Source of the DNA: Hymenobacter setariae
Lineage (GTDB): Bacteria; Bacteroidota; Bacteroidia; Cytophagales; Hymenobacteraceae
Assembly: GCF_007713685.1 (NCBI RefSeq)
Contig: NZ_VMRJ01000001.1
Coordinates: 1-64,000, forward strand
Direction of reading: 5' to 3'
Length of the DNA stretch: 64,000 bases
In this document: positions 1 to 64,000 of the stretch, one piece after another
How positions within the stretch are numbered: position 1 is the first letter of the stretch
Layout of the letters: the number at the start of each line of letters is the position of its first letter
Position numbers and translations under genes: made by a program
Notes under the pieces: model-generated
Seen by the model: the letters and a program-made list of their open reading frames with translations, nothing else
Told to the model about the DNA's origin: nothing
The model's database searches: none

Positions 1-90
1 GTTCACCTCTTCCCATTCCGAACAGAGTCGTTAAGCCCCGGTGCGCCTATGGTACTGCCTTCACCGGTGGGAGAGTCGGTCGCCGCCAAC
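1..90 (+). rRNA. rrf: 5S ribosomal RNA, 3' part (5' end outside window)
   Basis: The window opens inside a 5S rRNA. The stretch around positions 7-35 (CCCATTCCGAACAGAG, GTTAAGCCCC) is the highly conserved loop B/C and helix III region, and GGTACTGC at 50-57 and GGGAGAGT at 69-76 are the conserved helix IV/V region. The 3' end is placed near 88-91 by analogy with other 5S genes. It is the end of an rRNA operon on the plus strand and a tRNA follows after about 80 bases. Confidence 0.93.
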
Positions 91-169
91 TTTACAACAA
101 CGAGCCCCCTGCCCCTGCGCTTTGACCAGCGCTCGGCAGGGTTCGTTTTAAATGTTAGTTTATAGTATC

Positions 170-242
170 GGTTCTGTAGCTCAGCTGGTAGAGCAGTACA
201 CTTTTAATGTACGGGTCCTGGGTTCGAATCCCAGCGGAGCCA
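170..242 (+). tRNA. tRNA-Lys (anticodon TTT)
   Basis: A 73-nt cloverleaf is visible. The acceptor stem GGTTCTG pairs with CGGAGCC (one G-U at pair 3 and one at pair 6), the discriminator base is A, the D-arm is AGCTC..GAGC, and the anticodon stem GTACA/TGTAC encloses the loop CTTTTAA with anticodon TTT at 203-205. The T-arm contains GGTTCGAATCC. CCA is not encoded. It lies directly behind the 5S gene and is probably co-transcribed with the rRNA operon. Confidence 0.95.
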
Positions 243-244
243 CT

Positions 245-278
245 AAAGGCCATATCCTTGCTTGGATATGGCCTTTTT
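245..278 (+). terminator. rho-independent terminator of the rRNA/tRNA operon
   Basis: Stem GGCCATATCC (248-257) pairs perfectly with GGATATGGCC (264-273) over the loop TTGCTT and is followed by a T run. It lies 3 nt behind the tRNA and is a textbook intrinsic terminator. Confidence 0.9.
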
Positions 279-650
279 CTATATGTTCTTCTTGGTGCTT
301 AAGTACTTATAAATAGCATGCCGTCACAAGTAGGCTATTACAGCCACATTGCAACGGTTAACTATTTGCAATGAGTACTTTACGCCGGTTTCACATGTGA
401 TGAGCAGATTTGACAGCCTATTTTATAGGTTACGCCTTACTTACAAAAGATGTATAGGTGATTCTCTTCTATACAAGCCAACTGCAACCTGTAAGGACAG
501 TGGTTGCGCACTGACCAATGGGTACCTAATAATGCATATAGTTTTTGTATAATATATTAATAAAGGGTTATATACTAGTTCAGGCCGTAGGCGTGTAAAT
601 AGCATAGAGCGGTAAAGTCCACACCGCGGACACCTAGGCAAACAGATGGA
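279..650. other. intergenic region, no gene supported
   Basis: About 370 AT-richer bases between the tRNA terminator and the fucosidase gene. Short open frames exist on both strands (around 349-552 and 441-641) but have no recognisable domain and no GC-rich third positions like the neighbouring genes. A promoter-like TAGTTTTTG lies at 539-547, one base away from the TAnnTTTG consensus, and could serve the downstream gene. No RNA gene was recognised. Confidence 0.6.
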
Positions 651-2144
651 GTGTACTTCTGCCAGCGAAGCACTAGCTTTAGCCGCTCATCTATTCTATC
701 GTCTCGCGTGTCTTTCTTATCCTCTATCGGATGGTGGTTGATAGGAGCATTGGTGGCGGTGCTACCTGCCCGTGCCCAAACTCCTTATGCCCCCACCTGG
801 ACTTCGCTCGACCGGCGTCCCATTCCGGCCTGGTTTACCGACGCTAAGTTTGGTATCTTCATTCACTGGGGCGTGTACTCGGTACCCGCCTACAGGCCCG
901 TGAGCCCGCGGCCCTATGAAACCTACGCCGAGTGGTACGGCGCCGATGTGTATGGCAATGCTGCCCTGCGACAAAGCTTTCACGATAAGAATTATGGCCC
1001 CACATTCACATACCGCGACTTTGGGCCTCTATTTAGGGTCGAGTTGTTTGACCCCGCCCGCTGGGCTGACTTATTTGCCCGCGCCGGCGCCCGCTATGTG
1101 GTGCTGACCGCTAAGCACCACGATGGATACTGCCTGTGGCCCACCACCGCCCCCTACAAGCAGCAGTGGCACAGTGGGGTAGTAGGGCCCAAGCGCGACC
1201 TAGCCGGCGAGTTGGCTCAGGCAGTGCGGGCCCGGGGCCTGAAAATGGGGTTTTACTATTCATTATTGGAGTGGGAAAGTACCTCTACGGCTAATCGCCC
1301 AAGCGGCTACTACCTTCCCAAAGCCGACATCGAGAAATACCGTATCCCCGACGCGCAGTATGTAGAAAAGAACTCACTGTGGCAGTTGAAGGAGTTGGTT
1401 ACGACCTATCGCCCCGCCTTACTCTTTGCCGACGGCGAATGGGACCGCTCGGCGGCCTACTGGCGTAGCCCTGAGTTTCTGGCCTGGCTCTACAATGAGG
1501 CTCCTAATAAGGACGAAGTAATTGTAAATGACCGCTGGGGGCAGGGCACCCGCGGGCAGCACGGTGGCTATTATACTAGTGAATATGCGAGCGACAACGA
1601 AAAAGTAGGCGTGCAACACCCTTGGGAGGAAAGCCGAGGCATGGGGCAGTCCTATGGCTTCAACCGAGCCGAAAATATTGAGAACTACAGCACCTCGGCC
1701 CAGCTGGTACACCAGCTTATCGACATCGTTAGCCGAGGTGGCAACCTGCTGCTTAACATTGGGCCGGCGGCCGACGGTACTATTCCCGTCCTCATGCAAG
1801 AGCGCCTAGTCGATATCGGGCGCTGGCTGGCCATCAATGGCGAGGCCATTTATGGCACGCGAGCATGGGCACCGGGGGCCGCAAAGGGCGCGCCGCAGTC
1901 CCTTTACTACACCGCCAAAGGCCAGGATGTATACGTGCTGACTACAAGCTGGCCTACCGCGCCCTTCGTTGTGGCCGGGGTACCGGCGGCCAGCCACCCC
2001 ACGGTGACACTGCTAGGCAGTGCGGTGCCCGTCACGTACACAACCCAGCGCGGCCAGCTGCTAGTGCAGCCGCCGGTTCTCACTCTAGCCCAGGCGCCTT
2101 GTCAATTTGCGTATGTGTTCAAGGTGCACCGTGCCGACCGGTAG
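651..2144 (+). CDS. alpha-L-fucosidase, GH29, secreted
   Basis: Glycoside hydrolase family 29 enzyme that removes alpha-L-fucose from glycans by a retaining mechanism. The catalytic (beta/alpha)8 domain begins near residue 50 with the family motif KFGIFIHWGVYSVPAY; AKHHDGYCLW and GFYYSLLEW follow. The likely nucleophile is the Asp in LLFADGEWD (about residue 260). GGNLLLNIGPAADG closes the barrel and a small beta domain forms the C-terminus. The 497-residue reading uses a GTG at 651. A GTG at 708 would place the start right before the hydrophobic segment that ends ARAQ, a typical signal peptide, so the true start may be there. Export to periplasm or surface is inferred. Stands alone, convergent with the next gene. 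A second GH29 gene lies at 13582. Confidence 0.9.
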   Translation: MYFCQRSTSFSRSSILSSRVSFLSSIGWWLIGALVAVLPARAQTPYAPTWTSLDRRPIPAWFTDAKFGIFIHWGVYSVPAYRPVSPRPYETYAEWYGADVYGNAALRQSFHDKNYGPTFTYRDFGPLFRVELFDPARWADLFARAGARYVVLTAKHHDGYCLWPTTAPYKQQWHSGVVGPKRDLAGELAQAVRARGLKMGFYYSLLEWESTSTANRPSGYYLPKADIEKYRIPDAQYVEKNSLWQLKELVTTYRPALLFADGEWDRSAAYWRSPEFLAWLYNEAPNKDEVIVNDRWGQGTRGQHGGYYTSEYASDNEKVGVQHPWEESRGMGQSYGFNRAENIENYSTSAQLVHQLIDIVSRGGNLLLNIGPAADGTIPVLMQERLVDIGRWLAINGEAIYGTRAWAPGAAKGAPQSLYYTAKGQDVYVLTTSWPTAPFVVAGVPAASHPTVTLLGSAVPVTYTTQRGQLLVQPPVLTLAQAPCQFAYVFKVHRADR

Positions 2145-2166
2145 GACCTAGGGCATGGTGGTATGC

Positions 2167-2212
2167 AAAAGGCCGTTAACATCATCTGCCAAAGCAGATG
2201 ATGTTAACGGCC
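2167..2212 (-). terminator. long perfect hairpin between convergent genes
   Basis: A 19-bp perfect stem (2171-2189 with 2194-2212) and a 4-nt loop lies between two convergent genes. AAAA at 2167-2170 gives a short U tract on the minus strand, so it probably terminates the sugar isomerase-like gene and may also serve the fucosidase gene. Confidence 0.75.
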
Positions 2213-2249
2213 TCTATACAAAGAGTTAACTAAGCGTGTAGCTCTCCGG

Positions 2250-3140
2250 CTAAGCTTTCTTAGATATGGTCAGCAGGTTCTTGCGCATATAGGAGGCGCT
2301 TTGAGTGATGCTCTGGAAGGCATCGCCGGCAAAATTCTCCTGCTCCATTACAGGGTGCTTGAGCCCCGCCGTGCCGGCGTAGGTCATGATGTTGCGGTAG
2401 TCAATCGACCCATTGCCAACTTCCGTATTCAACTCGCGATTGGCTTTGTCCATGTCCTTCACGTGCCAAAGCGGGAAGCGCTTGGGGTGGTCTTTTATTA
2501 GCTTAATGGGGTCTTGCCCAGCCCGCACTACCCAGTAGATATCCATTTCAAAGTCTACCAGCGCTGGGTCAGTTTCCTTCAGTAGCACGTCGTAAACGGT
2601 GGTGCCTTCGAGGGGCTTAAATTCAAAATCGTGGTTGTGGTATCCTAGGCGCAGGCCGGCGCTTTTGCACCGGGCACCAGCCTTATTAAATTTTGCCGCC
2701 AGGGTCCGGCAGTCGGCTACTGTGGCACGCAGCTTCTCATCTAGGTACGGTACAATGACGTACTGCTGGCCGCACGCTTTGGCCGCCTCAATAGTAGCCA
2801 TGAGCTGGGCCTTGTCGCCGCTTCGTAGAAAATTGCCTAAGTCGTAGTGGCCGCTGGGGGTGGTTAGGCCATTACCCGCGAGCACGGCTTTGAACTCCGT
2901 GGGCTTCATGCCCCAGAAGTGCTTTTCGGGGCTGTAGCCAAACGTTTCGACCTCTTGGTAGCCAGCTTTTGCTACCTTAGCCAGCACGCCTTTAGCATCT
3001 TGGCCGATATAATCGCGCAGGGTATACAGCTGCAAGCCAGCCTTGTAGGGCGTAGGGGCGGCGAGCAGTAGCTCGGGCCGCACACAAGAAACAGCAGCCA
3101 GTAAGCCAACTTGCTTTACAAAATCTCGGCGGTGGGTCAT
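2250..3140 (-). CDS. sugar phosphate isomerase/epimerase-like TIM barrel, Tat-exported
   Basis: Xylose-isomerase-like TIM barrel family (AP endonuclease 2 superfamily), 296 residues. The N-terminus carries a twin-arginine motif, RRDFVKQ at residues 4-10, followed by a hydrophobic stretch, so the folded protein is probably exported by Tat. Barrel elements include AGLQLYTLRDYI, GYQEVETFGY, YHNHDFEF (about residue 167) and VDFEMDIYWVVRAG, with His, Glu and Asp residues that bind a divalent metal in this family. Such Tat-exported members are common in Bacteroidota and Planctomycetes glycan loci, but the substrate cannot be read from sequence. Single gene; ends at the hairpin shared with the fucosidase gene. 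Confidence 0.85.
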   Translation of the reverse strand: MTHRRDFVKQVGLLAAVSCVRPELLLAAPTPYKAGLQLYTLRDYIGQDAKGVLAKVAKAGYQEVETFGYSPEKHFWGMKPTEFKAVLAGNGLTTPSGHYDLGNFLRSGDKAQLMATIEAAKACGQQYVIVPYLDEKLRATVADCRTLAAKFNKAGARCKSAGLRLGYHNHDFEFKPLEGTTVYDVLLKETDPALVDFEMDIYWVVRAGQDPIKLIKDHPKRFPLWHVKDMDKANRELNTEVGNGSIDYRNIMTYAGTAGLKHPVMEQENFAGDAFQSITQSASYMRKNLLTISKKA

Positions 3141-3516
3141 AAGTGGGGAAAGAAGAGAAAAGTGAGGCTACCCACCAAGGCCCCAGGAGAGGTTAGAAAT
3201 GGGTAAGCGTCGCAAAGTACAGCTTTTTGAACCGAAGCATTGCGGAAGAGACTCAATAGCTAGAAAATATCGTGCCTCTTATGAATACCGAGATAGAGTG
3301 GTGCCACGCGCTTCTATAGATACATCAGACCCTAGCGTACTTATTGGCAGGGCTGTATTGTTCGGGTACGGACCTACTCACTATTAAAGGAAACTCTTGT
3401 AACGGCGCGCCGAGCCCGGTAGACCCTAGGGGCTTGTGAATCACCTATTTGCTGTATACGGCCAGCGGCTGACAATCAGTAACTAGTATGAGACTCACAT
3501 AACGTTTTGACTGCAA
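3141..3516. other. intergenic region, no gene supported
   Basis: About 375 bases between two minus-strand genes. A 62-codon open frame at 3199-3387 on the plus strand has no recognisable domain and no start context. On the minus strand GTACTTTGC near 3212-3220 resembles a Bacteroidota -7 element and could drive the gene ending at 2250. Otherwise nothing is seen. Confidence 0.5.
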
Positions 3517-4599
3517 TTAACGGCCGCTACTAGGAAAGGCCCGCGTATATGGCGTTGGTACGGGCGTGTCGGCGTGTAGTACCGTGGCTGCACGTAGCGG
3601 AAAATAGGGGTCGCGCAGCAGCTCGCGCGCCAGCATTATGAGGTCAGCCTGGCCAGTGGCAATGAGTTCATTAGCCTGCTCAGGCGTGGTAATGAGACCC
3701 ACCGCGCCGGTTAAGATACCTGTATCAGCTTTTATTTTTTCGGCGTAGGGTACCTGATACGAAGGCACAAGCTTGGCGCGGTCGGGCGCGCTAAATACGC
3801 CGGCTGAGGCTGTAACCACGTCTACGCCGTGCTGCTGTAACACTGCCACCAGCCGCACCGAATCGGCTAAGTGCCAGGCGTGTTCTTCATCTGAAAAGTC
3901 AACGGCTGAAAGCCGCACTAGCAGCGGCATCGCCTCGGGAATAACGGCCCGAATTGCATCGACCACCTCAAGTAGCAGCCGAATGCGATTTTCGAAGCTG
4001 CCACCGTAGGCGTCGGAGCGATGGTTGGCGAGTGCTGAGTAAAACTGGTGTAGCAGGTAGCCGTGGCCCGCATGCAGCTCGATGGCATCAAAACCGGCAT
4101 GTACGGCCCTAGTGGCCGCCTGCGCAAAATCGGCCACTAGGGTAGCTATTTCGGTCATGGTCAGTGCCTCCGCTGTATGCTGTTTATCGAGCGACACGGC
4201 CGAAGCGCTTTTGGTAACCCAGCCACCGTCGGTAGGCGGCAGGTAGTGAAAGCCTGCCGTGGGGTGCGCGTGGCTGCCCTTGCCGCCCGCGTGCCACAAC
4301 TGCACGGCTATTTTGGCCCCCTGGGCCTGCACAAACTGTATGATTGGCTTCCAGGCCTCTACCTGTGCTTCGTTCCACAGGCCGGTGTCAAACAAAGTAT
4401 TGCGCCCTTCTGGCGATACGGCCGTGGCCTCTGTAATTACCAGGCCTACTCCGCCCACTGCCCGGCTACCTAGGTGCACCAAGTGCCAGGCGCCGACTAG
4501 GCCATCGGGGCTAAGGTACTGTTGCATAGGCGACATGACCAGTCGATTTTTTAGTAGCAAACTGCGAACTTGGAGCGGCGAAAAGAGAGGAACGTTCAT
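3517..4599 (-). CDS. NADH:flavin oxidoreductase, Old Yellow Enzyme family (YqjM-like)
   Basis: FMN-dependent ene-reductase of the Old Yellow Enzyme family, YqjM/NamA subgroup, 360 residues. The family reduces activated C=C bonds of enones, quinones or nitro-compounds with NAD(P)H. Visible motifs are LKNRLVMSPM (16-25), VGLVITEATAVSPEGR, IAVQLWHAGGKG, the substrate-binding ELHAGHGYLLHQF with two His, NHRSDAYGGSFENR, and the FMN phosphate site GILTGAVGLI followed by ADLIMLARELLRDPYF. The cysteine that tunes flavin potential in YqjM (MSPMCMY, Cys26) is replaced by Gln26 here (MSPMQQY), so redox behaviour may differ. Cytoplasmic. It stands alone, divergent from the histidine kinase gene. Confidence 0.9.
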   Translation of the reverse strand: MNVPLFSPLQVRSLLLKNRLVMSPMQQYLSPDGLVGAWHLVHLGSRAVGGVGLVITEATAVSPEGRNTLFDTGLWNEAQVEAWKPIIQFVQAQGAKIAVQLWHAGGKGSHAHPTAGFHYLPPTDGGWVTKSASAVSLDKQHTAEALTMTEIATLVADFAQAATRAVHAGFDAIELHAGHGYLLHQFYSALANHRSDAYGGSFENRIRLLLEVVDAIRAVIPEAMPLLVRLSAVDFSDEEHAWHLADSVRLVAVLQQHGVDVVTASAGVFSAPDRAKLVPSYQVPYAEKIKADTGILTGAVGLITTPEQANELIATGQADLIMLARELLRDPYFPLRAATVLHADTPVPTPYTRAFPSSGR

Positions 4600-4652
4600 G
4601 TTATTTGAAGAGTAATAGGGGAGGCGCTATATCGGCGAACGAATGCTAACGC

Positions 4653-4660
4653 TAGCTTTG
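4653..4660 (+). promoter_or_regulatory. candidate -7 element TAGCTTTG
   Basis: TAGCTTTG matches the Bacteroidota -7 consensus TAnnTTTG exactly, 180 bases upstream of the preferred start of the kinase gene. No clear TTTG -33 partner is seen. It lies inside the longer reading frame that begins at 4643, which argues for the downstream start. Confidence 0.4.
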
Positions 4661-4843
4661 AGCACACTATTCCGGGGCGCTTTTCCTAGCCAACAGGTAG
4701 TCAGCAGCGCGCATACTCTTGCAAACCTAAGGGGGGCTTATGGCTACCTTAGCGGTAAAAAAGCCGGAATAAACGGTACTTTTAAGGCAGGGGAGCTTGC
4801 CGTTGGTTGCCCCACCCGGCGTGCGGGCGTATTTCACGGCCTT

Positions 4844-7138
4844 ATGCACTTGCGCGCTTCTTTACTTACCCTAGGCCTGCTGGGAGCGCTACACGCAGCT
4901 CAGGCCGAGCCCATGACACCGCTGCTAAAGCCAGCAGAGGCCAATCAGCTACGTACCCGGCTGTGGCATACCCCGGCTGGTCACGCCCGACTGCACCTAC
5001 TGCTTCAGCTGGCCGACGACCAGGTGGCCCGGCACGACGAGCAGGAAACACCTCTCGACAGCGCGGCTAATTATGGGCAAGAAGCCCTGGCACTGAGCAC
5101 CCGGCTGGCCGACCCAATTAGTCGCATCCGTAGCCTATATGTGCTAGGTCAGCTGCCTGGCACTAGTGGCGCAGCCGACACTACCGGGCGGGCGTTGCTA
5201 CGCCAAGGTCTGACACTTAGCCAGCAGGCGCGTAGCCTGGCGCTTGAAGCGACCGGCTGGTTTTACTTAGCCAATAGCTACCCGCGCACCACAGCCGGGC
5301 TGCCGCGCAAGCTGGCCGACTATGCTCGCGCCGCCGCCCTATTTGCGCAGGCTAAGCGCCCGCTAGAGCACGCCTACGTGTTGAAAACGATGGCCGATAT
5401 GCACCTGCTGCAAGGCCACTCGGGGCAAGCTGAGCAAGAGCTGCTGCACGTGCTGGCCCTGTACCGCGCCGCCGGCCACCGCGAGCTGCACTACACCTAC
5501 GACCTGCTGCGCGGCGCCACTCGGCAGGTGGGCAACTATCAGGCGGCTCTGCGCTACAGCTTGGTTGCCGTAGAAAGCGCCCAGGCCACCGGCGATACCA
5601 CGCTGCTAGATTACCTATATAGCAACGTAGCCAGTATTTATAATGAGCTGCAACAGCCCACTCAGGCCCTGACCTACTACAAACAGGCCCTGCAACACGC
5701 CCGCCAGCGGCAGGTGCCAGCCGGCATCGTGAACACGAGCGCTGCCATCAGCCGCATACTGCTTGGACAACACCGGCCGGCACAGGCGCTACGGTTCTTG
5801 CAGACTTCGGCCGGCGCTTACCAGGACGCAAGCCCCGGGGGGTATCTACGCGGCCTCGTGGAGTGCTACGTGGCCATAGGGCAGTACGGGTCGGCCGAGC
5901 GCAGTCTGCGCCCATTGCTGGCCCGGGCTGCGCAGCCTGGCGTCAGCGATATGGAGCAAATGCTTGCCCACCTCGCAGCCGGGCGGTTTTACCTGGCCGC
6001 GGGGCGCTACGCCGAGGCCCGTCCACATTTGCAGCAGGCGCTGGGGCTATGCCAATCGGCGGGCTTCCTGCTGCAAGCGGCCAGCCTGCACCAATTGCTG
6101 TTTCGAGCTGACTCGGCACAGGGGCGGTTTCCGGCGGCCATCGCGCACCTGCAGCAGTACAAGCGCCTGAACGACTCGGTCTTTAATGCTGCTCGCAACC
6201 AGCAGCTGGCCAGCCTTCAGATTCAGTACGACACCCGCCAGAAGGAGCAAAACATTGCCCTTCTTACCAAGCAAAGCCTCTTGCAGCAGGCGCGCCTGCA
6301 CCAGCGCGAGCAGCAGCGCAATGCCCTGCTGGTGGGGGCCGGCCTGCTGCTGCTACTACTGGGGCTGGGCTACAACCGCTACCGCCTCAAGCAGCGTAGC
6401 AACCACCTGCTGCGCGCCCAACAAGCCGAGATAGAACGACACAGCCAGGACCTAGCCCGCTTGCTAACCGAGCAGCGCGAGCTGCTGACCGAGAAAGAAT
6501 GGATGCTGCGCGAGATTCACCACCGGGTCAAGAACAACCTGCAAGTAATTGGTAGCTTGCTGCATACGCAGGCCGATTACTCGGCTGAGCCCGCCACGCT
6601 GGCCGCCCTCGAGCAAAGTCAGCATCGGGTGCAGGCCATGGCTCTACTGCACCAGCACCTCTACCAGGCCGACCGCGTAGGCTGGGTGCCGCTGCCCACC
6701 TACGTGCAGGAGTTGGCCACGCACCTGCTTGATGCCTTTGATGTGGCGGGCCGTGTGCGCTTGCACCTCGACCTGGCTCCGCTGGCCCTGCCCGTAGCTA
6801 CCGCCACACCCCTAGGGCTGGCGCTCAACGAGCTACTCATTAATGCGCTGAAACATGCCTTTGCTCCCGGCCAGGCGGGCACGCTCACGCTTACCAGCCA
6901 GCAGTCGACGCATAACACCTACCTGCTCAGCGTGGCCGACGATGGCCGGGGCCTGCCGCCCGATTTTGACCCTAGCCATGCCCATACGCTAGGCCTCACG
7001 CTGGTGACGGGCCTTAGTCGCCAGCTCGATGGCGAGTTTGCGCTGCTGCCCAACCCTGCCGGGCGGGGCACAGTGGCCCGCTTGCGCTTCAGCCTGCCCG
7101 GCCAAGTGGCGGCCGAAGTGAGCTCAGCCGCGGGCTAA
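4844..7138 (+). CDS. TPR-containing sensor histidine kinase (HisKA_2 type)
   Basis: Membrane-bound sensor kinase, 764 residues from the ATG at 4844. The frame is open back to 4643, but the ATG at 4844 directly precedes a signal peptide (LLTLGLLGALHAAQA) and the upstream stretch looks non-coding. Order: signal peptide; a long helical periplasmic region of TPR repeats (about 40-470); one transmembrane helix (LLVGAGLLLLLLGLGY, about 493-510); a coiled coil; a HisKA_2 dimerisation domain with phospho-acceptor motif EIHHRVKNN (His559/560); and a HATPase domain with LNELLINALKHAF (N box) and DDGRGLPP (G box). This class typically partners response regulators with receivers like the one encoded at 8182-10692, two genes downstream, so the two may form a pair (inference). 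Confidence 0.9.
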   Translation: MHLRASLLTLGLLGALHAAQAEPMTPLLKPAEANQLRTRLWHTPAGHARLHLLLQLADDQVARHDEQETPLDSAANYGQEALALSTRLADPISRIRSLYVLGQLPGTSGAADTTGRALLRQGLTLSQQARSLALEATGWFYLANSYPRTTAGLPRKLADYARAAALFAQAKRPLEHAYVLKTMADMHLLQGHSGQAEQELLHVLALYRAAGHRELHYTYDLLRGATRQVGNYQAALRYSLVAVESAQATGDTTLLDYLYSNVASIYNELQQPTQALTYYKQALQHARQRQVPAGIVNTSAAISRILLGQHRPAQALRFLQTSAGAYQDASPGGYLRGLVECYVAIGQYGSAERSLRPLLARAAQPGVSDMEQMLAHLAAGRFYLAAGRYAEARPHLQQALGLCQSAGFLLQAASLHQLLFRADSAQGRFPAAIAHLQQYKRLNDSVFNAARNQQLASLQIQYDTRQKEQNIALLTKQSLLQQARLHQREQQRNALLVGAGLLLLLLGLGYNRYRLKQRSNHLLRAQQAEIERHSQDLARLLTEQRELLTEKEWMLREIHHRVKNNLQVIGSLLHTQADYSAEPATLAALEQSQHRVQAMALLHQHLYQADRVGWVPLPTYVQELATHLLDAFDVAGRVRLHLDLAPLALPVATATPLGLALNELLINALKHAFAPGQAGTLTLTSQQSTHNTYLLSVADDGRGLPPDFDPSHAHTLGLTLVTGLSRQLDGEFALLPNPAGRGTVARLRFSLPGQVAAEVSSAAG

Positions 7139-7181
7139 GTAAAATCCGCTAAAAGTACCGGTAAAGCCGTTTTTTTTACCG

Positions 7182-7211
7182 TTTGGCACCCTAGGGGGCC
7201 GGGTAGTTTTG
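7182..7211 (+). promoter_or_regulatory. Bacteroidota-type promoter
   Basis: TTTG at 7182-7185 and TAGTTTTG at 7204-7211 are separated by 18 bases, an exact match to the TTTG / TAnnTTTG promoter of the primary Bacteroidota sigma factor. Transcription would begin near 7218, downstream of the longest possible reading frame start (7209) and upstream of the ATG at 7278. Confidence 0.75.
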
Positions 7212-7277
7212 CAGTGTCAGAGCTACTGTGCAGTCGGTGGCCTGGCTAGTGTTTCACCTCTCTTACTACGTAGCGCT

Positions 7278-8099
7278 ATGCCTAAACTCACGGTTAAAGA
7301 CGGCACCGAAATTTACTACAAAGACTGGGGTACGGGCCAGCCTCTGTTCTTTCACCACGGCTGGCCGCTTTCCAGCGACGACTGGGATGCGCAGCTCATG
7401 TTTTTCCTGACGAAAGGCTACCGCGTCATTGCCCATGACCGCCGTGGGCACGGCCGCTCATCGCAGGCCCCGAACGGCCACGACATGGACACCTACGTGG
7501 CCGATGTAGCCGAGCTGACCGCCCACCTCGACCTGAGGAACGCCGTACACATCGGCCACTCCACGGGCGGCGGCGAGGCCATCCACTACGCAGCCCGCGC
7601 CGAGCCCGGCCGCGTAGCCAAGGTGGTGCTCATCAGCGCCGTAACGCCCCTGATGGTGCAAGGTCCCACCAACCCCGACGGTGTACCAATGTCGATATTC
7701 GACGAAATTCGCGAGGGCACGGCTACCAACCGCGCGCAGTACTTCACTGATTTTTCCATTCCCTTCTACGGTTTCAACCGCGAGGGCGCCAACGTGAAGC
7801 AGGGCCTACGCGACAACTGGTTTCGGCAGGGCATGAGCGGCGGGGCCAACGCCCACTACTACGGTATCGCTGCCTTCTCGGAAACCGACTTCACCGAAGA
7901 CCTCAAAAGCGTAGATATTCCAGTGCTGGTGTTGCACGGCGAAGACGACCAGATTGTGCCCTTCCAAGTAGCTGCCGCCAAAGCCATCAAGCTGCTGAAG
8001 CACGGCAAGCTGATTGCCTACCCCGGCTTCCCCCACGGCATGCCTGCCACCGAGGCCGCCACGATAAATGCTGATTTGCTGGCGTTCATCAAAGACTAG
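7278..8099 (+). CDS. alpha/beta hydrolase, non-haem chloroperoxidase/esterase type
   Basis: 273-residue cytoplasmic alpha/beta hydrolase close to cofactor-free haloperoxidases and arylesterases. The start at 7278 (MPKLTVKDG) is preferred because the promoter at 7182-7211 lies at the 5' end of the longer frame. Motifs: oxyanion-hole HHGWPLSSDDWD, strand and turn VIAHDRRGHGRS, nucleophile elbow GHSTGG with Ser95, acid HGEDDQIVP with Asp224, and His253 in FPHGMP. This matches the Ser-Asp-His spacing of bacterial chloroperoxidases. The natural substrate is unknown; members hydrolyse esters and lactones and can form peracids. Monocistronic, convergent with the sigma54 activator gene. Confidence 0.88.
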   Translation: MPKLTVKDGTEIYYKDWGTGQPLFFHHGWPLSSDDWDAQLMFFLTKGYRVIAHDRRGHGRSSQAPNGHDMDTYVADVAELTAHLDLRNAVHIGHSTGGGEAIHYAARAEPGRVAKVVLISAVTPLMVQGPTNPDGVPMSIFDEIREGTATNRAQYFTDFSIPFYGFNREGANVKQGLRDNWFRQGMSGGANAHYYGIAAFSETDFTEDLKSVDIPVLVLHGEDDQIVPFQVAAAKAIKLLKHGKLIAYPGFPHGMPATEAATINADLLAFIKD

Positions 8100-8122
8100 A
8101 AAACAAGCCATTGCTAATCGAC

Positions 8123-8152
8123 AAGAGCTGCCTCGTCGCCGGGGCAGCTCTT
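8123..8152. terminator. hairpin between convergent genes
   Basis: AAGAGCTGCC (8123-8132) pairs with GGCAGCTCTT (8143-8152). There is no T run on either side, so it may be a bidirectional or RNA-stabilising hairpin for the two convergent genes. Confidence 0.45.
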
Positions 8153-8181
8153 ATGCGTTAGTACAAAGTCCAAGCTACTTC

Positions 8182-10692
8182 CTAGCGCACGCCTAGCTTT
8201 TTCATGCGTGCTTCCAGCGTGGTAGGCTTGATACCAAGCAACATAGCCGCGCCGCCGGGACCTCGCACGCGGCCGCCAGCTTGGGTAAGGGCCGCTACAA
8301 TGGCTTCACGGGCAGCGTCGGCGAAAGGGCGCACTGAGGCAGCAGCCAGAGGAGCGGGCTCGGTGGGGGCTAGGGCTTCGGCCAAACTCAAGATGGGCGA
8401 GCGGGCCATGATGGCCGCCCGCTCCAGCACGTGTTCAAGCTCGCGCACGTTGCCGGGCCAGGAGTAGGCTAGTAATTGCTGAGCGGTATCGGTGGCCAGG
8501 CCAGTGAGGGGCTTACCCAGCTTTTTGGCGAAGCGGTGCAGGAAGTGGGTGGCCAGGGGCAAGATGTCTTCGGGGCGCTCGCGCAGGGGCGGCACGGCTA
8601 GCGGAAACACGTTAAGGCGGTAGTAAAGGTCGGAGCGGAAGCGGCCGGCAGCTACTTCCTGCTTGAGGTCGCGGTTGGTAGCCGCCACAATGCGCACATC
8701 CACTGCGATGGGGCCGCGGCCGCCTACGCGCTCAATCTCGCGCTCTTGCAAGGCGCGCAGCAGCTTGGCTTGCAGCTCTAGCGGCAGTTCGCCGATTTCA
8801 TCTAGGAAAATGGTGCTGCCATCGGCCAGCTCAAACTTGCCTAGGCGCTTGTCAGTGGCTCCGGTGAAGCTGCCCTTCTCGTGGCCAAATAACTCGCTCT
8901 CAATCAAGTGTGGCGGTAGGGCGGCGCAATTCACCTTTACCATGGTGCGGCCAGCCCTAGCCGATAGCTCGTGCACGGCCCGCGCGACTAGCTCCTTGCC
9001 GGTGCCGGTTTCGCCGGTTATTAGTACTGTGGCATCGGTGCCTGCCACCAGCCCTAGGCTACTGAACAGCGCCTGCATGGCCGGGCCAGTACCGATGATT
9101 TCGCCAATGTTGTAGGTGGTGCGGATTTCCTCGGCCAGATAGGTGTTCTCCAGGGCCAACTGCTGCCCTAGAGTCTTAATGCGCTCGAAGGCTAGCAGGT
9201 TTTCGAGGGCCAGCGCTAGCGGGCGGCTCAGCTCTTGCAGCAGGCGCAGGTCGCGGGCGGTGTAGGCGTAGGGCGAGCGGCTGGCCACCACCACGGCCGC
9301 CACGGGCCGGCCCTGCACGGCCAGTGGCACATACATCGACGAACGCAGCCCTAGGTGCTCGCCGTAGCGCCGGGCCACGGGGTTGCGGGCGCGGCGGGCC
9401 TCGCCGGCTTCGCCCACGTTCAGGGTGGGCTGCTGCATCAGGGCCTCTAGCTCTAGCATGGCTTGCTGCCAGGCCAAGCGGGCGGCGGCATCAGGCAGAT
9501 GCACAAATTCGGCGGCGGGCAGCAGCCGGAAGCTACCGTCGGGCTGGCGGCTGGCGTGGATGCCGTCTTGCACGGAACCCAGCACGCGGTCGACGCCGTG
9601 GAGCGTGAGCAGGTCGAGGGGCAGTACCGGCTGCAAGGCCAGGGCTACGGCTGGGGCAATGGCTTCTAGCTCGCGGCCATTGCGGAAGGCGCTGACCAGG
9701 GCTAGTTCGGCTGCTTTCTGGCGGCGGCGGGCTTCGATTTCCTCACAAACCAGCAGGTTGTCGAGGGCTAGGGCCAGCTGCGGCAGCAGTAGCTCTACGG
9801 TGGCGTACTGCTCGGGAGTAAAGGCGGCCGGGTCGGGGCTGGCCAGCTGCAAGCTAGTGAATGAGTGGCGCTTAAGCAGCACCGGGAACACAGCCAACGC
9901 CCGCGCCCCGAACGCCTCGCGAGCGGCGCGAGCCGTGCGTTGGGTGCGGCACAGCTCCTCGAAGGCAGCCCCAGCGAAGGTGCCCGTTTGCTCGCCTACC
10001 TCGTCGGGCGGCTGCTCGGTGAGGCGCTGCAACAGCGCGTCGGGCGCATCAGGACCCAGCAGCCGCAACGGGGGCACTTTCTCGAACACGCCCGCGGCAT
10101 TCTTGTGCAGCACCACCCAGTAAAAAGCTTGTTCCTCGGGTAGCCCAATGCGCAAACTGAGCAAGGTAAATGGCACTAGTTGGTCGAGTTGCGTGGCAAT
10201 GGCCTGGCTTAGCTCGTCGCGGTTGTGCAGGCGCGCAATGGCATTGTTGACAGCTACTTGCAATTCGCGCTGCCGACGCAGGCGGGCCTCCTCACCGTGG
10301 GCGTGGCGGTAGCGGGCCAGCTCTAGGGCCGCCAGCACGTCTTTCTCGCGAAAGGGCTTGTTGAGGAACCCTAGGGGCTGCGTTATTTGGGCGCCGGCTA
10401 GCACCTCGTCGTTAAGATTGGCCGAGAGGAAGACGAATGGAATCTGGCGCTCGTGTAGCCAGCCGGCGAGGTCCAGTCCGCTTTCTGGGCCTTTCAGGAA
10501 GATGTCAAGCAACACCACAGCCGGTGGGGCGTCGGCTAATAGCTGCCGGGCTTCGTCGGCAGTAGCAGCTAGCCCCAGCACCGCGTAGCCAGCCTTGGTG
10601 AGGCGCCGCTGCAGGTCGTCGGCCACAATAAACTCGTCTTCAACAATGAGCACGGTAGCTAAAGGCTCGGCGGGTGAGGAAGCTGGCGACAT
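8182..10692 (-). CDS. sigma54-dependent response regulator (REC-GAF-GAF-AAA+-Fis HTH)
   Basis: Transcription activator for RpoN RNA polymerase, 836 residues from the ATG at 10692; a longer frame to 10728 lacks support. Order: receiver domain (about 12-125) with TVLIVEDEF acidic pocket, phospho-Asp in [10 protein letters not shown] and Lys in LNKPF; two GAF-like sensory regions (about 140-490); AAA+ domain with Walker A GETGTGKE (about 559), the sigma54-contact loop as GSFTGA (about 606, variant of GAFTGA), Walker [10 protein letters not shown] and an arginine finger region [13 protein letters not shown]; and a Fis-type helix-turn-helix (about 790-836). It lies divergent to an AraC-led operon; the spacer contains a dyad repeat and a -24/-12-like promoter that suit this protein. 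A HisKA_2 kinase gene lies two genes away. Confidence 0.92.
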
Positions 10693-10723
10693 AAGTAGAA
10701 GGGCTAAAAGACACTGTGTAGCA

Positions 10724-10780
10724 TCCAATAAAGTCCAAAGGTGGCCTCCAATATACTGGACGCTCCAATATAGTGGAGGC
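10724..10780. promoter_or_regulatory. tandem dyad operator / putative enhancer (TCCA-N6-TGGA)
   Basis: Two near-identical 14-mers, TCCAATATACTGGA (10747-10760) and TCCAATATAGTGGA (10764-10777), start 17 bases apart. Each is an imperfect palindrome TCCA-N6-TGGA. The pair together forms a larger inverted repeat (10744-10780). A degenerate third copy, TCCAATAAAGTCCA, is at 10724-10737. The block is centred about 108 bases upstream of the -24/-12-like element at 10869 and 55-90 bases upstream of the sigma54 activator start, so it could be the binding site of that activator or of the AraC protein. No T run follows, which speaks against a terminator. Confidence 0.65.
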
Positions 10781-10868
10781 TATAACAAGGAGTTACCGTC
10801 AAATATTATCAGCATAGTTAATTGGTAATCAATGTAATGAGAAGAGTTTGTTCGATGCATTAGCGAGT

Positions 10869-10884
10869 TGGCATTGTCCTAGCA
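10869..10884 (+). promoter_or_regulatory. putative sigma54 (-24/-12) promoter
   Basis: TGGCATTGTCCTAGCA carries GG and GC exactly 10 bases apart (70-71 and 82-83 of this hundred) and agrees with the RpoN consensus TGGCACG-N4-TTGCW at 9 of 12 fixed positions. Transcription would start near 10895, about 20 bases before the GTG of the AraC gene. The sigma54 activator gene is divergent from it and a dyad repeat lies at enhancer distance. Chance occurrence cannot be excluded. Confidence 0.5.
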
Positions 10885-10916
10885 ACTAGATAGGGCATAC
10901 ATATTCTTTTTATCCC

Positions 10917-11792
10917 GTGTCTATCTCAGCCATTCCACCTCCCGAGCCGCTACACATTGCGGAATGGGTAGTTACTAGTGGCCCATTGCAGGTCCCACCT
11001 CAGAGCTACCTAGCGTTGTTGCTAGCGCTTGATGATGCCGGCACCTGCCACAATCAGGAAGGCTTAACTTATGCGTGCCCAGCCGGTACGCTGCTGTTAC
11101 TCGGTCCCGCCGACCGCTGGCAGCTCAACTCCCAACAGCCTGCCCGCCTAGCTTGGCTGTGCTTCTCGCTCGATTACCTAGCTAGCCAAATTGCCGGCCA
11201 TTCTCAGGCGGCCGACTGGCAGCTACTGCAAGCGCACGGGGCGGCCCTAGGGTCGGCCGGCCACCTAGCGGCCTCCAAGGTGCCGCCCGCGCTAGTGGCT
11301 CTGCTCACGCTGTTGGTAGACTGCTATGCTGGGCGCCGCGGCGTAGCCCAAGACGCATTGGCTAACCCTCTGGCTGGCACGGTACTGCGGGCCCTGGGTC
11401 CACTGCTAGCGCCGGTCCATTCAGAGCCAACCGCTACCCACGCAGCGAGCGTGGTACGGCAAGTGCTAGCCTACATTCGGCGGCATGCAGCGGTGCCGGA
11501 TAGGCTGCATCTAGGGCACCTGGCCCAAGAGTTTGCTTACTCGCCCTCGCACCTGAGCGCCTTGTTTCGGCAGCATATGCGCGAGCCGCTGCATCAGTAC
11601 ATCGTGCGCCACCGGCTACAACTTGTAGAGAATCAACTACAAGCCAGCGTACTCACCGTGTCGCAAATTGCCGACGAGCTGGGTTTTGTGGACGTGTGCC
11701 ACCTCAACAAGCAGTTTAAGAAGCGCTACCACCTCACACCTACCGAGTATCGGCGGCAGCGCAGGCGCCCTAGCTCCCTAAGCTACGCGTAA
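10917..11792 (+). CDS. AraC-family transcriptional regulator
   Basis: 291-residue regulator starting at GTG (10917); no in-frame ATG precedes it after the last stop. The N-terminal half (about 20-150) has the hydrophobic beta pattern of an AraC cupin-type sensor (CPAGTLLLLGPADRW). The C-terminal 100 residues hold two helix-turn-helix units: LGHLAQEFAYSPSHLSALFR and the recognition unit VSQIADELGFVDVCHLNKQF followed by KKRYHLTPTEYRR, the AraC signature. It is the first gene of a presumed operon with an esterase (72 bases downstream) and a ring-cleaving dioxygenase, so it probably senses an aromatic or quinone compound and controls these genes; the ligand is inference. Confidence 0.88.
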   Translation: MSISAIPPPEPLHIAEWVVTSGPLQVPPQSYLALLLALDDAGTCHNQEGLTYACPAGTLLLLGPADRWQLNSQQPARLAWLCFSLDYLASQIAGHSQAADWQLLQAHGAALGSAGHLAASKVPPALVALLTLLVDCYAGRRGVAQDALANPLAGTVLRALGPLLAPVHSEPTATHAASVVRQVLAYIRRHAAVPDRLHLGHLAQEFAYSPSHLSALFRQHMREPLHQYIVRHRLQLVENQLQASVLTVSQIADELGFVDVCHLNKQFKKRYHLTPTEYRRQRRRPSSLSYA

Positions 11793-11864
11793 GGTCTTCG
11801 CGCAGACCGAGCTAGTCCACTTTCTCTCACGATTCTTCGTCGGCTGCGCGGCCGGCTTCACCTT

Positions 11865-12494
11865 ATGCACGATGCCCCTATCACTGTAGCTGGCCAGCCG
11901 CTAGCTACGGCTTCTAAAGCTCTCATTTTGCTGCACGGCCGCGGCGGTAGCGCAGCCGATATCCTATCGCTAGCTCGCTACCTACCAGTGGCCGACTACG
12001 CCCTGCTAGCCCCGCAGGTCACTGGCCACACCTGGTATCCACAGTCGTTTCTAGCCCCGCTCGCCTACAACGAGCCCTACCTAACGGCGGCCCTAGGGGC
12101 AGCGGGCCGCGCCGTAGCGCTGGCTGGCAGCCACGGCATCAGCCCCGAAAACGTGTACCTGCTGGGCTTCTCGCAGGGTGCCTGCCTCACGCTGGAGTAC
12201 GCGGCCCGCCACGCTATGCGCTACGGTGGGGTAGTGGCCTTCACGGGCGGTCTTATTGGCGACCGACTATACCTCGACAGTTACACTGGTGACTTTGCGG
12301 GTACGCCCTGCCTGCTGGCTAGTGGCGACCCCGATGCGCACGTGCCCGCCGCCCGGGTGCGGGCCTCTACGGCCCTGCTCACTACCCTAGGGGCCGCCGT
12401 CACGGAGCAGATTACGCCCGGCATGGGCCACACCGTTACGCCGCAGGAGTTGGTGCTGGCTAACCAACTAATCTTCAAACAGCCTGCTGATTAG
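11865..12494 (+). CDS. phospholipase/carboxylesterase-family hydrolase (MhqD-like)
   Basis: 209-residue alpha/beta hydrolase of the small carboxylesterase family. Motifs: LILLHGRGGSAADI (oxyanion hole), nucleophile elbow GFSQG with Ser103, Asp157 in ASGDPDAHVP, and His189 in GMGHTV. The length is normal for the family. Its position between an AraC regulator and a ring-cleaving dioxygenase resembles the Bacillus mhqD/mhqO pair, which responds to hydroquinone stress, so a role in hydrolysing quinone- or catechol-derived esters or ring-opened products is likely but inferred. Cytoplasmic, no signal peptide. Confidence 0.85.
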   Translation: MHDAPITVAGQPLATASKALILLHGRGGSAADILSLARYLPVADYALLAPQVTGHTWYPQSFLAPLAYNEPYLTAALGAAGRAVALAGSHGISPENVYLLGFSQGACLTLEYAARHAMRYGGVVAFTGGLIGDRLYLDSYTGDFAGTPCLLASGDPDAHVPAARVRASTALLTTLGAAVTEQITPGMGHTVTPQELVLANQLIFKQPAD

Positions 12495-12530
12495 GCTGCA
12501 CTTAATCCCACCTTATTTTCTCTTAGCTCT

Positions 12531-13466
12531 ATGGAACCCCGTATTCTAGGCCTACACCACGTCACGGCCATTGCTGGTAATGCGCCGCGCAACTACGACT
12601 TCTACACCCGCGTGCTGGGCCTGCGCATGGTGAAGAAAACCGTCAATTTTGACGACCCTGGCACCTACCATTTTTACTTTGGCGACGAGCACGGCTCGGC
12701 CGGCACCATCCTCACATTTTTCCCCTGGGAGCACATCACGGCCGGGCGGCGCGGCACCGGTCAGGCCACTGAAATCGGCTACTCAGTGCCGGCTGGCAGC
12801 TTCGATTTTTGGATAAAGCGCTTCGAGGCCAATGGAGTAACTTACAATACACCTAGTGAAAAGCTGGGCGAGCGCTACCTGACTTTCCTCGACCCCGACG
12901 GGCTGAAATTTGAATTGATAGAGTCGAAAACGCCCGACACGCGCACACCCTGGACCACGCCCGAGGTGGGTGCCGAGGTAGCCACCAAAGGCTTTCACAC
13001 CGTCACGCTTACGCTGGCCGACCCCGCCCGCACGGCCGAGATTCTGACCGACGTATTTGGGTACACGCTGCTCGAGCAGCACGTCAACCGCAGTCGCTAC
13101 GTGACCGACGCGGTGCCGACCGCGCGGTACATCGACCTAGTAGCCGCCCCCGGCGAGGCCCGCGCCATCACGGCAGGCGGCTCGGTGCACCACATTGCCT
13201 TTCGGGTGAAAGACGACGAAGCCGAGCTGTATTTCCGCCAAAAGCTGGTAGCCAAAGGCCTGCAGCCCACTCCGCAAATCGACCGCGACTACTTCCACTC
13301 GGTGTACTTCCGCGAGCCGGGCGGCGTGCTCTTCGAGCTAGCCACCGATAATCCCGGCTTCACGGTAGATGAGCCGCTGGCCGAACTGGGCACCCACCTC
13401 ATGCTGCCCACTCAGCACGAGCACCTGCGCGCGCAGCTAGAGCAGCGCCTACCCAAGGTGGGGTAG
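12531..13466 (+). CDS. ring-cleaving dioxygenase, glyoxalase/VOC superfamily (MhqO-like)
   Basis: 311-residue extradiol-type dioxygenase built of two vicinal-oxygen-chelate modules (about 1-140 and 150-311). The first begins ILGLHHVTAIAG with His10 as a probable iron ligand; the second has GFHTVTLTLADP, VHHIAFRVKDDEAE and the terminal metal-ligand strand GGVLFELATDNPGF. The pattern matches the MhqO/MhqA/LinE-like hydroquinone dioxygenases, which open hydroquinone-type rings with Fe(II) and O2. It follows the esterase by 36 bases and is the last gene of the AraC-led operon. Cytoplasmic detoxification of quinones is the best guess; the precise substrate is not readable. Confidence 0.88.
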   Translation: MEPRILGLHHVTAIAGNAPRNYDFYTRVLGLRMVKKTVNFDDPGTYHFYFGDEHGSAGTILTFFPWEHITAGRRGTGQATEIGYSVPAGSFDFWIKRFEANGVTYNTPSEKLGERYLTFLDPDGLKFELIESKTPDTRTPWTTPEVGAEVATKGFHTVTLTLADPARTAEILTDVFGYTLLEQHVNRSRYVTDAVPTARYIDLVAAPGEARAITAGGSVHHIAFRVKDDEAELYFRQKLVAKGLQPTPQIDRDYFHSVYFREPGGVLFELATDNPGFTVDEPLAELGTHLMLPTQHEHLRAQLEQRLPKVG

Positions 13467-13581
13467 CCTAGCGCAATCAGTTTTTATCAGTCATTAATTG
13501 CCGTGCCCTAGGTGGGCGGCGTACCTCGTAGCTACCGGGTACGCCGGCCCTAGGTGCCGGGCCATACCCTACGTTCACGCC

Positions 13582-15003
13582 ATGTCTTCCACGAATTTTC
13601 TACGCATTCTTCTTGCTGGCTTGCTGTTGCGGCTGGCTTGGCCCACCATCGCCGCAGCGCAGTCGGCCGCGCTAGCCAGTGCCCCGCGGCCCCTAGGGCA
13701 GTTGCAGCAGCAGTTCGTGGACCTGCGCTTCGGGATGTTCATTCACTTCAACATCCCGACATACATGGACCAGGACTGGCCCGACCCGGAGGCGTTGCCG
13801 GCCTTGTTCAACCCCAAAAAGCTCGACGCCAATCAGTGGGCCCGCGCAGCCAAGTCGGCTAACATGAGCTACGGCTGCCTCACCACCAAGCACCACAGCG
13901 GCTTCTGCATCTGGGACACCAAGAGCACCGACTACAGCGTGATGCACAGCCCCTACAAGAAGGACGTGGTGCGCCAGTTCACAGACGCCTTTCGGGCCAA
14001 TGGCCTGAAGGTCATGCTCTACTATTCCATCCTGGACACGCACCACAAGCTGCGGCCCAACCAGATTACGCCCGCCCACATTGCCCTAATTAAAACGCAG
14101 CTGACCGAGTTACTGACCAACTACGGTAAGATAGAGGCGCTGATAATCGACGGCTGGGACGCGCCTTGGTCACGCATTTCTTATGACGACGTGCCTTTTG
14201 CCGACATCTATACCCTTGTAAAATCGCTGCAGCCCGACTGTTTGGTGATGGACTTGAACGGCGCCAAATACCCCGCCGAGGGGCTGTACTACACCGACAT
14301 CAAAACCTACGAGATGGGCGCTGGCCAGCGCCTAGCCCCCGGCAGCAAGCGCATGCCCTCGCTAGCCTGTCTGCCCATCAACAGCGCTTGGTTTTGGAAA
14401 ACTGACTTCCCAGCTGTGCCCGTGCGTGACCCAGCCAAGCTGGTGCAGGAAACGCTGGTGCCGCTCAACGAGAACAGCTGCAACTTCATTTTGAACGTGG
14501 CGCCCAACCGCGACGGCCTCATTGATGCCAACGCGCTGGCCGGGCTCAAGGAAATAGGCAGGCTCTGGAAAAACCAGGGCCCCACCACACCGCTCACGCC
14601 GCTCGAGCCGCCCATCATTGCCAGCAACCTAGCCAAAAATCAGGCGGCCAACTCTAGCTGGAGCGACGACATGAACATTATGGACTTTGCCAACGACGAC
14701 GATTACCGCACCAGTTGGCAATCCAACAAAACGGTGGCGCAGCCATGGTACGAAATCGACTTTAAGAACGAGCGCAGCTTCAACACGGTAGTGGTGGCCG
14801 AGCCCAAAGCCAATATCACCGGCTATACCCTCGACTACTGGAACGGCGTGGCTTGGCTGCCGCTCTTTGATGGCCGCAACGGTGAGCGCATCAAGCTACA
14901 CCGCTTTGGCCGGGTGTGGGGCAGCAAGGTGCGCATGCAGATTAAAGCCTACGACCACCAGCCCTCCCTCGCCGAGTTTCAGGTGTTTGATGAACGGCGC
15001 TAA
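13582..15003 (+). CDS. alpha-L-fucosidase GH29 with C-terminal F5/8 type C (discoidin) domain
   Basis: 473-residue secreted glycosidase. The ATG at 13582 precedes a clear signal peptide (FLRILLAGLLLRLAWP.. ending AAAQS); the frame upstream to 13498 is not needed. The GH29 barrel shows LRFGMFIHFNIPTY, TTKHHSGFCIWDTK and GLKVMLYYSILD; the probable nucleophile is the Asp in ALIIDGWDAPW. ENSCNFILNVAPNRDGLID closes the catalytic domain near residue 320. Residues about 345-473 form a carbohydrate-binding discoidin domain (WSDDMNIMDFANDDDYRTSW, PWYEIDF). It belongs to the GH29 subgroup often found with GH127 and ThuA genes, which follow within 5 kb on the other strand. Activity on fucosylated plant or algal polysaccharide is inferred. 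Confidence 0.88.
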   Translation: MSSTNFLRILLAGLLLRLAWPTIAAAQSAALASAPRPLGQLQQQFVDLRFGMFIHFNIPTYMDQDWPDPEALPALFNPKKLDANQWARAAKSANMSYGCLTTKHHSGFCIWDTKSTDYSVMHSPYKKDVVRQFTDAFRANGLKVMLYYSILDTHHKLRPNQITPAHIALIKTQLTELLTNYGKIEALIIDGWDAPWSRISYDDVPFADIYTLVKSLQPDCLVMDLNGAKYPAEGLYYTDIKTYEMGAGQRLAPGSKRMPSLACLPINSAWFWKTDFPAVPVRDPAKLVQETLVPLNENSCNFILNVAPNRDGLIDANALAGLKEIGRLWKNQGPTTPLTPLEPPIIASNLAKNQAANSSWSDDMNIMDFANDDDYRTSWQSNKTVAQPWYEIDFKNERSFNTVVVAEPKANITGYTLDYWNGVAWLPLFDGRNGERIKLHRFGRVWGSKVRMQIKAYDHQPSLAEFQVFDERR

Positions 15004-15123
15004 GACCAAGTTCAGGCATCGCGGCAACTACTGCTTTGGCTAGCCGTGTAGGGCCTAGAAAGCAAAACCTCCGCTATCTTGTCCAAATCGTGCTTGTTGC
15101 ATTCAGCTACGGCCGCCTTTTTT

Positions 15124-15531
15124 ATGCGCTTACTTTTGATGTTGGCCAGCTCGGCTACTTTACTGGCTGGTTGCCAGTCGGCTAGCCACTTGGCCCAAAC
15201 GCCCCAGCACCCGCAGGCCACGGCGCTACTACGTACCTGGCGCCACAGCCAGGAAGAAGACCAGGGAACGATGCAAGTATATCGGCCGGCTACCTACACA
15301 TTTCCGCCCGCAAGGGGCCGCCAGGGGCTTGTTTTTGAGGCCAATGGCCGCCTAACCAAGCTCGCCATTGCGCCCACCGATGGCGCGCTGCCGCTTGCCG
15401 GCCACTGGAGTTGGGATAATGCACACGTGCTACACCTACGGGTAGATGGGCCTCCTCCAGAAGATTATCGGCTCGAAGTAGTAGAGCTAACCCCGGACAT
15501 GCTGAAAGTTAACTTAGTGGAGCCACGTTGA
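15124..15531 (+). CDS. hypothetical lipoprotein
   Basis: 135 residues from the ATG at 15124. The frame is open from 15079, but the later start gives a proper lipoprotein signal: MRLLLMLASSATLLAGC with lipobox LLAGC. The mature part contains VYRPATYTFPPARGRQGLVFEANG and ends in beta-rich VVELTPDMLKVNLVEPR, a pattern of small Bacteroidota lipoproteins in which a lipocalin-like sheet follows the anchor. No family was recognised with certainty. Anchored in the outer or inner membrane. Convergent with the response regulator gene, 8 bases apart. Confidence 0.7.
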   Translation: MRLLLMLASSATLLAGCQSASHLAQTPQHPQATALLRTWRHSQEEDQGTMQVYRPATYTFPPARGRQGLVFEANGRLTKLAIAPTDGALPLAGHWSWDNAHVLHLRVDGPPPEDYRLEVVELTPDMLKVNLVEPR

Positions 15532-15539
15532 AGGTGCTG

Positions 15540-15962
15540 CTAGGCTTCGGGCAGCTGACGCTGAAAGTGCAGTTGAAGAATGGTATTGATTTTTTCTGAC
15601 GTTAGCGGTTTGCTGGCTAGGCCCGCAATTGGGAGCTCATCGAGGCGCGCTAGGTCTTGCGAGTTCATGCTGGTAGTCAGCACCACAATGATGATGCCTT
15701 CCCGATAGGCAGCTGGCAGCCGCTGATAAGCTTCCAGAAATTCCATGCCATTGAGAACGGGCATGTTCACATCGAGCAAAATAAGAGCGGGCTTCGAAGA
15801 ACTCGGTGGCTCGCGCTGCTTTTCTAGCAGGGTCAGCGCCTCGAGGCCGTCGCGGGCGATGGTAACTTGGTCGGCAACGTTCAGCGAGCGTAACAGCGAC
15901 TCATTTAGGTAGTTGGTGGTGTCGTCGTCATCGACGAGCAGCACTCCGGAGAGCTTTAGCAA
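15540..15962 (-). CDS. single-domain response regulator (CheY-like)
   Basis: 140-residue stand-alone receiver domain. Acidic pocket VLLVDDDDTTNYLN, phospho-acceptor Asp in LILLDVNMPVLNGMEF, Thr in VVLTTSMN and Lys in LASKPLT are all present. There is no output domain, so it signals by protein-protein contact or phosphotransfer. It is closely similar to the receiver at 24347-24754 (both have DDD.TTN.LN and MNMPI/VLNGM), which follows a PAS histidine kinase, suggesting that the same kinase type serves both. No kinase is adjacent here. Confidence 0.9.
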   Translation of the reverse strand: MLKLSGVLLVDDDDTTNYLNESLLRSLNVADQVTIARDGLEALTLLEKQREPPSSSKPALILLDVNMPVLNGMEFLEAYQRLPAAYREGIIIVVLTTSMNSQDLARLDELPIAGLASKPLTSEKINTILQLHFQRQLPEA

Positions 15963-16027
15963 GAGCGGGCGTAGAAATAGAGCAGTCTTCTAAGCCGTTG
16001 GCAGGGATGAATGTTCGGGCGGTAGCG

Positions 16028-16056
16028 AAAAAAGTGAGCATGAGGAGGATGCTCAC
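16028..16056 (-). terminator. intrinsic terminator behind the ThuA gene
   Basis: GTGAGCAT (16034-16041) pairs with ATGCTCAC (16049-16056), and AAAAAA at 16028-16033 gives a U run on the minus strand. It lies 60 bases beyond the stop of the ThuA-like gene. Confidence 0.8.
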
Positions 16057-16117
16057 GCCCACTTGGCTACGCGTTTGTGCGCTCCCTCATACTTTCTGCA
16101 GTGCGCTAGGTGGGTGG

Positions 16118-16858
16118 TTACTGCCCCATTGCGTAGCGCAGGCCACCTAGCAAGTGGCGCTGAAACAGCGAATCGGCGTAGTTCTCTGGTAGGTGGCCGC
16201 CCGCCGTATAAAAGGCGCGCCCCCCGCCGTAGGTGTGGTACCAGGCAAAGGGATGCTGCTTGCCATTGATGCCTCCAGTGTAAGACGTTTCGTCTACAGT
16301 GGCCAGCACCCGCAGGTCGGGCGCTATATCACGGAAGTTGTACCACTCATCGGTGCGCTGCCAGCGCGCGGGCAAGAAGCGGGTGGCGGGGTGGTTGGTA
16401 TCGGTGACGAGCACAGTGGCGGGCTGCACCTGGGGGTGGCTCTTGAAGTAGGCGCCCACCAGCTTCCCATACCAAGGCCAGTTGTACTCGGTGTCAGAGG
16501 CCGCGTGCACGCCCATAAACCCGTGGCCCTGCCCGATGTAGCGCTCAAATGCCACCTGCTGGGTCGAGTCAAGCACATCGCCGGTGGTGTTGAGGAAGAC
16601 GACGGCGGCGTAGCGGCGCAGCGTATCGGCCACGAAGCGCGTGGCCTGCAGGGTGGTATCTACGCGGAAGTTGTGCGCGCGCCCCAACTGCTGAAAGGCA
16701 GCTAGCCCAGCGGGAATGGACGCGTGGTGGAAGCCCTTGGTTTTGTAAAAGACTAGCACAGCCGGCCGCTGGCTACCCAGCGGCGACTGAGGCAATTGAT
16801 GAGAGCAGCCGGCAAATAGGCTGGCTAACAGCAGCCAGGAGCAAGAAGAAAGGCGCAT
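16118..16858 (-). CDS. ThuA-like domain lipoprotein
   Basis: 246 residues from the ATG at 16858, which begins a lipoprotein signal (SCSWLLLASLFAGCSHQ, lipobox LFAGC); the frame upstream to 16963 is unsupported. The ThuA/glutamine-amidotransferase-like fold is shown by VLVFYKTKGFHHASIPAGL near the start, YAAVVFLNTTGDVLD, GHGFMGVHAASDTEYNWPWYGKLVGAYFKSHP (family hallmark) and the C-terminal HPFAWYHTYGGGRAFYTAGGH. The family takes its name from a trehalose-utilisation gene but its reaction is unknown; it is usually found with sugar-processing enzymes. It lies 122 bases downstream of GH127 on the same strand and is probably co-transcribed. Confidence 0.87.
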   Translation of the reverse strand: MRLSSCSWLLLASLFAGCSHQLPQSPLGSQRPAVLVFYKTKGFHHASIPAGLAAFQQLGRAHNFRVDTTLQATRFVADTLRRYAAVVFLNTTGDVLDSTQQVAFERYIGQGHGFMGVHAASDTEYNWPWYGKLVGAYFKSHPQVQPATVLVTDTNHPATRFLPARWQRTDEWYNFRDIAPDLRVLATVDETSYTGGINGKQHPFAWYHTYGGGRAFYTAGGHLPENYADSLFQRHLLGGLRYAMGQ

Positions 16859-16980
16859 AGGGTGGGTAAGGAAGGGTGAAGATTCTAGTGCAATCGAATA
16901 GTGGCCTCCTGCATCAGCTGGGCGGCAGTGCTCATGGCTAGTAGAGAGCCAAAGCCCACTCATATAAAGTCCCTAGGTGG

Positions 16981-19356
16981 CTATTTCAGTAGCCGCACGT
17001 CGAAGACGCCCCCGGCCGTGGAGCCAGGGTCTGCGGCAAACTTGACGGTGAGCACCTGGCTGGCGGGGCCGCTGCGCAGAGCAGCAGGCAGCGGGTACTC
17101 CACATCGAAGAACGTGCTGCCCTTGCTGGCATCGGAAGTGACTTTTTGCAGCAACTTGCCATTGAGGAAAATGGAGAAAGTGCGGCCTCGGTCGCCGCCG
17201 AAATACGTCACGCGCAGGGCGCGCGCTTCGGCCTTGGGGTTGCGCAGGTTGTAGCTAAACCAACCGGTGGCATGCCGGTAGTGGCGGTCCTGAAACACAC
17301 CCGCCTCGGTGCGCTCGCTGGCAAAGCCGTGGTCGGACTCGGGCTGCTGCTCACCGGGGGCTACGCGGTCTACGGTGCGCGCATCTAAGGCCAGCTTCTC
17401 GGCATCCTTCTGGCGAATAGCTTCTTTGCGGGCGGTTAGCCCTTCGGGCGTCGTTACGGGCCAGTACACCATGTAGCGCGTGTCGTGCAGCTGGTAGAAG
17501 GGCACCAGCTTGACGTTGCGGTACTTCTCAGCGTCAATCAACGTCGAGGCCGTAAAGGTGAGCGGCTCACCGGCTACGGGCCGAATGCCGGCTGTGAGGT
17601 CGGCGGGCTGGCGGCTCACCAGTACTGGGGCATCGTCGAGGGGGTAGAGGCGGCCGTTAGCCACGTGGCCCATGCGGCTGCCCCCGGCGCGCAGGCCAGG
17701 CTGGTCGGTCGTGTCGGTGGCGGCGGCCAGCACAATGGGGCCGTGCACAAACGACACCCACGGCGAATGGTCTGGCAGGTACTCGGCGGTGATGTGCATG
17801 GGTAGCGCCACCGTCACTACATCGCCCGATTTCCACTTGCGCTCTACCGTGACGTAGCCCGGCGTAGCCGAACTGGTGGCTACTGGCTGGCCATTTACTT
17901 GCACGGCTAGCTGGCCGGCCGTTACCCACGCTGGCTGCCGGATGCTGAGGGCAAACTTGCGCGACTTCTTGAGCTTAAGTGCCAGCTCCGTTGTTTCGGC
18001 AAATGGAAAGCGCGTGCTTTGGGTGAGGGCGACGCCCGCCTCCTGCCACGCCAGGCGCGAGGGCATAAATAGGTTGACAAGCAGCTGCTCTTTGCCGCGG
18101 TGCGCGTAGACCAGTTCGCCATACTTGCCGTGGTTTTCTAGCCCCGAGCCCACGCAGCACCAGAAGCTTTCTTGAGGCTGTGAGTACACACGGTAGTGCC
18201 GCGGCCGCATCGACGTGAAATACACAAACCCACCCGTGCCCGGGTGCTGCGACGAAAGAATGTGGTTGTAAGTTGCTCGCTCGTAGTAGTCTAGGTACTT
18301 GGTGTCGCCGCTGGCTAGGTACAAGTCCTTGCTGAGCTTGAGCATGTTATACGTGTTGCACGTCTCAGGGCCTTCCTTGCTTTCGAGCATCGACGTAAAG
18401 TCGGTGGCCGGGTGAAAGTGCTCGCTCACGCTGTTGCCGCCTATCGATACAGTGCGGTGTTCCACCACCGTTTGCCAAAAGAAGGTGGCCGCGTTGCGCC
18501 ACGTCGGGTCGCCGCCTACCTGGGCCACGCGCTCATAGCCGATTACCTTAGGTATCTGCGTGTTGGCGTGCAGGCCATTAAGCTTGTCTTGGCCTTGTAG
18601 CAGGGGTTGCAGCAGGGCCTGCTGCGAAAACCGCTGGGCCAGCTTCAAGTAGCGGGCATCGCCTGTGATGTCAGCCACGTCGGCAAATACTTCGTTGAGG
18701 CCGCCCTGCTCGGCGCGCAGCATGTCCTGAATTTGCGCATCGCTGAGGTTGGCCGTAAGGTCGAGGCACCAATCGCTGAGCTTGATGAGCATGGTTTTGG
18801 CCTTCGCGTTGCCAGCCAGCAGGTAGGCGTCGCGCAAGCCGGCGTAGGTCTTGTGCAGGTTATACCAGGGCACCCACTTTTGATTGAGCCCAAAGCTGTT
18901 GGCTTGAATATTACCCGCTTTTATTTGCTGCCACATGGCTGGCCCACCGGGGATGCCCCCTAGGTAGCCGTTGCCGCTTTTTTGCTGGCACACCTCTAGC
19001 TGGTCAATCATGTAAGTGAGGCGCTGCTGCACCTCCTTATCGCCGGTGGCCGCGTAGAGCAGGGCCAGGGCCGAGAGGTAGTGCCCGCCCACGTGGCCAT
19101 CGAGGCCGGTATTTTCCCAGTTGCCGTAGCGCTCGGCCTTGGGCTTGAGGCCCGCCGATAACTGAAACGGAGCCAGCAGCCGGTCGGGGTCTAGGGCCAT
19201 GACGTAGGCGCGGTCGGTTTGCTGGGCTTCGCGAAACGGGCTATCGAGCAGCGCTACCGATGACAGAGGAAAGCTTTGCAGCGGCACCGACTGACGCGCC
19301 TGACTGCTAGCAAGGGTGGGGAGTAGGAGGGTAGAGGCGAGGAGAAAGGATTTCAT
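16981..19356 (-). CDS. glycoside hydrolase family 127 (beta-L-arabinofuranosidase type)
   Basis: 791-residue secreted enzyme from the ATG at 19356, followed by signal peptide SFLLASTLLLPTLASSQA. Family 127 enzymes cleave beta-L-arabinofuranosides with a cysteine nucleophile held by zinc. The zinc/nucleophile set is visible: GPETCNTYNM with Glu331 and Cys333, and SFWCCVGSGLENH with Cys400 and Cys401, corresponding to E338, C340, C417 and C418 of Bifidobacterium HypBA1. The (alpha/alpha)6 barrel spans about 25-430 (LDGHVGGHYLSALAL, WVPWYNLHKTYAGLRDAYL); beta-sandwich domains follow to the end. Next to ThuA and near a GH29 fucosidase, it suggests degradation of plant cell-wall glycoproteins or pectin side chains. 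The periplasmic location is inferred. Confidence 0.92.
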   Translation of the reverse strand: MKSFLLASTLLLPTLASSQARQSVPLQSFPLSSVALLDSPFREAQQTDRAYVMALDPDRLLAPFQLSAGLKPKAERYGNWENTGLDGHVGGHYLSALALLYAATGDKEVQQRLTYMIDQLEVCQQKSGNGYLGGIPGGPAMWQQIKAGNIQANSFGLNQKWVPWYNLHKTYAGLRDAYLLAGNAKAKTMLIKLSDWCLDLTANLSDAQIQDMLRAEQGGLNEVFADVADITGDARYLKLAQRFSQQALLQPLLQGQDKLNGLHANTQIPKVIGYERVAQVGGDPTWRNAATFFWQTVVEHRTVSIGGNSVSEHFHPATDFTSMLESKEGPETCNTYNMLKLSKDLYLASGDTKYLDYYERATYNHILSSQHPGTGGFVYFTSMRPRHYRVYSQPQESFWCCVGSGLENHGKYGELVYAHRGKEQLLVNLFMPSRLAWQEAGVALTQSTRFPFAETTELALKLKKSRKFALSIRQPAWVTAGQLAVQVNGQPVATSSATPGYVTVERKWKSGDVVTVALPMHITAEYLPDHSPWVSFVHGPIVLAAATDTTDQPGLRAGGSRMGHVANGRLYPLDDAPVLVSRQPADLTAGIRPVAGEPLTFTASTLIDAEKYRNVKLVPFYQLHDTRYMVYWPVTTPEGLTARKEAIRQKDAEKLALDARTVDRVAPGEQQPESDHGFASERTEAGVFQDRHYRHATGWFSYNLRNPKAEARALRVTYFGGDRGRTFSIFLNGKLLQKVTSDASKGSTFFDVEYPLPAALRSGPASQVLTVKFAADPGSTAGGVFDVRLLK

Positions 19357-19662
19357 AAAAGGCAATACCCGATTGGGAGCGTGCAATCGGCAACGAGGCT
19401 AGATGCACTGAGGTGACTAAGCAAGTGCAAGCTACCAGATGAACCTTGATTCTAAGCTTGCTGCAACAGTATATTCATAGCACTACTAGGTTAGCAAATG
19501 GTATTTTCTATTGGCCACTAAGTCGAAGAGAGCAGTATTCTTACCCGCTAGCGGCCAACTGTGTAAGGCGGCTGCAGGTACATCGTTTCAAGCATAGGTC
19601 AAAAAAAAGTCCGGTCTAGCACGTAGCCAGACCGGATGATAACTGCGCAACCTAGGGAGGAT
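19357..19662. other. intergenic region with terminator, otherwise nothing recognised
   Basis: 306 bases between two minus-strand genes. The part next to 19663 holds an intrinsic terminator (19601-19635). The remaining 240 bases are AT-richer and presumably carry the GH127 promoter on the minus strand, but no clear -7/-33 pair was found. Confidence 0.5.
19601..19635 (-). terminator. intrinsic terminator
   Basis: CCGGTCT (19611-19617) pairs with AGACCGG (19629-19635); eight A residues at 19601-19608 give a U8 tail on the minus strand. It lies 28 bases beyond the stop of the general-stress protein gene. Confidence 0.88.
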
Positions 19663-20199
19663 TTATACTGCTAGTTTGCCCTCGATAGAATCGTCGAGGG
19701 TTTGGCCGATGGCCGCGCCAATAGCCGTTTTAACCAGCGCTACGGCATTGCCGTGCTTGTTGTCCCAATAATAGCCATCCTGCACGGCTACCTTAATGAC
19801 GGTAATGCGTGGGTCATCTTCGCCCTCCGTAAACCACGCCTTCAGAATCGGATTCCACAGTTCGTGGATGCGCGCTTTATCGGTTGAGATAGTAGCCGTG
19901 CCCACCACACTCAGAAAATCGGAGTGCGCCGAGCCCTGAAACAGCAGTTGTACTTGGTTATCTTCCTGAAGCTCCTGGTTTTTATTGCTGTCGTTGGCGC
20001 TGAGAAACCAGAAATTACCTGCTTCATCGACCTCTTGTACAGCCATGGGCCGGGTGGCCGGCACGGTAGTGGCGCGCAGCCGAGTGCTAAAAAAGCAGGT
20101 GTTGGTTTTGCCAGCTAGCTCCTGGATTTTCTTCACCGCGTCGGCTTGGTGCAGGTCCTCGTAGTTGTGCTCAGGTTGTTGTTGATTAATGCTATCCAT
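19663..20199 (-). CDS. pyridoxamine 5'-phosphate oxidase-like protein (general stress protein 26 family)
   Basis: 178-residue cytoplasmic flavin-binding split-barrel protein. Hallmarks are TCFFSTRL..TVPATRPMAVQEVDEAGNFWFLSAND, NQVQLLFQGSAHSDFLSVVGTA and LWNPILKAWFTEGEDDPRITVIKV, which match the general stress protein 26 branch. These bind FMN or related flavins and respond to stress; they are not the vitamin B6 enzyme. The C-terminal tail after DGYYWDNKHG is Ala/Ile-rich and family typical. It may be co-transcribed with the small helical protein upstream (88 bases), though a hairpin separates them. Own terminator downstream. Confidence 0.85.
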   Translation of the reverse strand: MDSINQQQPEHNYEDLHQADAVKKIQELAGKTNTCFFSTRLRATTVPATRPMAVQEVDEAGNFWFLSANDSNKNQELQEDNQVQLLFQGSAHSDFLSVVGTATISTDKARIHELWNPILKAWFTEGEDDPRITVIKVAVQDGYYWDNKHGNAVALVKTAIGAAIGQTLDDSIEGKLAV

Positions 20200-20227
20200 T
20201 GGGCGAATACGTTAAAGAATTATTCCT

Positions 20228-20280
20228 AGGTCACCCGCGCTGGCACTGCATAGGAGAAGTGGAGCCAGTGCGGGTGACCT
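20228..20280 (-). terminator. long hairpin downstream of the small helical protein gene
   Basis: Positions 20228-20244 pair with 20264-20280 (17 bp, one G-U), starting 7 bases beyond the stop codon of the 20288-20629 gene. No T run follows, so it may terminate or protect the transcript end. Confidence 0.6.
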
Positions 20281-20287
20281 GGGTGGC

Positions 20288-20629
20288 CTAGCTTAGTTGC
20301 CCGGCCGCATCGGTCAGCAGCTTACCTAGCTGCTGCACTTTGTCGGCCGTAGCGCCCTCGGCGCTTTTGGCAGCGGCGGTTGTGTGCTTGCCAAGCGATT
20401 GCAGTGCTTTTTTCAGCTTAGGGCCATTGATGTCGCCTTCGCCTAAAATGACTTCTAGCTGCTTCAACTCGTCGGCAATAGTTTTCAGTGCAGGCTCGTC
20501 GCTCGCGCTCAGCGCGGCGCCCCAGCTGTGGAGGCTACGCACGGCCCCGGTTTTGGCGTGGTCCAAGCCTTGGCCCAGCGAGTCAATGGTGGAAGTTAGG
20601 TGAGCGAGGTGGTTGCTTGCATCAGCCAT
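20288..20629 (-). CDS. small helical protein of unknown function
   Basis: 113 residues, almost entirely predicted alpha helix, with no signal peptide and no Cys. The sequence is rich in Ala, Leu and Lys (KKALQSLGKHTTAAAKSAEG) with regular hydrophobic spacing, compatible with a coiled coil or four-helix bundle. It is not recognised as a named family. The coding call is supported by a sensible ATG, GC-rich third positions, and a strong hairpin right after the stop. It sits beside a general-stress flavoprotein, which hints at a stress role; that is weak inference. Confidence 0.7.
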   Translation of the reverse strand: MADASNHLAHLTSTIDSLGQGLDHAKTGAVRSLHSWGAALSASDEPALKTIADELKQLEVILGEGDINGPKLKKALQSLGKHTTAAAKSAEGATADKVQQLGKLLTDAAGQLS

Positions 20630-20790
20630 GAGAGTATCGAAAAGGAGAAGTGAAATGAGGAATAAGCGCTTGTAGCAGAGGCTTGGTTGAAAGCCACCGA
20701 TGCTAATTGCTTACGCGGCATAAGCTATATCGTTGTTTATGAAATTGTTTCTGTACATGAACGCTTAGCCGTGAGCTACTATTGAAATAA

Positions 20791-20830
20791 GCGAGTGCCC
20801 AACGCCAGCGGTGTGCGGTTGGACACTTGC
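20791..20830 (-). terminator. hairpin terminator of a minus-strand transcript
   Basis: GCGAGTGCCCAAC (20791-20803) pairs with GTTGGACACTTGC (20818-20830) with G-U pairs; on the minus strand it is followed by a U-rich CUUAUUUC tail. It starts 19 bases beyond the stop of the 44-codon frame at 20849-20983, supporting a transcript there. Confidence 0.6.
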
Positions 20831-20848
20831 TAAATGCAGCGAGGCCAA

Positions 20849-20983
20849 CTAGCGCTTGCGCGACCTGATGCTGAGCAGGGCAAGAAGCGCCAACCCTGGG
20901 AGGCCTAGGCCTAAAATGCGGCCCCGGCTTGTTGCGCCAGGCAACCCCTGCGCACCCAGCGGCATCTCAGCTGGCATCTGCAT
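20849..20983 (-). CDS. candidate small membrane protein (44 aa)
   Basis: A 44-codon frame, MQMPAEMPLGAQGLPG at the start, then RGRILGLGLPGLALLALLSI as a single hydrophobic segment, and a basic end RSRKR. The Gly/Pro-Leu helix with terminal Arg/Lys cluster resembles C-terminal membrane sorting tails or tiny single-span proteins. A terminator-like hairpin follows after 19 bases and the frame is divergent from the lipoprotein gene at 20996 with 12 bases between starts. The frame is open further upstream into the divergent gene, so the start is uncertain. It may equally be a remnant of a larger gene. No homologue is recalled. Confidence 0.35.
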   Translation of the reverse strand: MQMPAEMPLGAQGLPGATSRGRILGLGLPGLALLALLSIRSRKR

Positions 20984-20995
20984 CGTTGTGTACTC

Positions 20996-21496
20996 ATGAA
21001 ACGCGTTTTTCCTTATACCCTGATGAGCCTACTAGTGGCAGGAGCCACAGCTTGCCACCAAGTAGACTCACCCCCACGGGCAGGCTTTTTTGTGCAGGCC
21101 ACCCGCGACGCGGCTCCTTGGCTGGCCTCTGGCACCTGCACCCATAGCAGAGCGCAGCACCAATTCGACCTCGTTGGGCAAAGTGGCGACGCGGCCAAAG
21201 CCGAAGTCTTGTCGCTAAGCTTCGTGCTGCCCGCCGCGCCGCAACGCGCGCCCGTGCAGGCGTTGCCGGCTGCCTGGCGGGTTTCCGTTGGCTACGACGC
21301 GCTCATTGACAGCTACGCCACGGCAGACGGAGAAGGCCTACCTAGGGTAGAAATCACGCGCCTCGATACAGTAAATAAGGTAGTGGAAGGCCGCTTCGAG
21401 GCCACCCTAGCGCGAGAAAAGCAGTGGACTGCGAAGACAGAAACGATGAACCTGGACAAGGGCACCTTCCGTGTGCACTACACCGAGGTGCCTTAA
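20996..21496 (+). CDS. hypothetical lipoprotein
   Basis: 166 residues beginning with a lipoprotein signal peptide, MKRVFPYTLMSLLVAGATAC, whose lipobox is ATAC at the end. The mature region is beta-rich (AWRVSVGYDALIDSYATADG, VVEGRFEATLAREK) and ends KGTFRVHYTEVP, a pattern typical of small Bacteroidota lipoproteins whose C-terminal strand ends in an F-x-V motif. The EGRF/GTF pattern resembles uncharacterised DUF families seen in this phylum, but I cannot assign one. Divergent from the small frame at 20849. Confidence 0.72.
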   Translation: MKRVFPYTLMSLLVAGATACHQVDSPPRAGFFVQATRDAAPWLASGTCTHSRAQHQFDLVGQSGDAAKAEVLSLSFVLPAAPQRAPVQALPAAWRVSVGYDALIDSYATADGEGLPRVEITRLDTVNKVVEGRFEATLAREKQWTAKTETMNLDKGTFRVHYTEVP

Positions 21497-21744
21497 GCTG
21501 AAAACTTAGGTTTTCGGGAGCTTGAGGTATGCGGCAGCGCTTGCAAGGATGTTTTGAATAACACGAAAGAACGTGCTGTCTAAAAGGTAGTAGCGAGCAG
21601 CACAAACTGAGTAGCCAAGGCTTTATGCGTGGGCTGGGCAGGAAATAAAAGCCCATGCACAGGCAGGCGGTACCTCATTCGGTATCTTCGTCGCGCGTGC
21701 ACTTTGCGCGCTGCCACACCTGTTTCTGAGCTATCACCTTGCTA

Positions 21745-24294
21745 ATGCTGCCTTCTGACGAACAAAGCGCGGCGCTGCTGCATACGCTGCTAGACGTTTC
21801 GCTTACCGGCGTCATTCTTTTCCGGCCCGTCTACGACGCGGCGGGCGCGGCTATTGTAGACTTGGCCTACGAGCACCTCAACCCGGCCGCCCAGCACATG
21901 TTGCGGCTGCCCGAGCGCCCAGCCGAGTCGTTTTTGGCCTTGTACCCGAGTGCTGCTGCGCAGGAGGGGGTATTTGCGTTTTACTGCGATACCTTCTTGG
22001 GTGGGCACCTAGGGCGGCACCAATTTAACTACCAGCACGATGGGCTAGATGGCTATTTCCTACTCGCAGCTCAGCGCCAGGGGGCGCTGCTGGTTGTCAG
22101 CTTCACTGACACCAACGACCAGCCCCGCTCGGCCGTCGAGCAGGCGCTGCGCGAAAGCCAAGCTCGCGAGCAGGCCGCCCGCCACGAAGCTGAGCGCCAG
22201 CGCCAGCAACTCTACAATATGTTTGAGCAGGCGCCGGCCATGATTTGCATTCTTGACGGCCCCGCGCACACGTTTCAGTTTGTGAACCCGCCGTACCAAG
22301 CGCTGGTAGGCACGCGGCCGCTGGTGGGCCAGCCCATTGCCGAGGCCATGCCGGAGCTAGCCGGCCAGCCAATCTTTGGCCTGCTCGACCGCGTGTACCA
22401 AACCGGCGAAACGTTCTACGCCTCGGAGATGCTGGTGCAGCTCGACCATCGCAACGAGGGCCATGCCGACCTAGAGCAGCGCTACTACAACTTTATCTAC
22501 CAAGCGCGCCATAGCCTGGCGGGTGAAATCGATGGCATTCTGGTATTTGCCTACGAGGTAACGTCCCAGGTGCAGGCACGCCAGCAAGTGCAAGACCTTA
22601 ATGAGGAGCTGGCGGCTATCAATGAAGAACTGCGCGCCAGCAACGAGGAATATCTGCTGGCCAACACGGCCCTGACCCTAACCCAGCAAGAATTGCAGAC
22701 CCTCAACCATGAGCTAGAAGCCCGCGTGCAAGAGCGCATCAGGCAGCTAGCCCAGGAGCGCGAGGGCTTCTTCCAAATCCTGACCCAAACAACGGCGGCC
22801 GTTTGCATTCTGCGCGGGCCCGAGCACCGGTTCTTATTTTACAACCGGGCCTACGAGCGGCTGTTCCCCGGCCGCACTCTGGTAGGTAGAACCATTGCCG
22901 AGGTATTCCCCGAAACCATTGCGCAAGGATTAGGCGAATCGTTAGATGGCGTGTATGCCACGGGCGAGCCGTACTACGGCTACGAAGTGCCCGTCTGGTT
23001 AAAACGGCCCGACGGACAATCACAGCTTCTTTACCTCAATTTCGCCTACTCGGCCTACCGCGAAGCCGGCGAAATTGTGGGTATCAGCATCTTCGCCTAC
23101 GATGTAACGGAGGGCGTAGTGGCCAAGCAGCAGCACGAAGCTCAGCAGGGGCAGCTTCAGGAGCTGTTTGAGCAAGCCCCGGTAGCCATCGCCATTTTCC
23201 GCGGCCCGCAGTACGTAATTGAGTTTGCCAATCCTGCCGTATGCGCTATTTGGGGGCGCACCCCAGCGCAGGCCCTAGGTACTCCGCTGTTCAAGCTGCT
23301 GCCCGAAGCGGCCGGCCAGGGCTTCGAAGCCTTGCTAGATGGCGTAATGGCCACTGGCGAGCCTTTCGTGGCCCATGAGCTGCCTTCCTACATCAACCGC
23401 CAGGGCCGCCGCGACCTTGTGTACTGGAACTTTGTGTACCAGCCACTGCGCGAAGACTCTGCACAGATTACGGCCGTGACGGTGGTGGCTACGGAAGTAA
23501 CCGACCAAGTGCGCGCCCGCCGCCAGGTGCAGGACCTCAACGAAAAACTGGCCGTTATCAACGAAGAGCTGACGGCTACCAATGTGGAGCTTAGCAAGGC
23601 AAACACTCGCCTCACCCATACCAACGCCGACCTCGATACCTTCGTGTACACGGCCTCTCATGACCTCAAGGCCCCGATTACCAATATAGAGTCCATTCTA
23701 CTAGCTTTGCGCGAGCACCTGCCGTCCGCAGTACAGCAAGAGCCGCTGGTGGGGCAGCTACTGCATCTGCTAGGCACTACGGTCGAGCGCTTCCGCTTCA
23801 CCATTGCCCAGCTCACCGACCTCACCAAGTTGCAGCTGGTGCACGCCGGCCCCCCCGAGGCCGTGCCCCTGGCGGCCCTGGTGCAGGAGGTGCTGCTAGA
23901 CCTGCACGCCGAAGCCGCCACCGCCCAGCTCACAGTAGCTATCGACCCAGCCCTAGTGGTGCGGTTTGCCCCCAAGAATGCGCGCAGCATTGTGTATAAC
24001 CTCCTTAGTAACGCCTTCAAGTACCGCGACCCCGCCCGCCCCTCAGTAGTGCAGGTGCGGGCCGAGCAGGCGCCCCACGCTGTGGTGCTAACGGTGCAGG
24101 ACTATGGTCTCGGGCTGAGCGCCACGCAGCAAAGGCGGCTTTTTGGCTTGTTTCAGCGCCTGCATACCCACGTCGAAGGTACTGGCGTGGGCCTCTATCT
24201 TGTGAAGCGCCTCGTCGAAAATGGGGGCGGTACTATCGCCGTCGAAAGCCAACTCGGCGAGGGCACAACTTTCACTGTGGTATTTCCAGCCTAA
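21745..24294 (+). CDS. multi-PAS sensor histidine kinase
   Basis: 849-residue kinase from the ATG at 21745 (a TTG at 21739 is less likely). No transmembrane helix, so cytoplasmic. Order: an N-terminal PAS-like domain (1-145), a coiled coil, then three PAS domains (about 155-275, 340-460, 475-595), each opening with F.QAP..I.I. or TTAAVCILRGP and each ending in a coiled linker such as QVQDLNEELAAINEEL. These are followed by HisKA with the phospho-His in YTASHDLKAPITNIES and HATPase with NLLSNAFKYRDP, DYGLGLS, LFQRLHTHVEGTGVGLYLVKRLVE. The repeated linkers suggest internal duplication. A CheY-like receiver gene follows after a small hairpin and is the natural partner. Confidence 0.93.
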   Translation: MLPSDEQSAALLHTLLDVSLTGVILFRPVYDAAGAAIVDLAYEHLNPAAQHMLRLPERPAESFLALYPSAAAQEGVFAFYCDTFLGGHLGRHQFNYQHDGLDGYFLLAAQRQGALLVVSFTDTNDQPRSAVEQALRESQAREQAARHEAERQRQQLYNMFEQAPAMICILDGPAHTFQFVNPPYQALVGTRPLVGQPIAEAMPELAGQPIFGLLDRVYQTGETFYASEMLVQLDHRNEGHADLEQRYYNFIYQARHSLAGEIDGILVFAYEVTSQVQARQQVQDLNEELAAINEELRASNEEYLLANTALTLTQQELQTLNHELEARVQERIRQLAQEREGFFQILTQTTAAVCILRGPEHRFLFYNRAYERLFPGRTLVGRTIAEVFPETIAQGLGESLDGVYATGEPYYGYEVPVWLKRPDGQSQLLYLNFAYSAYREAGEIVGISIFAYDVTEGVVAKQQHEAQQGQLQELFEQAPVAIAIFRGPQYVIEFANPAVCAIWGRTPAQALGTPLFKLLPEAAGQGFEALLDGVMATGEPFVAHELPSYINRQGRRDLVYWNFVYQPLREDSAQITAVTVVATEVTDQVRARRQVQDLNEKLAVINEELTATNVELSKANTRLTHTNADLDTFVYTASHDLKAPITNIESILLALREHLPSAVQQEPLVGQLLHLLGTTVERFRFTIAQLTDLTKLQLVHAGPPEAVPLAALVQEVLLDLHAEAATAQLTVAIDPALVVRFAPKNARSIVYNLLSNAFKYRDPARPSVVQVRAEQAPHAVVLTVQDYGLGLSATQQRRLFGLFQRLHTHVEGTGVGLYLVKRLVENGGGTIAVESQLGEGTTFTVVFPA

Positions 24295-24311
24295 ACTCAT
24301 TGAGCTTATCT

Positions 24312-24334
24312 CGCGGGCCGCCATGCGGCCCGCG
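24312..24334 (+). terminator. hairpin between kinase and receiver genes
   Basis: CGCGGGCCGC (24312-24321) pairs with GCGGCCCGCG (24325-24334) over a 3-nt loop. It stands 17 bases after the kinase stop and 12 bases before the receiver start. With only a short CTTTCC tail it is more likely an attenuating or stabilising intercistronic hairpin than a full terminator. Confidence 0.5.
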
Positions 24335-24346
24335 CTTTCCATTGCT

Positions 24347-24754
24347 ATGCCTAAACTAGCCAGTGTGTTACTCGTGGACGACGATGCAACCACTAACTTT
24401 CTGAACAAGCTATTGCTTCAAACAATGGGTGTTGCTGAGCAGCTGCTAGTGGCTGAAAATGGGATGGAAGCTCTACGCATCTTGCACCAAACCTGCGGCC
24501 GTGAGGTGGCCGAGACCTGCCCGCAGCTCATTCTGCTCGACATGAACATGCCCATTATGAATGGGTTGGCTTTTCTCGAAACCTACACCCAACAGGCGCA
24601 AGCGCATCACCACTCCCCAGTTATCGTGATGCTGACCACTTCGCTGCACGAGCGCGACTTAGCTCGGGCCCAAGCGTTACCTATTGCCAGCTTTCTCAAC
24701 AAGCCATTAACGCGCGAGAAAGTAACGGCCATTTTGGAGGAGTACTTCGCCTAG
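24347..24754 (+). CDS. single-domain response regulator (CheY-like)
   Basis: 135-residue receiver from the ATG at 24347; the frame reaches back into the kinase gene but the domain begins here (MPKLASVLLVDDDATTNFLN). Phospho-Asp in LILLDMNMPIMNGLAF, Thr in MLTTSLHERD and Lys in FLNKPLT complete the active site. No output domain. It directly follows the multi-PAS kinase and is most likely its partner. It is a paralogue of the receiver encoded at 15540-15962. Confidence 0.93.
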   Translation: MPKLASVLLVDDDATTNFLNKLLLQTMGVAEQLLVAENGMEALRILHQTCGREVAETCPQLILLDMNMPIMNGLAFLETYTQQAQAHHHSPVIVMLTTSLHERDLARAQALPIASFLNKPLTREKVTAILEEYFA

Positions 24755-24906
24755 GTACCAAGCTAAGCAAAGCCCTTGGCTAAGTCGCTGTTGTCCTTCA
24801 GCAGCACGGCCAGCAGCGCCAATGACTAAAACGTAAGGCGTTATTGTAGAACTAAAATCAGAAAGGGAAATAACATAATCGAAAAATGTGCGAACATTTG
24901 GCAAGT

Positions 24907-24914
24907 TAACTTTG
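24907..24914 (+). promoter_or_regulatory. candidate -7 element TAACTTTG
   Basis: TAACTTTG matches TAnnTTTG exactly in an AT-rich stretch 79 bases upstream of the GAF-protein start. The upstream partner is weak (TGTG at 24887-24890). It is the most likely promoter of that gene. Confidence 0.5.
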
Positions 24915-24992
24915 TGTGTATTAGAAATATAAACATGCTATTGCCGAAGTTGGATTTATTACTCTTTTTATTATTCTTTTCCATGCCCTGTT

Positions 24993-25748
24993 ATGATGCC
25001 ACTTGCCGCCGCCCTAGCCGGTTCCCCCAATGAAGCAGAACGCTTACAAGCACTGCTTCAATATGATGTAATGCCAGCGCAGCAGGAGCCCGTGTTCGAC
25101 GAACTAGTTCGGCTTGCTGCCCAGCTTTTCAGCCTACCTATTTCCTTGATTGCGCTGGTCGATGCACAGGAAGTAGCTTACAAAGCAAATCAGGGGTTGC
25201 CGGGGCTGCAGCAGCAGCCCCGCGAAGAGGCCATCTGCGCTATGGTCGTCAGCCAGCGCATGCCACTGATATTTACTAACCTAACTCGGGCCGACCAGCT
25301 GCAACGCCTGACCCCAATGGCATCGGCGGCAGCTCAGGCCAAGAATCTGCAGTTCTACGCTGGGGTACCGCTACGCACACCTATTCGCCATCTCATCGGT
25401 ACGCTGTGCGTGATAGGCAACGAGCCGCGCAGCTTTAGCGGCGATGAGCGGCAATTGTTGACGCAGCTTGCCGGACTGGTCAGCGAGCTAATTATCATTC
25501 GGCATATTTGCCTGACGCACCAAAAAGTGACGGCGCACGACCGCTGGCAGTGGCTTCAAACCTTGTTTGCAGGAGAATTGCAGCAGCTGCACGTGCTAGT
25601 ACATTACTTGCTGGCCGAATTTGGGACTAAGGCGCCCGTGCCCGCTGGGGTACTAAAGCCCGTGGCCCGTCGCCTCGACGACCTTCACCTGTTGCTACAG
25701 CACCATCATCCTGGGCCAATCTGGTATTCGCCCGCGGCAGTGGCCTAG
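24993..25748 (+). CDS. GAF domain protein
   Basis: 251-residue cytoplasmic protein. Residues about 15-170 form a GAF domain of the type seen in bacterial sensor proteins: EAERLQALLQYDVM, FDELVRLAAQLFSLPISLIALVDAQEVAYKANQGL (the LIALVD strand), REEAICAMVV, LQFYAGVPLRTP..IGTLCVIGNEPRSFSGDE. The C-terminal 80 residues are helical (VHYLLAEFGTK, RRLDDLHLLLQHH) and lack kinase or cyclase motifs. A signalling or small-ligand sensing role is inferred. Two adjacent in-frame ATGs (24993 and 24996) make the exact start uncertain by one residue. It follows a two-component pair but is separately promoted. Confidence 0.82.
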   Translation: MMPLAAALAGSPNEAERLQALLQYDVMPAQQEPVFDELVRLAAQLFSLPISLIALVDAQEVAYKANQGLPGLQQQPREEAICAMVVSQRMPLIFTNLTRADQLQRLTPMASAAAQAKNLQFYAGVPLRTPIRHLIGTLCVIGNEPRSFSGDERQLLTQLAGLVSELIIIRHICLTHQKVTAHDRWQWLQTLFAGELQQLHVLVHYLLAEFGTKAPVPAGVLKPVARRLDDLHLLLQHHHPGPIWYSPAAVA

Positions 25749-25775
25749 GTAGCTATAAATGCTAGGTGCCGGAGG

Positions 25776-26234
25776 CTAGCGCTTACGGTGCTTGGGGGCA
25801 GCTACCTTAAAGCTGCCCCGCACGCTGCCTTGCTGGCCGGTAGCGGGTGGCAGCGTGCCATAAAATCGGCCCGTAAACCCCCCGCTAGGTAGGCGAGTGA
25901 GCTTGCCGCGCAAGTCGAGGGTATAGCTCACGCTAGTGTAGCTGTCGGCCGCCTGGTACGTGTAAGTGAGAAGTGACAAGCGGTAGGCAGCCTCAGGGGC
26001 ATTGCGTGGCTTCTCGTAACTAGCCAAGAACACGCCCTCGCCGGCATTGAGGGGGCGGCGCCCAATTTCGACATCCAAGCCCTCTAAATGGCTTGGGGTG
26101 CCCATGCCGGGTATGGCTCTGGCTGGCACGCAAAAACGTTGGTCTTTCAGAGTATAGCTAGCCAAATTATATGCCTTAGGCGTACAGGCTGCTAGCAAGA
26201 GAAAGGCCATTAGCAAGGGGGAGGACTTGCGCAT
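25776..26234 (-). CDS. hypothetical lipoprotein
   Basis: 152 residues with a lipoprotein signal SSPLLMAFLLLAACTPK (lipobox LLAAC). The mature part is beta-rich: LDVEIGRRPLNAGEGVFLASYE, YRLSLLTYTYQAADSYTSVSYTLDLRG, GGFTGRFYGTLPP, GSVRGSFKV, the alternating pattern of a small sandwich or lipocalin-like barrel, and ends with a basic tail APKHRKR. The GRFYGTL...GSVRGSF pattern recalls DUF families found in Bacteroidota lipoproteins that end in RGSF. The function is unknown. Convergent with the GAF protein gene, 27 bases apart. Confidence 0.75.
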   Translation of the reverse strand: MRKSSPLLMAFLLLAACTPKAYNLASYTLKDQRFCVPARAIPGMGTPSHLEGLDVEIGRRPLNAGEGVFLASYEKPRNAPEAAYRLSLLTYTYQAADSYTSVSYTLDLRGKLTRLPSGGFTGRFYGTLPPATGQQGSVRGSFKVAAPKHRKR

Positions 26235-26749
26235 GGAGTAGGAGAAACAGGCAAAAGGAAAGAATAGGGTTGCTAAATAACCACATATAGTAGGATTTTT
26301 AACGGGGCCAGCTGCGCAAAAGAAGTATAGTAGTGTTACTGTGACTTGAGTTGTGAGCCTGTTTTCGAGCTATAGCCCCCTAGGCAGATTGATATAAATT
26401 AAGAAGGGCTGACACTAAGCGCGCGGATGTTATAAAAATTGTAAAAAAAAGTGAGGGGCTTTAGATAAAATAAGCAAATTGTAAGTTGGACAGTTGCGTT
26501 TGAAATTTGCTAAGTTGACCAATGCAGTTTGTAGCGCAAGTGGCATTTACGATAGAGCTTGTAGCATTTTATTAAGCATTAAACTGATTGCAAACTGTAT
26601 TTTTTCTGTAGAAGCTTGCAATATTTATCAGCAATTATCAAGCGTTTGATAGAGCTAAATAAGTAGGCTATAAAAAGCTTGTAGCAATAGGATTATTTGT
26701 ATTAATTTGGCTGCCGTAATAGCCTCCTCTCTACTAATTGTTCTGGCCC
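26235..26749. other. AT-rich intergenic region with short repeats
   Basis: About 510 bases, much more AT-rich than the surrounding DNA, with no convincing gene. GCTTGTAGCA occurs at 26557-26566 and again exactly 120 bases on at 26677-26686; TTGTAGC also occurs at 26529-26535 and GCTTGCA at 26614-26620. These are not CRISPR repeats (too short, irregular). The region probably holds the promoters of the flanking genes and possibly a regulator site or small RNA; nothing is certain. Confidence 0.5.
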
Positions 26750-27052
26750 GTGCAAGCTCTATCTCATCCCACCTCCGCCCAGCCCGACGCTACCGTTTAT
26801 AAGTTTCGCCTCAATGGCTGTGCTATCGTGCTGGTGTTCCAATGCCTGGTGATGACGCTGCCTACTCTTAAGCTTCTGAAGGTGCCTGTAGTAAGCAATT
26901 GGTCGTGGCTTTGGGTGACGCTACCTGTATGGGCACCGAGTGTACTGCTAGCCGTGGTGTTAGTGGGGGAGAAAGTAATGCAATGGGGCAAAGCCAAGGC
27001 TGCCAGCCCAGCACGTAACTTGGTAGTAGAACCTAGCCCCATCAATTGCTAA
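26750..27052 (+). CDS. small two-span membrane protein, unknown function
   Basis: About 100 residues. No ATG opens the frame; GTG at 26750 or TTG at 26738 are the options, so the start is uncertain. Two hydrophobic segments are visible: CAIVLVFQCLVMTLPTLKLL and WLWVTLPVWAPSVLLAVVLV, joined by a short loop, with a polar tail (EKVMQWGKAKAASPARN). It is a probable inner-membrane hairpin protein. No family was recognised. It lies behind the AT-rich region, which probably contains its promoter. Confidence 0.55.
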   Translation: MQALSHPTSAQPDATVYKFRLNGCAIVLVFQCLVMTLPTLKLLKVPVVSNWSWLWVTLPVWAPSVLLAVVLVGEKVMQWGKAKAASPARNLVVEPSPINC

Positions 27053-27075
27053 TACGAGGTAACTGGCTATTGCTA

Positions 27076-27477
27076 CTAGCCGATAACCCAGGCCCGGGCT
27101 TCAATTGGCGACGTGAAGTGCCGGAACTCGTAGTTCAGGCCCGGCACGGCCGTTTGGTACATGCCATTGATAGTAAGGCGGTTTAGAACCTCTTCTGATT
27201 CTAGGTGCGCAAAGCGCACTAGCCCTAGTTCAGACAGCGGAACCAGGATAGCTTGGTGCGCCCACTCTAAATCTTTGGGGCGCACGGCTCCTAGGTGGCG
27301 GTCGTCGGCTACCCAGCCCGTTATGTGGTGCAGCCGCGCTAACCGCAGCGCCTCTGTGAGAGCACTGCGAATGTCTGCGCTCCCGGCAAAGCCTAGCCAC
27401 TGGGTTTCTAGCACATTGCGGGTGCTGGTGTGCAGTAAAATGTTCAGAAAAGGATAGGAAGCGAGCGTAGTAGTCAT
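27076..27477 (-). CDS. conserved-looking protein of unknown function (STAS/SpoIIAA-like)
   Basis: 133 residues, no signal peptide. The pattern resembles SpoIIAA-like or STAS-like proteins of Bacteroidota: a beta strand then VLETQWLGFAGSADIRSALTEALRLARLHHITGWVADDRHLGAVRPKDLEWAHQAILVPL, a helix with the acidic VADDR turn, and a final strand YEFRHFTSPIEARAWV, where FTSPIEARAWV is a typical end of that group (F.s..eA..WL). The assignment rests on this pattern only. It follows the cupin gene by 23 bases and may share its transcript. Confidence 0.7.
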   Translation of the reverse strand: MTTTLASYPFLNILLHTSTRNVLETQWLGFAGSADIRSALTEALRLARLHHITGWVADDRHLGAVRPKDLEWAHQAILVPLSELGLVRFAHLESEEVLNRLTINGMYQTAVPGLNYEFRHFTSPIEARAWVIG

Positions 27478-27500
27478 GCGGGAGTAGCCTAAGGAGGCGC

Positions 27501-27872
27501 TTATTCTTCCCGGTGTACGGTAGCTGGGCTAAAAGCAGGTACACATACCGACCAATATTCGCATTCGGCATCGAAGGGATTAGAATACCGCACCCGGGCG
27601 CCAGCCCGAATCAGCAGCGACTCGCCAGCTCCTAGCTCCACTACATCGCCATCAATTTCGAAGCGCTTGCGCCCGCGCACCACAATGGTTATCTCGTCAA
27701 ACTCGGGGCGCTGGTGCGGCTCGCTCCACTGCGGCGGCGCCACCATGTGGGCCAGGCTATACTGCCCGGTGCCAGTGCTGGCTAAGCCCACGTGCTCCTC
27801 GATGAGCTTGCCATCGGTAGTGGGTACGCGAAAAGGTTGCGGATTACGAAAGTAGTTTTTAGGAGTAGACAT
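27501..27872 (-). CDS. cupin domain protein
   Basis: 123 residues from the ATG at 27872; the frame upstream overlaps the neighbouring gene and is not used. Single small beta-barrel cupin: PPQWSEPHQRPEFDEITIVVRGRKRFEID carries motif 1 (with His and Glu as potential metal ligands) and GAGESLLIRAGARVRYSNP carries motif 2. ECEYWSVCVPAFSP is typical of the end of the barrel. The reaction is unknown; small cupins bind metals and small carboxylates or sugars. It sits 14 bases from the Kazal-domain gene upstream and 23 bases from the next gene, suggesting a three-gene operon on the minus strand. Confidence 0.85.
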   Translation of the reverse strand: MSTPKNYFRNPQPFRVPTTDGKLIEEHVGLASTGTGQYSLAHMVAPPQWSEPHQRPEFDEITIVVRGRKRFEIDGDVVELGAGESLLIRAGARVRYSNPFDAECEYWSVCVPAFSPATVHREE

Positions 27873-27886
27873 AAGCGTGGAAGAAC

Positions 27887-28150
27887 TTAGGGGCGGGTGG
27901 TAGGGCAGGGGCCCTGCGTGAAGGTGCGTACCCCAGCATTGCGGGCCACGCACGGGTTAGAGTAAGTTTTGCCATCGCAGCCGCATACCGGAGCATAGTC
28001 CATCGTGCAAATACCGTTGGGGTTAACGCGGGCTGGGTCGATGCAATCGGCGACGGGCGGCGGAGCCTGAGCCGCTGGGCGCTGGCAGCCAAGGGCTAAC
28101 AAGGTAGTAGCCAGCAGGCCTAGGGTGCTAGCGCGGAATAAATGTGCCAT
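27887..28150 (-). CDS. Kazal-type protease inhibitor domain lipoprotein
   Basis: 87 residues from the ATG at 28150. A lipoprotein signal, LFRASTLGLLATTLLALGC, is followed by a proline/alanine linker and one Kazal domain (about 35-82) with six cysteines: DC, IC, then YAPVCGCDGKTYSNPC and a last Cys in QGPC. YAPVCGCDGKTYSN is the core Kazal signature. The family inhibits serine proteases by presenting a rigid loop before the second conserved Cys. Anchored on the periplasmic or outer face, it may protect the cell from its own or foreign proteases (inference). Probably the first gene of the operon with the cupin gene. Confidence 0.87.
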   Translation of the reverse strand: MAHLFRASTLGLLATTLLALGCQRPAAQAPPPVADCIDPARVNPNGICTMDYAPVCGCDGKTYSNPCVARNAGVRTFTQGPCPTTRP

Positions 28151-28317
28151 AAGTGAAGGCAAAGTAATGGCGGAGTAGTGAAATGGCTATTTCCGCCGAA
28201 AATTTGCCAGTGCCGCCCAACCCCTCTGGGTTGGCCCCGTATAGCTGCCTACCAACGGGTGCAGGGACCCCTTACCTTGTGCCTCTCAAAACACCTTATC
28301 ACCTTTTTTAACTTCCC

Positions 28318-28869
28318 ATGTCGTACCGCGAAGAAGATAACAACGCAGGCAAAATTGTTCTCGCCGCCCTAGCTGGTGCTAGCGCCGGTATCCTGGCTGG
28401 CATCTTGCTGGCTCCCGATAAAGGTTCGGTAACCCTCGAGAACTGGAAAGGCGCCGCGAAAGACTATAGCAATAAGCTGGGCGACCAGTATAAGCAATAC
28501 AGCGCAGACCTCGAAACGAAGTTCAAAGGTCTGTCGGAAAAGCTCGAAGACCTCGGCATTCTGGGTGCTGGTGGCAGCCTCAACATCAAAGGCAACTGGG
28601 ATGACATCAAAGGCAAACTGAAGCAGCAGTACGCACAGCTGACCGATGAGGACCTAACCTATGTTGAAGGCAAAGGCGACGAGCTACTCGGCAAGCTGCA
28701 AGACAAGCTGGGCAAAGGCAAAGCTGAAGTAACCAAAATCATCAACGACCTCACGGGTAAAGGTGATGACTTGGCCAGCAAAGCAAAAGATGCCGTGAAC
28801 GAAGGCGCTGACAAAGCAAAAGACGCTGCCGATAAAGGCGCTGATGCTGCTAAAAATGCCGTTAGCTAA
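28318..28869 (+). CDS. YtxH-CsbD fusion with LEA-like C-terminus
   Basis: 183 residues. Three parts are visible: an N-terminal YtxH-like anchor (GKIVLAALAGASAGILAGILLAPDKG, about 12-38), a CsbD-like stress domain (LNIKGNWDDIKGKLKQQYAQLTDEDLTYVEGKGDELLGKLQDKLGK, about 95-145), and a C-terminal Ala/Lys/Asp-rich repeat (GADKAKDAADKGADAAKNAV) like late-embryogenesis-abundant proteins. The gene is lower in GC than its neighbours and uses abundant-protein codons, which suggests high expression. A general stress role, possibly desiccation or osmotic protection, is inferred from the domains. Own terminator follows. Confidence 0.87.
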   Translation: MSYREEDNNAGKIVLAALAGASAGILAGILLAPDKGSVTLENWKGAAKDYSNKLGDQYKQYSADLETKFKGLSEKLEDLGILGAGGSLNIKGNWDDIKGKLKQQYAQLTDEDLTYVEGKGDELLGKLQDKLGKGKAEVTKIINDLTGKGDDLASKAKDAVNEGADKAKDAADKGADAAKNAVS

Positions 28870-28897
28870 GCCAATAGGCCTTAGTTAGTGATAATAT

Positions 28898-28929
28898 AAA
28901 ACCCTGTGCCGGTTGGTACAGGGTTTTTT
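28898..28929 (+). terminator. intrinsic terminator
   Basis: AAAACCCTGT (28898-28907) pairs with ACAGGGTTTT (28918-28927) and the arm runs into a T6 tract. It ends the YtxH-CsbD gene, 28 bases beyond its stop. Confidence 0.92.
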
Positions 28930-29017
28930 GTGTTATGTCTCAACCTCTGAGGCTTCTTCACCGTTAGCCTGCTACTTTAGCTTTCTCTTCTTACTCACCC
29001 TTTTACCTCTTTCACCC

Positions 29018-29425
29018 ATGCCAAAGGACAATGGAAAAGTTATTGTTTCGCTGCTGGCGGGCGCTACGGCCGGCATTGTAGCGGGCCTGCTGCTAGCCCC
29101 CGAAACCGGCGAGGATGCCCGCAAAAGCCTACGCGAATCGGCGAGCAAGTGGGGCGGCAGCCTCGGCAAACTCGTGCAAGACACCCTAGGCAAGCTACAA
29201 GGCCAGCCCCACACCAACCCCGACGCTGCAGTAAGCGAAGACCGCAATGCAGCCGATGCGCTTTTCAACTCGATGAGCAATCGTGAGCAAGCCGAGCCCG
29301 GCGACCTTACTACCTCGGCCACCGGTAATGGCCGCTCGATAGGCGGCGACGATTATACCGCCGATGACAATACCCTGGACTACGATGGCGATGGCAGCGA
29401 TGGCCGCCACCGAGGTATTGTGTAA
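29018..29425 (+). CDS. YtxH domain protein
   Basis: 135 residues from the ATG at 29018; the frame open from 28913 runs through the preceding terminator and is rejected. The YtxH domain appears as GKVIVSLLAGATAGIVAGLLLAPETGEDARK (about 5-35), a glycine-zipper membrane helix followed by an amphipathic segment (ARKSLRESASKWGGSLGKLV). The C-terminal half is polar and disordered, with acidic repeats (DDYTADDNTLDYDGDGSDG). A paralogue of the upstream YtxH gene in its first domain. Membrane-attached stress protein of unknown detailed role. Confidence 0.82.
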   Translation: MPKDNGKVIVSLLAGATAGIVAGLLLAPETGEDARKSLRESASKWGGSLGKLVQDTLGKLQGQPHTNPDAAVSEDRNAADALFNSMSNREQAEPGDLTTSATGNGRSIGGDDYTADDNTLDYDGDGSDGRHRGIV

Positions 29426-29672
29426 CAGGTAGTTAGTAAGTGCCTGCGAAAATAATTGAAATATTTTTGCTGTCTTTGTAACCCCACTAGCAGCACGCCG
29501 TTAAAGACTATGCAAACGGCTTAAGTTTCAAACCTTAGGACGTTGGTCGTAAAATTGCCGATTATAGGAGCTTCTGCTGGTAAGTGGTTTAACATGCCAG
29601 TCGTAAAATCAGATAATCCATCGCAAGCTTCTGCCAACAAGCTTTGGTTTAGATTAGGTTAGCTGTTTCAAA

Positions 29673-29707
29673 GAAAAGCCCGGTACTCTCACAGTGCCGG
29701 GCTTTTC
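29673..29707 (+). terminator. intrinsic terminator-like hairpin
   Basis: AAAAGCCCGG (29674-29683) pairs with CCGGGCTTTT (29697-29706), followed by TCGATTTTT. It lies 250 bases behind the YtxH gene; the distance suggests either a long 3' UTR or an unannotated transcript in the repeat region. Confidence 0.7.
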
Positions 29708-29726
29708 GATTTTTAAGGCAATTTGT

Positions 29727-29788
29727 ACGAAGAGTATTGCCGTTCGCATTTGCACAGCCAGGCAAATGCGAACGGCAATACTCTTTGT
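29727..29788. terminator. very long hairpin behind lysS
   Basis: Positions 29727-29753 pair with 29762-29788: 23 bp perfect inside and further pairs with G-U outside, over an 8-nt loop. It begins 1 base beyond the lysS stop on the minus strand and stands between convergent transcripts, so it probably acts in both directions. Confidence 0.75.
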
Positions 29789-29789
29789 G

Positions 29790-31316
29790 CTACAGGGCTT
29801 CAGGCCGCATCTGCGGGAAGAAGAGCACCTCCTGAATAGAAGGCGAGTTAGTCATAATCATGCTTAGGCGGTCGATGCCGATACCTAGGCCGGCCGTAGG
29901 CGGCATGCCGTACTCAAGGGCGCGTAGGAAGTCGTCGTCGAGCACCATCGCCTCTGTGTCGCCGCGCTTGCCTAGCTCTAGCTGGTCCTCGAAGCGCTGA
30001 CGCTGGTCGATAGGGTCATTCAGCTCCGAGAAGGCATTGCAAATTTCTTTGCCATTGCAAATGGCTTCGAAGCGCTCCACGAGGCCGGGGCGGTCGCGGT
30101 GCTTTTTGGCCAGCGGCGACATCTCGACGGGGTAGTCGGTGATGAAGGTAGGCTGGATGAGCTTGGGCTCGACGTGCTCGCCAAATATCTCATCAATGAT
30201 TTTAGCTTTGCCCATGCTGGGGTCGAGCTCTACGTGCAGCTTGGTGGCAGTTTCGCGGAGGGCAGCCTCGTCCATCTCGCCGATGGCCACGCCAGTGTAC
30301 TTCTCGATGGCCTCGAACATGGTGTAGCGCTGCCAGGGCCGCTGGAAGTTGATGAGGTTATCGCCCACCTGCACCTCGGTTTTGCCGTGCAACTGTAGGG
30401 CTACGCGCTCTACCATTTCTTCCACTAGGTCCATCATCCAGGCGTAGTCTTTGTAGGCTACGTAGAGCTCCATCTGCGTGAACTCAGGGTTGTGGAAGCG
30501 CGACATGCCTTCGTTGCGGAAGTCCTTCGAGAACTCGTACACGCCATCGAAGCCACCCACGATAAGGCGCTTGAGGTACAGCTCGTTGGCAATGCGCAGG
30601 TATAGCGTCATGTCCAGCGTGTTGTGGTGCGTCTTGAAGGGGCGCGCCGCCGCGCCGCCGTACAGGGGCTGCAAGATGGGCGTTTCTACTTCTAGGTAGC
30701 CTTTGTCATTCAAGTAATTGCGCATGGCCTGCACCAGCTGCGTGCGCTTGATGAACGTCTCGCGCACGTGCGGGTTCACCACGAGGTCTACGTAGCGCTG
30801 GCGGTAGCGCTGCTCGGGGTCCGAGAAGGAGTCATACACGACTTCCTCGCCAGTCACCTCATCTTTCTTAGTTTTAACGACTGGCAGTGGGCGCAGCGAC
30901 TTGGCTAGCAGTTTCAGCTCGGTCACGTGCACCGAGATTTCGCCTACCTGCGTGGTGAACACGTGGCCTTTCACACCGATGAAGTCGCCTAGGTCGAGTA
31001 GCTTCTTGAATACCGTGTTATACAGCGTCTTGTCTTCGCCAGGGCAAATTTCATCGCGGTTGATGTAGAGCTGAATGCGGCCCGACGAGTCCATGAGCTC
31101 GGCAAACGAGGCCTTGCCCATTACGCGCGATGACATGAGGCGGCCGGCCAGCGATACTTCCTGGAAGTTGTTGAGCTCGGGGCGATAGTTGTCGAGAATC
31201 TCCTGCGCGGAGAAATTCACATCGAACAACTCCGATGGGTATGGCTCAACGCCAAGCTCTTGCAGTTGCGTCAGCTTCTGGCGGCGCAATTGCTCTTGTT
31301 CACTAAGATGGTGCAT
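29790..31316 (-). CDS. lysS: lysyl-tRNA synthetase, class II
   Basis: 508-residue cytoplasmic enzyme that charges tRNA-Lys with lysine at the cost of ATP. An N-terminal OB-fold anticodon-binding domain (about 55-150: [31 protein letters not shown]) is followed by the class II catalytic core: motif 1 region ([19 protein letters not shown]), motif 2 ([20 protein letters not shown]) and motif 3 ([17 protein letters not shown]). Other family motifs include [16 protein letters not shown] and [16 protein letters not shown]. The length is normal for bacterial LysRS. Single gene, with the long hairpin directly downstream. Confidence 0.98.
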
Positions 31317-31453
31317 AGGTTGTCTGAACCACGGGTTCGTCAGCTTTTTCGGATGAACCGGGTTTACGACCGATTCTGCCCAAAAACCAGCCTGCTAGCC
31401 GCAGGCCGCTCCGTGGTGGAGTTAGTAAAAATGAAGTGCAAAAGTACGGTACG

Positions 31454-31482
31454 AAAAAAGCCGCTCCGAAGAGGAGCGGCTT
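31454..31482 (-). terminator. intrinsic terminator
   Basis: AAGCCGCTCC (31458-31467) pairs with GGAGCGGCTT (31473-31482) and AAAAAA at 31454-31459 gives a U run on the minus strand. It ends the large gene of unknown function, 60 bases beyond its stop. Confidence 0.9.
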
Positions 31483-31541
31483 ACTATTCGGTTACAAAAT
31501 CAGGTTCATCGGAAAAATCAGATGAATCCGTAGCTCAGGCA

Positions 31542-32648
31542 TTACGCAGCCATCTTAAACTCGCGCTCGGGCTCAGCGCCGAGCAACGTGGGCTGCACCC
31601 GCGTACGCAGGCGCTCCTGCACAAAGCCACCTTGCAAGTGCGTGGGTAGCTCGCGCACCAACTGCTCGTAGCGCTCCAGACCTAGGGCCTTAGCCACGTA
31701 GGTCTCGTGCACGCCATTGAGGTAGCTCACGATATTAAGCAACGAGCTGTGGAACAGACGGAAGTCGATATCGGCTTCTACGTAACGCTCAATCTCGCGG
31801 CTGCTCTGCGAAATGCGCAGGCGACCTAGCAAGTCGAAGATGGTAGTGTAGCCTAGGCGCCAAGTAATCTGCTGCCAATGGGCGGCGGTCCACTTATCGA
31901 GCGGGCGGCCAGTCTTCTGGCTGCGGATAGCCGTGTTAGGGTTGGCCTGCACCTGCTGGCGCGTGCTGATGGCCTTCTGCTTGCGCGTGGTGCGCAAGAA
32001 CTGCCCAATTTGGGCCTGGGCGTCAATCTCCTGCGAGGCGATATGTAGGCCAGCCTTATAGCCAGCCAGCGGCAGGCGGTGAATAGAGAAGTCGCCGTAA
32101 GCCCCCGCCGCGTAGAACGATACTGGACGCGGATACGCATTCTTCACAACAAGGCGTCCTACCTCGCGGCGAATAACCTGACCGTTGTTGGAGCGTACGC
32201 CGGTAGTATAGAGGAAGGCTTGTAAGCCTGATAGAATGGTATGGTAGGCCTGCGGGAAAGTCCAGTGCAAAGCATTGCGCAGGAAGTTGTCATCGCCGAG
32301 CTCGGCGGTGGCACGCAGGGCGTACTCGGTGCTCCAGCAGGTATGCAGCAGCTTGGTGAGCGCCGTCACATCAGTGTCGGTGAGCTCGGCTTGGTGCTGG
32401 CGGAAGTAGGGTAGGTGACCTAGGCCACCCAGCGGACCTTCGCCGTCCTGCAAGTGATAGTTGATGGCAAAGAAGTAATTGAGAAACACTTGCGCCGGAA
32501 TAGAGCGACGCCAGTTTTCGTCGGCAAGGCGTTGCTGCTCCTGCTCTTCGGGCGTGAGCACGGCTTCGGCAGCTGCCACGGTCATCGGAGCCTGGTAAGG
32601 CTCGGTGGGGATGAGCGGAATAATGCGGGCTTCGGTTTTCGTAGTCAT
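31542..32648 (-). CDS. unrecognised protein, 368 aa
   Basis: No known family recognised. 368 residues from the ATG at 32648 (MTTKTEARIIPLIP). No signal peptide and no strong transmembrane helix, so probably cytoplasmic. Visible elements: a charged helix (LTPEEQEQQRLADENWRRS), aromatic-rich IPAQVFLNYFFAINYHLQDGEGPLGGLGHLPYF, an Arg/Gln-rich block with FLRTTRKQKAISTRQQVQANP, and WRLGYTTIFDLLGRLRISQSSREIERYVEADIDF near residue 290. The composition is normal and codon use matches neighbours, so it is a native gene. It has its own promoter region (AT-rich, 32649-32900) and its own terminator, meaning monocistronic expression. The basic Arg/Lys-Gln block could contact nucleic acid, but this is speculation. 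Confidence 0.75.
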   Translation of the reverse strand: MTTKTEARIIPLIPTEPYQAPMTVAAAEAVLTPEEQEQQRLADENWRRSIPAQVFLNYFFAINYHLQDGEGPLGGLGHLPYFRQHQAELTDTDVTALTKLLHTCWSTEYALRATAELGDDNFLRNALHWTFPQAYHTILSGLQAFLYTTGVRSNNGQVIRREVGRLVVKNAYPRPVSFYAAGAYGDFSIHRLPLAGYKAGLHIASQEIDAQAQIGQFLRTTRKQKAISTRQQVQANPNTAIRSQKTGRPLDKWTAAHWQQITWRLGYTTIFDLLGRLRISQSSREIERYVEADIDFRLFHSSLLNIVSYLNGVHETYVAKALGLERYEQLVRELPTHLQGGFVQERLRTRVQPTLLGAEPEREFKMAA

Positions 32649-32955
32649 ACCAGATAAACCAATAGCCAAGATTTTTAGTTGCTATTTGCTAAAGTTTTTT
32701 GTAATCCCATTAGTTGGTAATTATTGTTGGTAATTAGCTAGTTATGTGTAATGCTTGCAAAAGCTAATAAAAATATTTTTTGACTGCTATTTGCTGCCAT
32801 GATTAGTAAGGGTTTTTAGTAGGAAGGTTAGTCAAAACAATTAGCTAAAGCCGCAGAAGCTACTAAGTGTAACGACGATGATGCTAGCCTAGATGGGGCA
32901 TAAAAAAGCCCCTAGGCTACAGCCTAGGGGCTTCCTTAAAACAAAACCAATTGAC
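32649..32955. other. AT-rich promoter region
   Basis: About 300 AT-rich bases. GCTATTTGCT occurs twice (near 32681 and 32787) and TTGGTAATTA twice near 32713-32740. The prc terminator is at 32902-32933. It presumably drives the unknown gene to the left; no exact TAnnTTTG element was found on the minus strand. Confidence 0.5.
32902..32933 (-). terminator. intrinsic terminator behind the tail-specific protease gene
   Basis: AAGCCCCTAGGC (32906-32917) pairs with GCCTAGGGGCTT (32922-32933), and A6 at 32902-32907 gives a U6 tail on the minus strand. The stem is built on the CCTAGG hexamer common in this window. Confidence 0.9.
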
Positions 32956-35097
32956 TTACATCTGGTCCTTCAGTACGTTCACGGCTTCACCTAGGGTGAT
33001 GTCCTTATTCAGGCCGCGCGTGAAGCGCATCGAGCGGTTGATTTTAACTGAATCGCCAGCCAGGGTCTTCGTGTCAGCCACCAGAGGTTTGATAACGAGC
33101 GGAGTAGCCGTTTTCTGGATGGTCTCATACTTGTCCGATACTGCCTTGAGGGCCTGCTGCTCGGCGCGGTAAGAGCTGAGTTTCAGCGATACAATGTTTT
33201 CGTCTTTACGCTTGCGCAGGGTCTGCACTAGCTCGGTCATCTGCTTGAAGCTGGGGCTGGCTGCTACACGAGCTTTGCTGTTAGCTTCGAGCTTAGTGTA
33301 GTTGGGCTGCTGGTCCCAGGCGCGGAAAGAGGCGGGCTTAATCTCATCCCATTTCAGCGGATAATCAGACTCTTTTTCGCCTTGGTCGAGGTACGAATAA
33401 ATGTCTGGCAGCACGATATCGGAAGCCACACCCTTAAACTGGGTCGAGGCACCAGTTACGCGGTAAAACTTCTGCATTGTGAACTTGAGCGAGCCGAAGG
33501 GCTTGAGCGAGTTCAACTCGGCAGGCAGCGTCTCGTCTAGGTCTACTACACGCTGCACGGTGCCTTTGCCATAAGTGCTGGTGGTGCCCATAATAACACC
33601 ACGCTTATAGTCCTGGATGGCAGCAGCCAAAATCTCAGAAGCCGAAGCACTGTGCTTATTTACGAGCACTACGAGCGGGCCGCTGTACTGCACGCGAGGG
33701 TCTTTATCATTAAGCACCTGGGTCATGCCTTGGCTCGAGTGCACCTGCACCATGGGGCCACTAGGCATGAACAGGCCGGCCATCTCAACGGCATCGGTTA
33801 GCGAACCGCCACCGTTTTCGCGCAAGTCAAACACTACACCTTGTACACCCTCAGCATTGAGCTTGGCTAGTTCCTTCTTCACATCGTCGGCCGATGAACG
33901 CCCGCCATTGTTGTTGAAGTCAGCGTAGAAGCCGGGCAGACGCAGGTAGCCGATTTTCTTACCGCTCGGGTCGTTAATAACGGCCGACTGAGCATAGGTC
34001 TCTTCGTTGACTACCACATCGCGGATGATAGGAATGACCTTAGTCGAGCCGTCGGGCTTTTTCACCGTCAGGCGCACTTCAGTGCCCTTCTTGCCGCGAA
34101 TAAGTGTTACCGCCTTGTTGGTGTGCCAGCCCTCAATGCTAACGGGTTCGGCCGGGCCCTGCGCTACGCGTAGAATGGCATCACCTTTCTTGAGTTGGCC
34201 TTGACGGAACGAAGCCGAACCAGGTACTACCTCCTCAATGTAAATTAAGCCGTCCTTCTCGCGCAGAATAGCCCCGATGCCTTCCATGCGACCCGTGAGC
34301 TGGTAATCGAACTCTTCTTTATCCTTGGGCGCGAAGTACTCCGTGTGCGGGTCGTAGGTATTGGCAATAGTGTTGGCGTAGTTGGCCAGCGTCGTATTGG
34401 CGTCGGGCAAGTCAGCAAACTGCTCGTCGTAATACTTCTGCACACGTTTGCGGGCCTCTACCTCCATTTGAGCGGGGGTGCGGTCGGGCTCAGCAGTAGC
34501 AGGCTCTTTGGCTTGGCTGGCAGTTTTGGCGCGGTCATGACGCTTGTCCTGCTCGTCCATCATTTCGGCCACGCGCGTCATGGTCTCATACTTCAGCAGC
34601 TTGCGCCACTGCTCACGCTGGTCGGCAGCATTGAGCGGGAAGGTAGCCTTTTCGAAGTCGGTTTGAAACGTCTCATCGGCGTCGAATGTGAACGGCTGAG
34701 CTAGAATCTGGTGCGTGAGCTCCTGCACCTGCTTGGTGCGCTCAGCAATGAGCTTGGTGCTCAAATCCAGAAATCCGTGCGTACCAGCCTTGGTTTCGTC
34801 GTCAATCTTGGTTTCGTACTGGCGGAGCTGCGTCACATCGGCTTGCGTCAAGAATTTCTTGCGGTAGTCGATGCGCTTGAGATATAAGTCAAATACCCGC
34901 TTGCTGAACGCATCGTCGATGCGCTCGGGCTGGTAGTGGGCCGAAGACAGGCCCTGCACCAGCGTACCCACTAGCACCTGCTCCTTAGTGGGCAGCGCTG
35001 TGGGGTCATTGTGCCGGTAAAAGCGGTAGGAGGCCAGTCCAAACACGGCCCCGACCATACCCGCGTACATACCAATTTTAAAACGGGAGGAAAGCAT
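32956..35097 (-). CDS. prc: tail-specific (carboxy-terminal processing) protease, S41A
   Basis: 713-residue serine-lysine protease of the Prc/Tsp family that degrades proteins with non-polar C-termini in the periplasm. An N-terminal signal/anchor helix (MYAGMVGAVFGLASYRF) is followed by the helical N-domain (about 40-235), a PDZ domain (about 240-340: GRMEGIGAILREKDGLIYIEEVVPGS), the S41 core with KHSASASEI (catalytic Ser485) and TYGKGTVQ (Lys511), and a C-terminal DUF3340 helical domain (about 560-713). Family substrates in E. coli include FtsI and lipoproteins. Ser-Lys spacing is one residue longer than in E. coli Tsp. Monocistronic with its own terminator. Confidence 0.94.
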   Translation of the reverse strand: MLSSRFKIGMYAGMVGAVFGLASYRFYRHNDPTALPTKEQVLVGTLVQGLSSAHYQPERIDDAFSKRVFDLYLKRIDYRKKFLTQADVTQLRQYETKIDDETKAGTHGFLDLSTKLIAERTKQVQELTHQILAQPFTFDADETFQTDFEKATFPLNAADQREQWRKLLKYETMTRVAEMMDEQDKRHDRAKTASQAKEPATAEPDRTPAQMEVEARKRVQKYYDEQFADLPDANTTLANYANTIANTYDPHTEYFAPKDKEEFDYQLTGRMEGIGAILREKDGLIYIEEVVPGSASFRQGQLKKGDAILRVAQGPAEPVSIEGWHTNKAVTLIRGKKGTEVRLTVKKPDGSTKVIPIIRDVVVNEETYAQSAVINDPSGKKIGYLRLPGFYADFNNNGGRSSADDVKKELAKLNAEGVQGVVFDLRENGGGSLTDAVEMAGLFMPSGPMVQVHSSQGMTQVLNDKDPRVQYSGPLVVLVNKHSASASEILAAAIQDYKRGVIMGTTSTYGKGTVQRVVDLDETLPAELNSLKPFGSLKFTMQKFYRVTGASTQFKGVASDIVLPDIYSYLDQGEKESDYPLKWDEIKPASFRAWDQQPNYTKLEANSKARVAASPSFKQMTELVQTLRKRKDENIVSLKLSSYRAEQQALKAVSDKYETIQKTATPLVIKPLVADTKTLAGDSVKINRSMRFTRGLNKDITLGEAVNVLKDQM

Positions 35098-35343
35098 CTA
35101 GAAAGAATAATAGTATGAAGAAGCCAAATGTAGGAGGCAGCAACCAACCTAGCACTATGTACGATGAAAACGCCGCCAGAGGCCAGAATAGTGCCGACAA
35201 ACGACGGGAATAATCCCCTCACTTTAGGGTCAGTAAGCACAGTGCTACGCTAGCCCCGCAACGCGCCAAAAAGCCCCAGCTTATGGCTGCCAATTCCTTC
35301 CTTTGTTGAACAATAAACGCGCCATAGTGGCAAACCGTTTTTT

Positions 35344-36318
35344 ATGTCAACAACTCTGTTACCTGCCGCCCGCGCTGCGCTCCTAGGTTTGGCCGTGGGC
35401 GATGCCCTAGGGGTGCCCGTCGAATTCATCGGCCGCGAGGCGCGTCGTCGCGACCCCGTAACTGATATGCGCGGCTATGGTACTCACCACCAGCCCCCCG
35501 GTACTTGGTCCGACGATTCTTCGCTGACATTCTGCTTGGCCGAAACACTGGCTACAGTTGGCTACGATGTAGCTGACGCAGCTCAGCGCTTTGTGCGCTG
35601 GCAGGATGAAGCGTACTGGACTGCGCATGGCCGAGTGTTTGATATTGGCATTGCGACAGCTGAGGCTTTGCAGCGGCTGCGCCGAGGAGCAAACCCACAG
35701 CAAGCTGGTGGCACCGATGAGTATAGTAATGGAAATGGCTCTCTGATGCGAATCCTGCCTTTGGCATTCATAATCAAAGACTGGACACTAACTGAACGGT
35801 TTAGGGCCACGCGCGAGATGTCGAGTATAACTCACGGGCACATTAGGTCTGTGATAGCCTGCTTTATCTACTTGGAAGTAGCTCGGCAGCTACTACTAGG
35901 CCTAGGGAAGCATGAAGCGTATACTGCCATGCAGAAAGAGACAAACAGCTTTTTTAAAACGGCGGGTATTGGCTCAGAATTAGAACTGCGTCAGTTCCAT
36001 CGAATCTTAGAAAATCCTTACGGCGAGTTTAATATCAAACCACTTACTGCTTATCAAGAAGATGAAATCAAGTCTTCTGGCTACGTAGTGCACACCCTAG
36101 AAGCGGCGCTTTGGTGCATGCTCACGCACGACACCTATGCAGCCACCGTGCTAGCCGCCGTGAACCTAGGCGAGGACACCGATACGACCGGCGCAGTGGC
36201 CGGTGGCTTAGCTGGGTTGGCTTATGGCGAGGCAGCTATTCCGGCAGAGTGGCTGGGCGTGCTGGCCCGCCGCGCCGATATCGAAGACCTAGCAAGCAGG
36301 CTGAGCGGGCCACAGTAG
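35344..36318 (+). CDS. ADP-ribosylglycohydrolase family protein
   Basis: 324-residue all-helical DraG/ARH-fold hydrolase that removes ADP-ribose from proteins, nucleic acids or small molecules with two Mg2+ ions. The N-terminus GLAVGDALGVPVEF and WSDDSSLTFCLAETL (Asp57, Asp58) and the C-terminal EDTDTTGAVAGGLAGLAYG (Asp278, Asp280) give both halves of the metal site; YSNGNGSLMRILPLAF is the conserved central helix. Complete length. The central third (about 35700-36090) is clearly more AT-rich than either end, as if from a different source, although the fold is intact. A tyrosine phosphatase gene follows 50 bases downstream on the same strand, so both probably share a transcript. Confidence 0.92.
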   Translation: MSTTLLPAARAALLGLAVGDALGVPVEFIGREARRRDPVTDMRGYGTHHQPPGTWSDDSSLTFCLAETLATVGYDVADAAQRFVRWQDEAYWTAHGRVFDIGIATAEALQRLRRGANPQQAGGTDEYSNGNGSLMRILPLAFIIKDWTLTERFRATREMSSITHGHIRSVIACFIYLEVARQLLLGLGKHEAYTAMQKETNSFFKTAGIGSELELRQFHRILENPYGEFNIKPLTAYQEDEIKSSGYVVHTLEAALWCMLTHDTYAATVLAAVNLGEDTDTTGAVAGGLAGLAYGEAAIPAEWLGVLARRADIEDLASRLSGPQ

Positions 36319-36368
36319 CTTGCCACCCGAAAAAGCAACTCGCTCCAACTCTAACTCCCTTCTAGACT

Positions 36369-36914
36369 ATGCCCCAGTTACCACCCCGCCCGCTGCCCAA
36401 CTCCTACTGGGCTACGCCTACCTTGCTGGCCTGCGAATACCCCGGTGCCCCCACGCCCGCCGAAGCCATTCCGAAGCTAGATGCCCTGTTGGAAGCCGGT
36501 ATTCGCGATTTTTATGACCTGACCGAGCCCAGCGAGCTTGTACCCTACGAGGCGTTGCTGCACGAGCGGGCCGCCCACGCCGGGCTCAACCCCGCCGATA
36601 TTCGCTACCATCGCCTGCCCATTCGCGACCTCGACCTGCCTTCAGCTCAGTGCCTGCAAGATGCATTGGCTGGCCTAGCGGCGAGTGCGGCCGCGGGCCG
36701 GCGCGCGGCCGTGCACTGCTGGGGTGGCATTGGGCGCACGGGCACCGTGGTGGGCTGCCACTTGGTGCAGGCCCACGGCCTAAGTGGGGCCGAAGCGCTC
36801 GCCTACATCGCCCACGAGTGGCAAACAGTGGCTAAGCGCGACCGCGCCCCGCGCTCGCCCGAAACCGATGCCCAGCTGGCTTTTGTGCGCAGCTACCGGC
36901 CAGTCGGGCAGTAG
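36369..36914 (+). CDS. protein-tyrosine/dual-specificity phosphatase
   Basis: 181-residue cytoplasmic cysteine phosphatase. The P-loop HCWGGIGRTGT contains nucleophile Cys117 and Arg123 (CX5R); the general acid is likely an Asp of LPIRDLDLPS (about residue 80-85). The N-terminus (PNSYWATPTLLACEYPGAP) is typical of bacterial members of the CDKN3-like branch, in which ADP-ribosylglycohydrolase genes are frequent partners. It acts on phosphotyrosine, phosphoserine or possibly phosphoinositide; substrate unknown. It follows the ADP-ribosylglycohydrolase gene by 50 bases, which suggests a joint role in reversing or processing a modification. Confidence 0.88.
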   Translation: MPQLPPRPLPNSYWATPTLLACEYPGAPTPAEAIPKLDALLEAGIRDFYDLTEPSELVPYEALLHERAAHAGLNPADIRYHRLPIRDLDLPSAQCLQDALAGLAASAAAGRRAAVHCWGGIGRTGTVVGCHLVQAHGLSGAEALAYIAHEWQTVAKRDRAPRSPETDAQLAFVRSYRPVGQ

Positions 36915-36928
36915 CCCGCCCAGGGAGG

Positions 36929-37819
36929 CTACTCGCCGCCTACGGCTGCCACGGCCGAGCGGGCCGTTAGGGTCGAGCCGGCACTTGCTATTACTACTAA
37001 GCCCACGGCTACCCATTGGCCCGTGGTGAGGCGCTCGTGTAAGAACAGCCAGCCGCACAGCGCAGCGGCAGCTGGCTCGATGCTCATCAGAATGCTGAAG
37101 GTGCGCGTGGGTAAGCGCTTAAGGGCCTGCATCTCTAGGGTGAAGGGCAAGGCGCTTGACAGCAAGGCTAGGGCCGCCCCCGCCGCTAGTAGGCCCGGCG
37201 TGAGCAGGCGCAGTTGGCCCCCAGCTAGCCCAAACGGCAGCACGGCCACCGTGGCAAACAGCATACCCACGGCTACGGCGGTATTACCAGGCAGCACCTG
37301 AGCTACGCGCCCACCCAGTACAATGTACACGGCCCAGCACCCGCCCGCCGCTAGCGCGAAAAGCATGCCTACCAAGTCGATACCCTGCCCGTGCCAAGGC
37401 GCAATAAGTGCAATGCCCACCGCAGCGAGCACGGCCCAAGCTACATCGAGTACCCGGCGCGAGCCGGCTAGGGCCACCAGCAGCGGCCCCACAAACTCTA
37501 GCGTGACGCCTAGCCCCAGCGGTATCCGTGCCAGTGCGCAGTAGAACAAGCCATTCATGGCACCTAGGGCCACGCCATAGGGTACTACTGCTCGCCACTG
37601 TGCCGCACTTAGTTGCCGAAGCTTAGGCCGCACGGTTACAAAGAGCATCACGGCAGCCAGACCAATACGTAGGCTAGCAGTGCCCACCGCGCCCACCACC
37701 GGAAAAAGCCCTTTAGCAATAGCTGCACCGGCCTGCACACTTAAAATAGCCAATAAGACCGCCGGCACCGGCGGCATAGAAAAACGAGAAGAATTGGCCA
37801 CTGGGCGAAGATGAGACAA
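36929..37819 (-). CDS. EamA/RhtA-family inner-membrane exporter
   Basis: 296-residue protein with ten hydrophobic segments in two EamA repeats. Family features: VVGAVGTASLRIGLAAVMLF, GLFYCALARIPLGLGVTLEFVGPLLVAL (the hallmark of RhtA-like threonine/homoserine exporters) and the second-repeat SSALPFTLEMQALKRLPTRTFSILMSIEPAAAALCGWLFLHERLT. It probably exports amino acids or related small metabolites with the proton gradient. Length is normal. The start could alternatively be Met15. It is convergent with the phosphatase gene (14 bases between ends). Confidence 0.9.
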   Translation of the reverse strand: MSHLRPVANSSRFSMPPVPAVLLAILSVQAGAAIAKGLFPVVGAVGTASLRIGLAAVMLFVTVRPKLRQLSAAQWRAVVPYGVALGAMNGLFYCALARIPLGLGVTLEFVGPLLVALAGSRRVLDVAWAVLAAVGIALIAPWHGQGIDLVGMLFALAAGGCWAVYIVLGGRVAQVLPGNTAVAVGMLFATVAVLPFGLAGGQLRLLTPGLLAAGAALALLSSALPFTLEMQALKRLPTRTFSILMSIEPAAAALCGWLFLHERLTTGQWVAVGLVVIASAGSTLTARSAVAAVGGE

Positions 37820-38599
37820 GAGTAGGGTAAGTAGGGTGGTGGCCTAAATGAGTGCCAAGACCTAGCCTAAGCCATTGGGTAGCGGATAAATGAGTAGCGT
37901 CACCTTCATCACTTCCTAGTAGGTGATGTATTGCGCCTGAGGGTAGGGAGTCAGGGATGCGGTGTCCTTTGGGTCTAGCTAGTAAGGAGCTGCGTCTGAG
38001 TTAAATGAAAGAATCCTTCGCGCTTGACGATGGGCCGGCCTGCCCTATTAAACTGGCTTCCGATTAGCTGAGAAAAAACAGATTGGAGCCGCGCAGAGTG
38101 TCATGATAGCCGGCGTAAAGCGGAGCCTTTTCAGTCCCACATGGTGAGTGATGGGGGCATGGTGACCACGAGCCGTTGGGCCGTGGCCGACTATGCAAGT
38201 GCGCAAAACAAGAGAATGACTTTCATAGACGACAACAAAGCAGGCAAAGGCTCTGCAAAATAAAGGCCTGCCCGCTGCCTAAGCTATAATGCTGGCCCAG
38301 AGCACCCGCTCGCAACTGCTGAATAGGCTATTTATTTAAAGTCCGATTGAGGCCAATTTCATGCCCTAGGGGGTGCGGGTAGCTAGTTGCTGCAACAACA
38401 TTAATTAGACAAAAAGCCAGCCGCGCGATAGGGCGGCTGGCTACAGCAGTCGGAGGGCATGGTATTACCAGAAGCGGTTATGGCTTAGTAATCTGCCTTT
38501 TTACTTGAGCTTAAAGGGAAGCGATAGGTCGTGGCTGCGAAGGGAATAGCGCTTGCCTCTAGGTGCGGCCAGTTATCCTCGGATGCTGGCTGCCAGCGC
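37820..38599. other. 780-base intergenic region, no gene supported
   Basis: Contains no open frame with recognisable protein features on either strand. One intrinsic terminator (38411-38442) lies about 160 bases downstream of the giant T9SS gene on the minus strand, so the right third is its 3' UTR. The remainder shows scattered short inverted repeats and no tRNA-like or known riboswitch-like fold. It is the longest non-coding stretch of the window. Confidence 0.5.
38411..38442 (-). terminator. intrinsic terminator
   Basis: AGCCAGCCGC (38415-38424) pairs with GCGGCTGGCT (38433-38442); A5 at 38411-38415 supplies a U run on the minus strand. Probable terminator of the giant gene at 38600-42031. 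Confidence 0.85.
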
Positions 38600-41500
38600 T
38601 TAGTACACTACTGTGAGCGGGCCGCTGTACGACTTACCATTGCCCAGCGTGATAACGTAGTAGTAAGTGCCCACCGGGGCCGGCTGCCCGCTAATGTTGC
38701 CGTTCCACTCATTGCCGCGGCGGTAACCTGAGGTTTCAAAAATCTTGTTGCCCCAGCGGTTGAAGACGAGCACGTGGTTGCCGGGATACTCGCCGATATT
38801 AGCGATTTCCCAGGTGTCATCGTTGCCATCGCCATTAGGGCTGAGCGCGTTAGGAATGCGTAGGCGCGGTGTTACGGTCACAGTCACCGAGCTTTGGCCA
38901 GTGCAGTCACCTAGTTGGGCCGAGAGGGTGTAGGTCGTCGTGACGGCTGGCGCGGCTACGGGCCGTAGTGGATTGCTGGCAATCGTGAGCCCTAGGGCAG
39001 GCGCCCAGGTCACCGGGTAGGTGCCATCGGCCGAGCCTTCGAGCTGTACCTGTTCGCCCTCCATGATAGTCTTGTTGGGCCCAGCCTCTACATGAGGCGT
39101 GGGGTTGATAGCCACCGTGATAGCATTGGAAACAACCGTAACCGGCCCGCATGCGGTAGTGGTGCGCACAACTAGCGAGACTGCCTGGCCATCGCGCAAG
39201 GTGCTGCTAGTGAATATAGTACCCGCCGAGGTAGTTTGAACTCCGCCCACGGCCGTGCCATCTACCTGCCACTGGTACTGCGTGCCAGTGCCAAGGTTAG
39301 TCACATTATCGGCCCGGAACGTAACCGGTGCCCCGGCGCACGCTGGTAGCGCCGTTCGCACGCTTATCGCCGCTGTGGGCAGCGCTATTGGTATCAGGCT
39401 GACAGTGGCGGTAGCTGCGGGCTGGCCGGTAGCGCAGAAGTTGGCGGTGGGCGTCAGTTCCACGCGTACTAGGTCGCCGTTGGCAAGGGTTGAGCTGGTG
39501 AAGGTAGCACTACTGGCTACCAATGTATTATTGACAAACCAGTGATAGGAAGGGGTGGTGCCGGCGTTGGTGGGCACCGGCGTGAAGGTGATGGCCGTGC
39601 CCGCGCACTGCGCAGCCGGGGTGGGCAGCGCCACACCCGCCACCACTGGCGCCTGCGGCCGCACCGCCACTACGTTCGAAATGACAGTGCCGCAGGCATC
39701 GGTTGCAACGCGCCGGTAGTACAGCAGCGTTGTCACCGGGCCGGGCGAGTAGGTGGTATTGGTAGCGCCTGCCACCGCTGCCCAAGTCGCATTATCGGCC
39801 GAGGCCTGCCACTGGTAGGCAAAGGTGCCGGTGCCGCCGCTCGCCTCTGCCGTGCTTGTGAGGGGCGCGGGGGCCGACCCTAGGCATACCGTTTGGTCGG
39901 CGCCAATGGTGCCTGGTACTAGCGCCGGCAGCACGGTCACGGCCACGGTGCTCGTGCTGGTGCAACCCACGGCGTTGGTCACAGTGAGAGTATAGGATTG
40001 AGTGACAGCTGCCGTAGTGGTATTCGGAAGTGTGAGGGTGGGGTTGGCCACACTGCTGCTGCTCAGACCGGTGGCCGGGCTCCAGCTGTAGGTGAGGCCC
40101 GCCACGGGCGCGGCACCTAGGCTAATTGGCACGCCCGTACAAGTACTGCGCGTGGCGGCGCCCGCATCGGCCACGGGCACCGGATTCACCGTCACCGTGA
40201 CTTGGCCGGTGGCGCCGCAGCTACTGTTTAGGGCTGCCCCCGTGATGGTGTAAGTGGTAGTTTGGGTGGGGCTAACTACAAAAGGCCCGCTGCCGGTAAG
40301 GGGAGTGGCCCCTCCCGTTACAGTGTAGGGCGCCGCGCCGCCCACAATGGTTAGGGTAGTGCTGCTGCCCCGGCAAATAGTAAGGTTGCCGGTGGCCGTG
40401 AGTGTGCCGGGCTGGGCCACCACCACGCGCTGCACTACCGAGTCGAGCGGGCAGCCATACTGGCTTATCCCTTTAACTGTTACGCTACCAGTGCCAACCT
40501 TGGCCCAATTTACGCGCAGCGTGTCGGCGGTGCTGCTGCCCACAATAGTGCCACCCACTACGCGCCAACTTAGCTTGGCGGCAGTGCTGCCGCTAGCCAC
40601 GTAGCTATGCACCGTATTGAGCTCGCACACAGTAGCATCTCCTTTAATGGCCGTGGGGCCCTTTGGCTTGGTCACCGTAATGTGCAGAATGTCCACTACC
40701 GTTTTGCCGGCGCAGCCCATGTCTTTTACTAGCAGCGCCACGTCGTAGGGCGTGGTGCGGGCGTCGGTGCAGGCGGTGTTGAAGGTAAAGGTGCTCGTTA
40801 CTACACCGTTGGTGCCGGTGGTGGTGGCTGTGCCCGTGGGGTTGCCGGGCGTCACGGTGCCCGGCTGGCCACCTAGGTCCGCATTATAGCCACCCGCCCC
40901 ATCGAGCAGCACACTATTCAGCGTCATCGACAGCGGGTGGCCGTCGGCCTGGGTCACCGTAATGGGTATGGTCAGGTTGCTGCCGGCCTCGATGGTGTAG
41001 TTGCGCGGCATGGTAGCCACCGGGGGCAGCACCGGCGACTTGGTAGTAGGGCACAAAGCCACCACAAGCTGCAAGTCGCGCCGCGTGGTACCAATCAGTA
41101 CTTCTTGGCCGTTCACAGTGCGGTACTCACTTACATCGACGGCCACGGCGTACTTGGCGCCTACTTTAGTAGACGAGTACTTCGCAATGCCACTGTTGGC
41201 ATCAAGCTCGGCAAAATTGCCGGTCGTAGTACCGAAGGGAGTGGCCGCCGAATAGCCATTCCCTAGGTTGTAGCTCAACGTCGTCGGCGGGGGCGCAAAG
41301 GCGAACACAGGCAGCCTCCCTAGGCCATCTACGGTGCCATAGGGCTGGCCAAACGAGTACACCAGCCGGTCGCCGTCGGCGTCCACGGCATTGTTAAGCA
41401 AAAAGGTAGTGTCGTTGGCGCAAATGATGGCTACGGCCAAGTCCGAGAACACCGGCGAGTGGTTGGGTAGGGCCGGCGGCGCTAGGGCCGTGTACAGCGT

Positions 41501-42031
41501 CAGGGCCTGTCCACCCGCGTTGAAGAGATTGGTAATGTCGACGTTGCGATTACCGTCCGTAAATAAAGCGTAGTAGCCGGCCGTTGACATAGGCAGATTT
41601 ACCACGCCCACAAACTTCTGAAGCTGATAGGGCTGCGAAACCCCCGAAATAGTGCAGCCCGGCGGAACGGCCGGCTGCTCGCACGCCCCTAGCGACGTCT
41701 GCGGAATGCTCATCATCCCGGTTTGCCCCGAGTTGGTAATCGTGTAGTCGTAGTTGGTATTGTTCAAGACAATCCGGGAGCCGGTGGCCTGGTCATAAAT
41801 CCCTACCGAGGCCGCCGTTCGAATGGCCGAATTGCCGCAGTTGTTGTATATCGCCACCGTTATTTCGTAGCGCAGCGGGGCGGCGGCGGGGCCATTGGCA
41901 TCGAGGTAGCGGTAGGTCATCTCGCCGCCGAGCAGGTGCGTGGCTAGGGCGGGATGGGCGGCCCCCAGCCCCAGCAGAATAAGCACCAGCCCTGGCACCA
42001 AACCTAGGCGGCGTAGTAAAGTTGCAAGCAT
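38600..42031 (-). CDS. giant secreted protein with gliding-motility/T9SS C-terminal domain
   Basis: 1143 residues from the ATG at 42031; the upstream frame to 42151 is unlikely because the signal peptide (LGLVPGLVLILLGLGAAHPALA) starts here. The mature N-terminus (THLLGGEMTYRYLDAN) is the usual opening of a family of large Bacteroidota surface proteins. The middle contains many Ig-like/PKD-like beta modules with repeated SYTLTVTNAVGCTSTSTVAVTV-type strands. The last 85 residues are the gliding-motility-associated C-terminal domain: NALSPNGDGNDDTWEIANI, VFNRWGNKIFETSGY, NEWNG, VGTYYYVITL, which directs secretion by the type IX system. It is probably a cell-surface adhesin or structural filament. 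Few charged residues and a high Thr/Ala/Val content are typical. Confidence 0.92.
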   Translation of the reverse strand: MLATLLRRLGLVPGLVLILLGLGAAHPALATHLLGGEMTYRYLDANGPAAAPLRYEITVAIYNNCGNSAIRTAASVGIYDQATGSRIVLNNTNYDYTITNSGQTGMMSIPQTSLGACEQPAVPPGCTISGVSQPYQLQKFVGVVNLPMSTAGYYALFTDGNRNVDITNLFNAGGQALTLYTALAPPALPNHSPVFSDLAVAIICANDTTFLLNNAVDADGDRLVYSFGQPYGTVDGLGRLPVFAFAPPPTTLSYNLGNGYSAATPFGTTTGNFAELDANSGIAKYSSTKVGAKYAVAVDVSEYRTVNGQEVLIGTTRRDLQLVVALCPTTKSPVLPPVATMPRNYTIEAGSNLTIPITVTQADGHPLSMTLNSVLLDGAGGYNADLGGQPGTVTPGNPTGTATTTGTNGVVTSTFTFNTACTDARTTPYDVALLVKDMGCAGKTVVDILHITVTKPKGPTAIKGDATVCELNTVHSYVASGSTAAKLSWRVVGGTIVGSSTADTLRVNWAKVGTGSVTVKGISQYGCPLDSVVQRVVVAQPGTLTATGNLTICRGSSTTLTIVGGAAPYTVTGGATPLTGSGPFVVSPTQTTTYTITGAALNSSCGATGQVTVTVNPVPVADAGAATRSTCTGVPISLGAAPVAGLTYSWSPATGLSSSSVANPTLTLPNTTTAAVTQSYTLTVTNAVGCTSTSTVAVTVLPALVPGTIGADQTVCLGSAPAPLTSTAEASGGTGTFAYQWQASADNATWAAVAGATNTTYSPGPVTTLLYYRRVATDACGTVISNVVAVRPQAPVVAGVALPTPAAQCAGTAITFTPVPTNAGTTPSYHWFVNNTLVASSATFTSSTLANGDLVRVELTPTANFCATGQPAATATVSLIPIALPTAAISVRTALPACAGAPVTFRADNVTNLGTGTQYQWQVDGTAVGGVQTTSAGTIFTSSTLRDGQAVSLVVRTTTACGPVTVVSNAITVAINPTPHVEAGPNKTIMEGEQVQLEGSADGTYPVTWAPALGLTIASNPLRPVAAPAVTTTYTLSAQLGDCTGQSSVTVTVTPRLRIPNALSPNGDGNDDTWEIANIGEYPGNHVLVFNRWGNKIFETSGYRRGNEWNGNISGQPAPVGTYYYVITLGNGKSYSGPLTVVY

Positions 42032-42571
42032 AGAAGGCAGGGGAGAGGAGCAGAAAAAAGACCGCGTAAACAACCCGCGATAAGCGGCACTAGGCAACCG
42101 TAGCACCACCTCGACAAGCGCCAAGCCTGCTCGGGTAGCTCGCAATAGCACTCTCTCGGGAGCATGTAGCTGCCCAGTATCGATGGCAAAAAAAGCGAGC
42201 AGGCGGTGGTGCCGCCACGCAGAAGCTGCATAGCGCCAATGAAGCTAGCTCAGCCAGGTGCTCGCCTTGGCGCTACGAGCAGCTAAAGAATGCTGATTAA
42301 GAGTTCGTAGCGTCGAGGACATAGGGGCGGGAAAATTGAGAGTTCGGCGTGAAAGTACAAGTTTTCCCCCAAATTAGGATAGCTGTTTTCTAGGTTGGCG
42401 CAAAAAAAACCGAACCCCTTGCTGCCTCAGTAGCAAGGGGTTCGGAATGCCCCACTAGCGGGCGGAGGTCATAGTCAGTTCAAGCCCCAGTAGGCGAAGA
42501 AGAGCGACCTAACAAGCAAGTGGTTTGGCGCTCATCTTCGCGAGCCAGGCCACTTGTAAGATTACCAGGCG
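42032..42571. other. intergenic region, terminator only
   Basis: 540 bases between two minus-strand genes. Apart from the intrinsic terminator at 42402-42445, no gene or known RNA was seen. The first 120 bases belong to an open continuation of the giant gene's frame that I consider non-coding. Confidence 0.5.
42402..42445 (-). terminator. intrinsic terminator
   Basis: CCGAACCCCTTGCT (42410-42423) pairs perfectly with AGCAAGGGGTTCGG (42432-42445), and A8 at 42402-42409 gives U8 on the minus strand. Serves the outer-membrane barrel gene at 42572-43231, about 125 bases beyond its stop. Confidence 0.92.
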
Positions 42572-43231
42572 CTAGCCAAATGTGTAGTACGCGCTCAATT
42601 GCGCGTTGAGGAAAGCCCGGTCGGTAAAATGCGCTAGCGAGTAGCCGATTACGGCATTCACCAAGGCGTGCGCCGTGAGCTCTACACGGGGCGACACGGT
42701 GTAGCGTACCCCCGGCCCCAGCGAGATGTTGCCGGAAATTTGGTTTTGGCGGCGCACCTGCTGGTAGCTAGGCTGCCCCGTCGAGGCGGGCGGAACGGCA
42801 GTATAGGTGTAGGTGGTGGCCGCCCGCAGCACCGTGAGACCACCTAGGGCCTCGACATGGAAGCGCTTGGGCGCCGGCGCAAACGTGAAGCGCCCCAGCA
42901 CAGGTATAATGAGAGTTGCCGTATGCGTGTCGAGCGTTCCGGCTACGGAGGCCGGAACGCCCGGAGCCGAGTAAGGATTCTCGAGTTGATTGCGCCAGGC
43001 CAGGGCGGCTCCCGCTTGCACTGCCCAGCGCGGGCTTAGGCGCATGCCAACCGTAAGCGACGGACCTAGGATGGTACTGCTAGTGCCGCTATCCATGAAA
43101 GGAGAATCGGTGAGCAGCGATGCACCCACCCCGGCGTAAAAGCGCGACAGAGGAGTGGTAGTCTGGGCAATGCTGACCAAGGGGCAGGCGGCCGCGAGCA
43201 AGCCCGTGGCTAGGAGAGTAAAAGAGCGCAT
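42572..43231 (-). CDS. outer-membrane beta-barrel protein
   Basis: 219 residues from the ATG at 43231, with signal peptide SFTLLATGLLAAACPLVSIAQ. The mature protein has the alternating pattern of an eight-stranded barrel: RFYAGVGASLLTDSPF, GPSLTVGMRLSPRWAVQAGAALAWR, FHVEALGGLTVLRAATTYTY, SLGPGVRYTVSPRVELTAHALVNAVIGYSL, and it ends in a C-terminal aromatic strand (AQLSAYYTFG), required for insertion by the BAM complex. This is the porin/OmpA-like PorT-type family seen throughout Bacteroidota. The specific role is unknown; no periplasmic domain is present. Own terminator; divergent from the BamA-like gene at 43670. Confidence 0.85.
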   Translation of the reverse strand: MRSFTLLATGLLAAACPLVSIAQTTTPLSRFYAGVGASLLTDSPFMDSGTSSTILGPSLTVGMRLSPRWAVQAGAALAWRNQLENPYSAPGVPASVAGTLDTHTATLIIPVLGRFTFAPAPKRFHVEALGGLTVLRAATTYTYTAVPPASTGQPSYQQVRRQNQISGNISLGPGVRYTVSPRVELTAHALVNAVIGYSLAHFTDRAFLNAQLSAYYTFG

Positions 43232-43669
43232 AAGCGAATTAGGAATGAGTGGAAAAGGATACCTGCAAGGTAAATGCTTTTTAGCTAGCTCCCATGTTTC
43301 AGCCAGCAAGTCCTTCGCCCGCCTCTTATTCGGCTGACCAGTGGCCTCAAATCCTGAATTATATACACGCTACTGAGCCCTGAAGCATGCGCATAATACA
43401 GCCTGCCAAGAGCACCGGCCAGCGGCAAAAAGAAACCGCCAGCCCATTCGGTTGCCAGCATCATCTGTCCAACGGCTTGGGCTCAGTCAAGGCAGATAGT
43501 ACCCACCTAGGGGCCACTTATACTGCACAATGTCAACAGTACTGTCGAGCACCTCGCAAACAGCCAAGGTTATAGGCCGGGCGAGGTAGTTATATCTTTG
43601 TAGTTCAGGAAATCTTCACTCAAGCTTTAAGCGTTTAAGCTTCATATTTCCTTCAAGTTTTCTACCAAG
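43232..43669. other. divergent intergenic region with promoter
   Basis: About 440 bases between divergent genes. A promoter element lies at 43593-43600. A 62-codon frame at 43387-43575 has no recognisable features and is not called. No RNA gene seen. Confidence 0.5.
43593..43600 (+). promoter_or_regulatory. candidate -7 element TATCTTTG
   Basis: TATCTTTG is an exact TAnnTTTG element 69 bases upstream of the start of the BamA-like gene. The -33 partner is weak. Transcription would begin near 43607. Confidence 0.5.
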
Positions 43670-46273
43670 TTGTTCGCTCTAGCGTTGTCGTTTTTATCTC
43701 CTTCTGCAAAATCAGTTAGCCTAGCTACTATCCTCACCGCCCTTGCTGGCCAAGTAGCCGCCCAGAGTGCGGGCCCGGCCGCCGACAGCTTGACGGTAGC
43801 CATTGAGCCTACCTACACCCAAGTAACTAAAGTGCACCGCTGGCTGCTCGGCGACAGCTACCGCCAGCTGTGGGCGGCGCCCGTGCGGCTGCGCGTTTTT
43901 CACCTAGGGCGCGAAAAGGGCGGCCTCACTATTTTGCAGCGCGGGGGCGGCCTCCAAACCAAGTCGCTGCGCATGCAGGATACCAGTGGGCAGCAGTGGG
44001 TGCTGCGCACCATTCAAAAATACCCCGAGCGGGGCCTGCCGCCCACGCTGCGGGCCACCATCGCCAAAGACATTTTGCAAGACCAAGTGTCGGCCTCGCA
44101 CCCGTACTCGGCGGTAGTGGTGCCGCCGCTGGCGCAGGCCCTAGGTATTCCGCACGCGCACCCCGAAATCGTGTTTGTGCCCGACGACCCAGCCCTAGGG
44201 CAGTATCGCCAGGATTTTGCCAACCAAGTGTTCTTGCTCGAGGAGCGCGAGCCCCTAGATGCCGACAAAACTGACAACACCGAAAAAGCGCAGAACCGGC
44301 TCGAAAAAGACCACGACAACCGCGTAGACCAGGTGACCGTGCTGCGGGCTCGCCTGCTTGATATGCTGCTCGGCGACTACGACCGCCACGAAGACCAGTG
44401 GCGCTGGGAGCGCCGTGAGGCCGACGGCGGCACTCTCTACGAGCCCGTGCCGCGCGACCGCGACCACGTCTTTTACAAGCCTTCGGGGGCATTCCCGTGG
44501 GCTTTGTCGCGCCACATTTTCAAGTCTAATGTACAGGGCTACGACGACCATATTCGGTCTATTAACCGTTGGAACGACAAGGCCCGCGACTTCGACCGCT
44601 ACTTCCTGAACGCACTGAGCGAGGAAGACTGGAAAGCCCAGGTTGCCTATGTGCAGGCCCACCTGCCCGATAGCCTGTTGGCGCGCGCTGTGCGGCTGCT
44701 GCCTCCCAACATCTACCAGCTTAGCGGCCCCCAGATTACGCATAACCTGGTAGCCCGGCGAGCTAACCTAGGGCGGCAGGCCATGCATTACTACCGCTTT
44801 TTGGCTAAAAAGGTCAGCATCCCGGCCTCTAATAAGCGCGAGCGTCTCGAAGTAACCCACCTGCTTGGCGGCCAGCTGCGCGTGACCAGCACCGCCCTCA
44901 AGAAAGATGGCACCCCCGGCGACCTGCTGTACCAGCGCACGTTTGACCCCGCCGATACCCGCGAGCTGCGTCTCTACGGCCTAGGGGGCGCCGACAACTT
45001 CGCGGTGACGGGGGAGGGGCGCTCACGCATCAAGGTGCGGCTAATTGGCGGTGCCGGCGACGACACCTTTGCGGTGGCGCCCGAGGTCGGGCCCAAGCGC
45101 AAAGTGTTGATATACGACCGCTCTGACGAGCCCAACACGCTGCCCGCGCCCGGCCTAGCCCGCGTGCGCACCTCGGCCGATACAACGGTGAATAGCTTCA
45201 ACCGGACCGGCTTTCACTACGACTTCTTGCAGCCGCTCCTGCTGGCGGGCTACAACCGCGACTATGGCGTTCAGCTCATCGGTAACTTCATTTACCAGCG
45301 GCAGGGCTTTCGTAAGACGCCCTATGCCAGCCGCCAGAGCCTGCTCGTGAACTACGGTTTCGGCAACAACTCGCTGCTGCTCGGCTACACCGGCGATTTT
45401 AAAAAGGTGTTGGGCCAAAACGACTTACTGGTGAATGTGCTGTCGAAAGGCCCCAACTACAACAACAACTTCTTCGGCGTCGGCAACGAAACCGAGTTTG
45501 TGAACGAGGGCGGCCGCCGTATTCGCTACTACCGCGGCATCTATAACCTGCTCACGGCTGATGTGCGCCTGAGCCGCACCTACCAACACTGGCGCCTGAG
45601 TGGCGGCATAGCGGCCCAGCACTACACCAGTGCCGCCGAAAAGAATGAAAGCCGCTACCTAGGCGTGTACGCCGCCGAGAACCCCGGCGAGGAAGTGTTC
45701 AGTCGCCAGATGTACGCTGGGTTGGTGGCCAGCGCCACCTTCGACACCCGCGACCGGGCCCTGGTAGCCCACCGCGGCGTGTACTGGAGCACCAGCATCA
45801 GCGGCCTGCGCCGGCTCGATGGCGACCACCATTCCTTCGGGCAGGCCCTCACCGAGTTTACGTTCTACGCCAGCCCCACCCGCGACTCTAGCCTGGTCAT
45901 TGCCAACCGCACTGGGGGCGGCACCACCCTAGGTAACGCTGCCTACTTCCAGCAGCTCAAGCTAGGCGGCGCCCAAAACCTGCGCGGCTATTACCTGTGG
46001 CGCTTCACAGGCAAGAGTATGGTGTACAACAACCTAGAGCTGCGATTTAAGCTACTAGACTTCACTTCGTACCTGCTGCCCGGCACCCTAGGGCTGGTGG
46101 CCTTCAACGACGTGGGGCGCGTGTGGTCGCCCGATGAGCGCTCGCAAACCTGGCACACCGGCTACGGGGGCGGGCTGTACTTTTTGCCGGCGCAGTTGGT
46201 GCTGGTGCAGGCCGTAGTTGGGTTCTCCAACGAAGGCATGTATCCATACATCTCGGCCGGCTTCCGGTTTTAG
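43670..46273 (+). CDS. BamA/TamA-type outer-membrane barrel with kinase-like periplasmic region
   Basis: 867 residues starting at TTG (43670), followed by a signal peptide ending VAAQS; no in-frame ATG lies nearby. Two regions: residues about 30-330 are a soluble domain and about 480-867 an Omp85 (surface-antigen/D15) barrel, ending FNDVGRVWSPDE...GMYPYISAGFRF with the terminal aromatic. The soluble domain contains RLLDMLLGDYDRHEDQW (Asp236, Asp238, His240) followed by YEPVPRDRDHVFY (Asp263, Asp265), and upstream WVLRTIQKYP (Arg113, Lys117). This layout resembles the catalytic loop and metal loop of atypical kinases such as HipA, CotH and Fam20. In many Bacteroidota a metallophosphoesterase domain precedes this architecture; it is absent here. 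Function unknown; a barrel linked to a phosphotransferase-like domain is plausible. Confidence 0.85.
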   Translation: MFALALSFLSPSAKSVSLATILTALAGQVAAQSAGPAADSLTVAIEPTYTQVTKVHRWLLGDSYRQLWAAPVRLRVFHLGREKGGLTILQRGGGLQTKSLRMQDTSGQQWVLRTIQKYPERGLPPTLRATIAKDILQDQVSASHPYSAVVVPPLAQALGIPHAHPEIVFVPDDPALGQYRQDFANQVFLLEEREPLDADKTDNTEKAQNRLEKDHDNRVDQVTVLRARLLDMLLGDYDRHEDQWRWERREADGGTLYEPVPRDRDHVFYKPSGAFPWALSRHIFKSNVQGYDDHIRSINRWNDKARDFDRYFLNALSEEDWKAQVAYVQAHLPDSLLARAVRLLPPNIYQLSGPQITHNLVARRANLGRQAMHYYRFLAKKVSIPASNKRERLEVTHLLGGQLRVTSTALKKDGTPGDLLYQRTFDPADTRELRLYGLGGADNFAVTGEGRSRIKVRLIGGAGDDTFAVAPEVGPKRKVLIYDRSDEPNTLPAPGLARVRTSADTTVNSFNRTGFHYDFLQPLLLAGYNRDYGVQLIGNFIYQRQGFRKTPYASRQSLLVNYGFGNNSLLLGYTGDFKKVLGQNDLLVNVLSKGPNYNNNFFGVGNETEFVNEGGRRIRYYRGIYNLLTADVRLSRTYQHWRLSGGIAAQHYTSAAEKNESRYLGVYAAENPGEEVFSRQMYAGLVASATFDTRDRALVAHRGVYWSTSISGLRRLDGDHHSFGQALTEFTFYASPTRDSSLVIANRTGGGTTLGNAAYFQQLKLGGAQNLRGYYLWRFTGKSMVYNNLELRFKLLDFTSYLLPGTLGLVAFNDVGRVWSPDERSQTWHTGYGGGLYFLPAQLVLVQAVVGFSNEGMYPYISAGFRF

Positions 46274-46316
46274 CGAGGCCTAGGGCCAGCCGGGGCGGAG
46301 CGTGCCTTTCGCAGTA

Positions 46317-46349
46317 GTTAGATATCTAACGGTAGGTTGTCTAACTTTG
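46317..46349 (+). promoter_or_regulatory. MarR-type operator overlapping a promoter
   Basis: GTTAGATATCTAAC at 46317-46330 is a perfect 14-bp palindrome of the kind bound by MarR dimers; a second half-site TCTAAC sits at 46340-46345. The -7 element TAACTTTG (46342-46349) is an exact Bacteroidota match, and the palindrome covers the place where the -33 element would be. The MarR gene starts at 46370, so autoregulation is likely. Confidence 0.75.
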
Positions 46350-46369
46350 CGGTTTGCTCGCGCTCAAAG

Positions 46370-46816
46370 ATGACCTCCCCCGACTCGTTTGTGGCCTTTC
46401 TAGATGCCCTGCCGCTGGCGGGCAGCGCCTTTCGGGCGTACTTGCGGCGGCGCTTTCGCGAGTACCGCCTCGACCTAACCTTAGAAATGACCCAGGTGCT
46501 GCACTACCTCTGGCAGCACGATGGCGCCAGCCAGCAGGAAATAGCCTGCGCGGCCAACCGCGACAAGGCCACTATGACGGCGATGCTCGACAACCTCGTG
46601 CGGCGCGACCTCGTGGAGCGCCGCGCCGATAGCCACGACCGCCGCACCAACCGCGTGGTGCTTACCCCCAAGGGCCAGGCGCTGGAGCGGCAAGTGAAAC
46701 CCCTTATGCAGGAGATGTTTGCGGTGGCCGGGCAGGACCTGGCGCCCGACCAACTGCGCACCGGCCTGGCCGTGCTCACAAAAATTACGCAAAATCTTAC
46801 GCAGGCTGAAAAATAA
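46370..46816 (+). CDS. MarR-family transcriptional regulator
   Basis: 148 residues from the ATG at 46370 (MTSPDSFVAFLDALP). A longer frame from TTG 46337 would begin inside the promoter and is rejected. Winged helix-turn-helix: LTLEMTQVLHYLWQHDGASQQEIACAANRDKATMTAMLDNLVRRDLVERRADSHDRRTNRVVLTPKG, where DHDRR/SHDRRTNRV is the typical wing. Helical dimerisation segments flank it. The target genes are unknown; the adjacent genes on the same strand are a BamA-like protein and the inositol-lipid operon, 211 bases downstream. The operator at 46317-46330 points to autoregulation. Ligand unknown. Confidence 0.9.
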   Translation: MTSPDSFVAFLDALPLAGSAFRAYLRRRFREYRLDLTLEMTQVLHYLWQHDGASQQEIACAANRDKATMTAMLDNLVRRDLVERRADSHDRRTNRVVLTPKGQALERQVKPLMQEMFAVAGQDLAPDQLRTGLAVLTKITQNLTQAEK

Positions 46817-47027
46817 AATAGGACGCCTTGCGTCTGGGTTGCCTTACGCTTACGCGGTAGTGCGGTCGAGCTCCGAGGCCCTAGGTAAAACATTCCCCCT
46901 CTACTCGGTTATACCTTCCCGCCGCGGGTGAGATAGCCGGGCAGATGACTCCGACTGGTGGCGCTAAATAAGGCCTAGCGCTCACCACCTACTACCGTTA
47001 AAGTGGCCCTCGAATACTAATTAAAAA

Positions 47028-48347
47028 ATGACAGAACAGAAAGGACAACTGGCCCCCGCCAATGGCAAGTTGGGCATCTTGCTGCCCGGCATGGGCGCCG
47101 TTGCCACTACCCTCATTGCCGGCGTGTTGGCCGTGCGCAAGGGCGGCGGGCAGCCTATCGGCTCGCTCACCCAAATGGGCAAGCTGCACACCGCGGCGGG
47201 TAACCAAAAAATCAAAGACTTTGTACCCCTTGCCGACCTCGAAAATATCGAATTTGGCGGTTGGGACGTGTACGAAGACAACGTGTACCAAGCAGCTGTG
47301 AAAGCCGCCGTGCTCGACGAGAAGCTGCTGCAAAGTGTGCGCCCCGAGCTGGAAGCGATGGTGCCCATGAAGGCGGCCTTCGACCCGCACTACGTGAAAA
47401 ACCTCGACGGCACGCACGTTAAGACTTACACCACCAAGCTCGACCTAGCCGAGCAGGTGATTGCCGACATTCGCAACTTCAAGGCCGAGCGCGGCTGCGA
47501 GCGCCTCGTGATGGTGTGGTGCGGCTCTACGGAAATTTACCATGAGTCGGGCGAGCTGCACCGCACGCTGGCGGGCTTCGAAGAAGGCCTGCGTACCAAC
47601 GCGGCCAACATCGCGCCGAGCATGGTGTACGCCTACGCCGCCCTCAAAGAAGGCGTGCCCTTCGTGAATGGCGCCCCCAACCTGACTGTGGACGTGCCCG
47701 CCCTGCTGGAGCTGGCCGCCACTACGCAGACGCCAGTGGCTGGCAAGGACTTTAAAACCGGCCAGACGCTCATGAAAACCATCGTGGCGCCGGGCCTGAG
47801 CGCCCGTGCGCTGGGCGTGAAAGGCTGGTTCTCGACCAACATCTTGGGCAACCGCGATGGTCTGGTGCTCGACGACCCCGACAACTTCAAAACCAAGGAA
47901 GTATCGAAGCTGAGCGTACTCGACAGTGTGTTCCACCCCGAGGAAAACCCTGAGCTGTACGGTGATATGTACCACAAGGTGCGCATCAACTACTACCCGC
48001 CCGCCGGCGACAACAAGGAAAGCTGGGACAACATCGACATCTTCGGCTGGCTGGGCTACCAGATGCAGATTAAGATTAACTTCCTCTGCCGCGACTCCAT
48101 CTTGGCCGCGCCGCTGGTGCTCGACCTCGCCCTGTTTATCGACCTAGCCAAGCGTGCTGGCATGTCGGGCATTCAGGAGTGGCTCTCCTTCTACCTCAAG
48201 TCGCCGCAAACCGACGCCAACATCCGTCCCGAGCACGACATCTTCAAGCAGCTCGTGAACCTGCACAACACCCTGCGCCTGCTCATGAACGAGCCGCCCG
48301 TAGAGGCTGCCACCGAAGAAGAATACCAGGACGGCCCCGCGGTGTAA
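47028..48347 (+). CDS. ino1: myo-inositol-1-phosphate synthase
   Basis: 439-residue NAD-dependent cyclase that converts D-glucose-6-phosphate to L-myo-inositol-1-phosphate, the first committed step of inositol synthesis. The Rossmann start KLGILLPGMGAVATTLIAGVLAV, the NAD-binding VMVWCGSTEI region, VPFVNGAPNLTVDVPALLELA, GKDFKTGQT and LGNRDGLVLDDPDNFKTKEVSK, and the HKVRINYYPPAGDNKESWDNIDIFGWLG block are hallmarks of the family. The shorter length is that of the bacterial form. It leads a six-gene operon (next start 24 bases downstream) whose other members are a phosphatase and two phosphotransferases for inositol lipids. Cytoplasmic. Confidence 0.96.
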   Translation: MTEQKGQLAPANGKLGILLPGMGAVATTLIAGVLAVRKGGGQPIGSLTQMGKLHTAAGNQKIKDFVPLADLENIEFGGWDVYEDNVYQAAVKAAVLDEKLLQSVRPELEAMVPMKAAFDPHYVKNLDGTHVKTYTTKLDLAEQVIADIRNFKAERGCERLVMVWCGSTEIYHESGELHRTLAGFEEGLRTNAANIAPSMVYAYAALKEGVPFVNGAPNLTVDVPALLELAATTQTPVAGKDFKTGQTLMKTIVAPGLSARALGVKGWFSTNILGNRDGLVLDDPDNFKTKEVSKLSVLDSVFHPEENPELYGDMYHKVRINYYPPAGDNKESWDNIDIFGWLGYQMQIKINFLCRDSILAAPLVLDLALFIDLAKRAGMSGIQEWLSFYLKSPQTDANIRPEHDIFKQLVNLHNTLRLLMNEPPVEAATEEEYQDGPAV

Positions 48348-48371
48348 TGCCTGGTAAAACAATTTAGTAGA

Positions 48372-48821
48372 ATGTTTAAGCTAATCGCCACCGTGCTGGG
48401 CATCGGGTACGTGAAGGGCGGCGGCACGGTGGCGGCCGTGGCCTGCTGCCTGCTGCTGTACCTGGTCCGGCCCGGTGGCGTTTTGCTGCACCTAGGGCCC
48501 GCCGCCTTGCTCACGGGCGGCTTGCTAGCCCTGGGCACGCTGGCCGCCCAGCGCGTAGAGGGCGCGTGGGGCAAGGACAGCTACCGCGTAGTTATCGACG
48601 AGGTAGCCGGCATGTGGGTGGGCATGCTGCTGGTGCCCCTCACGGGGCCGCGGCTGCTGGTGGGGCTGGTGTTGTTTCGGTTCTTCGACATCGTCAAGCC
48701 CTTATTCATTAGAAAGATGGAGCAGCTGCCGGGCGGCGTCGGGGTGATGATGGACGACGTGCTGGCCGGCGTTTATACCAACTTGCTGCTGCACGCTGGG
48801 ATGTACCTAGGTTACCTCTGA
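48372..48821 (+). CDS. pgpA: PgpA-type phosphatase (probable phosphatidylinositol-phosphate phosphatase)
   Basis: 149-residue membrane phosphatase of the PgpA family: FKLIATVLGIGYVKGGGTVAAV, VVIDEVAGMWVGMLLVP with the acidic pair (IDE), FFDIVKPLFIRKMEQLPGGVGVMMDDVLAGVYTNLLL. In general PgpA converts phosphatidylglycerophosphate to phosphatidylglycerol; in Bacteroides thetaiotaomicron the homologue inside the inositol locus is the phosphatase that turns phosphatidylinositol-phosphate into phosphatidylinositol. Because it lies directly behind the inositol-phosphate synthase gene and before the CDP-alcohol transferase, the second role is more likely here; I infer this from context. The GtrA gene follows after 4 bases. 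Confidence 0.88.
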   Translation: MFKLIATVLGIGYVKGGGTVAAVACCLLLYLVRPGGVLLHLGPAALLTGGLLALGTLAAQRVEGAWGKDSYRVVIDEVAGMWVGMLLVPLTGPRLLVGLVLFRFFDIVKPLFIRKMEQLPGGVGVMMDDVLAGVYTNLLLHAGMYLGYL

Positions 48822-48825
48822 GGCC

Positions 48826-49209
48826 GTGCGTACTCCCCGTTTCTTGAAGGCCCAGGCGGCCTCTGCGGCCGGCACGGTCATCGATTTTTTGGTGACCATC
48901 GTGTGCGTCGAGCTATTCCATAGCTGGTACCTGCTGGGTACGGCGCTGGGCAACGCTGCCGGTGGCCTCACTAACTTTTACCTAGGGCGATACCTCGTAT
49001 TTAAAGTGCCCGAGCAGCAGGCTGCTGCTCAAGGGGTTCGGTATTTTGTAGTGTGGCTCGGTAGCATGCTACTGAACGCGGGCGGCGTTTACTTGTTTAC
49101 GCAGCTGCTGCACCTCAACTATGTGTATAGCAAGGTGGTTGTTTCGCTGCTGGTCGGTGTAGGGTTCAACTACTTTTTGCAGCTGCATTTCGTATTTCAA
49201 AAATCATGA
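48826..49209 (+). CDS. GtrA family membrane protein
   Basis: 127 residues, GTG start at 48826, four predicted transmembrane helices. GtrA-like features: FLKAQAASAAGTVIDFLVTIVCVELF, LGTALGNAAGGLTNFYLGRYLVFKV, YFVVWLGSMLLNAGGVYLF and VVVSLLVGVGFNYFLQLHFVFQ; the N(F/Y)xxxRxxVF pattern is the family signature. GtrA proteins are thought to flip undecaprenyl- or dolichyl-linked sugars across the membrane. In this operon it may move or help glycosylate inositol lipids; that is inference. The stop overlaps the start of the next gene (ATGA), so translation is coupled. Confidence 0.9.
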   Translation: MRTPRFLKAQAASAAGTVIDFLVTIVCVELFHSWYLLGTALGNAAGGLTNFYLGRYLVFKVPEQQAAAQGVRYFVVWLGSMLLNAGGVYLFTQLLHLNYVYSKVVVSLLVGVGFNYFLQLHFVFQKS

Positions 49210-51779
49210 AACGTCTGCCTCTCAGGCATTCTTACGCCGCCGTGCTCGGCTGGCTGCTGTGGCTGCTGGTGGTGCCTACCGTAGCGCTGGCCCAGGGGGC
49301 CACTACCATCACGGGGGTGGTTACCGACGCCAAAACCCGCGAGAAGCTACCCTTCGTGAGTGTGTCGGTGCCGCAGGCCGCCATCGGCACCAATACCGAC
49401 CAGGATGGGCACTACACCTTGCAGGTGCCGGCGCAGTACACGTCGGTGGTTTACACCTACCTAGGGTACCGCTCGGTCACGAAGACCTTCGAGGCCGGCA
49501 CGCCGCAGACCATCAACGTGGCGCTGGCTACCAGCTCGGCGCAGCTGGGCGAAGTCGTGATTAAGGGCTCGAAGCCGCCGCGCTACAAGAACAAGGATAA
49601 TCCGGCGGTGGCGCTCATCCGGCAAGTCATTGCCAACAAGCCCCAAAACCGACCCGAGAGCTACGACTACGTCGAGTATGAAAAGTACGAGAAGATGACC
49701 TTCTCTTTCAGTAACTTATCGGAGAAGTTTAAGAACCGCAAGGTCTTCAAAAACTATCAGTTTCTATTCAAGAAGCAAGACTCGACGGCGGCGGGCGGGG
49801 TCAATATTCTGCCCATCTACATCGAGGAAAAGCTGGCCAAGGAATACTACCGCAAAAATCCGGAAACGCGCCGTGCCGTGGAGCTAGGCAACAAGCAGGT
49901 CGAGTTTGACAAGCATTTTATTGATAACGAAGGCCTCAGCGCCTATTTCAATAGGATGTACCAGGACATCGACATCTACGCCAACAACGTGTCGCTGCTG
50001 GGCAACCAGCTCCTGAGCCCCATTGCCGACAACGCGCCCACGTTTTATCAGTTCTACATCTCCGACACGCTGCGCCAACATGTGCCGCAGCTCATTGAGC
50101 TTAGCTTTTTTCCGCGCAACAAGGGCGATATGTTGTTTGCGGGCAAGCTCTACGTGACCCTCGACGGGCACTACGCCGTGCAGCAGGCGCACTTGTCAGT
50201 AGATAAGCGCATCAACCTCAACTTTGTTAAGAGCCTCGATGCCAACCTAGAGTTTGCCGAAAACCCCGACCGGCGCTACCACCTTAGTAAGACGTTCCTA
50301 GGTATCGACTTTGGGGTGACGGAGAAGGGCTCCGGCTTTTATGGCGAGCGCACGGTGTCATTTCAAGACTACCGCGTGAACCAGCCCGCGCCCGCCAGCG
50401 TGTACGATGGCCCCGCTCGGGTGGCCCTGACCGACAGTACTAGCCGGCAAAGCGCGGCTTTCTTAGAGCAGAACCGGCCCGACAGCCTCAGCCAAGTAGA
50501 GCAATCCATCTACAAAAACGTCGATACGCTGCAGACTATCAAGTCGTTTCAGCGCACGCTTAAGATAGCCTCCTTTTTGTTGTCGGGCTACACGCCGCTT
50601 GGGCCATTCGACATTGGCCCGGCCAATACCTTCTACAGCTTTAACCCCGTGGAAGGCTTCCGCCTGCGGGTAGGGGGGCGCAGTACGCCCGAGCTAAGCA
50701 AGCGGTTTTACGTCGAAACCTACACCGCCTACGGCTTCAAGGACGAGCAGTGGAAGTACTTTCTGAGCGGCACGTACTCGCTAAATGGTCAGTCCATTTA
50801 CAAGTTTCCGCAGCACCTGCTACGGGCTAGCTTCCAGCGCGATACCCGTATTCCGGGGCAGGAGCTAGAATTTGTGCAGGAAGACAACTTCCTGCTCTCG
50901 TTCAAGCGCGGCGTCAACAACAAGTACCTCTACAACGACGTGTACCGGCTCGACTATGTGCACGAGTTCAACAACCACTTTTCGTATTCACTGGGCTTTC
51001 GCAAGCTGCAGCAGTCGCCGGCAGGTGGTCTTTACTTCCGCGACTCGAGCGCCGATACGCCCGACCTCATTGGGCAGCTCACCACGAGCGAGGTATCGCT
51101 AGGGTTGCGTTGGGCACCTAGGGAGGCCTTTTACCAAGGCAAGACCTACCGCTCGCCTATCATCAACAAGTACCCCATCTTCACGGCGCGGGCGGCGCGC
51201 GGCTTCAAAGGCCTGCTCGATGGGGAATACAGCTATACCAACCTGTCGCTCAATGGCACCAAGCGCTTTTACCTCTCGCAGCTAGGCCACGCCGACGTGG
51301 CCGTGGAGGGTGGCTATGTGGTAGGGCAGGTACCGTTTCCGCTGCTCGACATTCACCGGGCCAACCAGACATACTCGTACCAGCTGTACTCGTACAACCT
51401 GATGAACTTCCTGGAATTTGCGAGCGACCACTACGCTAGCTTGTTTATCGACCAGAATTTCAACGGCTTCTTCTTCAACAAGCTGCCTGTTATTAAGCAC
51501 CTTAAGCTGCGCGAAACGGCCTCGTTGAAGCTGCTGTACGGCGGCATTCGGGAAGAGAACAACCCGTATAGTCACCCCGAGCTCTACCAGTTTTTGCAGG
51601 ATGCCTCGGGGCGGCCGGTTTCGTTCGCCCTAGGTCGCACGCCTTACGTAGAAGCCAGTGTAGGCATCGCCAACATCTTCAAGCTCTTCCGTGTCGATAT
51701 CGTGAAGCGCTTTACCTATCTCAACAACCCCAATGTGGCCGAATGGGGCCTGCGGGGTCGTTTCAAAGTTGATTTTTAA
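49206..51779 (+). CDS. DUF5686 outer-membrane protein with carboxypeptidase-regulatory-like N-terminal domain
   Basis: 857 residues. A signal peptide (LGWLLWLLVVPTVALAQ) is followed by a carboxypeptidase-D-regulatory-like domain (about 32-120: TITGVVTDAKTREKLPFVSV...TNTDQDGHYTLQV...LGYRSV), then the DUF5686 region (from about residue 125: DNPAVALIRQVIANKPQNRPESYDYVEYEKYEK) and a C-terminal outer-membrane barrel of aromatic amphipathic strands ending LRGRFKVDF. This family is common in Bacteroidota; its function is unknown. Its tight position inside the inositol-lipid operon, overlapping the GtrA gene by 4 bases and 13 bases before the phosphatidyltransferase gene, suggests a role in placing or using the inositol lipids at the outer membrane. 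Confidence 0.9.
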   Translation: MKRLPLRHSYAAVLGWLLWLLVVPTVALAQGATTITGVVTDAKTREKLPFVSVSVPQAAIGTNTDQDGHYTLQVPAQYTSVVYTYLGYRSVTKTFEAGTPQTINVALATSSAQLGEVVIKGSKPPRYKNKDNPAVALIRQVIANKPQNRPESYDYVEYEKYEKMTFSFSNLSEKFKNRKVFKNYQFLFKKQDSTAAGGVNILPIYIEEKLAKEYYRKNPETRRAVELGNKQVEFDKHFIDNEGLSAYFNRMYQDIDIYANNVSLLGNQLLSPIADNAPTFYQFYISDTLRQHVPQLIELSFFPRNKGDMLFAGKLYVTLDGHYAVQQAHLSVDKRINLNFVKSLDANLEFAENPDRRYHLSKTFLGIDFGVTEKGSGFYGERTVSFQDYRVNQPAPASVYDGPARVALTDSTSRQSAAFLEQNRPDSLSQVEQSIYKNVDTLQTIKSFQRTLKIASFLLSGYTPLGPFDIGPANTFYSFNPVEGFRLRVGGRSTPELSKRFYVETYTAYGFKDEQWKYFLSGTYSLNGQSIYKFPQHLLRASFQRDTRIPGQELEFVQEDNFLLSFKRGVNNKYLYNDVYRLDYVHEFNNHFSYSLGFRKLQQSPAGGLYFRDSSADTPDLIGQLTTSEVSLGLRWAPREAFYQGKTYRSPIINKYPIFTARAARGFKGLLDGEYSYTNLSLNGTKRFYLSQLGHADVAVEGGYVVGQVPFPLLDIHRANQTYSYQLYSYNLMNFLEFASDHYASLFIDQNFNGFFFNKLPVIKHLKLRETASLKLLYGGIREENNPYSHPELYQFLQDASGRPVSFALGRTPYVEASVGIANIFKLFRVDIVKRFTYLNNPNVAEWGLRGRFKVDF

Positions 51780-51792
51780 TTTGCCAGACCGC

Positions 51793-53097
51793 ATGACTTT
51801 TGATACCATCCGGGCGGCGCTCCAAGCCGGAATTTACAAGGTAATCAACCCGTTTGTACGCTTGCTCATCAAGCTCGGCTTTACCCCCAATGCCGTGACC
51901 CTGACAGGCTTACTGCTGAATATTGGCGTAGCCATTATCTTTATTGTGGGCGGCGAGGAAGGCAACCGCGGCGACCTGCGCTACGTGGGCTGGGGCGGCG
52001 CGCTCATTTTGTTTGCGGGCCTCTTCGATATGCTCGACGGCCAGGTGGCCCGGCTCGGTAATATGAAGAGCACCTACGGCGCCATGTTCGATTCGGTACT
52101 GGACCGTTATAGCGAGCTATTTACCTTCCTAGGTATCTGCTACTACCTCGTGGCGCACCATTACCTCCTAGGGTCACTGTTCGCGTTTATTGCGCTTATT
52201 GGCTCGATGATGGTGAGCTACACCCGAGCCCGGGCCGAGGGGCTGGGCGTCGATTCGAAGGGTGGCCTCATGCAACGCCCCGAGCGGGTAGTGCTCATGG
52301 GTGTTAGTGCCTTGGCCTGCGGCATTAGCTCGGCTTTTATCGGGGGCGATTACAAGCTCTTCATACCGGGTGTGCCGTTCCACGTTTTCGAAACCATGTC
52401 GATTCTGACGCTGCCCATCACCGTGTTGGCAGTACTGGCCAACATCACGGCGGTGTCGCGGCTGCTGCAAGCCCGCAAGGCCTTAGAAGCCAAAGATGCT
52501 AAGGACGCGGATGAGGCTGCCGTGGCTGTAACTGCCCCAGTTGCGGTGCCTACGCGGTCGGCGGTGAAAGCATTGGTGATTGGGTTGTTCTTCTGCGGCT
52601 TGCCACTGGCCCAGGCCGCGGCGCCGGGCCTAGTATTTCCGGTACCGACGGGGGTGGCCAACCAACTCTTTTACTTGCAGCGCGACCCTAACACCAATAC
52701 CGTTATCTACCAGCTCAACGTGAATGGTGCTGGCAAACTCGATGAAGACGAGCCCGTGCACGTGTTCTGGATACGCTACGGCGAGCACGGCGAGCGCAAG
52801 GACTTGAACTTTATTCAGCGCAAGTTTGCCTACGGCCTCACCGCCAAGAAAGCCGCGGCTGATAAGTATGTCCTCAAGTTTGCTGCCTACGACAAGGTGC
52901 CGTTTTACCTCCAAAAAACGAGCGCCGACAATGCCTTCCACGTGGTCACGGTCATCAATAACAAGCAGATTGTGATAAACCGCGTGTACTTGCGCATCGA
53001 GGGTGGCACCTTCTGGGTGCCCAATGTGAAGTACATCGAAGTCAAAGGCTGGAACGCTGCCACCCGCGAGCCCGTGGTAGAGCGGCTGAGCGTGTAG
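51793..53097 (+). CDS. CDP-alcohol phosphatidyltransferase fused to DUF4833 domain (phosphatidylinositol-phosphate synthase)
   Basis: 434 residues from the ATG at 51793. Residues 1-230 form a six-helix CDP-alcohol phosphatidyltransferase with the complete motif Asp82-Gly-x2-Ala-Arg87-x8-Gly96-x3-Asp100-x3-Asp104 (DGQVARLGN then GAMFDSVLD). The enzyme joins CDP-diacylglycerol to an alcohol; with the inositol-phosphate synthase gene in the same operon, L-myo-inositol-1-phosphate is the probable substrate, yielding phosphatidylinositol phosphate. After a charged Ala/Lys/Asp linker (about 230-256) comes a hydrophobic segment at about 258-278 ending LAQAA, resembling a signal peptide, and then a DUF4833 domain (about 285-425; GVANQLFYLQRDPNTNTVIYQ, VHVFWIRYGE). 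DUF4833 is normally a separate secreted protein; here the fusion would put it in the periplasm. Confidence 0.88.
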   Translation: MTFDTIRAALQAGIYKVINPFVRLLIKLGFTPNAVTLTGLLLNIGVAIIFIVGGEEGNRGDLRYVGWGGALILFAGLFDMLDGQVARLGNMKSTYGAMFDSVLDRYSELFTFLGICYYLVAHHYLLGSLFAFIALIGSMMVSYTRARAEGLGVDSKGGLMQRPERVVLMGVSALACGISSAFIGGDYKLFIPGVPFHVFETMSILTLPITVLAVLANITAVSRLLQARKALEAKDAKDADEAAVAVTAPVAVPTRSAVKALVIGLFFCGLPLAQAAAPGLVFPVPTGVANQLFYLQRDPNTNTVIYQLNVNGAGKLDEDEPVHVFWIRYGEHGERKDLNFIQRKFAYGLTAKKAAADKYVLKFAAYDKVPFYLQKTSADNAFHVVTVINNKQIVINRVYLRIEGGTFWVPNVKYIEVKGWNAATREPVVERLSV

Positions 53098-53118
53098 CGC
53101 GGGCTTCTATAATTCTTT

Positions 53119-54060
53119 ATGTCTCAACTATCTGCCGAGCCGGCTCGCCCCGCCGGGCGCTGGCTCGTGCCGGCGCTGTCGCTGGCTTACCTGCTGTTTT
53201 CGCGGTTTCTGATTGGCTTCCGGCCCGAGCAATTGGTGCTGGTAGGGCTGTGCAATGCGTGCTACTTTCTATCGGCCACCACGCGGCGGTTTATCACCGG
53301 GTTCTCCATTTTCGTGGTCTTCTGGGTGCTGTACGACTACATGCGGGTATTCCCCAACTACCAGTACCGAGCCGTGGATGTGGCGCAGCTGTACCACACC
53401 GAGAAAAGCTTGTTCGGCATTCATACCCTAGGGCAAGTGCTGACACCCAACGAGTTTTGGCTGCAACACCATCAACCCTGGCTTGATGTGCTGTGCGGTA
53501 TCTTTTACCTATGCTGGGTACCGATTCCGCTGGCATTTGCGGGTTATTTGTTCTTTCGCAATCGCCGGCTATTTTTTGCCTTTGCGCTCACGTTTTTGCT
53601 GGTTAACATCCTAGGCTTCATTGTGTATTACCTGCACCCCGCGGCTCCGCCATGGTACGTGCAGCAGCATGGTTTGGCGTTTCAGCCACTCACGATGGGC
53701 AGCACGGCGGGCCTGTCCCGGTTCGATAGCTTTTTTGGGGTGCACATCTTCCAGGGCATCTACGCCAAGAACGCGAACATCTTTGCGGCCATGCCCTCGC
53801 TGCACTCGGCTTACCCAGCCATCGTCTTGTTTTATGCGCTTAAAAACAAGTCGGGTATCTTCAATGCAGTGTTTCTAGTGATTATGCTAGGTATCTGGTT
53901 TGCAGCAGTGTATACCAGCCATCACTACGTGCTGGATGTGCTGGCGGGCATCACTATCGCCCTGACTGGTATCGGTATCATTCGCTTTCTACTGGCAAGG
54001 AGTTCGACGTTTAATCGCCTGATTGACGCCTTTATGCAAGCCACGGCGCCGGCCGCCTAG
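53119..54060 (+). CDS. PAP2/AUR1-type inositolphosphotransferase (inositol-phosphoceramide synthase candidate)
   Basis: 313-residue integral membrane enzyme with about six helices. It belongs to the PAP2_3 group that includes yeast Aur1 and inositolphosphotransferases: the acid-phosphatase core shows C2 MPSLHSAYP (His229) and C3 SHHYVLDVLAG (His269, Asp273), and a luminal/periplasmic region FFGVHIFQGIYAKNANIFAA precedes it, as in AUR1-like enzymes. The predicted reaction moves phosphoinositol from phosphatidylinositol to dihydroceramide. It follows the phosphatidyltransferase-DUF4833 gene by 21 bases and is the last gene of the operon. The equivalent gene in the Bacteroides inositol locus has this proposed role. 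Sphingolipid production by the organism is assumed, not seen here. Confidence 0.88.
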   Translation: MSQLSAEPARPAGRWLVPALSLAYLLFSRFLIGFRPEQLVLVGLCNACYFLSATTRRFITGFSIFVVFWVLYDYMRVFPNYQYRAVDVAQLYHTEKSLFGIHTLGQVLTPNEFWLQHHQPWLDVLCGIFYLCWVPIPLAFAGYLFFRNRRLFFAFALTFLLVNILGFIVYYLHPAAPPWYVQQHGLAFQPLTMGSTAGLSRFDSFFGVHIFQGIYAKNANIFAAMPSLHSAYPAIVLFYALKNKSGIFNAVFLVIMLGIWFAAVYTSHHYVLDVLAGITIALTGIGIIRFLLARSSTFNRLIDAFMQATAPAA

Positions 54061-54091
54061 GGGTAGGATTAGAAGGAAAAGAGTCAGGTGC

Positions 54092-55558
54092 TCAGTGCAC
54101 TAGCGCGGGTAGCTGGCCAAGTACAGCGTCGGTGTGGGATGCTAGCTGCTGGGGCGTGGGCACTACCTCGATGTCGGGGCGCACGCCGCGGCCCAGCTGC
54201 GGGTGCGGGCAAGCCGTGAGTATTCGAAAATGCGGTAGCTGTAGTACCAGGTGAGTTTCGGGCAGCTCTAGGTCCGAGATGGTGCCGCCGTTGCAGCCGG
54301 CTTCGGCGCCGCCCGTTTCTTCGCCGATAACCGTAATGCGCCGTTGCGCCAGCAGGCTGGCGGTGAAATTGGAAGCGGCTGAAAACGTACCGCCATCGAC
54401 CAGCACCACTACCTGGCCCCGGAAATAGCGCCCCCGATAGGGCTGCTGCGGGCCAAGGTCAGAATTGATAAAGCTAATGGTGCCATCGAGCAGGCGCCGG
54501 ACGCGGGCGGGGTTGAAGTAGTCGGGTTTGAGCGAGTCGGGCTGGGCGAAGAACGGGTATAGTACTGGCGTGAGAGCGCTTTTATTCAGTATAAATTCGG
54601 ACTTCATCAGGTACTTCAGAATGTCCACCGAAATCTCTTGGTTGCCCCCCGCGTTGCCGCGCAGGTCAATCACCAACTGCTTGATGCGGCGCTTGCTTAG
54701 GTCAGCAAATAGCTGCTGATGAAAACGTTTGTAGTCCTCCAGCTCATCGTAACTAAATTCGCGGATGCGAAAAATGGCCGTGCCGGGCAGGTCCTCGGGG
54801 TAGCGCATCGACCGCAGTCGGTCGAGCTGGCGGGTGCGATGCTGCTCGGCCGTGAGGGGCGCGGGCATCGAGGTTAGGGGCTTGGGTTTGGCGGGCTTGG
54901 GCAGGGGCGTGAGCGGGCGCTGCTGCCCAGTGCTGTCGCGCACCAGCAGCGGGTAGGTGGGCTTGGCCTCATAGAAGCTCCAATAGTAGGAGTCAAAAAA
55001 GCCCGTTTCCAATTCCTTGTCCTGAAAGCCGGTGCCGTAGCCATCGGCCGAAATGAGCGAGCGCAGACGTGGCAGTACCTCGGCGGTGGGGTGCCCATCG
55101 ATGGCTAGAATTTCGGTGCCCGACCGCAATTCGGGCGCGGTGCTCTGGTTTTCGGCCACGAATAGCTGATTGTGGCGCACGGCCACCGTGAAGGGCAGAT
55201 AGGGGTGCGGCTGCCGCCGAAACCACGCCCGGTAGGCGGCCGACTGCCGCACCCGCGTGTGCCCGCAGTGCACGCGCCCCACCAGGGTTTGCAGCAGCTG
55301 CCAGTATTCGGGCTCGGCCATGGGGTGGGTGAGGGCGGCCGCTGTGCGGGTAAACGCACGGTCGAGCGAGTCTTTGGGCGTGTACCAATACAAGCCAGGG
55401 TGCACTTCCTCCAGCGCCCGACGCAAGTACGCAAAGTCGCTTTGCAGTTGCGCGACCGCGTAGCGCTGGGCCGGGTCGTAGACGGCGGGCGCCGCCGATT
55501 GGGCCACGGCCCCTAGGTGTCCAAGGCAGCAGAAAAAGAAGAGGAGAAGTGCTTTCAT
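54092..55558 (-). CDS. S41 family peptidase, secreted
   Basis: 488 residues with signal peptide ALLLFFFCCLGHLGAVAQS. The N-domain contains FAYLRRALEEVHPGLYWYTPK and VGRVHCGHTRVR; a short PDZ-like part has GTEILAIDGHPTAEVLPRLR. The catalytic S41 core shows QLVIDLRGNAGGNQE, VVVLVDGGTFSAASNFTASLLAQ (nucleophile Ser in TFSAA) and GEETGGAEAGCNGGTISDLELP, with no Tsp-type Lys motif; this is the tricorn-like S41B branch. A role in degrading periplasmic or extracellular peptides is likely. It is convergent with the PAP2 gene. A large inverted repeat lies behind it (between this gene and the MOSC gene). Confidence 0.88.
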   Translation of the reverse strand: MKALLLFFFCCLGHLGAVAQSAAPAVYDPAQRYAVAQLQSDFAYLRRALEEVHPGLYWYTPKDSLDRAFTRTAAALTHPMAEPEYWQLLQTLVGRVHCGHTRVRQSAAYRAWFRRQPHPYLPFTVAVRHNQLFVAENQSTAPELRSGTEILAIDGHPTAEVLPRLRSLISADGYGTGFQDKELETGFFDSYYWSFYEAKPTYPLLVRDSTGQQRPLTPLPKPAKPKPLTSMPAPLTAEQHRTRQLDRLRSMRYPEDLPGTAIFRIREFSYDELEDYKRFHQQLFADLSKRRIKQLVIDLRGNAGGNQEISVDILKYLMKSEFILNKSALTPVLYPFFAQPDSLKPDYFNPARVRRLLDGTISFINSDLGPQQPYRGRYFRGQVVVLVDGGTFSAASNFTASLLAQRRITVIGEETGGAEAGCNGGTISDLELPETHLVLQLPHFRILTACPHPQLGRGVRPDIEVVPTPQQLASHTDAVLGQLPALVH

Positions 55559-55584
55559 AAGATGCGTGGCTTTGCAAGTAGTTA

Positions 55585-55702
55585 GCCAGTAGCTTAGACT
55601 CTGTGAGTCCGAGCGTAGCGAGCATTCCGTGTACGCACACGTAACCTAACGCAATATGCTCGCTACGCTCGCCCTCGGACTCACAGAGTCTAAGCTACTG
55701 GC
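55585..55702. repeat. large inverted-repeat element, 118 bp
   Basis: Outer arms 55585-55613 and 55674-55702 are complementary over 29 bases, and inner arms 55614-55625 and 55657-55668 over 12 bases, with a 6-nt asymmetry. The inner loop contains GTGTACGCACAC. The element starts inside the 3' end of the MOSC gene (stop at 55695) and lies upstream of the S41 gene. It contains no coding sequence. It resembles a dispersed MITE-like or REP-type element and may also terminate transcription. A genome search for the arm sequence would decide. Confidence 0.75.
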
Positions 55703-56333
55703 CGAGTAGTCGTTCTAAGCGTTCGCGCCAGCTGGGTGAAAGGGTAGGGAGAGCTAGCAGCGCCCGCACTTTCCCTAGGTCGGCGTAGGCGGGTGCCAGC
55801 ATTTGCACCATATCGTGGATGGTGACGGCGCAAGTGGAAGGCTCGATGAGCGTAATCGTATCGCCTGCCTGCAAGTGGCCTGGTTGCACCACCCGAAAGT
55901 AAATGCCCGGGCGCTGGGCTTCTTCAAACTCGCGCACCAAGCTTGGTCGCTGCCACCGAATGCCCAGCTTCAGGCACGGGCGGCGCGGCTGCACGGCCAT
56001 GAGCACAGCGGTGCCGATTTGGAAGCAGTCGCCCACCCGCACTTGTGTTTCGAGCAGGCCAGTGGTGGTTAAGTTTTCGCCGAAGGCACCGGGCGCCAGT
56101 TGGGCGGCGGGCAGGTGTTGCTGCCAGTAGGTGTGATGCTCTTGGGGGTAGGCATACACGGCCTTGTCTGGGCCGCCGTGCACGCGCAGGTCGGCTTGAC
56201 CATCGCCGGCTAGGTGCTCGGCGTGCAGCTGCACTGGTCCCACTATGGGCTGCTTAAAGATGCTGGTACGAACGGTGTTACCCCGCCAGGTAACCTCCTG
56301 GGGCAGGGCCACATTCAGGGAGAGGAGTTGCAT
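55695..56333 (-). CDS. MOSC domain protein (YiiM-like)
   Basis: 212 residues, cytoplasmic. MOSC-domain features: LQLHAEHLAGDGQADLRVHGGPDKAVYAYPQEHHTYW, APGAFGENLTTTGLLETQVRVGDCFQIGTAVLMAVQPRRPCLKLGIRW, with the conserved Cys in RRPCLKLG, then a YiiM-type 3-alpha C-terminus (about 160-212). YiiM reduces N-hydroxylated substrates such as 6-hydroxylaminopurine in E. coli, with molybdenum cofactor. A comparable detoxification role is inferred. The 3' end of the gene is covered by a large inverted repeat, so the last codons are part of it. Divergent from the M1-like peptidase gene. Confidence 0.88.
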   Translation of the reverse strand: MQLLSLNVALPQEVTWRGNTVRTSIFKQPIVGPVQLHAEHLAGDGQADLRVHGGPDKAVYAYPQEHHTYWQQHLPAAQLAPGAFGENLTTTGLLETQVRVGDCFQIGTAVLMAVQPRRPCLKLGIRWQRPSLVREFEEAQRPGIYFRVVQPGHLQAGDTITLIEPSTCAVTIHDMVQMLAPAYADLGKVRALLALPTLSPSWRERLERLLGQ

Positions 56334-56423
56334 AGCGCGAAGTAAGGGCCGCGCTGGCGTAACGAAAGCCGCAGCCGATTGGTACTGGGCGGGCCTACCT
56401 TCGGCTTTGTATTACTTCCGGCT

Positions 56424-57674
56424 ATGAAATTTTTGGTAGTGCTGCTTGGGCTGGTCCTAGGTAGCTCGTTTGCCGGCTACGCCGTGCCCCGCGTGCAGGT
56501 GCAGCTCTCGGTAGAGCCCGCTACCCGCGCCTTTACCTGTCAGTACACGTTTGTGCTGCCCGCGGGCGATACCTCGTCGGTGCTGCGCCTCAATTTGAGA
56601 AAAGATTTCCGGGTGCAGCGCGGGCAACTTGGTGGCGCCGCAGTGCAGGTGCGGCACGTTTACTATCCTTACTTCACAGATACTGTGCAGCAGGTAGTGG
56701 TGCGCTACCCGGCTGGTCGGCCCCGTGCCCGCTCGTTTACGCTGGTCTATGAGGGTATTCTTCAAAAGGAGCGCACCACGGCGCAGGTACTGGAGTTTAG
56801 CGGCCATACCATCTGGCTGCCTTTCCGGCCGCTAGAGGAATATGAACTAGTCGATTATACCCTTGATGTGCGCGTGCCGCCCGGCTACCAGGTGCGCAGC
56901 ACGCGGCCGCCCCTAGGTGCCAAGCCCGGCCGCTTTCGGTTTGAAGGCCAAGCCAGCGCCATCGAGCTGACGGCCATCATTGCCCCGCAGTTTTACCAGG
57001 CTGTAGCTAATCGCGGCCCCGCCATTGCGGTGGTGAAAGCCGGAGCGCCCCTAGGTTTCAAAGAAGCGGCCATTCTACCTAAAGCGCAAGACATCATTGC
57101 CTTCTACAATCGCACCATTGGCCGCCAGGACTCTATCACTAGGTTCACGGTGCTGCTCACGGGCACCAAGCAAGACGCATTTGGCCTGCTTGACAATGCC
57201 ACCGTTATCACCTACACCACTGATTTTGATATCGCGCAGCGGGAGGATTTGCTGATACTGGCTCACGAAATCAGCCATAAGTGGTGGGGCTATGGCTCGG
57301 TGCACGACGAAAGCGAGTGGTTGAATGAGGCCTTTGCGACCTATTCGAGCATGCTCTATTTGCAGGCCCGCGGCGACACGGCCGGCTATCGCCAAAACTA
57401 TGAGAAGCTCGCCAAGACCACGGTTAACACGCCGGCCATCACCGGCTTCGACCGCACAAAGTATGAGTCTGGAATGTTCCGGCGCGTGGTGTACAACAAA
57501 GGAATGGTAGTGCTGGCCGCCCTGCACGCCCGCGTGGGTACCGAGCAGCTCTATACCATCTTGGCCCGCACGGCGGCCCAACGAGTGGGCACGACTACTG
57601 CCTTCCTAGGTGTAGTAGGGCAGGTAGCGGGCCCCGAAACCCGCGCCTGGCTGCTGGCAAGGCTGAGCGAGTAA
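56424..57674 (+). CDS. M1-like metallopeptidase (gluzincin), secreted
   Basis: 416 residues from the ATG at 56424, with signal peptide LVVLLGLVLGSSFAGYA; the frame upstream to 56379 is unused. A beta-sandwich N-domain (about 20-190) is followed by a thermolysin-like core with zinc motif HEISHKWW (His281, His285) and the third ligand in WLNEAFATY (Glu302). The Glu is two residues closer than in classical M1 aminopeptidases and no GAMEN motif is seen, so it may be an endopeptidase-like or non-canonical M1 member. A C-terminal helical part (about 330-416) follows. A role in peptide turnover outside the cytoplasm is inferred. Near two S41 peptidase genes. Confidence 0.85.
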   Translation: MKFLVVLLGLVLGSSFAGYAVPRVQVQLSVEPATRAFTCQYTFVLPAGDTSSVLRLNLRKDFRVQRGQLGGAAVQVRHVYYPYFTDTVQQVVVRYPAGRPRARSFTLVYEGILQKERTTAQVLEFSGHTIWLPFRPLEEYELVDYTLDVRVPPGYQVRSTRPPLGAKPGRFRFEGQASAIELTAIIAPQFYQAVANRGPAIAVVKAGAPLGFKEAAILPKAQDIIAFYNRTIGRQDSITRFTVLLTGTKQDAFGLLDNATVITYTTDFDIAQREDLLILAHEISHKWWGYGSVHDESEWLNEAFATYSSMLYLQARGDTAGYRQNYEKLAKTTVNTPAITGFDRTKYESGMFRRVVYNKGMVVLAALHARVGTEQLYTILARTAAQRVGTTTAFLGVVGQVAGPETRAWLLARLSE

Positions 57675-57717
57675 GGTGCTGTTTGGTTTGGGTTTAGATT
57701 GATTTATACTCGTCGCT

Positions 57718-57848
57718 CGTGGGTACCCCACCCCCGGCCCCTCCCCTCCGGGAGAGGGGTGCCTGACGACCTGAATGACGTAAGCTCACGTCTGCTGACG
57801 GTCGGCACCCCTCTCCCGGAGGGGAGGGGCCAGGGTGGGGTACCCACG
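57718..57848. repeat. large inverted-repeat element between convergent genes, 131 bp
   Basis: Arms 57718-57763 and 57804-57848 are complementary over about 45 bases (one small indel), forming a stem rich in C/G (core CCTCCCCTCCGGGAGAGGGG) with a loop of about 40 bases. It lies between the ends of the M1-like and S41 genes and may act as a bidirectional terminator. The same core (GGCCCCTCCCCTCCGGGAGAGGGG-like) is known to recur in intergenic regions of many bacteria, as far as I remember, so it is probably a dispersed element rather than a local feature. Confidence 0.8.
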
Positions 57849-57859
57849 CTAAATAGACA

Positions 57860-59599
57860 TTATTTGGTAGTCTTAGCTGGTGCCTTTAGGTAACGCAGGG
57901 CCGCCGCCAGCACTGGGTCTTGGCCGGCTTGCAGCGCGGCTACGGTGGGGCGCACGGGCACGGTGGGCTGGATGCCAATGCCATTCCACTCGGTGCCATC
58001 GGGGTAGGCGTCACGCTTGGTGCACACGCGGGCCATGATGCCGCCGGGCACGGCAAACGCGAACGGCTGCCCGGTGCTGCCGCCGGTAGGTTCGCCTACT
58101 AGCGCGCCCCGCTTCAGGCCCACGTAGGCCGAGCAAAAGTCCTCGGCTGCCGAAAACGTTTCGCCGCTGATGAGCACCGCTACGGGCTTGGTATACAGCT
58201 TGCCCGCGCCGGCAGGTCCCTCAGTGTAGTCAGTGAAAAGCGGCTCGAACCTAACGCCCGCGCCCCGCGCCCGCCCCAGGGCGCTGTAGGTGCGCGACTG
58301 GTAGCTGCCAGGGTGGTAGGTTTTGTCGGTGAGATAGCTCAGAATGCTGTAGCCGTAGCCCGAATTGCCGCCCCCGTTCCGACGCAGGTCGATGATGAGA
58401 CCAGCGGTGTTTTTGATAGAATCGAACGCTGCCGCAAAGCGCTTGAAGCCCGCGTCGGTTTCAAACTCATTGACTTGCAGATACGCCACGTTGCCGGGCA
58501 AAAAGCGTAGCTGTACCGGTGCGGTGGGCGCGTATTTGCCGTAGCCGCGGCGCGGCAGCACGCGCGTGAAGTCGTGGCCCCGCGCATCGCGAAAGGTTAG
58601 GTGCACGGGTCGGGTTTTGGGACCACGCAGTAGGTTGTAGATGTAGGTTTGCACATCTACGTTTTGGGTGGTCGAGCCGCTTTGGTAGGGGCGCACGTAG
58701 CGGTCGGCATAGGTCTTGACGGGCAGGCCGTCAATCTGCACAATTTCGAGGCCGGGCACGATGCCGGTGCGGCGCAGGCTGTCGTACTGCACATCGCGCA
58801 CCAGCACGCGGCCCTCTACTAGGTGCGGGCGCAGTGGCGGGCGGGCACCCGTGGAGTCGGCTAGCGGGCCACCGTTGGCCCACACGCCAGTGTGGCCGTC
58901 GTGCAACTGGGCGTAGAACTGCTGGAGCAGCCGGAAGTACGCCAAGGTGCTAGTGGCAGCCTGTACCTTAGGTAGATACTCTAAATACAGCTTGTCCCAA
59001 TCGAAGCCTGGTAGATGGTCGAAATACGCAAAGTTGTACTTGGCCTCTTCCCAAAGCTTCGACAGCCCGGCTACCTTCTCCGCCATAGGCAGGTTGGGCT
59101 GGTAGGGCGTAGCCAGGGCCGGCGAGTCGAAAACTTTGCTGAGAGCTGATGCCTTATCTATTAGCGGTTTAATGGAAGGGTCTTGGCGGGCAGTAGCCAA
59201 GGCCGGCTGTTTCACTATCCAGGGTATATAGACCTCTTGTTCTTTTGGGGAAACCAGGAGTTGGTGTAGGGAGGCCGCAGCGGCAGCCGGTTGCCCTAGG
59301 CGGCCTTGCAGCACGGCCAAGTCGAAGAGTATATCACTTTTACGGTAGAAGAGTGTCTCGCTGGTCTTGGCTAGCGCCACTACGTCGGGGCGCTGGTAGT
59401 ACCCTAGGGCGGCTTGCAGCAGGCGCACACCCTTTTGCAGGCTGTCCGCGGGCGGGTTTTCAGCTTTGCCCACTACCGCCCGCACGTGGGCCCGCTGGTT
59501 TTGCAGATAGTCATAGGCGGCGCTGGCCGTGAGGAGTGCCTGGGCGTGGGCGGCCATTGAGCAGCCAAAAGCCAATAGCACGAATACTACAAACTTCAT
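57860..59599 (-). CDS. S41 family peptidase, secreted
   Basis: 579 residues with signal peptide FVVFVLLAFGCSMAAHAQA. An N-terminal helical repeat region (about 20-200; ALGYYQRPDVVALAKTSETLFYRKS, IKPLIDKASALSK) precedes the S41 domain: LPGFDWDKLYLEYLPKV, DGHTGVWANGG, a PDZ-like segment (GIVPGLEIVQIDGLPVKTYADRY), GLIIDLRRNGGGNSGYGYSILS and ISGETFSAAEDFCSAYVGLKRGALVGEPTGGSTGQPF (nucleophile Ser in FSAAE). S41B type. Periplasmic or secreted. It follows the DUF2807 gene by 51 bases on the same strand and may be last in a three-gene operon with the aspartic-protease-like gene. Confidence 0.9.
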   Translation of the reverse strand: MKFVVFVLLAFGCSMAAHAQALLTASAAYDYLQNQRAHVRAVVGKAENPPADSLQKGVRLLQAALGYYQRPDVVALAKTSETLFYRKSDILFDLAVLQGRLGQPAAAAASLHQLLVSPKEQEVYIPWIVKQPALATARQDPSIKPLIDKASALSKVFDSPALATPYQPNLPMAEKVAGLSKLWEEAKYNFAYFDHLPGFDWDKLYLEYLPKVQAATSTLAYFRLLQQFYAQLHDGHTGVWANGGPLADSTGARPPLRPHLVEGRVLVRDVQYDSLRRTGIVPGLEIVQIDGLPVKTYADRYVRPYQSGSTTQNVDVQTYIYNLLRGPKTRPVHLTFRDARGHDFTRVLPRRGYGKYAPTAPVQLRFLPGNVAYLQVNEFETDAGFKRFAAAFDSIKNTAGLIIDLRRNGGGNSGYGYSILSYLTDKTYHPGSYQSRTYSALGRARGAGVRFEPLFTDYTEGPAGAGKLYTKPVAVLISGETFSAAEDFCSAYVGLKRGALVGEPTGGSTGQPFAFAVPGGIMARVCTKRDAYPDGTEWNGIGIQPTVPVRPTVAALQAGQDPVLAAALRYLKAPAKTTK

Positions 59600-59650
59600 A
59601 AATAGCTGGTTGGGGCAGAAAAAGGAAATGGCGGCTAGAAGCGAGGGGAC

Positions 59651-60382
59651 CTAGATATGCAGAATCTTGCCGCCCTGTTCGCGATGCTCCTGCGTCAGTT
59701 GGGCTGGGCCGCTGTATTTGATGGTAGCCTCGTTCACGGCGCTGGCGTCTAAGGTCTTGCTGGCCGCAAACTGCGCCACGCTACCGCTGGAAGCGTAGGC
59801 TATACACTGGTCGGCGTGGAGATTGGGGCTACGAAACTTACTGCCCCCGATGGCCCGCACCCGCAGGGTCGGCGCCGCGCCACTGAGGCGGGCTGCTGCC
59901 CCTTCACGCAACTGGATATCAAGCGCCTGCACCTGCACCGCGCCGCCTAGGGTGGCGCCCGAGCGCAGCCGCACGGACAGCGTATTTGGCGAGCCGTAAG
60001 TAAGGCCGCTGGCTAGGGTGACTTCGGCACCATCAGCGGCCGTGAGGGTGCGCAGCTCGGGCATGATGACTACCACCTTAAACATCTCGCGGGAGTGAAC
60101 CAAGCCCTGCCAATTCGGCTCGTGCTGGTAATCGAAATATATCTTGAGCACCCCGCCTTCGACCACCGTTTTAGTCATGCGTCGAAATTGGGCGGTGGAG
60201 GCATCCACCACCGCTTCGGATGCCGGGCCTGAGCGTACTTCTAACTGGATGCCATCGGTGACGTCGATTGCCGTGAAGGCCGGCAGGGCTCGTGTTTCGG
60301 TGCGGGCGGTTGGGGCATTTTGAGACCAGCTAGTGGCCGGCGCAGCTAGGGAAAGCAGGGCGAGTAGCAGGAGGTTTTTCAT
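59651..60382 (-). CDS. DUF2807 (head-GIN domain) protein, secreted
   Basis: 243 residues with signal peptide LLLLALLSLAAPATSWSQN. The GIN/DUF2807 domain is visible as a beta-helix-like repeat: ALPAFTAIDVTDGIQLEVRSGPASEAVVDA, MFKVVVIMPELRTLTAADGAEVTLAS, LSVRLRSGATLGGAVQVQALDIQLREGAAARLSG, ASSGSVAQFAASKTLDASAVNEATIKYSG. The family is abundant in Bacteroidota, often as an anti-sigma or stress-related periplasmic protein; its function is poorly defined. It is separated from the upstream aspartic-protease-like gene by 3 bases and from the downstream S41 gene by 51 bases. Confidence 0.88.
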   Translation of the reverse strand: MKNLLLLALLSLAAPATSWSQNAPTARTETRALPAFTAIDVTDGIQLEVRSGPASEAVVDASTAQFRRMTKTVVEGGVLKIYFDYQHEPNWQGLVHSREMFKVVVIMPELRTLTAADGAEVTLASGLTYGSPNTLSVRLRSGATLGGAVQVQALDIQLREGAAARLSGAAPTLRVRAIGGSKFRSPNLHADQCIAYASSGSVAQFAASKTLDASAVNEATIKYSGPAQLTQEHREQGGKILHI

Positions 60383-60385
60383 AGG

Positions 60386-61315
60386 TTATTGCACGCCGAA
60401 AACGTGGTTTTTGTAATCAATAATGACCGTGTTGTGCAAGAAATATGCATTACCCGTGATACCCCAGACGTTTTCTTCCTGGTAGAGCTTATTAAACTTC
60501 TGTATGTTGTCCGAAAACATTAAGGCGTCGGACAACTGCTTTGTGCCGAAGTAAATAGCCTGCTTGGGCCGGCGTCCATAGACATAGTAGTACTCGCCCC
60601 AGCTAGAGGTTTTGATGGAGTCTTGCACGGCTTCGGTGGCGGCCGCGGTGGCGCGCTGCCGGGTGGTGAGTAGCGCAAATAGGCTGGAGCCCGTATCGAA
60701 GAGCAAGTCCTCCGGCTGGCCATTGATGCGCAGCGGAATCTTGATGCGGCCGTCCTTCAGCTTGAAGGGCTGGAACGAAGCTTTAGCATAGGCGGCGGGT
60801 ACCTGGTCAACCACGCAAAGCCGCTGGTGCGGGTAGTCGATTATCAAGACCCGGTTCTGGAAAAGGTCGGGGGCGATGGTGCCGACGTGCACCTCCGTCT
60901 TGTCGGTCAGCGTTTTGGCAGTTAGCTTGTCGCCAAAATTTCTGAAATAACCGAGGTCGCGCAGCCCAAAATCGACGGCCCCTAGCTTGAGCTTGACGCC
61001 AACCAGCTTCGGGTTTTTCTGGCTCTGGATGTAGAAAGTGCGGGTGGTATCCAGCTTGGCGGTGAGCGCTGGGTACTTGGGTAGGTAAGGCGCTAGTGGA
61101 TTGGCATACACGACCGTTGTTGTGGCTCCTAGGTCGAGCTGCATCTTGAATTTGTGCGGCAGGTTATCTAAGGCCACTGGCACCGTGATGGCTACCTTGT
61201 CGAAGCGGCGGCCGGCCAGCGTGCCACCTTCCCAGTTGAAGGGTATCCAGGGGAGTTGCTGCGCCTCGGCGGCCGAAGAGAAGAGTAGAAAAAGGAAGAT
61301 GGTAAGCTTGTTCAT
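60386..61315 (-). CDS. two-lobed aspartic-protease-like protein, secreted
   Basis: 309 residues from the ATG at 61315, with signal peptide KLTIFLFLLFSSAAEA. Two lobes each carry an Asp motif: FKMQLDLGATTTVV (Asp61; Leu replaces Thr in the usual DTG) and EDLLFDTGSSLFALLT (Asp207; canonical DTGS). Each is preceded by the hydrophobic-strand pattern of pepsin-fold lobes, and a hydrophobic-glycine motif closes the second (NVWGITGNAYFLHNTVIIDY, as in the pepsin WVLGDVFLR strand). The length matches a pepsin-fold. The altered first motif may reduce activity. It is translationally close (3 bases) to a DUF2807 gene. Bacterial pepsin homologues exist but are rare; assignment is by pattern only. Confidence 0.7.
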   Translation of the reverse strand: MNKLTIFLFLLFSSAAEAQQLPWIPFNWEGGTLAGRRFDKVAITVPVALDNLPHKFKMQLDLGATTTVVYANPLAPYLPKYPALTAKLDTTRTFYIQSQKNPKLVGVKLKLGAVDFGLRDLGYFRNFGDKLTAKTLTDKTEVHVGTIAPDLFQNRVLIIDYPHQRLCVVDQVPAAYAKASFQPFKLKDGRIKIPLRINGQPEDLLFDTGSSLFALLTTRQRATAAATEAVQDSIKTSSWGEYYYVYGRRPKQAIYFGTKQLSDALMFSDNIQKFNKLYQEENVWGITGNAYFLHNTVIIDYKNHVFGVQ

Positions 61316-61411
61316 ATGTAGGGCAGGCCTTCTTGCAGAAGACTGTCTTATTAAGTGCCAAGCTTGTGCCATTCGGACAAGTTGTTCATCCTCAACTGAC
61401 CGCTAGAATGA

Positions 61412-61457
61412 CCACCGAACAACAAGTGTTCGTTTTCGAACACTTGTTGTTCGGTGG
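61412..61457. terminator. 21-bp perfect hairpin
   Basis: Positions 61412-61432 pair perfectly with 61437-61457 over the loop TTTT. It lies 16 bases beyond the ABC permease stop (minus strand) and ahead of the aspartic-protease-like gene. No U tract; it may separate the two transcripts or protect a 3' end. Confidence 0.7.
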
Positions 61458-61473
61458 CGAGCAACCGGGGCAG

Positions 61474-63864
61474 CTACTTGGCGCGTAGGGCCCGGGCGGG
61501 CGGCACCAGCGCGGCTCGTAGCGTGCGGTAGCCGATAGTGAGTAGCGTGAGCGTGGCCGTGGCCGCCAGCGCCACCCCAAACAGCAAGGGCCGCAAGCTG
61601 ATATGGGTGGCAAATTGGTCGAGCCAGCGTTGCATGAGCCAGCTTGTGAGCGGCGCAGCCACCACAAAAGCTACCGCCAGCAGTCCCGCAAACTCGCCCA
61701 CGAACGAGGCCATAATCTGCCAGGGGCGGGCGCCCATTACCTTACGAATTCCGATTTCGCGGGCCCGGCGCTGCGTGATAAAAGCCACTAGCCCATACAA
61801 ACCCAGGCACCCGATGGCGATGGCCGTGAGCGCCGCCAGCCGCACAATAGCCAGCTGCGTCTGCTCGCGCTCGTAAAAGGAGGCTACCCGCTCGTCGAGC
61901 CGAAGCGGCGCGAAGAGGTACCTAGGAAAATACCGTTCCCACGTGGTGCGGACGGCCAGCGGCAGGGTCGCACTGGGGGCCAACTGCACGGTGATGGAGC
62001 GATACTCGCCAGGATTGTGGAAGAGCACCATCGGGAGGGGCTCCTTCTGAAGACCCTGGAGGCGCCAGTCGCGCACCACGCCCACAATGGGCCCGTAAGC
62101 TACGTCGTTGCTTCGGCTATTCAGCCCCAGCTCGTGGCCAATGACGGCGGCGGGCGGCCCAACCCCCAGCATGCGGGCAGCGGTTTCATTGAGCAGGAAG
62201 CTACTCGGCTTTGAGTCGGCGGTTAGGGGCTGGCCGGCCACCAACTGCAAGCCGAATACGGCTAGGTAGTGGTCGTCAATGGCCAGGCGAGTCACGTCGA
62301 ACTTTTCGTTGAGTGCCCGGCGATCGTAGGAAAAGTAGGAAGTATTAGTGGTACCCACGGCCGGGCTATCGAAGCCAAACGTGACCCCGGCCACGCCCGG
62401 CACCTGCGCCAGCTCGGCCCGCAGGCGCGCTTGGGCGGCGCCAGCTAGCCAGGGCGTGGGCACCACCACCCGCCCAGATGTGGCAAAGCCCGGGTTGGTG
62501 TCGAGCCACACCGAAAGCTGCTGGTACATTACCAGTACCCCTAGGGTAAAGCTCTGGCTCAAAGCCAGCTGCGCCACTACCAGCCCGCGCCGCACCCACA
62601 GGCCGCCGGCCTGGCCGGGCGTTTGGCCCTTGAGTACCTGCGCCGGCCGAAAGCCCGCCAGCACCCGGCCCGGGTACCAGCCCGCCCCTAGGGTCAAAAA
62701 CAAGACCAGCCCGGCCAGAAACAGCCACGCCCGCCCATCGAGCCAGTGCGGAATGGGGGTGTTGGTCCACTCGCGTAGGCCTGGTAGGGCCGCGTAGGCC
62801 AGCACCAGCCCGGTGCCCGCCGCCAGCAGCACCAGCAGCAGCGTTTCGGCCAGGAACTGCCAAAAAATACCTCGGCTGGTGGCGCCCACCGTGCGCCGCA
62901 CCCCAATCTCGCGCCCCCTACCTAGGGCCTGCGCCGTGGCTAGGTTCACAAAATTGACGCCTGCGGTAAGGAGCAACAGCCCACCGATACAGCTCAAGAT
63001 GAGCAAAGTGCTGCGGGCAATGGTGCCATCGTAGTCCATGGCAAAGTGCTGTTCTAGCAAAGGCAGCACTCGGTAGCGGTAAGTAGGCAGCGAAGTTGGG
63101 TGGTGGCGTTGGTGTAAGGCCAGCAAAGCGTGCTCTAGCTGGGCGGGTGTGCGGCCGGGTGCCAGCCGCACCCAGCCATGCGTTTGGGAGCTTACGCCTT
63201 CCCATAGGGTGAGCGGCGTGCCCGAGTGCCCGTAGTGGAGCAGGGTGGGGTAGGAGATGAAAAACCCGTAGCGTTGGTCGGTGTTGTCGGGAATATCGGC
63301 CAGCAAACCCGTCACTGTGAGGTCGATTTGGTTGTTCAGCCGCAGGCGGCGACCTAGGGGGTTGGCGCCGCCAAAATATTGGCGGGCCAGCCGCTGCGTT
63401 AAGACTACCGAAAACGGCTGGCGCAGCGTCTGGGCCGCCGAGCCCACCAGCCAGCGGTACGACGTGAATACCGCAAAATATTCGGGCTCGACAAACGCTA
63501 TGGCGTAGGGCTCGGCGTACTTGGTGCCCGGCTGCCTGCCCGGGCCCAGCACCTGCACCAGCTGGTCTTCCTGCCCAATGCTCATGGCCACGGTACCTAG
63601 GCCGGGAAAATCGTGCCGCAGCGCCGGCCCCACCGGCGTCGGGATGCCGGGGTGATAGCCCCGCGAGCCGCCAGCTACGTCCGTGACCAGCCGGTAGATG
63701 CGGGCCGACTGCGGGTGGTAGGTATCGAAGCTTTCGTGGAAGCGCACCAGCCAGTACAGCAGCAGGCTGCACGCCAAGGCCAGGGCCAGCCCTAGCACAT
63801 TGAGGGCCGAGTAGGCGGGGTGGTGGCGCAGCGTGCGCAGCAGGTGGGTGAGGTGCGAAAACAT
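61474..63864 (-). CDS. ABC transporter permease, MacB/FtsX type
   Basis: 796-residue inner-membrane protein of the MacB-like permease family. An N-terminal helix (NVLGLALALACSLLLYWLV) is followed by a periplasmic MacB_PCD domain (about 45-285: FHESFDTYHPQSARIYRLV, VEPEYFAVFTSYRWLVG, GRRLRLNNQIDLTVTGLLADIPDNT), an FtsX triad of helices (about 290-430: GREIGVRRTVGATSRGIFWQFLAETLLLVLLA), a second periplasmic domain, and a final FtsX triad (about 680-796: RAREIGIRKVMGARPWQIMASFVGEFAGLLAVA). The whole protein is a duplicated permease. Its ATPase gene lies 8 bases upstream on the same strand. Such pumps extrude lipids, toxins or peptides or drive periplasmic work; substrate unknown. Confidence 0.92.
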   Translation of the reverse strand: MFSHLTHLLRTLRHHPAYSALNVLGLALALACSLLLYWLVRFHESFDTYHPQSARIYRLVTDVAGGSRGYHPGIPTPVGPALRHDFPGLGTVAMSIGQEDQLVQVLGPGRQPGTKYAEPYAIAFVEPEYFAVFTSYRWLVGSAAQTLRQPFSVVLTQRLARQYFGGANPLGRRLRLNNQIDLTVTGLLADIPDNTDQRYGFFISYPTLLHYGHSGTPLTLWEGVSSQTHGWVRLAPGRTPAQLEHALLALHQRHHPTSLPTYRYRVLPLLEQHFAMDYDGTIARSTLLILSCIGGLLLLTAGVNFVNLATAQALGRGREIGVRRTVGATSRGIFWQFLAETLLLVLLAAGTGLVLAYAALPGLREWTNTPIPHWLDGRAWLFLAGLVLFLTLGAGWYPGRVLAGFRPAQVLKGQTPGQAGGLWVRRGLVVAQLALSQSFTLGVLVMYQQLSVWLDTNPGFATSGRVVVPTPWLAGAAQARLRAELAQVPGVAGVTFGFDSPAVGTTNTSYFSYDRRALNEKFDVTRLAIDDHYLAVFGLQLVAGQPLTADSKPSSFLLNETAARMLGVGPPAAVIGHELGLNSRSNDVAYGPIVGVVRDWRLQGLQKEPLPMVLFHNPGEYRSITVQLAPSATLPLAVRTTWERYFPRYLFAPLRLDERVASFYEREQTQLAIVRLAALTAIAIGCLGLYGLVAFITQRRAREIGIRKVMGARPWQIMASFVGEFAGLLAVAFVVAAPLTSWLMQRWLDQFATHISLRPLLFGVALAATATLTLLTIGYRTLRAALVPPARALRAK

Positions 63865-63872
63865 GCTAACCC

Positions 63873-64000
63873 TCAGTGCGTAGTGAGCAGCACTTGCCCA
63901 TCGTGCAGCCGCACGGTGCGGTGCGCGTACAGCGCATCGGGTTCCGAGTGCGTCACCATCACCACGGTCATGCCCGCCTCGTTGAGGTCGGTGAGCAGGC
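63873..64000 (-). CDS. ABC transporter ATP-binding protein, C-terminal part (runs off window)
   Basis: The last 42 codons of an ATPase on the minus strand, cut by the window edge. The frame reads LLTDLNEAGMTVVMVTHSEPDALYAHRTVRLHDGQVLLTTH. The His of VTHSE is the H-loop of an ABC ATPase, and ALYAHRTVRLHDGQVL is the typical end of the MacB/LolD type. The Walker and signature motifs lie outside the window. It ends 8 bases before the permease start, forming a MacB-like two-gene unit. Confidence 0.85.
   Translation of the reverse strand, partial: LLTDLNEAGMTVVMVTHSEPDALYAHRTVRLHDGQVLLTTH

Follow-up and report, generated by a model that had tools for sequence, protein, structure and literature searches.

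Phosphatidylinositol is a lipid rare in bacteria, and the inositol lipids of Bacteroidetes were worked out in Bacteroides thetaiotaomicron alongside sphingolipids. A six-gene run in Hymenobacter setariae had been assigned in a sequence-only reading to this type of locus, with the proposal that the organism makes inositol sphingolipids. The locus raises the question of which inositol lipid would be formed and onto which acceptor the last enzyme would act. The window analysed is a stretch of 64,000 nucleotides (contig NZ_VMRJ01000001.1, positions 1 to 64,000), and the genome completeness is 100%. At a probability of about 0.5, we consider the locus to be a horizontally gained operon of the BT_1522-1526 type which is predicted to make phosphatidylinositol (PI), and whose Aur1-like enzyme would use an acceptor other than ceramide made by serine palmitoyltransferase (SPT).

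Gene order and distribution of the operon

The ORF check of the window confirmed six plus-strand ORFs spanning 47028-54060 in the order claimed before, with spacings of 24, 4, -4, 13 and 21, and the Pfam matches exceed the gathering scores (Table 1). The top PDB chain for MIPS was 7nwr, an inositol-3-phosphate synthase (562 bits). Gene order was identical in eight further Hymenobacter loci (L094-L101) and all six frames were open and of full length in 9/9 loci including the window; thus, the arrangement is not due to chance. Median dN/dS values across the six genes were 0.13-0.24. Two promoter-like sites were observed (2.7 expected) and 15 terminator-like sites (8.6 expected), the latter mostly within genes.

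Table 1. Coordinates of the operon features in the window and of the cysteate fatty acyltransferase (CFAT) gene.
Feature	Position	Strand	Evidence or remark
MIPS, myo-inositol-phosphate synthase (BT_1526-like; glucose-6-P to inositol-P)	47028..48347	+	Pfam NAD_binding_5 322 bits
PgpA-family phosphatase, predicted PIP phosphatase (BT_1525-like)	48372..48821	+	Pfam PgpA 118 bits; cluster position as BT_1525
GtrA-type small membrane protein (BT_1524-like)	48826..49209	+	Pfam GtrA 65 bits
DUF5686 protein with CarboxypepD_reg N-terminal domain, predicted outer-membrane	49206..51779	+	Pfam DUF5686 171 bits
Fused PIP synthase, membrane segment and DUF4833	51793..53097	+	start by homology
PIP-synthase part of fused gene	51811..52506	+	NCBIfam PIPSynBT1523; motif D..DG..AR...G...D...D intact
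Hydrophobic segment between PIP synthase and DUF4833	52573..52629	+	hydropathy peak, residues 261-279
DUF4833 domain, predicted all-beta	52669..53085	+	Pfam 168 bits
PAP2_3 / Aur1-like phosphotransferase (BT_1522-like)	53119..54060	+	Pfam PAP2_3 90 bits
CFAT gene	C1:212602-213903		elsewhere in the genome, away from the operon

The family survey comprised 120 genomes, 44 of them of the genus Hymenobacter. Outside this genus, SPT and PAP2 occurred together in 25 genomes and neither in 51; within it, PAP2 was present in 9/44 genomes and SPT in 0/44, and all nine Hymenobacter genomes bearing PIP synthase have kept PAP2. SPT above the cut-off was likewise missing from 6/6 named Hymenobacter genomes (three of which are also in the family sample) and, genome-wide, from four of five other carriers without linked SPT. 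A scan of genome contigs yielded at least 550 stretches encoding related loci. Among the best 80 of these, the run includes SPT in 60, and going by record titles 39 belong to Pedobacter, 8 to Hymenobacter and 7 to Chitinophaga, which are environmental genera. The earlier view that such an operon is unusual in a free-living genome finds no support in this set; among free-living Bacteroidota, inositol-lipid operons are no rarity, and a conserved ten-gene run for ceramide and inositol lipids was found across many environmental genera.

The Hymenobacter loci cluster with Sphingobacteriaceae, apart from the loci of their own family (AU p 1.5e-4 and 3e-8), so the operon probably entered Hymenobacter horizontally, minus the ceramide-making genes which accompany it elsewhere. 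With regard to a possible single clade of SPT-less PAP2 proteins, five changes of the SPT label were needed on the PAP2 tree, of which the starred branches force only one.

PI synthesis and the DUF4833 domain

The PIP synthase reached 57 bits with the Pfam CDP-alcohol transferase profile and 390.8 bits with NCBIfam PIPSynBT1523 (cut-off 350), and its catalytic motif DX2DGX2AR...GX3DX3D is intact. MIPS, PgpA-type phosphatase, GtrA, PIP synthase and PAP2 lie in a single run, as expected for a cluster of the BT_1522-1526 type. On these sequence features, a capacity for PI synthesis is supported; of the inositol-lipid locus proposed before, the relation to B. thetaiotaomicron and the PI capacity stand, and the inositol-sphingolipid part does not. 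MIPS would provide inositol phosphate, PIP synthase would join it to CDP-diacylglycerol and, by analogy with B. thetaiotaomicron knockouts (PMC9246714), the PgpA-type phosphatase would strip the phosphate to give PI. In the literature searched, the sole match with phosphatidylinositol was an Olivibacter genome paper.

The C-terminus of the CDP-alcohol transferase gene is a DUF4833 domain (residues 313-451 of the 454-aa ORF; AlphaFold2 mean pLDDT 89.7), which the sequence-only reading had overlooked. In unfused orthologues, the segment equivalent to the hydrophobic stretch resembles a signal peptide (judged by eye); the stretch is predicted to span the inner membrane and so place DUF4833 on its far side, and the domain may serve as a periplasmic cap or partner of PIP synthase. 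The fusion was found in 9/9 Hymenobacter loci (window and L094-L101), and both parts are separate in 10/10 sister-genus loci. It was dropped as a Hymenobacter peculiarity, since DUF4833 is also fused in 75 of the best 80 of at least 550 related loci, a set biased towards fusion by using the fused protein as query; the separation in Pontibacter and Rufibacter may hence be secondary. Nor is DUF4833 a fixed companion everywhere: no match was found in the PAP2-bearing loci L154 and L155, and at 7/13 DUF4833 places in the phylum sample (L143, L144, L148, L149, L151-L153) no neighbour matched the queries. For L144, the sole locus of these seven scanned with Pfam, no CDP-alcohol transferase was found among four neighbours. 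Altogether, the data indicate that DUF4833 frequently accompanies PIP synthase, often as a fusion. No paper on DUF4833 or DUF5686 was found in the literature searched.

Ceramide supply and the acceptor of the Aur1-like enzyme

The genome search for SPT, which the sequence-only reading had proposed with absence of the enzyme as one half of what would speak against it, gave no match above the curated cut-off (640 bits) in the H. setariae genome and two matches below (344.5 and 310.9 bits). The first is a glycine C-acetyltransferase (705 bits, cut-off 493). The second scored 640 and 595 bits with the CFAT structures 7u7h and 28eh versus 243 bits with the SPT structure 3a2b; this nearest non-KBL candidate is, to judge by these scores, a CFAT of the sulfonolipid pathway. 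The SulA-type lysine is present in 12/12 CFAT loci of the genus Hymenobacter, and alanine occupies this position in 34/34 SPT loci (one genome counted twice). With a CFAT orthologue carrying this lysine taken as the mark of a sulfonolipid maker, H. setariae is classed as a putative one by its CFAT gene. The GNAT N-acyltransferase linked to SPT (ceramide-synthase-like) reached at least 603 bits in 25/25 SPT genomes; no orthologue was found in the H. setariae genome (best 118 bits), and the best scores in the nine PAP2-bearing Hymenobacter genomes were 97-138 bits. With SPT above the cut-off absent and the candidate being a CFAT, the claim that the organism makes inositol sphingolipids is not supported. 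As no recognisable gene for the first step of ceramide synthesis was found in the genome, the last enzyme would need another partner for the inositol phosphate.

For PAP2, the NCBIfam model PhinosDhcerSyn (NF052609, phosphoinositol dihydroceramide synthase equivalog) gave 337.7 bits against a cut-off of 480, which was passed by 0/34 PAP2-bearing family genomes, including the 25 SPT genomes; the equivalog name was therefore not applied, and the protein was filed under Aur1-like homologues. The motifs PSLHS and SHHYVLD are present with the conserved His/His/Asp intact. In Foldseek, the predicted model (mean pLDDT 80.2) matched Aur1 best (9ivc and 9vj4, E 4e-8 and 6e-8), and phosphatases (PgpB and others) appeared at E 0.13 or worse. 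By predicted fold and motifs, PAP2 is classed as a putative Aur1-like phosphotransferase. It is retained under purifying selection (median dN/dS 0.15; 28/36 pairs usable). It agrees with the enzymes from SPT genomes in the catalytic motifs and at almost every conserved position; five positions distinguish 14 Hymenobacter sequences from 74 SPT-genome sequences. In four other SPT-less PAP2 proteins, D87, S195 and C45 occur in none, R35 and I136 in one each, and no convergent acceptor residues were found among these five positions.

Such a nearly unaltered enzyme would fit a ceramide of another source at least as well. PAP2 would then be an ordinary inositol phosphoceramide synthase, as its predicted Aur1 fold also allows, with ceramide made by a diverged enzyme, namely the CFAT if it also uses serine, or taken up from neighbours. 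We regard this as rather doubtful, given that the CFAT retains the SulA lysine and is 78-82% identical to the CFATs of 25 sister-genus genomes with a separate SPT, that serine is not a substrate of Alistipes SulA (an enzyme which may differ from the Hymenobacter CFAT), and that the SPT-linked GNAT is missing. PI could also be the end product, with PAP2 hydrolysing PI or PIP, or acting as phosphatase, and no further inositol lipid formed. PAP2-fold enzymes do include the phosphatases lower in the fold search, and six Rufibacter-group genomes of the family sample have PIP synthase without SPT and PAP2, so a pathway ending at PI may be viable; yet the preference for Aur1 in the fold search and the PgpA-family phosphatase already in the operon make this unlikely. 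A horizontally acquired PAP2 could also persist because of some secondary activity towards PI. That the cluster is the relic of a sphingolipid operon in decay, as the ceramide genes absent from the locus and the patchy occurrence in Hymenobacter would suggest, is very improbable with the intact frames and conserved order of the loci and the low median dN/dS of the six genes.

In the preferred reading, that of an acceptor other than SPT-made ceramide, PAP2 would take phosphoinositol from PI, consistent with the modelled Aur1 fold and intact motifs, and would hand it to this acceptor. A broader version is offered tentatively: SPT-less, sulfonolipid-making Bacteroidota (Hymenobacter and a few others) may have re-aimed an Aur1-type enzyme, horizontally acquired in Hymenobacter, so that phosphoinositol goes to an acceptor outside the sphingolipids. 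Candidates would include lipids of the sulfonolipid route and N-acyl-serine lipids, and DUF4833 would be a so far unrecognised domain of bacterial inositol-lipid synthesis. The literature searched gave no description of an inositol lipid on such an acceptor and no paper combining Hymenobacter, polar lipids and sphingolipid. A phosphoinositol transferase kept without recognisable SPT splits the inositol-lipid from the sphingolipid pathway, and Hymenobacter is a natural system in which the acceptor choice of Aur1-type enzymes becomes testable.

Comparison with known systems

The B. vulgatus-like alternative cluster, in which MIPS would be accompanied by an NTP transferase, a CDP-alcohol transferase and a HAD hydrolase, was not recognised, and no NTP-transferase or HAD match occurred among the 10 window proteins scanned with Pfam. 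The SPT-like candidate of the genome belongs with SulA / CFAT of the sulfonolipid pathway (PMC9304779), with the diagnostic lysine conserved and the gene outside the operon.

With BT_1522-1526, the PI / PI-dihydroceramide cluster of B. thetaiotaomicron (PMC9246714, PMC8791184), the locus has five kinds of gene in common, and their order is also the same. The counterpart of the DUF5686/CarboxypepD_reg gene, going by description only, is the cluster neighbour BT_1527, whose homologue is named as carboxypeptidase-regulatory-like (PMC9246714). In Hymenobacter, however, the run encloses DUF5686, DUF4833 forms one protein with PIP synthase, the genome lacks SPT above the cut-off and PAP2 stays below the equivalog cut-off. 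The inositol half and its order are also shared with the run of Pedobacter, Chitinophaga and Pontibacter (SPT-GNAT-epimerase-MIPS-PgpA-GtrA-DUF5686-PIPS/DUF4833-FA hydroxylase-PAP2), whereas SPT, GNAT, epimerase and FA hydroxylase are absent from the Hymenobacter loci. The acceptor of yeast Aur1, the inositol phosphoceramide synthase, is ceramide, which the Hymenobacter genome is not predicted to make via a known SPT. PAP2 resembles yeast Aur1 in its predicted fold (TM 0.66 and 0.65 to 9ivc and 9vj4) and in the motifs PSLHS and SHHY...D, and the structurally aligned sequences are 23% identical.

Operon genes and the search for ceramide synthesis

A known kind of phosphatidylinositol (PI) operon stands here in an unusual setting: its Aur1-like PAP2_3 phosphotransferase (PAP2) is retained without ceramide genes in a genus predicted to make sulfonolipids. 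The six ORFs described by the sequence-only reading were recovered at the same coordinates, with spacings of 24, 4, -4, 13 and 21 bases, and Pfam identified all six gene types, namely myo-inositol-phosphate synthase (MIPS), PgpA, GtrA, DUF5686, CDP-alcohol phosphatidyltransferase and PAP2_3. Pfam further placed CarboxypepD_reg at the N-terminus of the DUF5686 protein and DUF4833 at the C-terminus of the transferase. Using NCBIfam, the transferase scored above the cut-off of the BT_1523 equivalog, and PAP2 fell short of that for phosphoinositol-dihydroceramide (PI-DHC) synthase. PI synthesis by the organism is predicted with high confidence.

The sequence-only reading had also supposed inositol sphingolipids and proposed a genome search for serine palmitoyltransferase (SPT). 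This search did not bear the supposition out: in the genome (6.1 Mb, 14 contigs, completeness given as 100%), the family model for SPT, NF047600, gave two matches, both below cut-off. The first is a glycine C-acetyltransferase and was ruled out. The candidate on contig C1 was rejected as SPT as well, being closest to the solved cysteate acyltransferases 7u7h and 28eh and far from SPT 3a2b. Passages of PMC9304779 describe that Alistipes finegoldii SulA uses cysteate, not serine, and that its active site differs from SPT in one residue, Lys281 versus Ala. The SulA-type lysine was present in 12 of 12 cysteate fatty acyltransferase (CFAT) loci examined of the window's genus, and Ala occupied this position in 34 of 34 SPT loci examined (one Pontibacter genome counted twice). 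Since CFAT reached at least 748 bits in all 37 genomes tested, the start of a sulfonolipid route is predicted for each of them. Judged by gene content, canonical ceramide synthesis appears to be absent from the genome, a reading which is well supported.

Features in the genome of Hymenobacter setariae
Feature	Location	Strand	Description
Inositol-lipid operon	window, 47028-54060	+	six genes
Omp85-superfamily gene	window, 43670-46273	+	outer-membrane protein, upstream of the operon
Rejected SPT candidate	G000:C1:212602-213903		cysteate acyltransferase-like
L015	C10:440324-444082		378-aa protein, distant likeness to BioF/SPT enzymes, 46 bits to bioF

An Omp85-superfamily homologue, whole or partial, was also seen upstream of MIPS in the further Hymenobacter loci L096, L097, L098, L101, L174 and L177-L179.

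Distribution of PAP2, SPT and PIP synthase

Among 120 Hymenobacteraceae genomes, each at least 90% complete, PAP2 was found in 34 and SPT over cut-off in 25. The SPT genomes and the 25 PAP2 genomes from outside the genus of the window are one and the same set and fall into two genus groups that include Pontibacter and Rufibacter; within the window's genus, PAP2 was present in 9 of 44 genomes and SPT in 0 of 44. All 25 SPT genomes carry the SPT-linked putative N-acyltransferase gene (GNAT) with scores of 603 bits or more (37 genomes compared), and the nine PAP2-bearing genomes of the window's genus gave just a paralogue of 97-138 bits, of a kind also found in SPT genomes. Phosphatidylinositol-phosphate (PIP) synthase exceeded its cut-off in 40 of the 120 genomes, i.e., the 34 with PAP2 and six of the Rufibacter group lacking both PAP2 and SPT. 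Because these six carry PIP synthase alone, PIP synthase without PAP2 seems viable; PAP2 is kept in all nine PIP synthase-bearing genomes of the window's genus. A second full-length PIP synthase match apart from the PAP2 locus was observed in seven Rufibacter-group genomes (G222, G227, G236, G239, G242, G248 and G260). In a sample of 198 Bacteroidota genomes, a strong PAP2 match (≥ 325 bits) occurred in just four, and the three other genomes had SPT over cut-off.

PAP2 enzyme and origin of the locus

The PAP2 motifs PSLHS and SHHYVLD are intact. The best structural matches of the AlphaFold2 model (mean pLDDT 80.2) were yeast Aur1 (E 4e-8 and 6e-8, TM 0.66 and 0.65), and a PAP2 alignment profile matched Aur1 chains only in the PDB at E ≤ 0.01. 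Median dN/dS within the window's genus was 0.15 for PAP2 (28 of 36 pairs usable) and 0.13-0.24 for the other operon genes; values were lower in both SPT groups for all six genes, whereby the PIP synthase entry includes DUF4833 only for Hymenobacter. We infer, with a probability of about 0.5, that PAP2 would use an alternative acceptor in place of SPT-made ceramide. Five positions set 14 Hymenobacter PAP2 sequences (12 from genomes that were screened for SPT) apart from 74 of SPT genomes. D87, S195 and C45 occur in none of four other SPT-less PAP2 sequences, and R35 and I136 in one each, which makes a re-aimed pocket shared among these enzymes less likely.

Five concatenated proteins from 42 loci gave a tree (LG+G4) in which Pararcticibacter and Arcticibacter (Sphingobacteriaceae) were sister to the Hymenobacter loci, and a grouping of the latter with their own family's Pontibacter/Rufibacter loci was rejected (AU p 1.5e-4). 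A mixture-model tree of three proteins (25 loci) again placed Hymenobacter with both genera and rejected the join with Pontibacter/Rufibacter (AU p 3e-8). Pedobacter changed position, standing on the Hymenobacter side only in the second tree, on a very short branch, and unusual amino-acid composition was flagged for some Hymenobacter rows in both trees. With a GC content of 57.5% for the cluster versus 58.7% for the window, composition shows no sign of recent transfer. The Hymenobacter operon was probably acquired horizontally. The PAP2 of L223, whose record bears the title Flavobacteriaceae bacterium PS02338, is very near those of Pedobacter helvus and Nubsella, pointing to either a mislabelled record or a recent transfer.

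Related loci and known systems

A fused-protein query gave at least 550 encoding stretches, the best 80 of which were kept; among the matches listed, Hymenobacter sp. BT559 was nearest to the window's locus (96%). SPT lay within the same locus in 60 of these best 80. Their usual order is SPT, GNAT, epimerase, MIPS, PgpA, GtrA, DUF5686, PIP synthase-DUF4833, FA hydroxylase and PAP2, some loci being without one or more of these genes over the thresholds used. GNAT and epimerase are Pfam type assignments, the GNAT match falling under the gathering score; from their position, we take them to be the putative ceramide synthase (bCerS) and reductase (CerR). Spt, bCerS and CerR are named as a trio in a passage of PMC11334938. 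The 20 SPT-less loci of the best 80 comprise nine of Hymenobacter/Hymenobacteraceae, six others ending at a contig end and five with full flank. For four of these five (Spirosoma arboris, a Filimonas MAG, another MAG and Sediminibacterium goheungense; completeness not stated), no SPT over cut-off was found genome-wide; the fifth genome carries SPT elsewhere. In this wider survey, SPT over cut-off was found in none of six Hymenobacter genomes tested. Two Pedobacter species including P. alluvionis are called sphingolipid producers in part of PMC12724326, and the P. alluvionis locus contains the full ceramide-plus-inositol run. Chitinophaga filiformis ZLX-1 has the whole run on two scaffolds (L239 and L240) with identical PAP2 proteins, reflecting duplication or an assembly artefact.

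In Bacteroides thetaiotaomicron, a single cluster comprises BT_1526 (MIPS), BT_1525 (PgpA family, PIP phosphatase), BT_1524 (GtrA), BT_1523 (PIP synthase) and BT_1522 (PI-DHC synthase), with a carboxypeptidase-regulatory-like protein, BT_1527, as a common neighbour (passages of PMC9246714). The same passages cover a survey of 162 Bacteroidetes species emphasising host-associated ones, and name Flectobacillus major as the exception, in which predicted capacity and lipid bands disagree. As far as the sections of PMC8791184 report, PI and inositol-phosphoceramide (IPC) require BT1522-1526, IPC was lowered on loss of BT1524, and a BT1525 deletion was not obtainable; in contrast, PMC9246714 describes successful deletion of BT_1525 and unchanged lipids for BT_1524.

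DUF4833, predicted to be an all-beta domain, gave no match in the PDB search. In all 18 PAP2 loci retrieved for the family, it adjoins PIP synthase; of the 198 Bacteroidota genomes, 12 contain it, at 13 places. Since no neighbouring CDP-alcohol transferase was seen at seven of these 13, the link between both is frequent, not universal. Outside the family's PAP2 loci, DUF4833 adjoins other CDP-alcohol transferases (L142; GtrA-linked L145 and L150), and in L147 it has a GtrA neighbour among the neighbours scanned. In L142 (genome G190), whose DUF5686 is 57% identical to that of the window, DUF4833 accompanies a run of NTP-transferase, CDP-alcohol, LPG_synthase_TM and HAD plus PfkB, and this run resembles the alternative inositol cluster of B. 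vulgatus.
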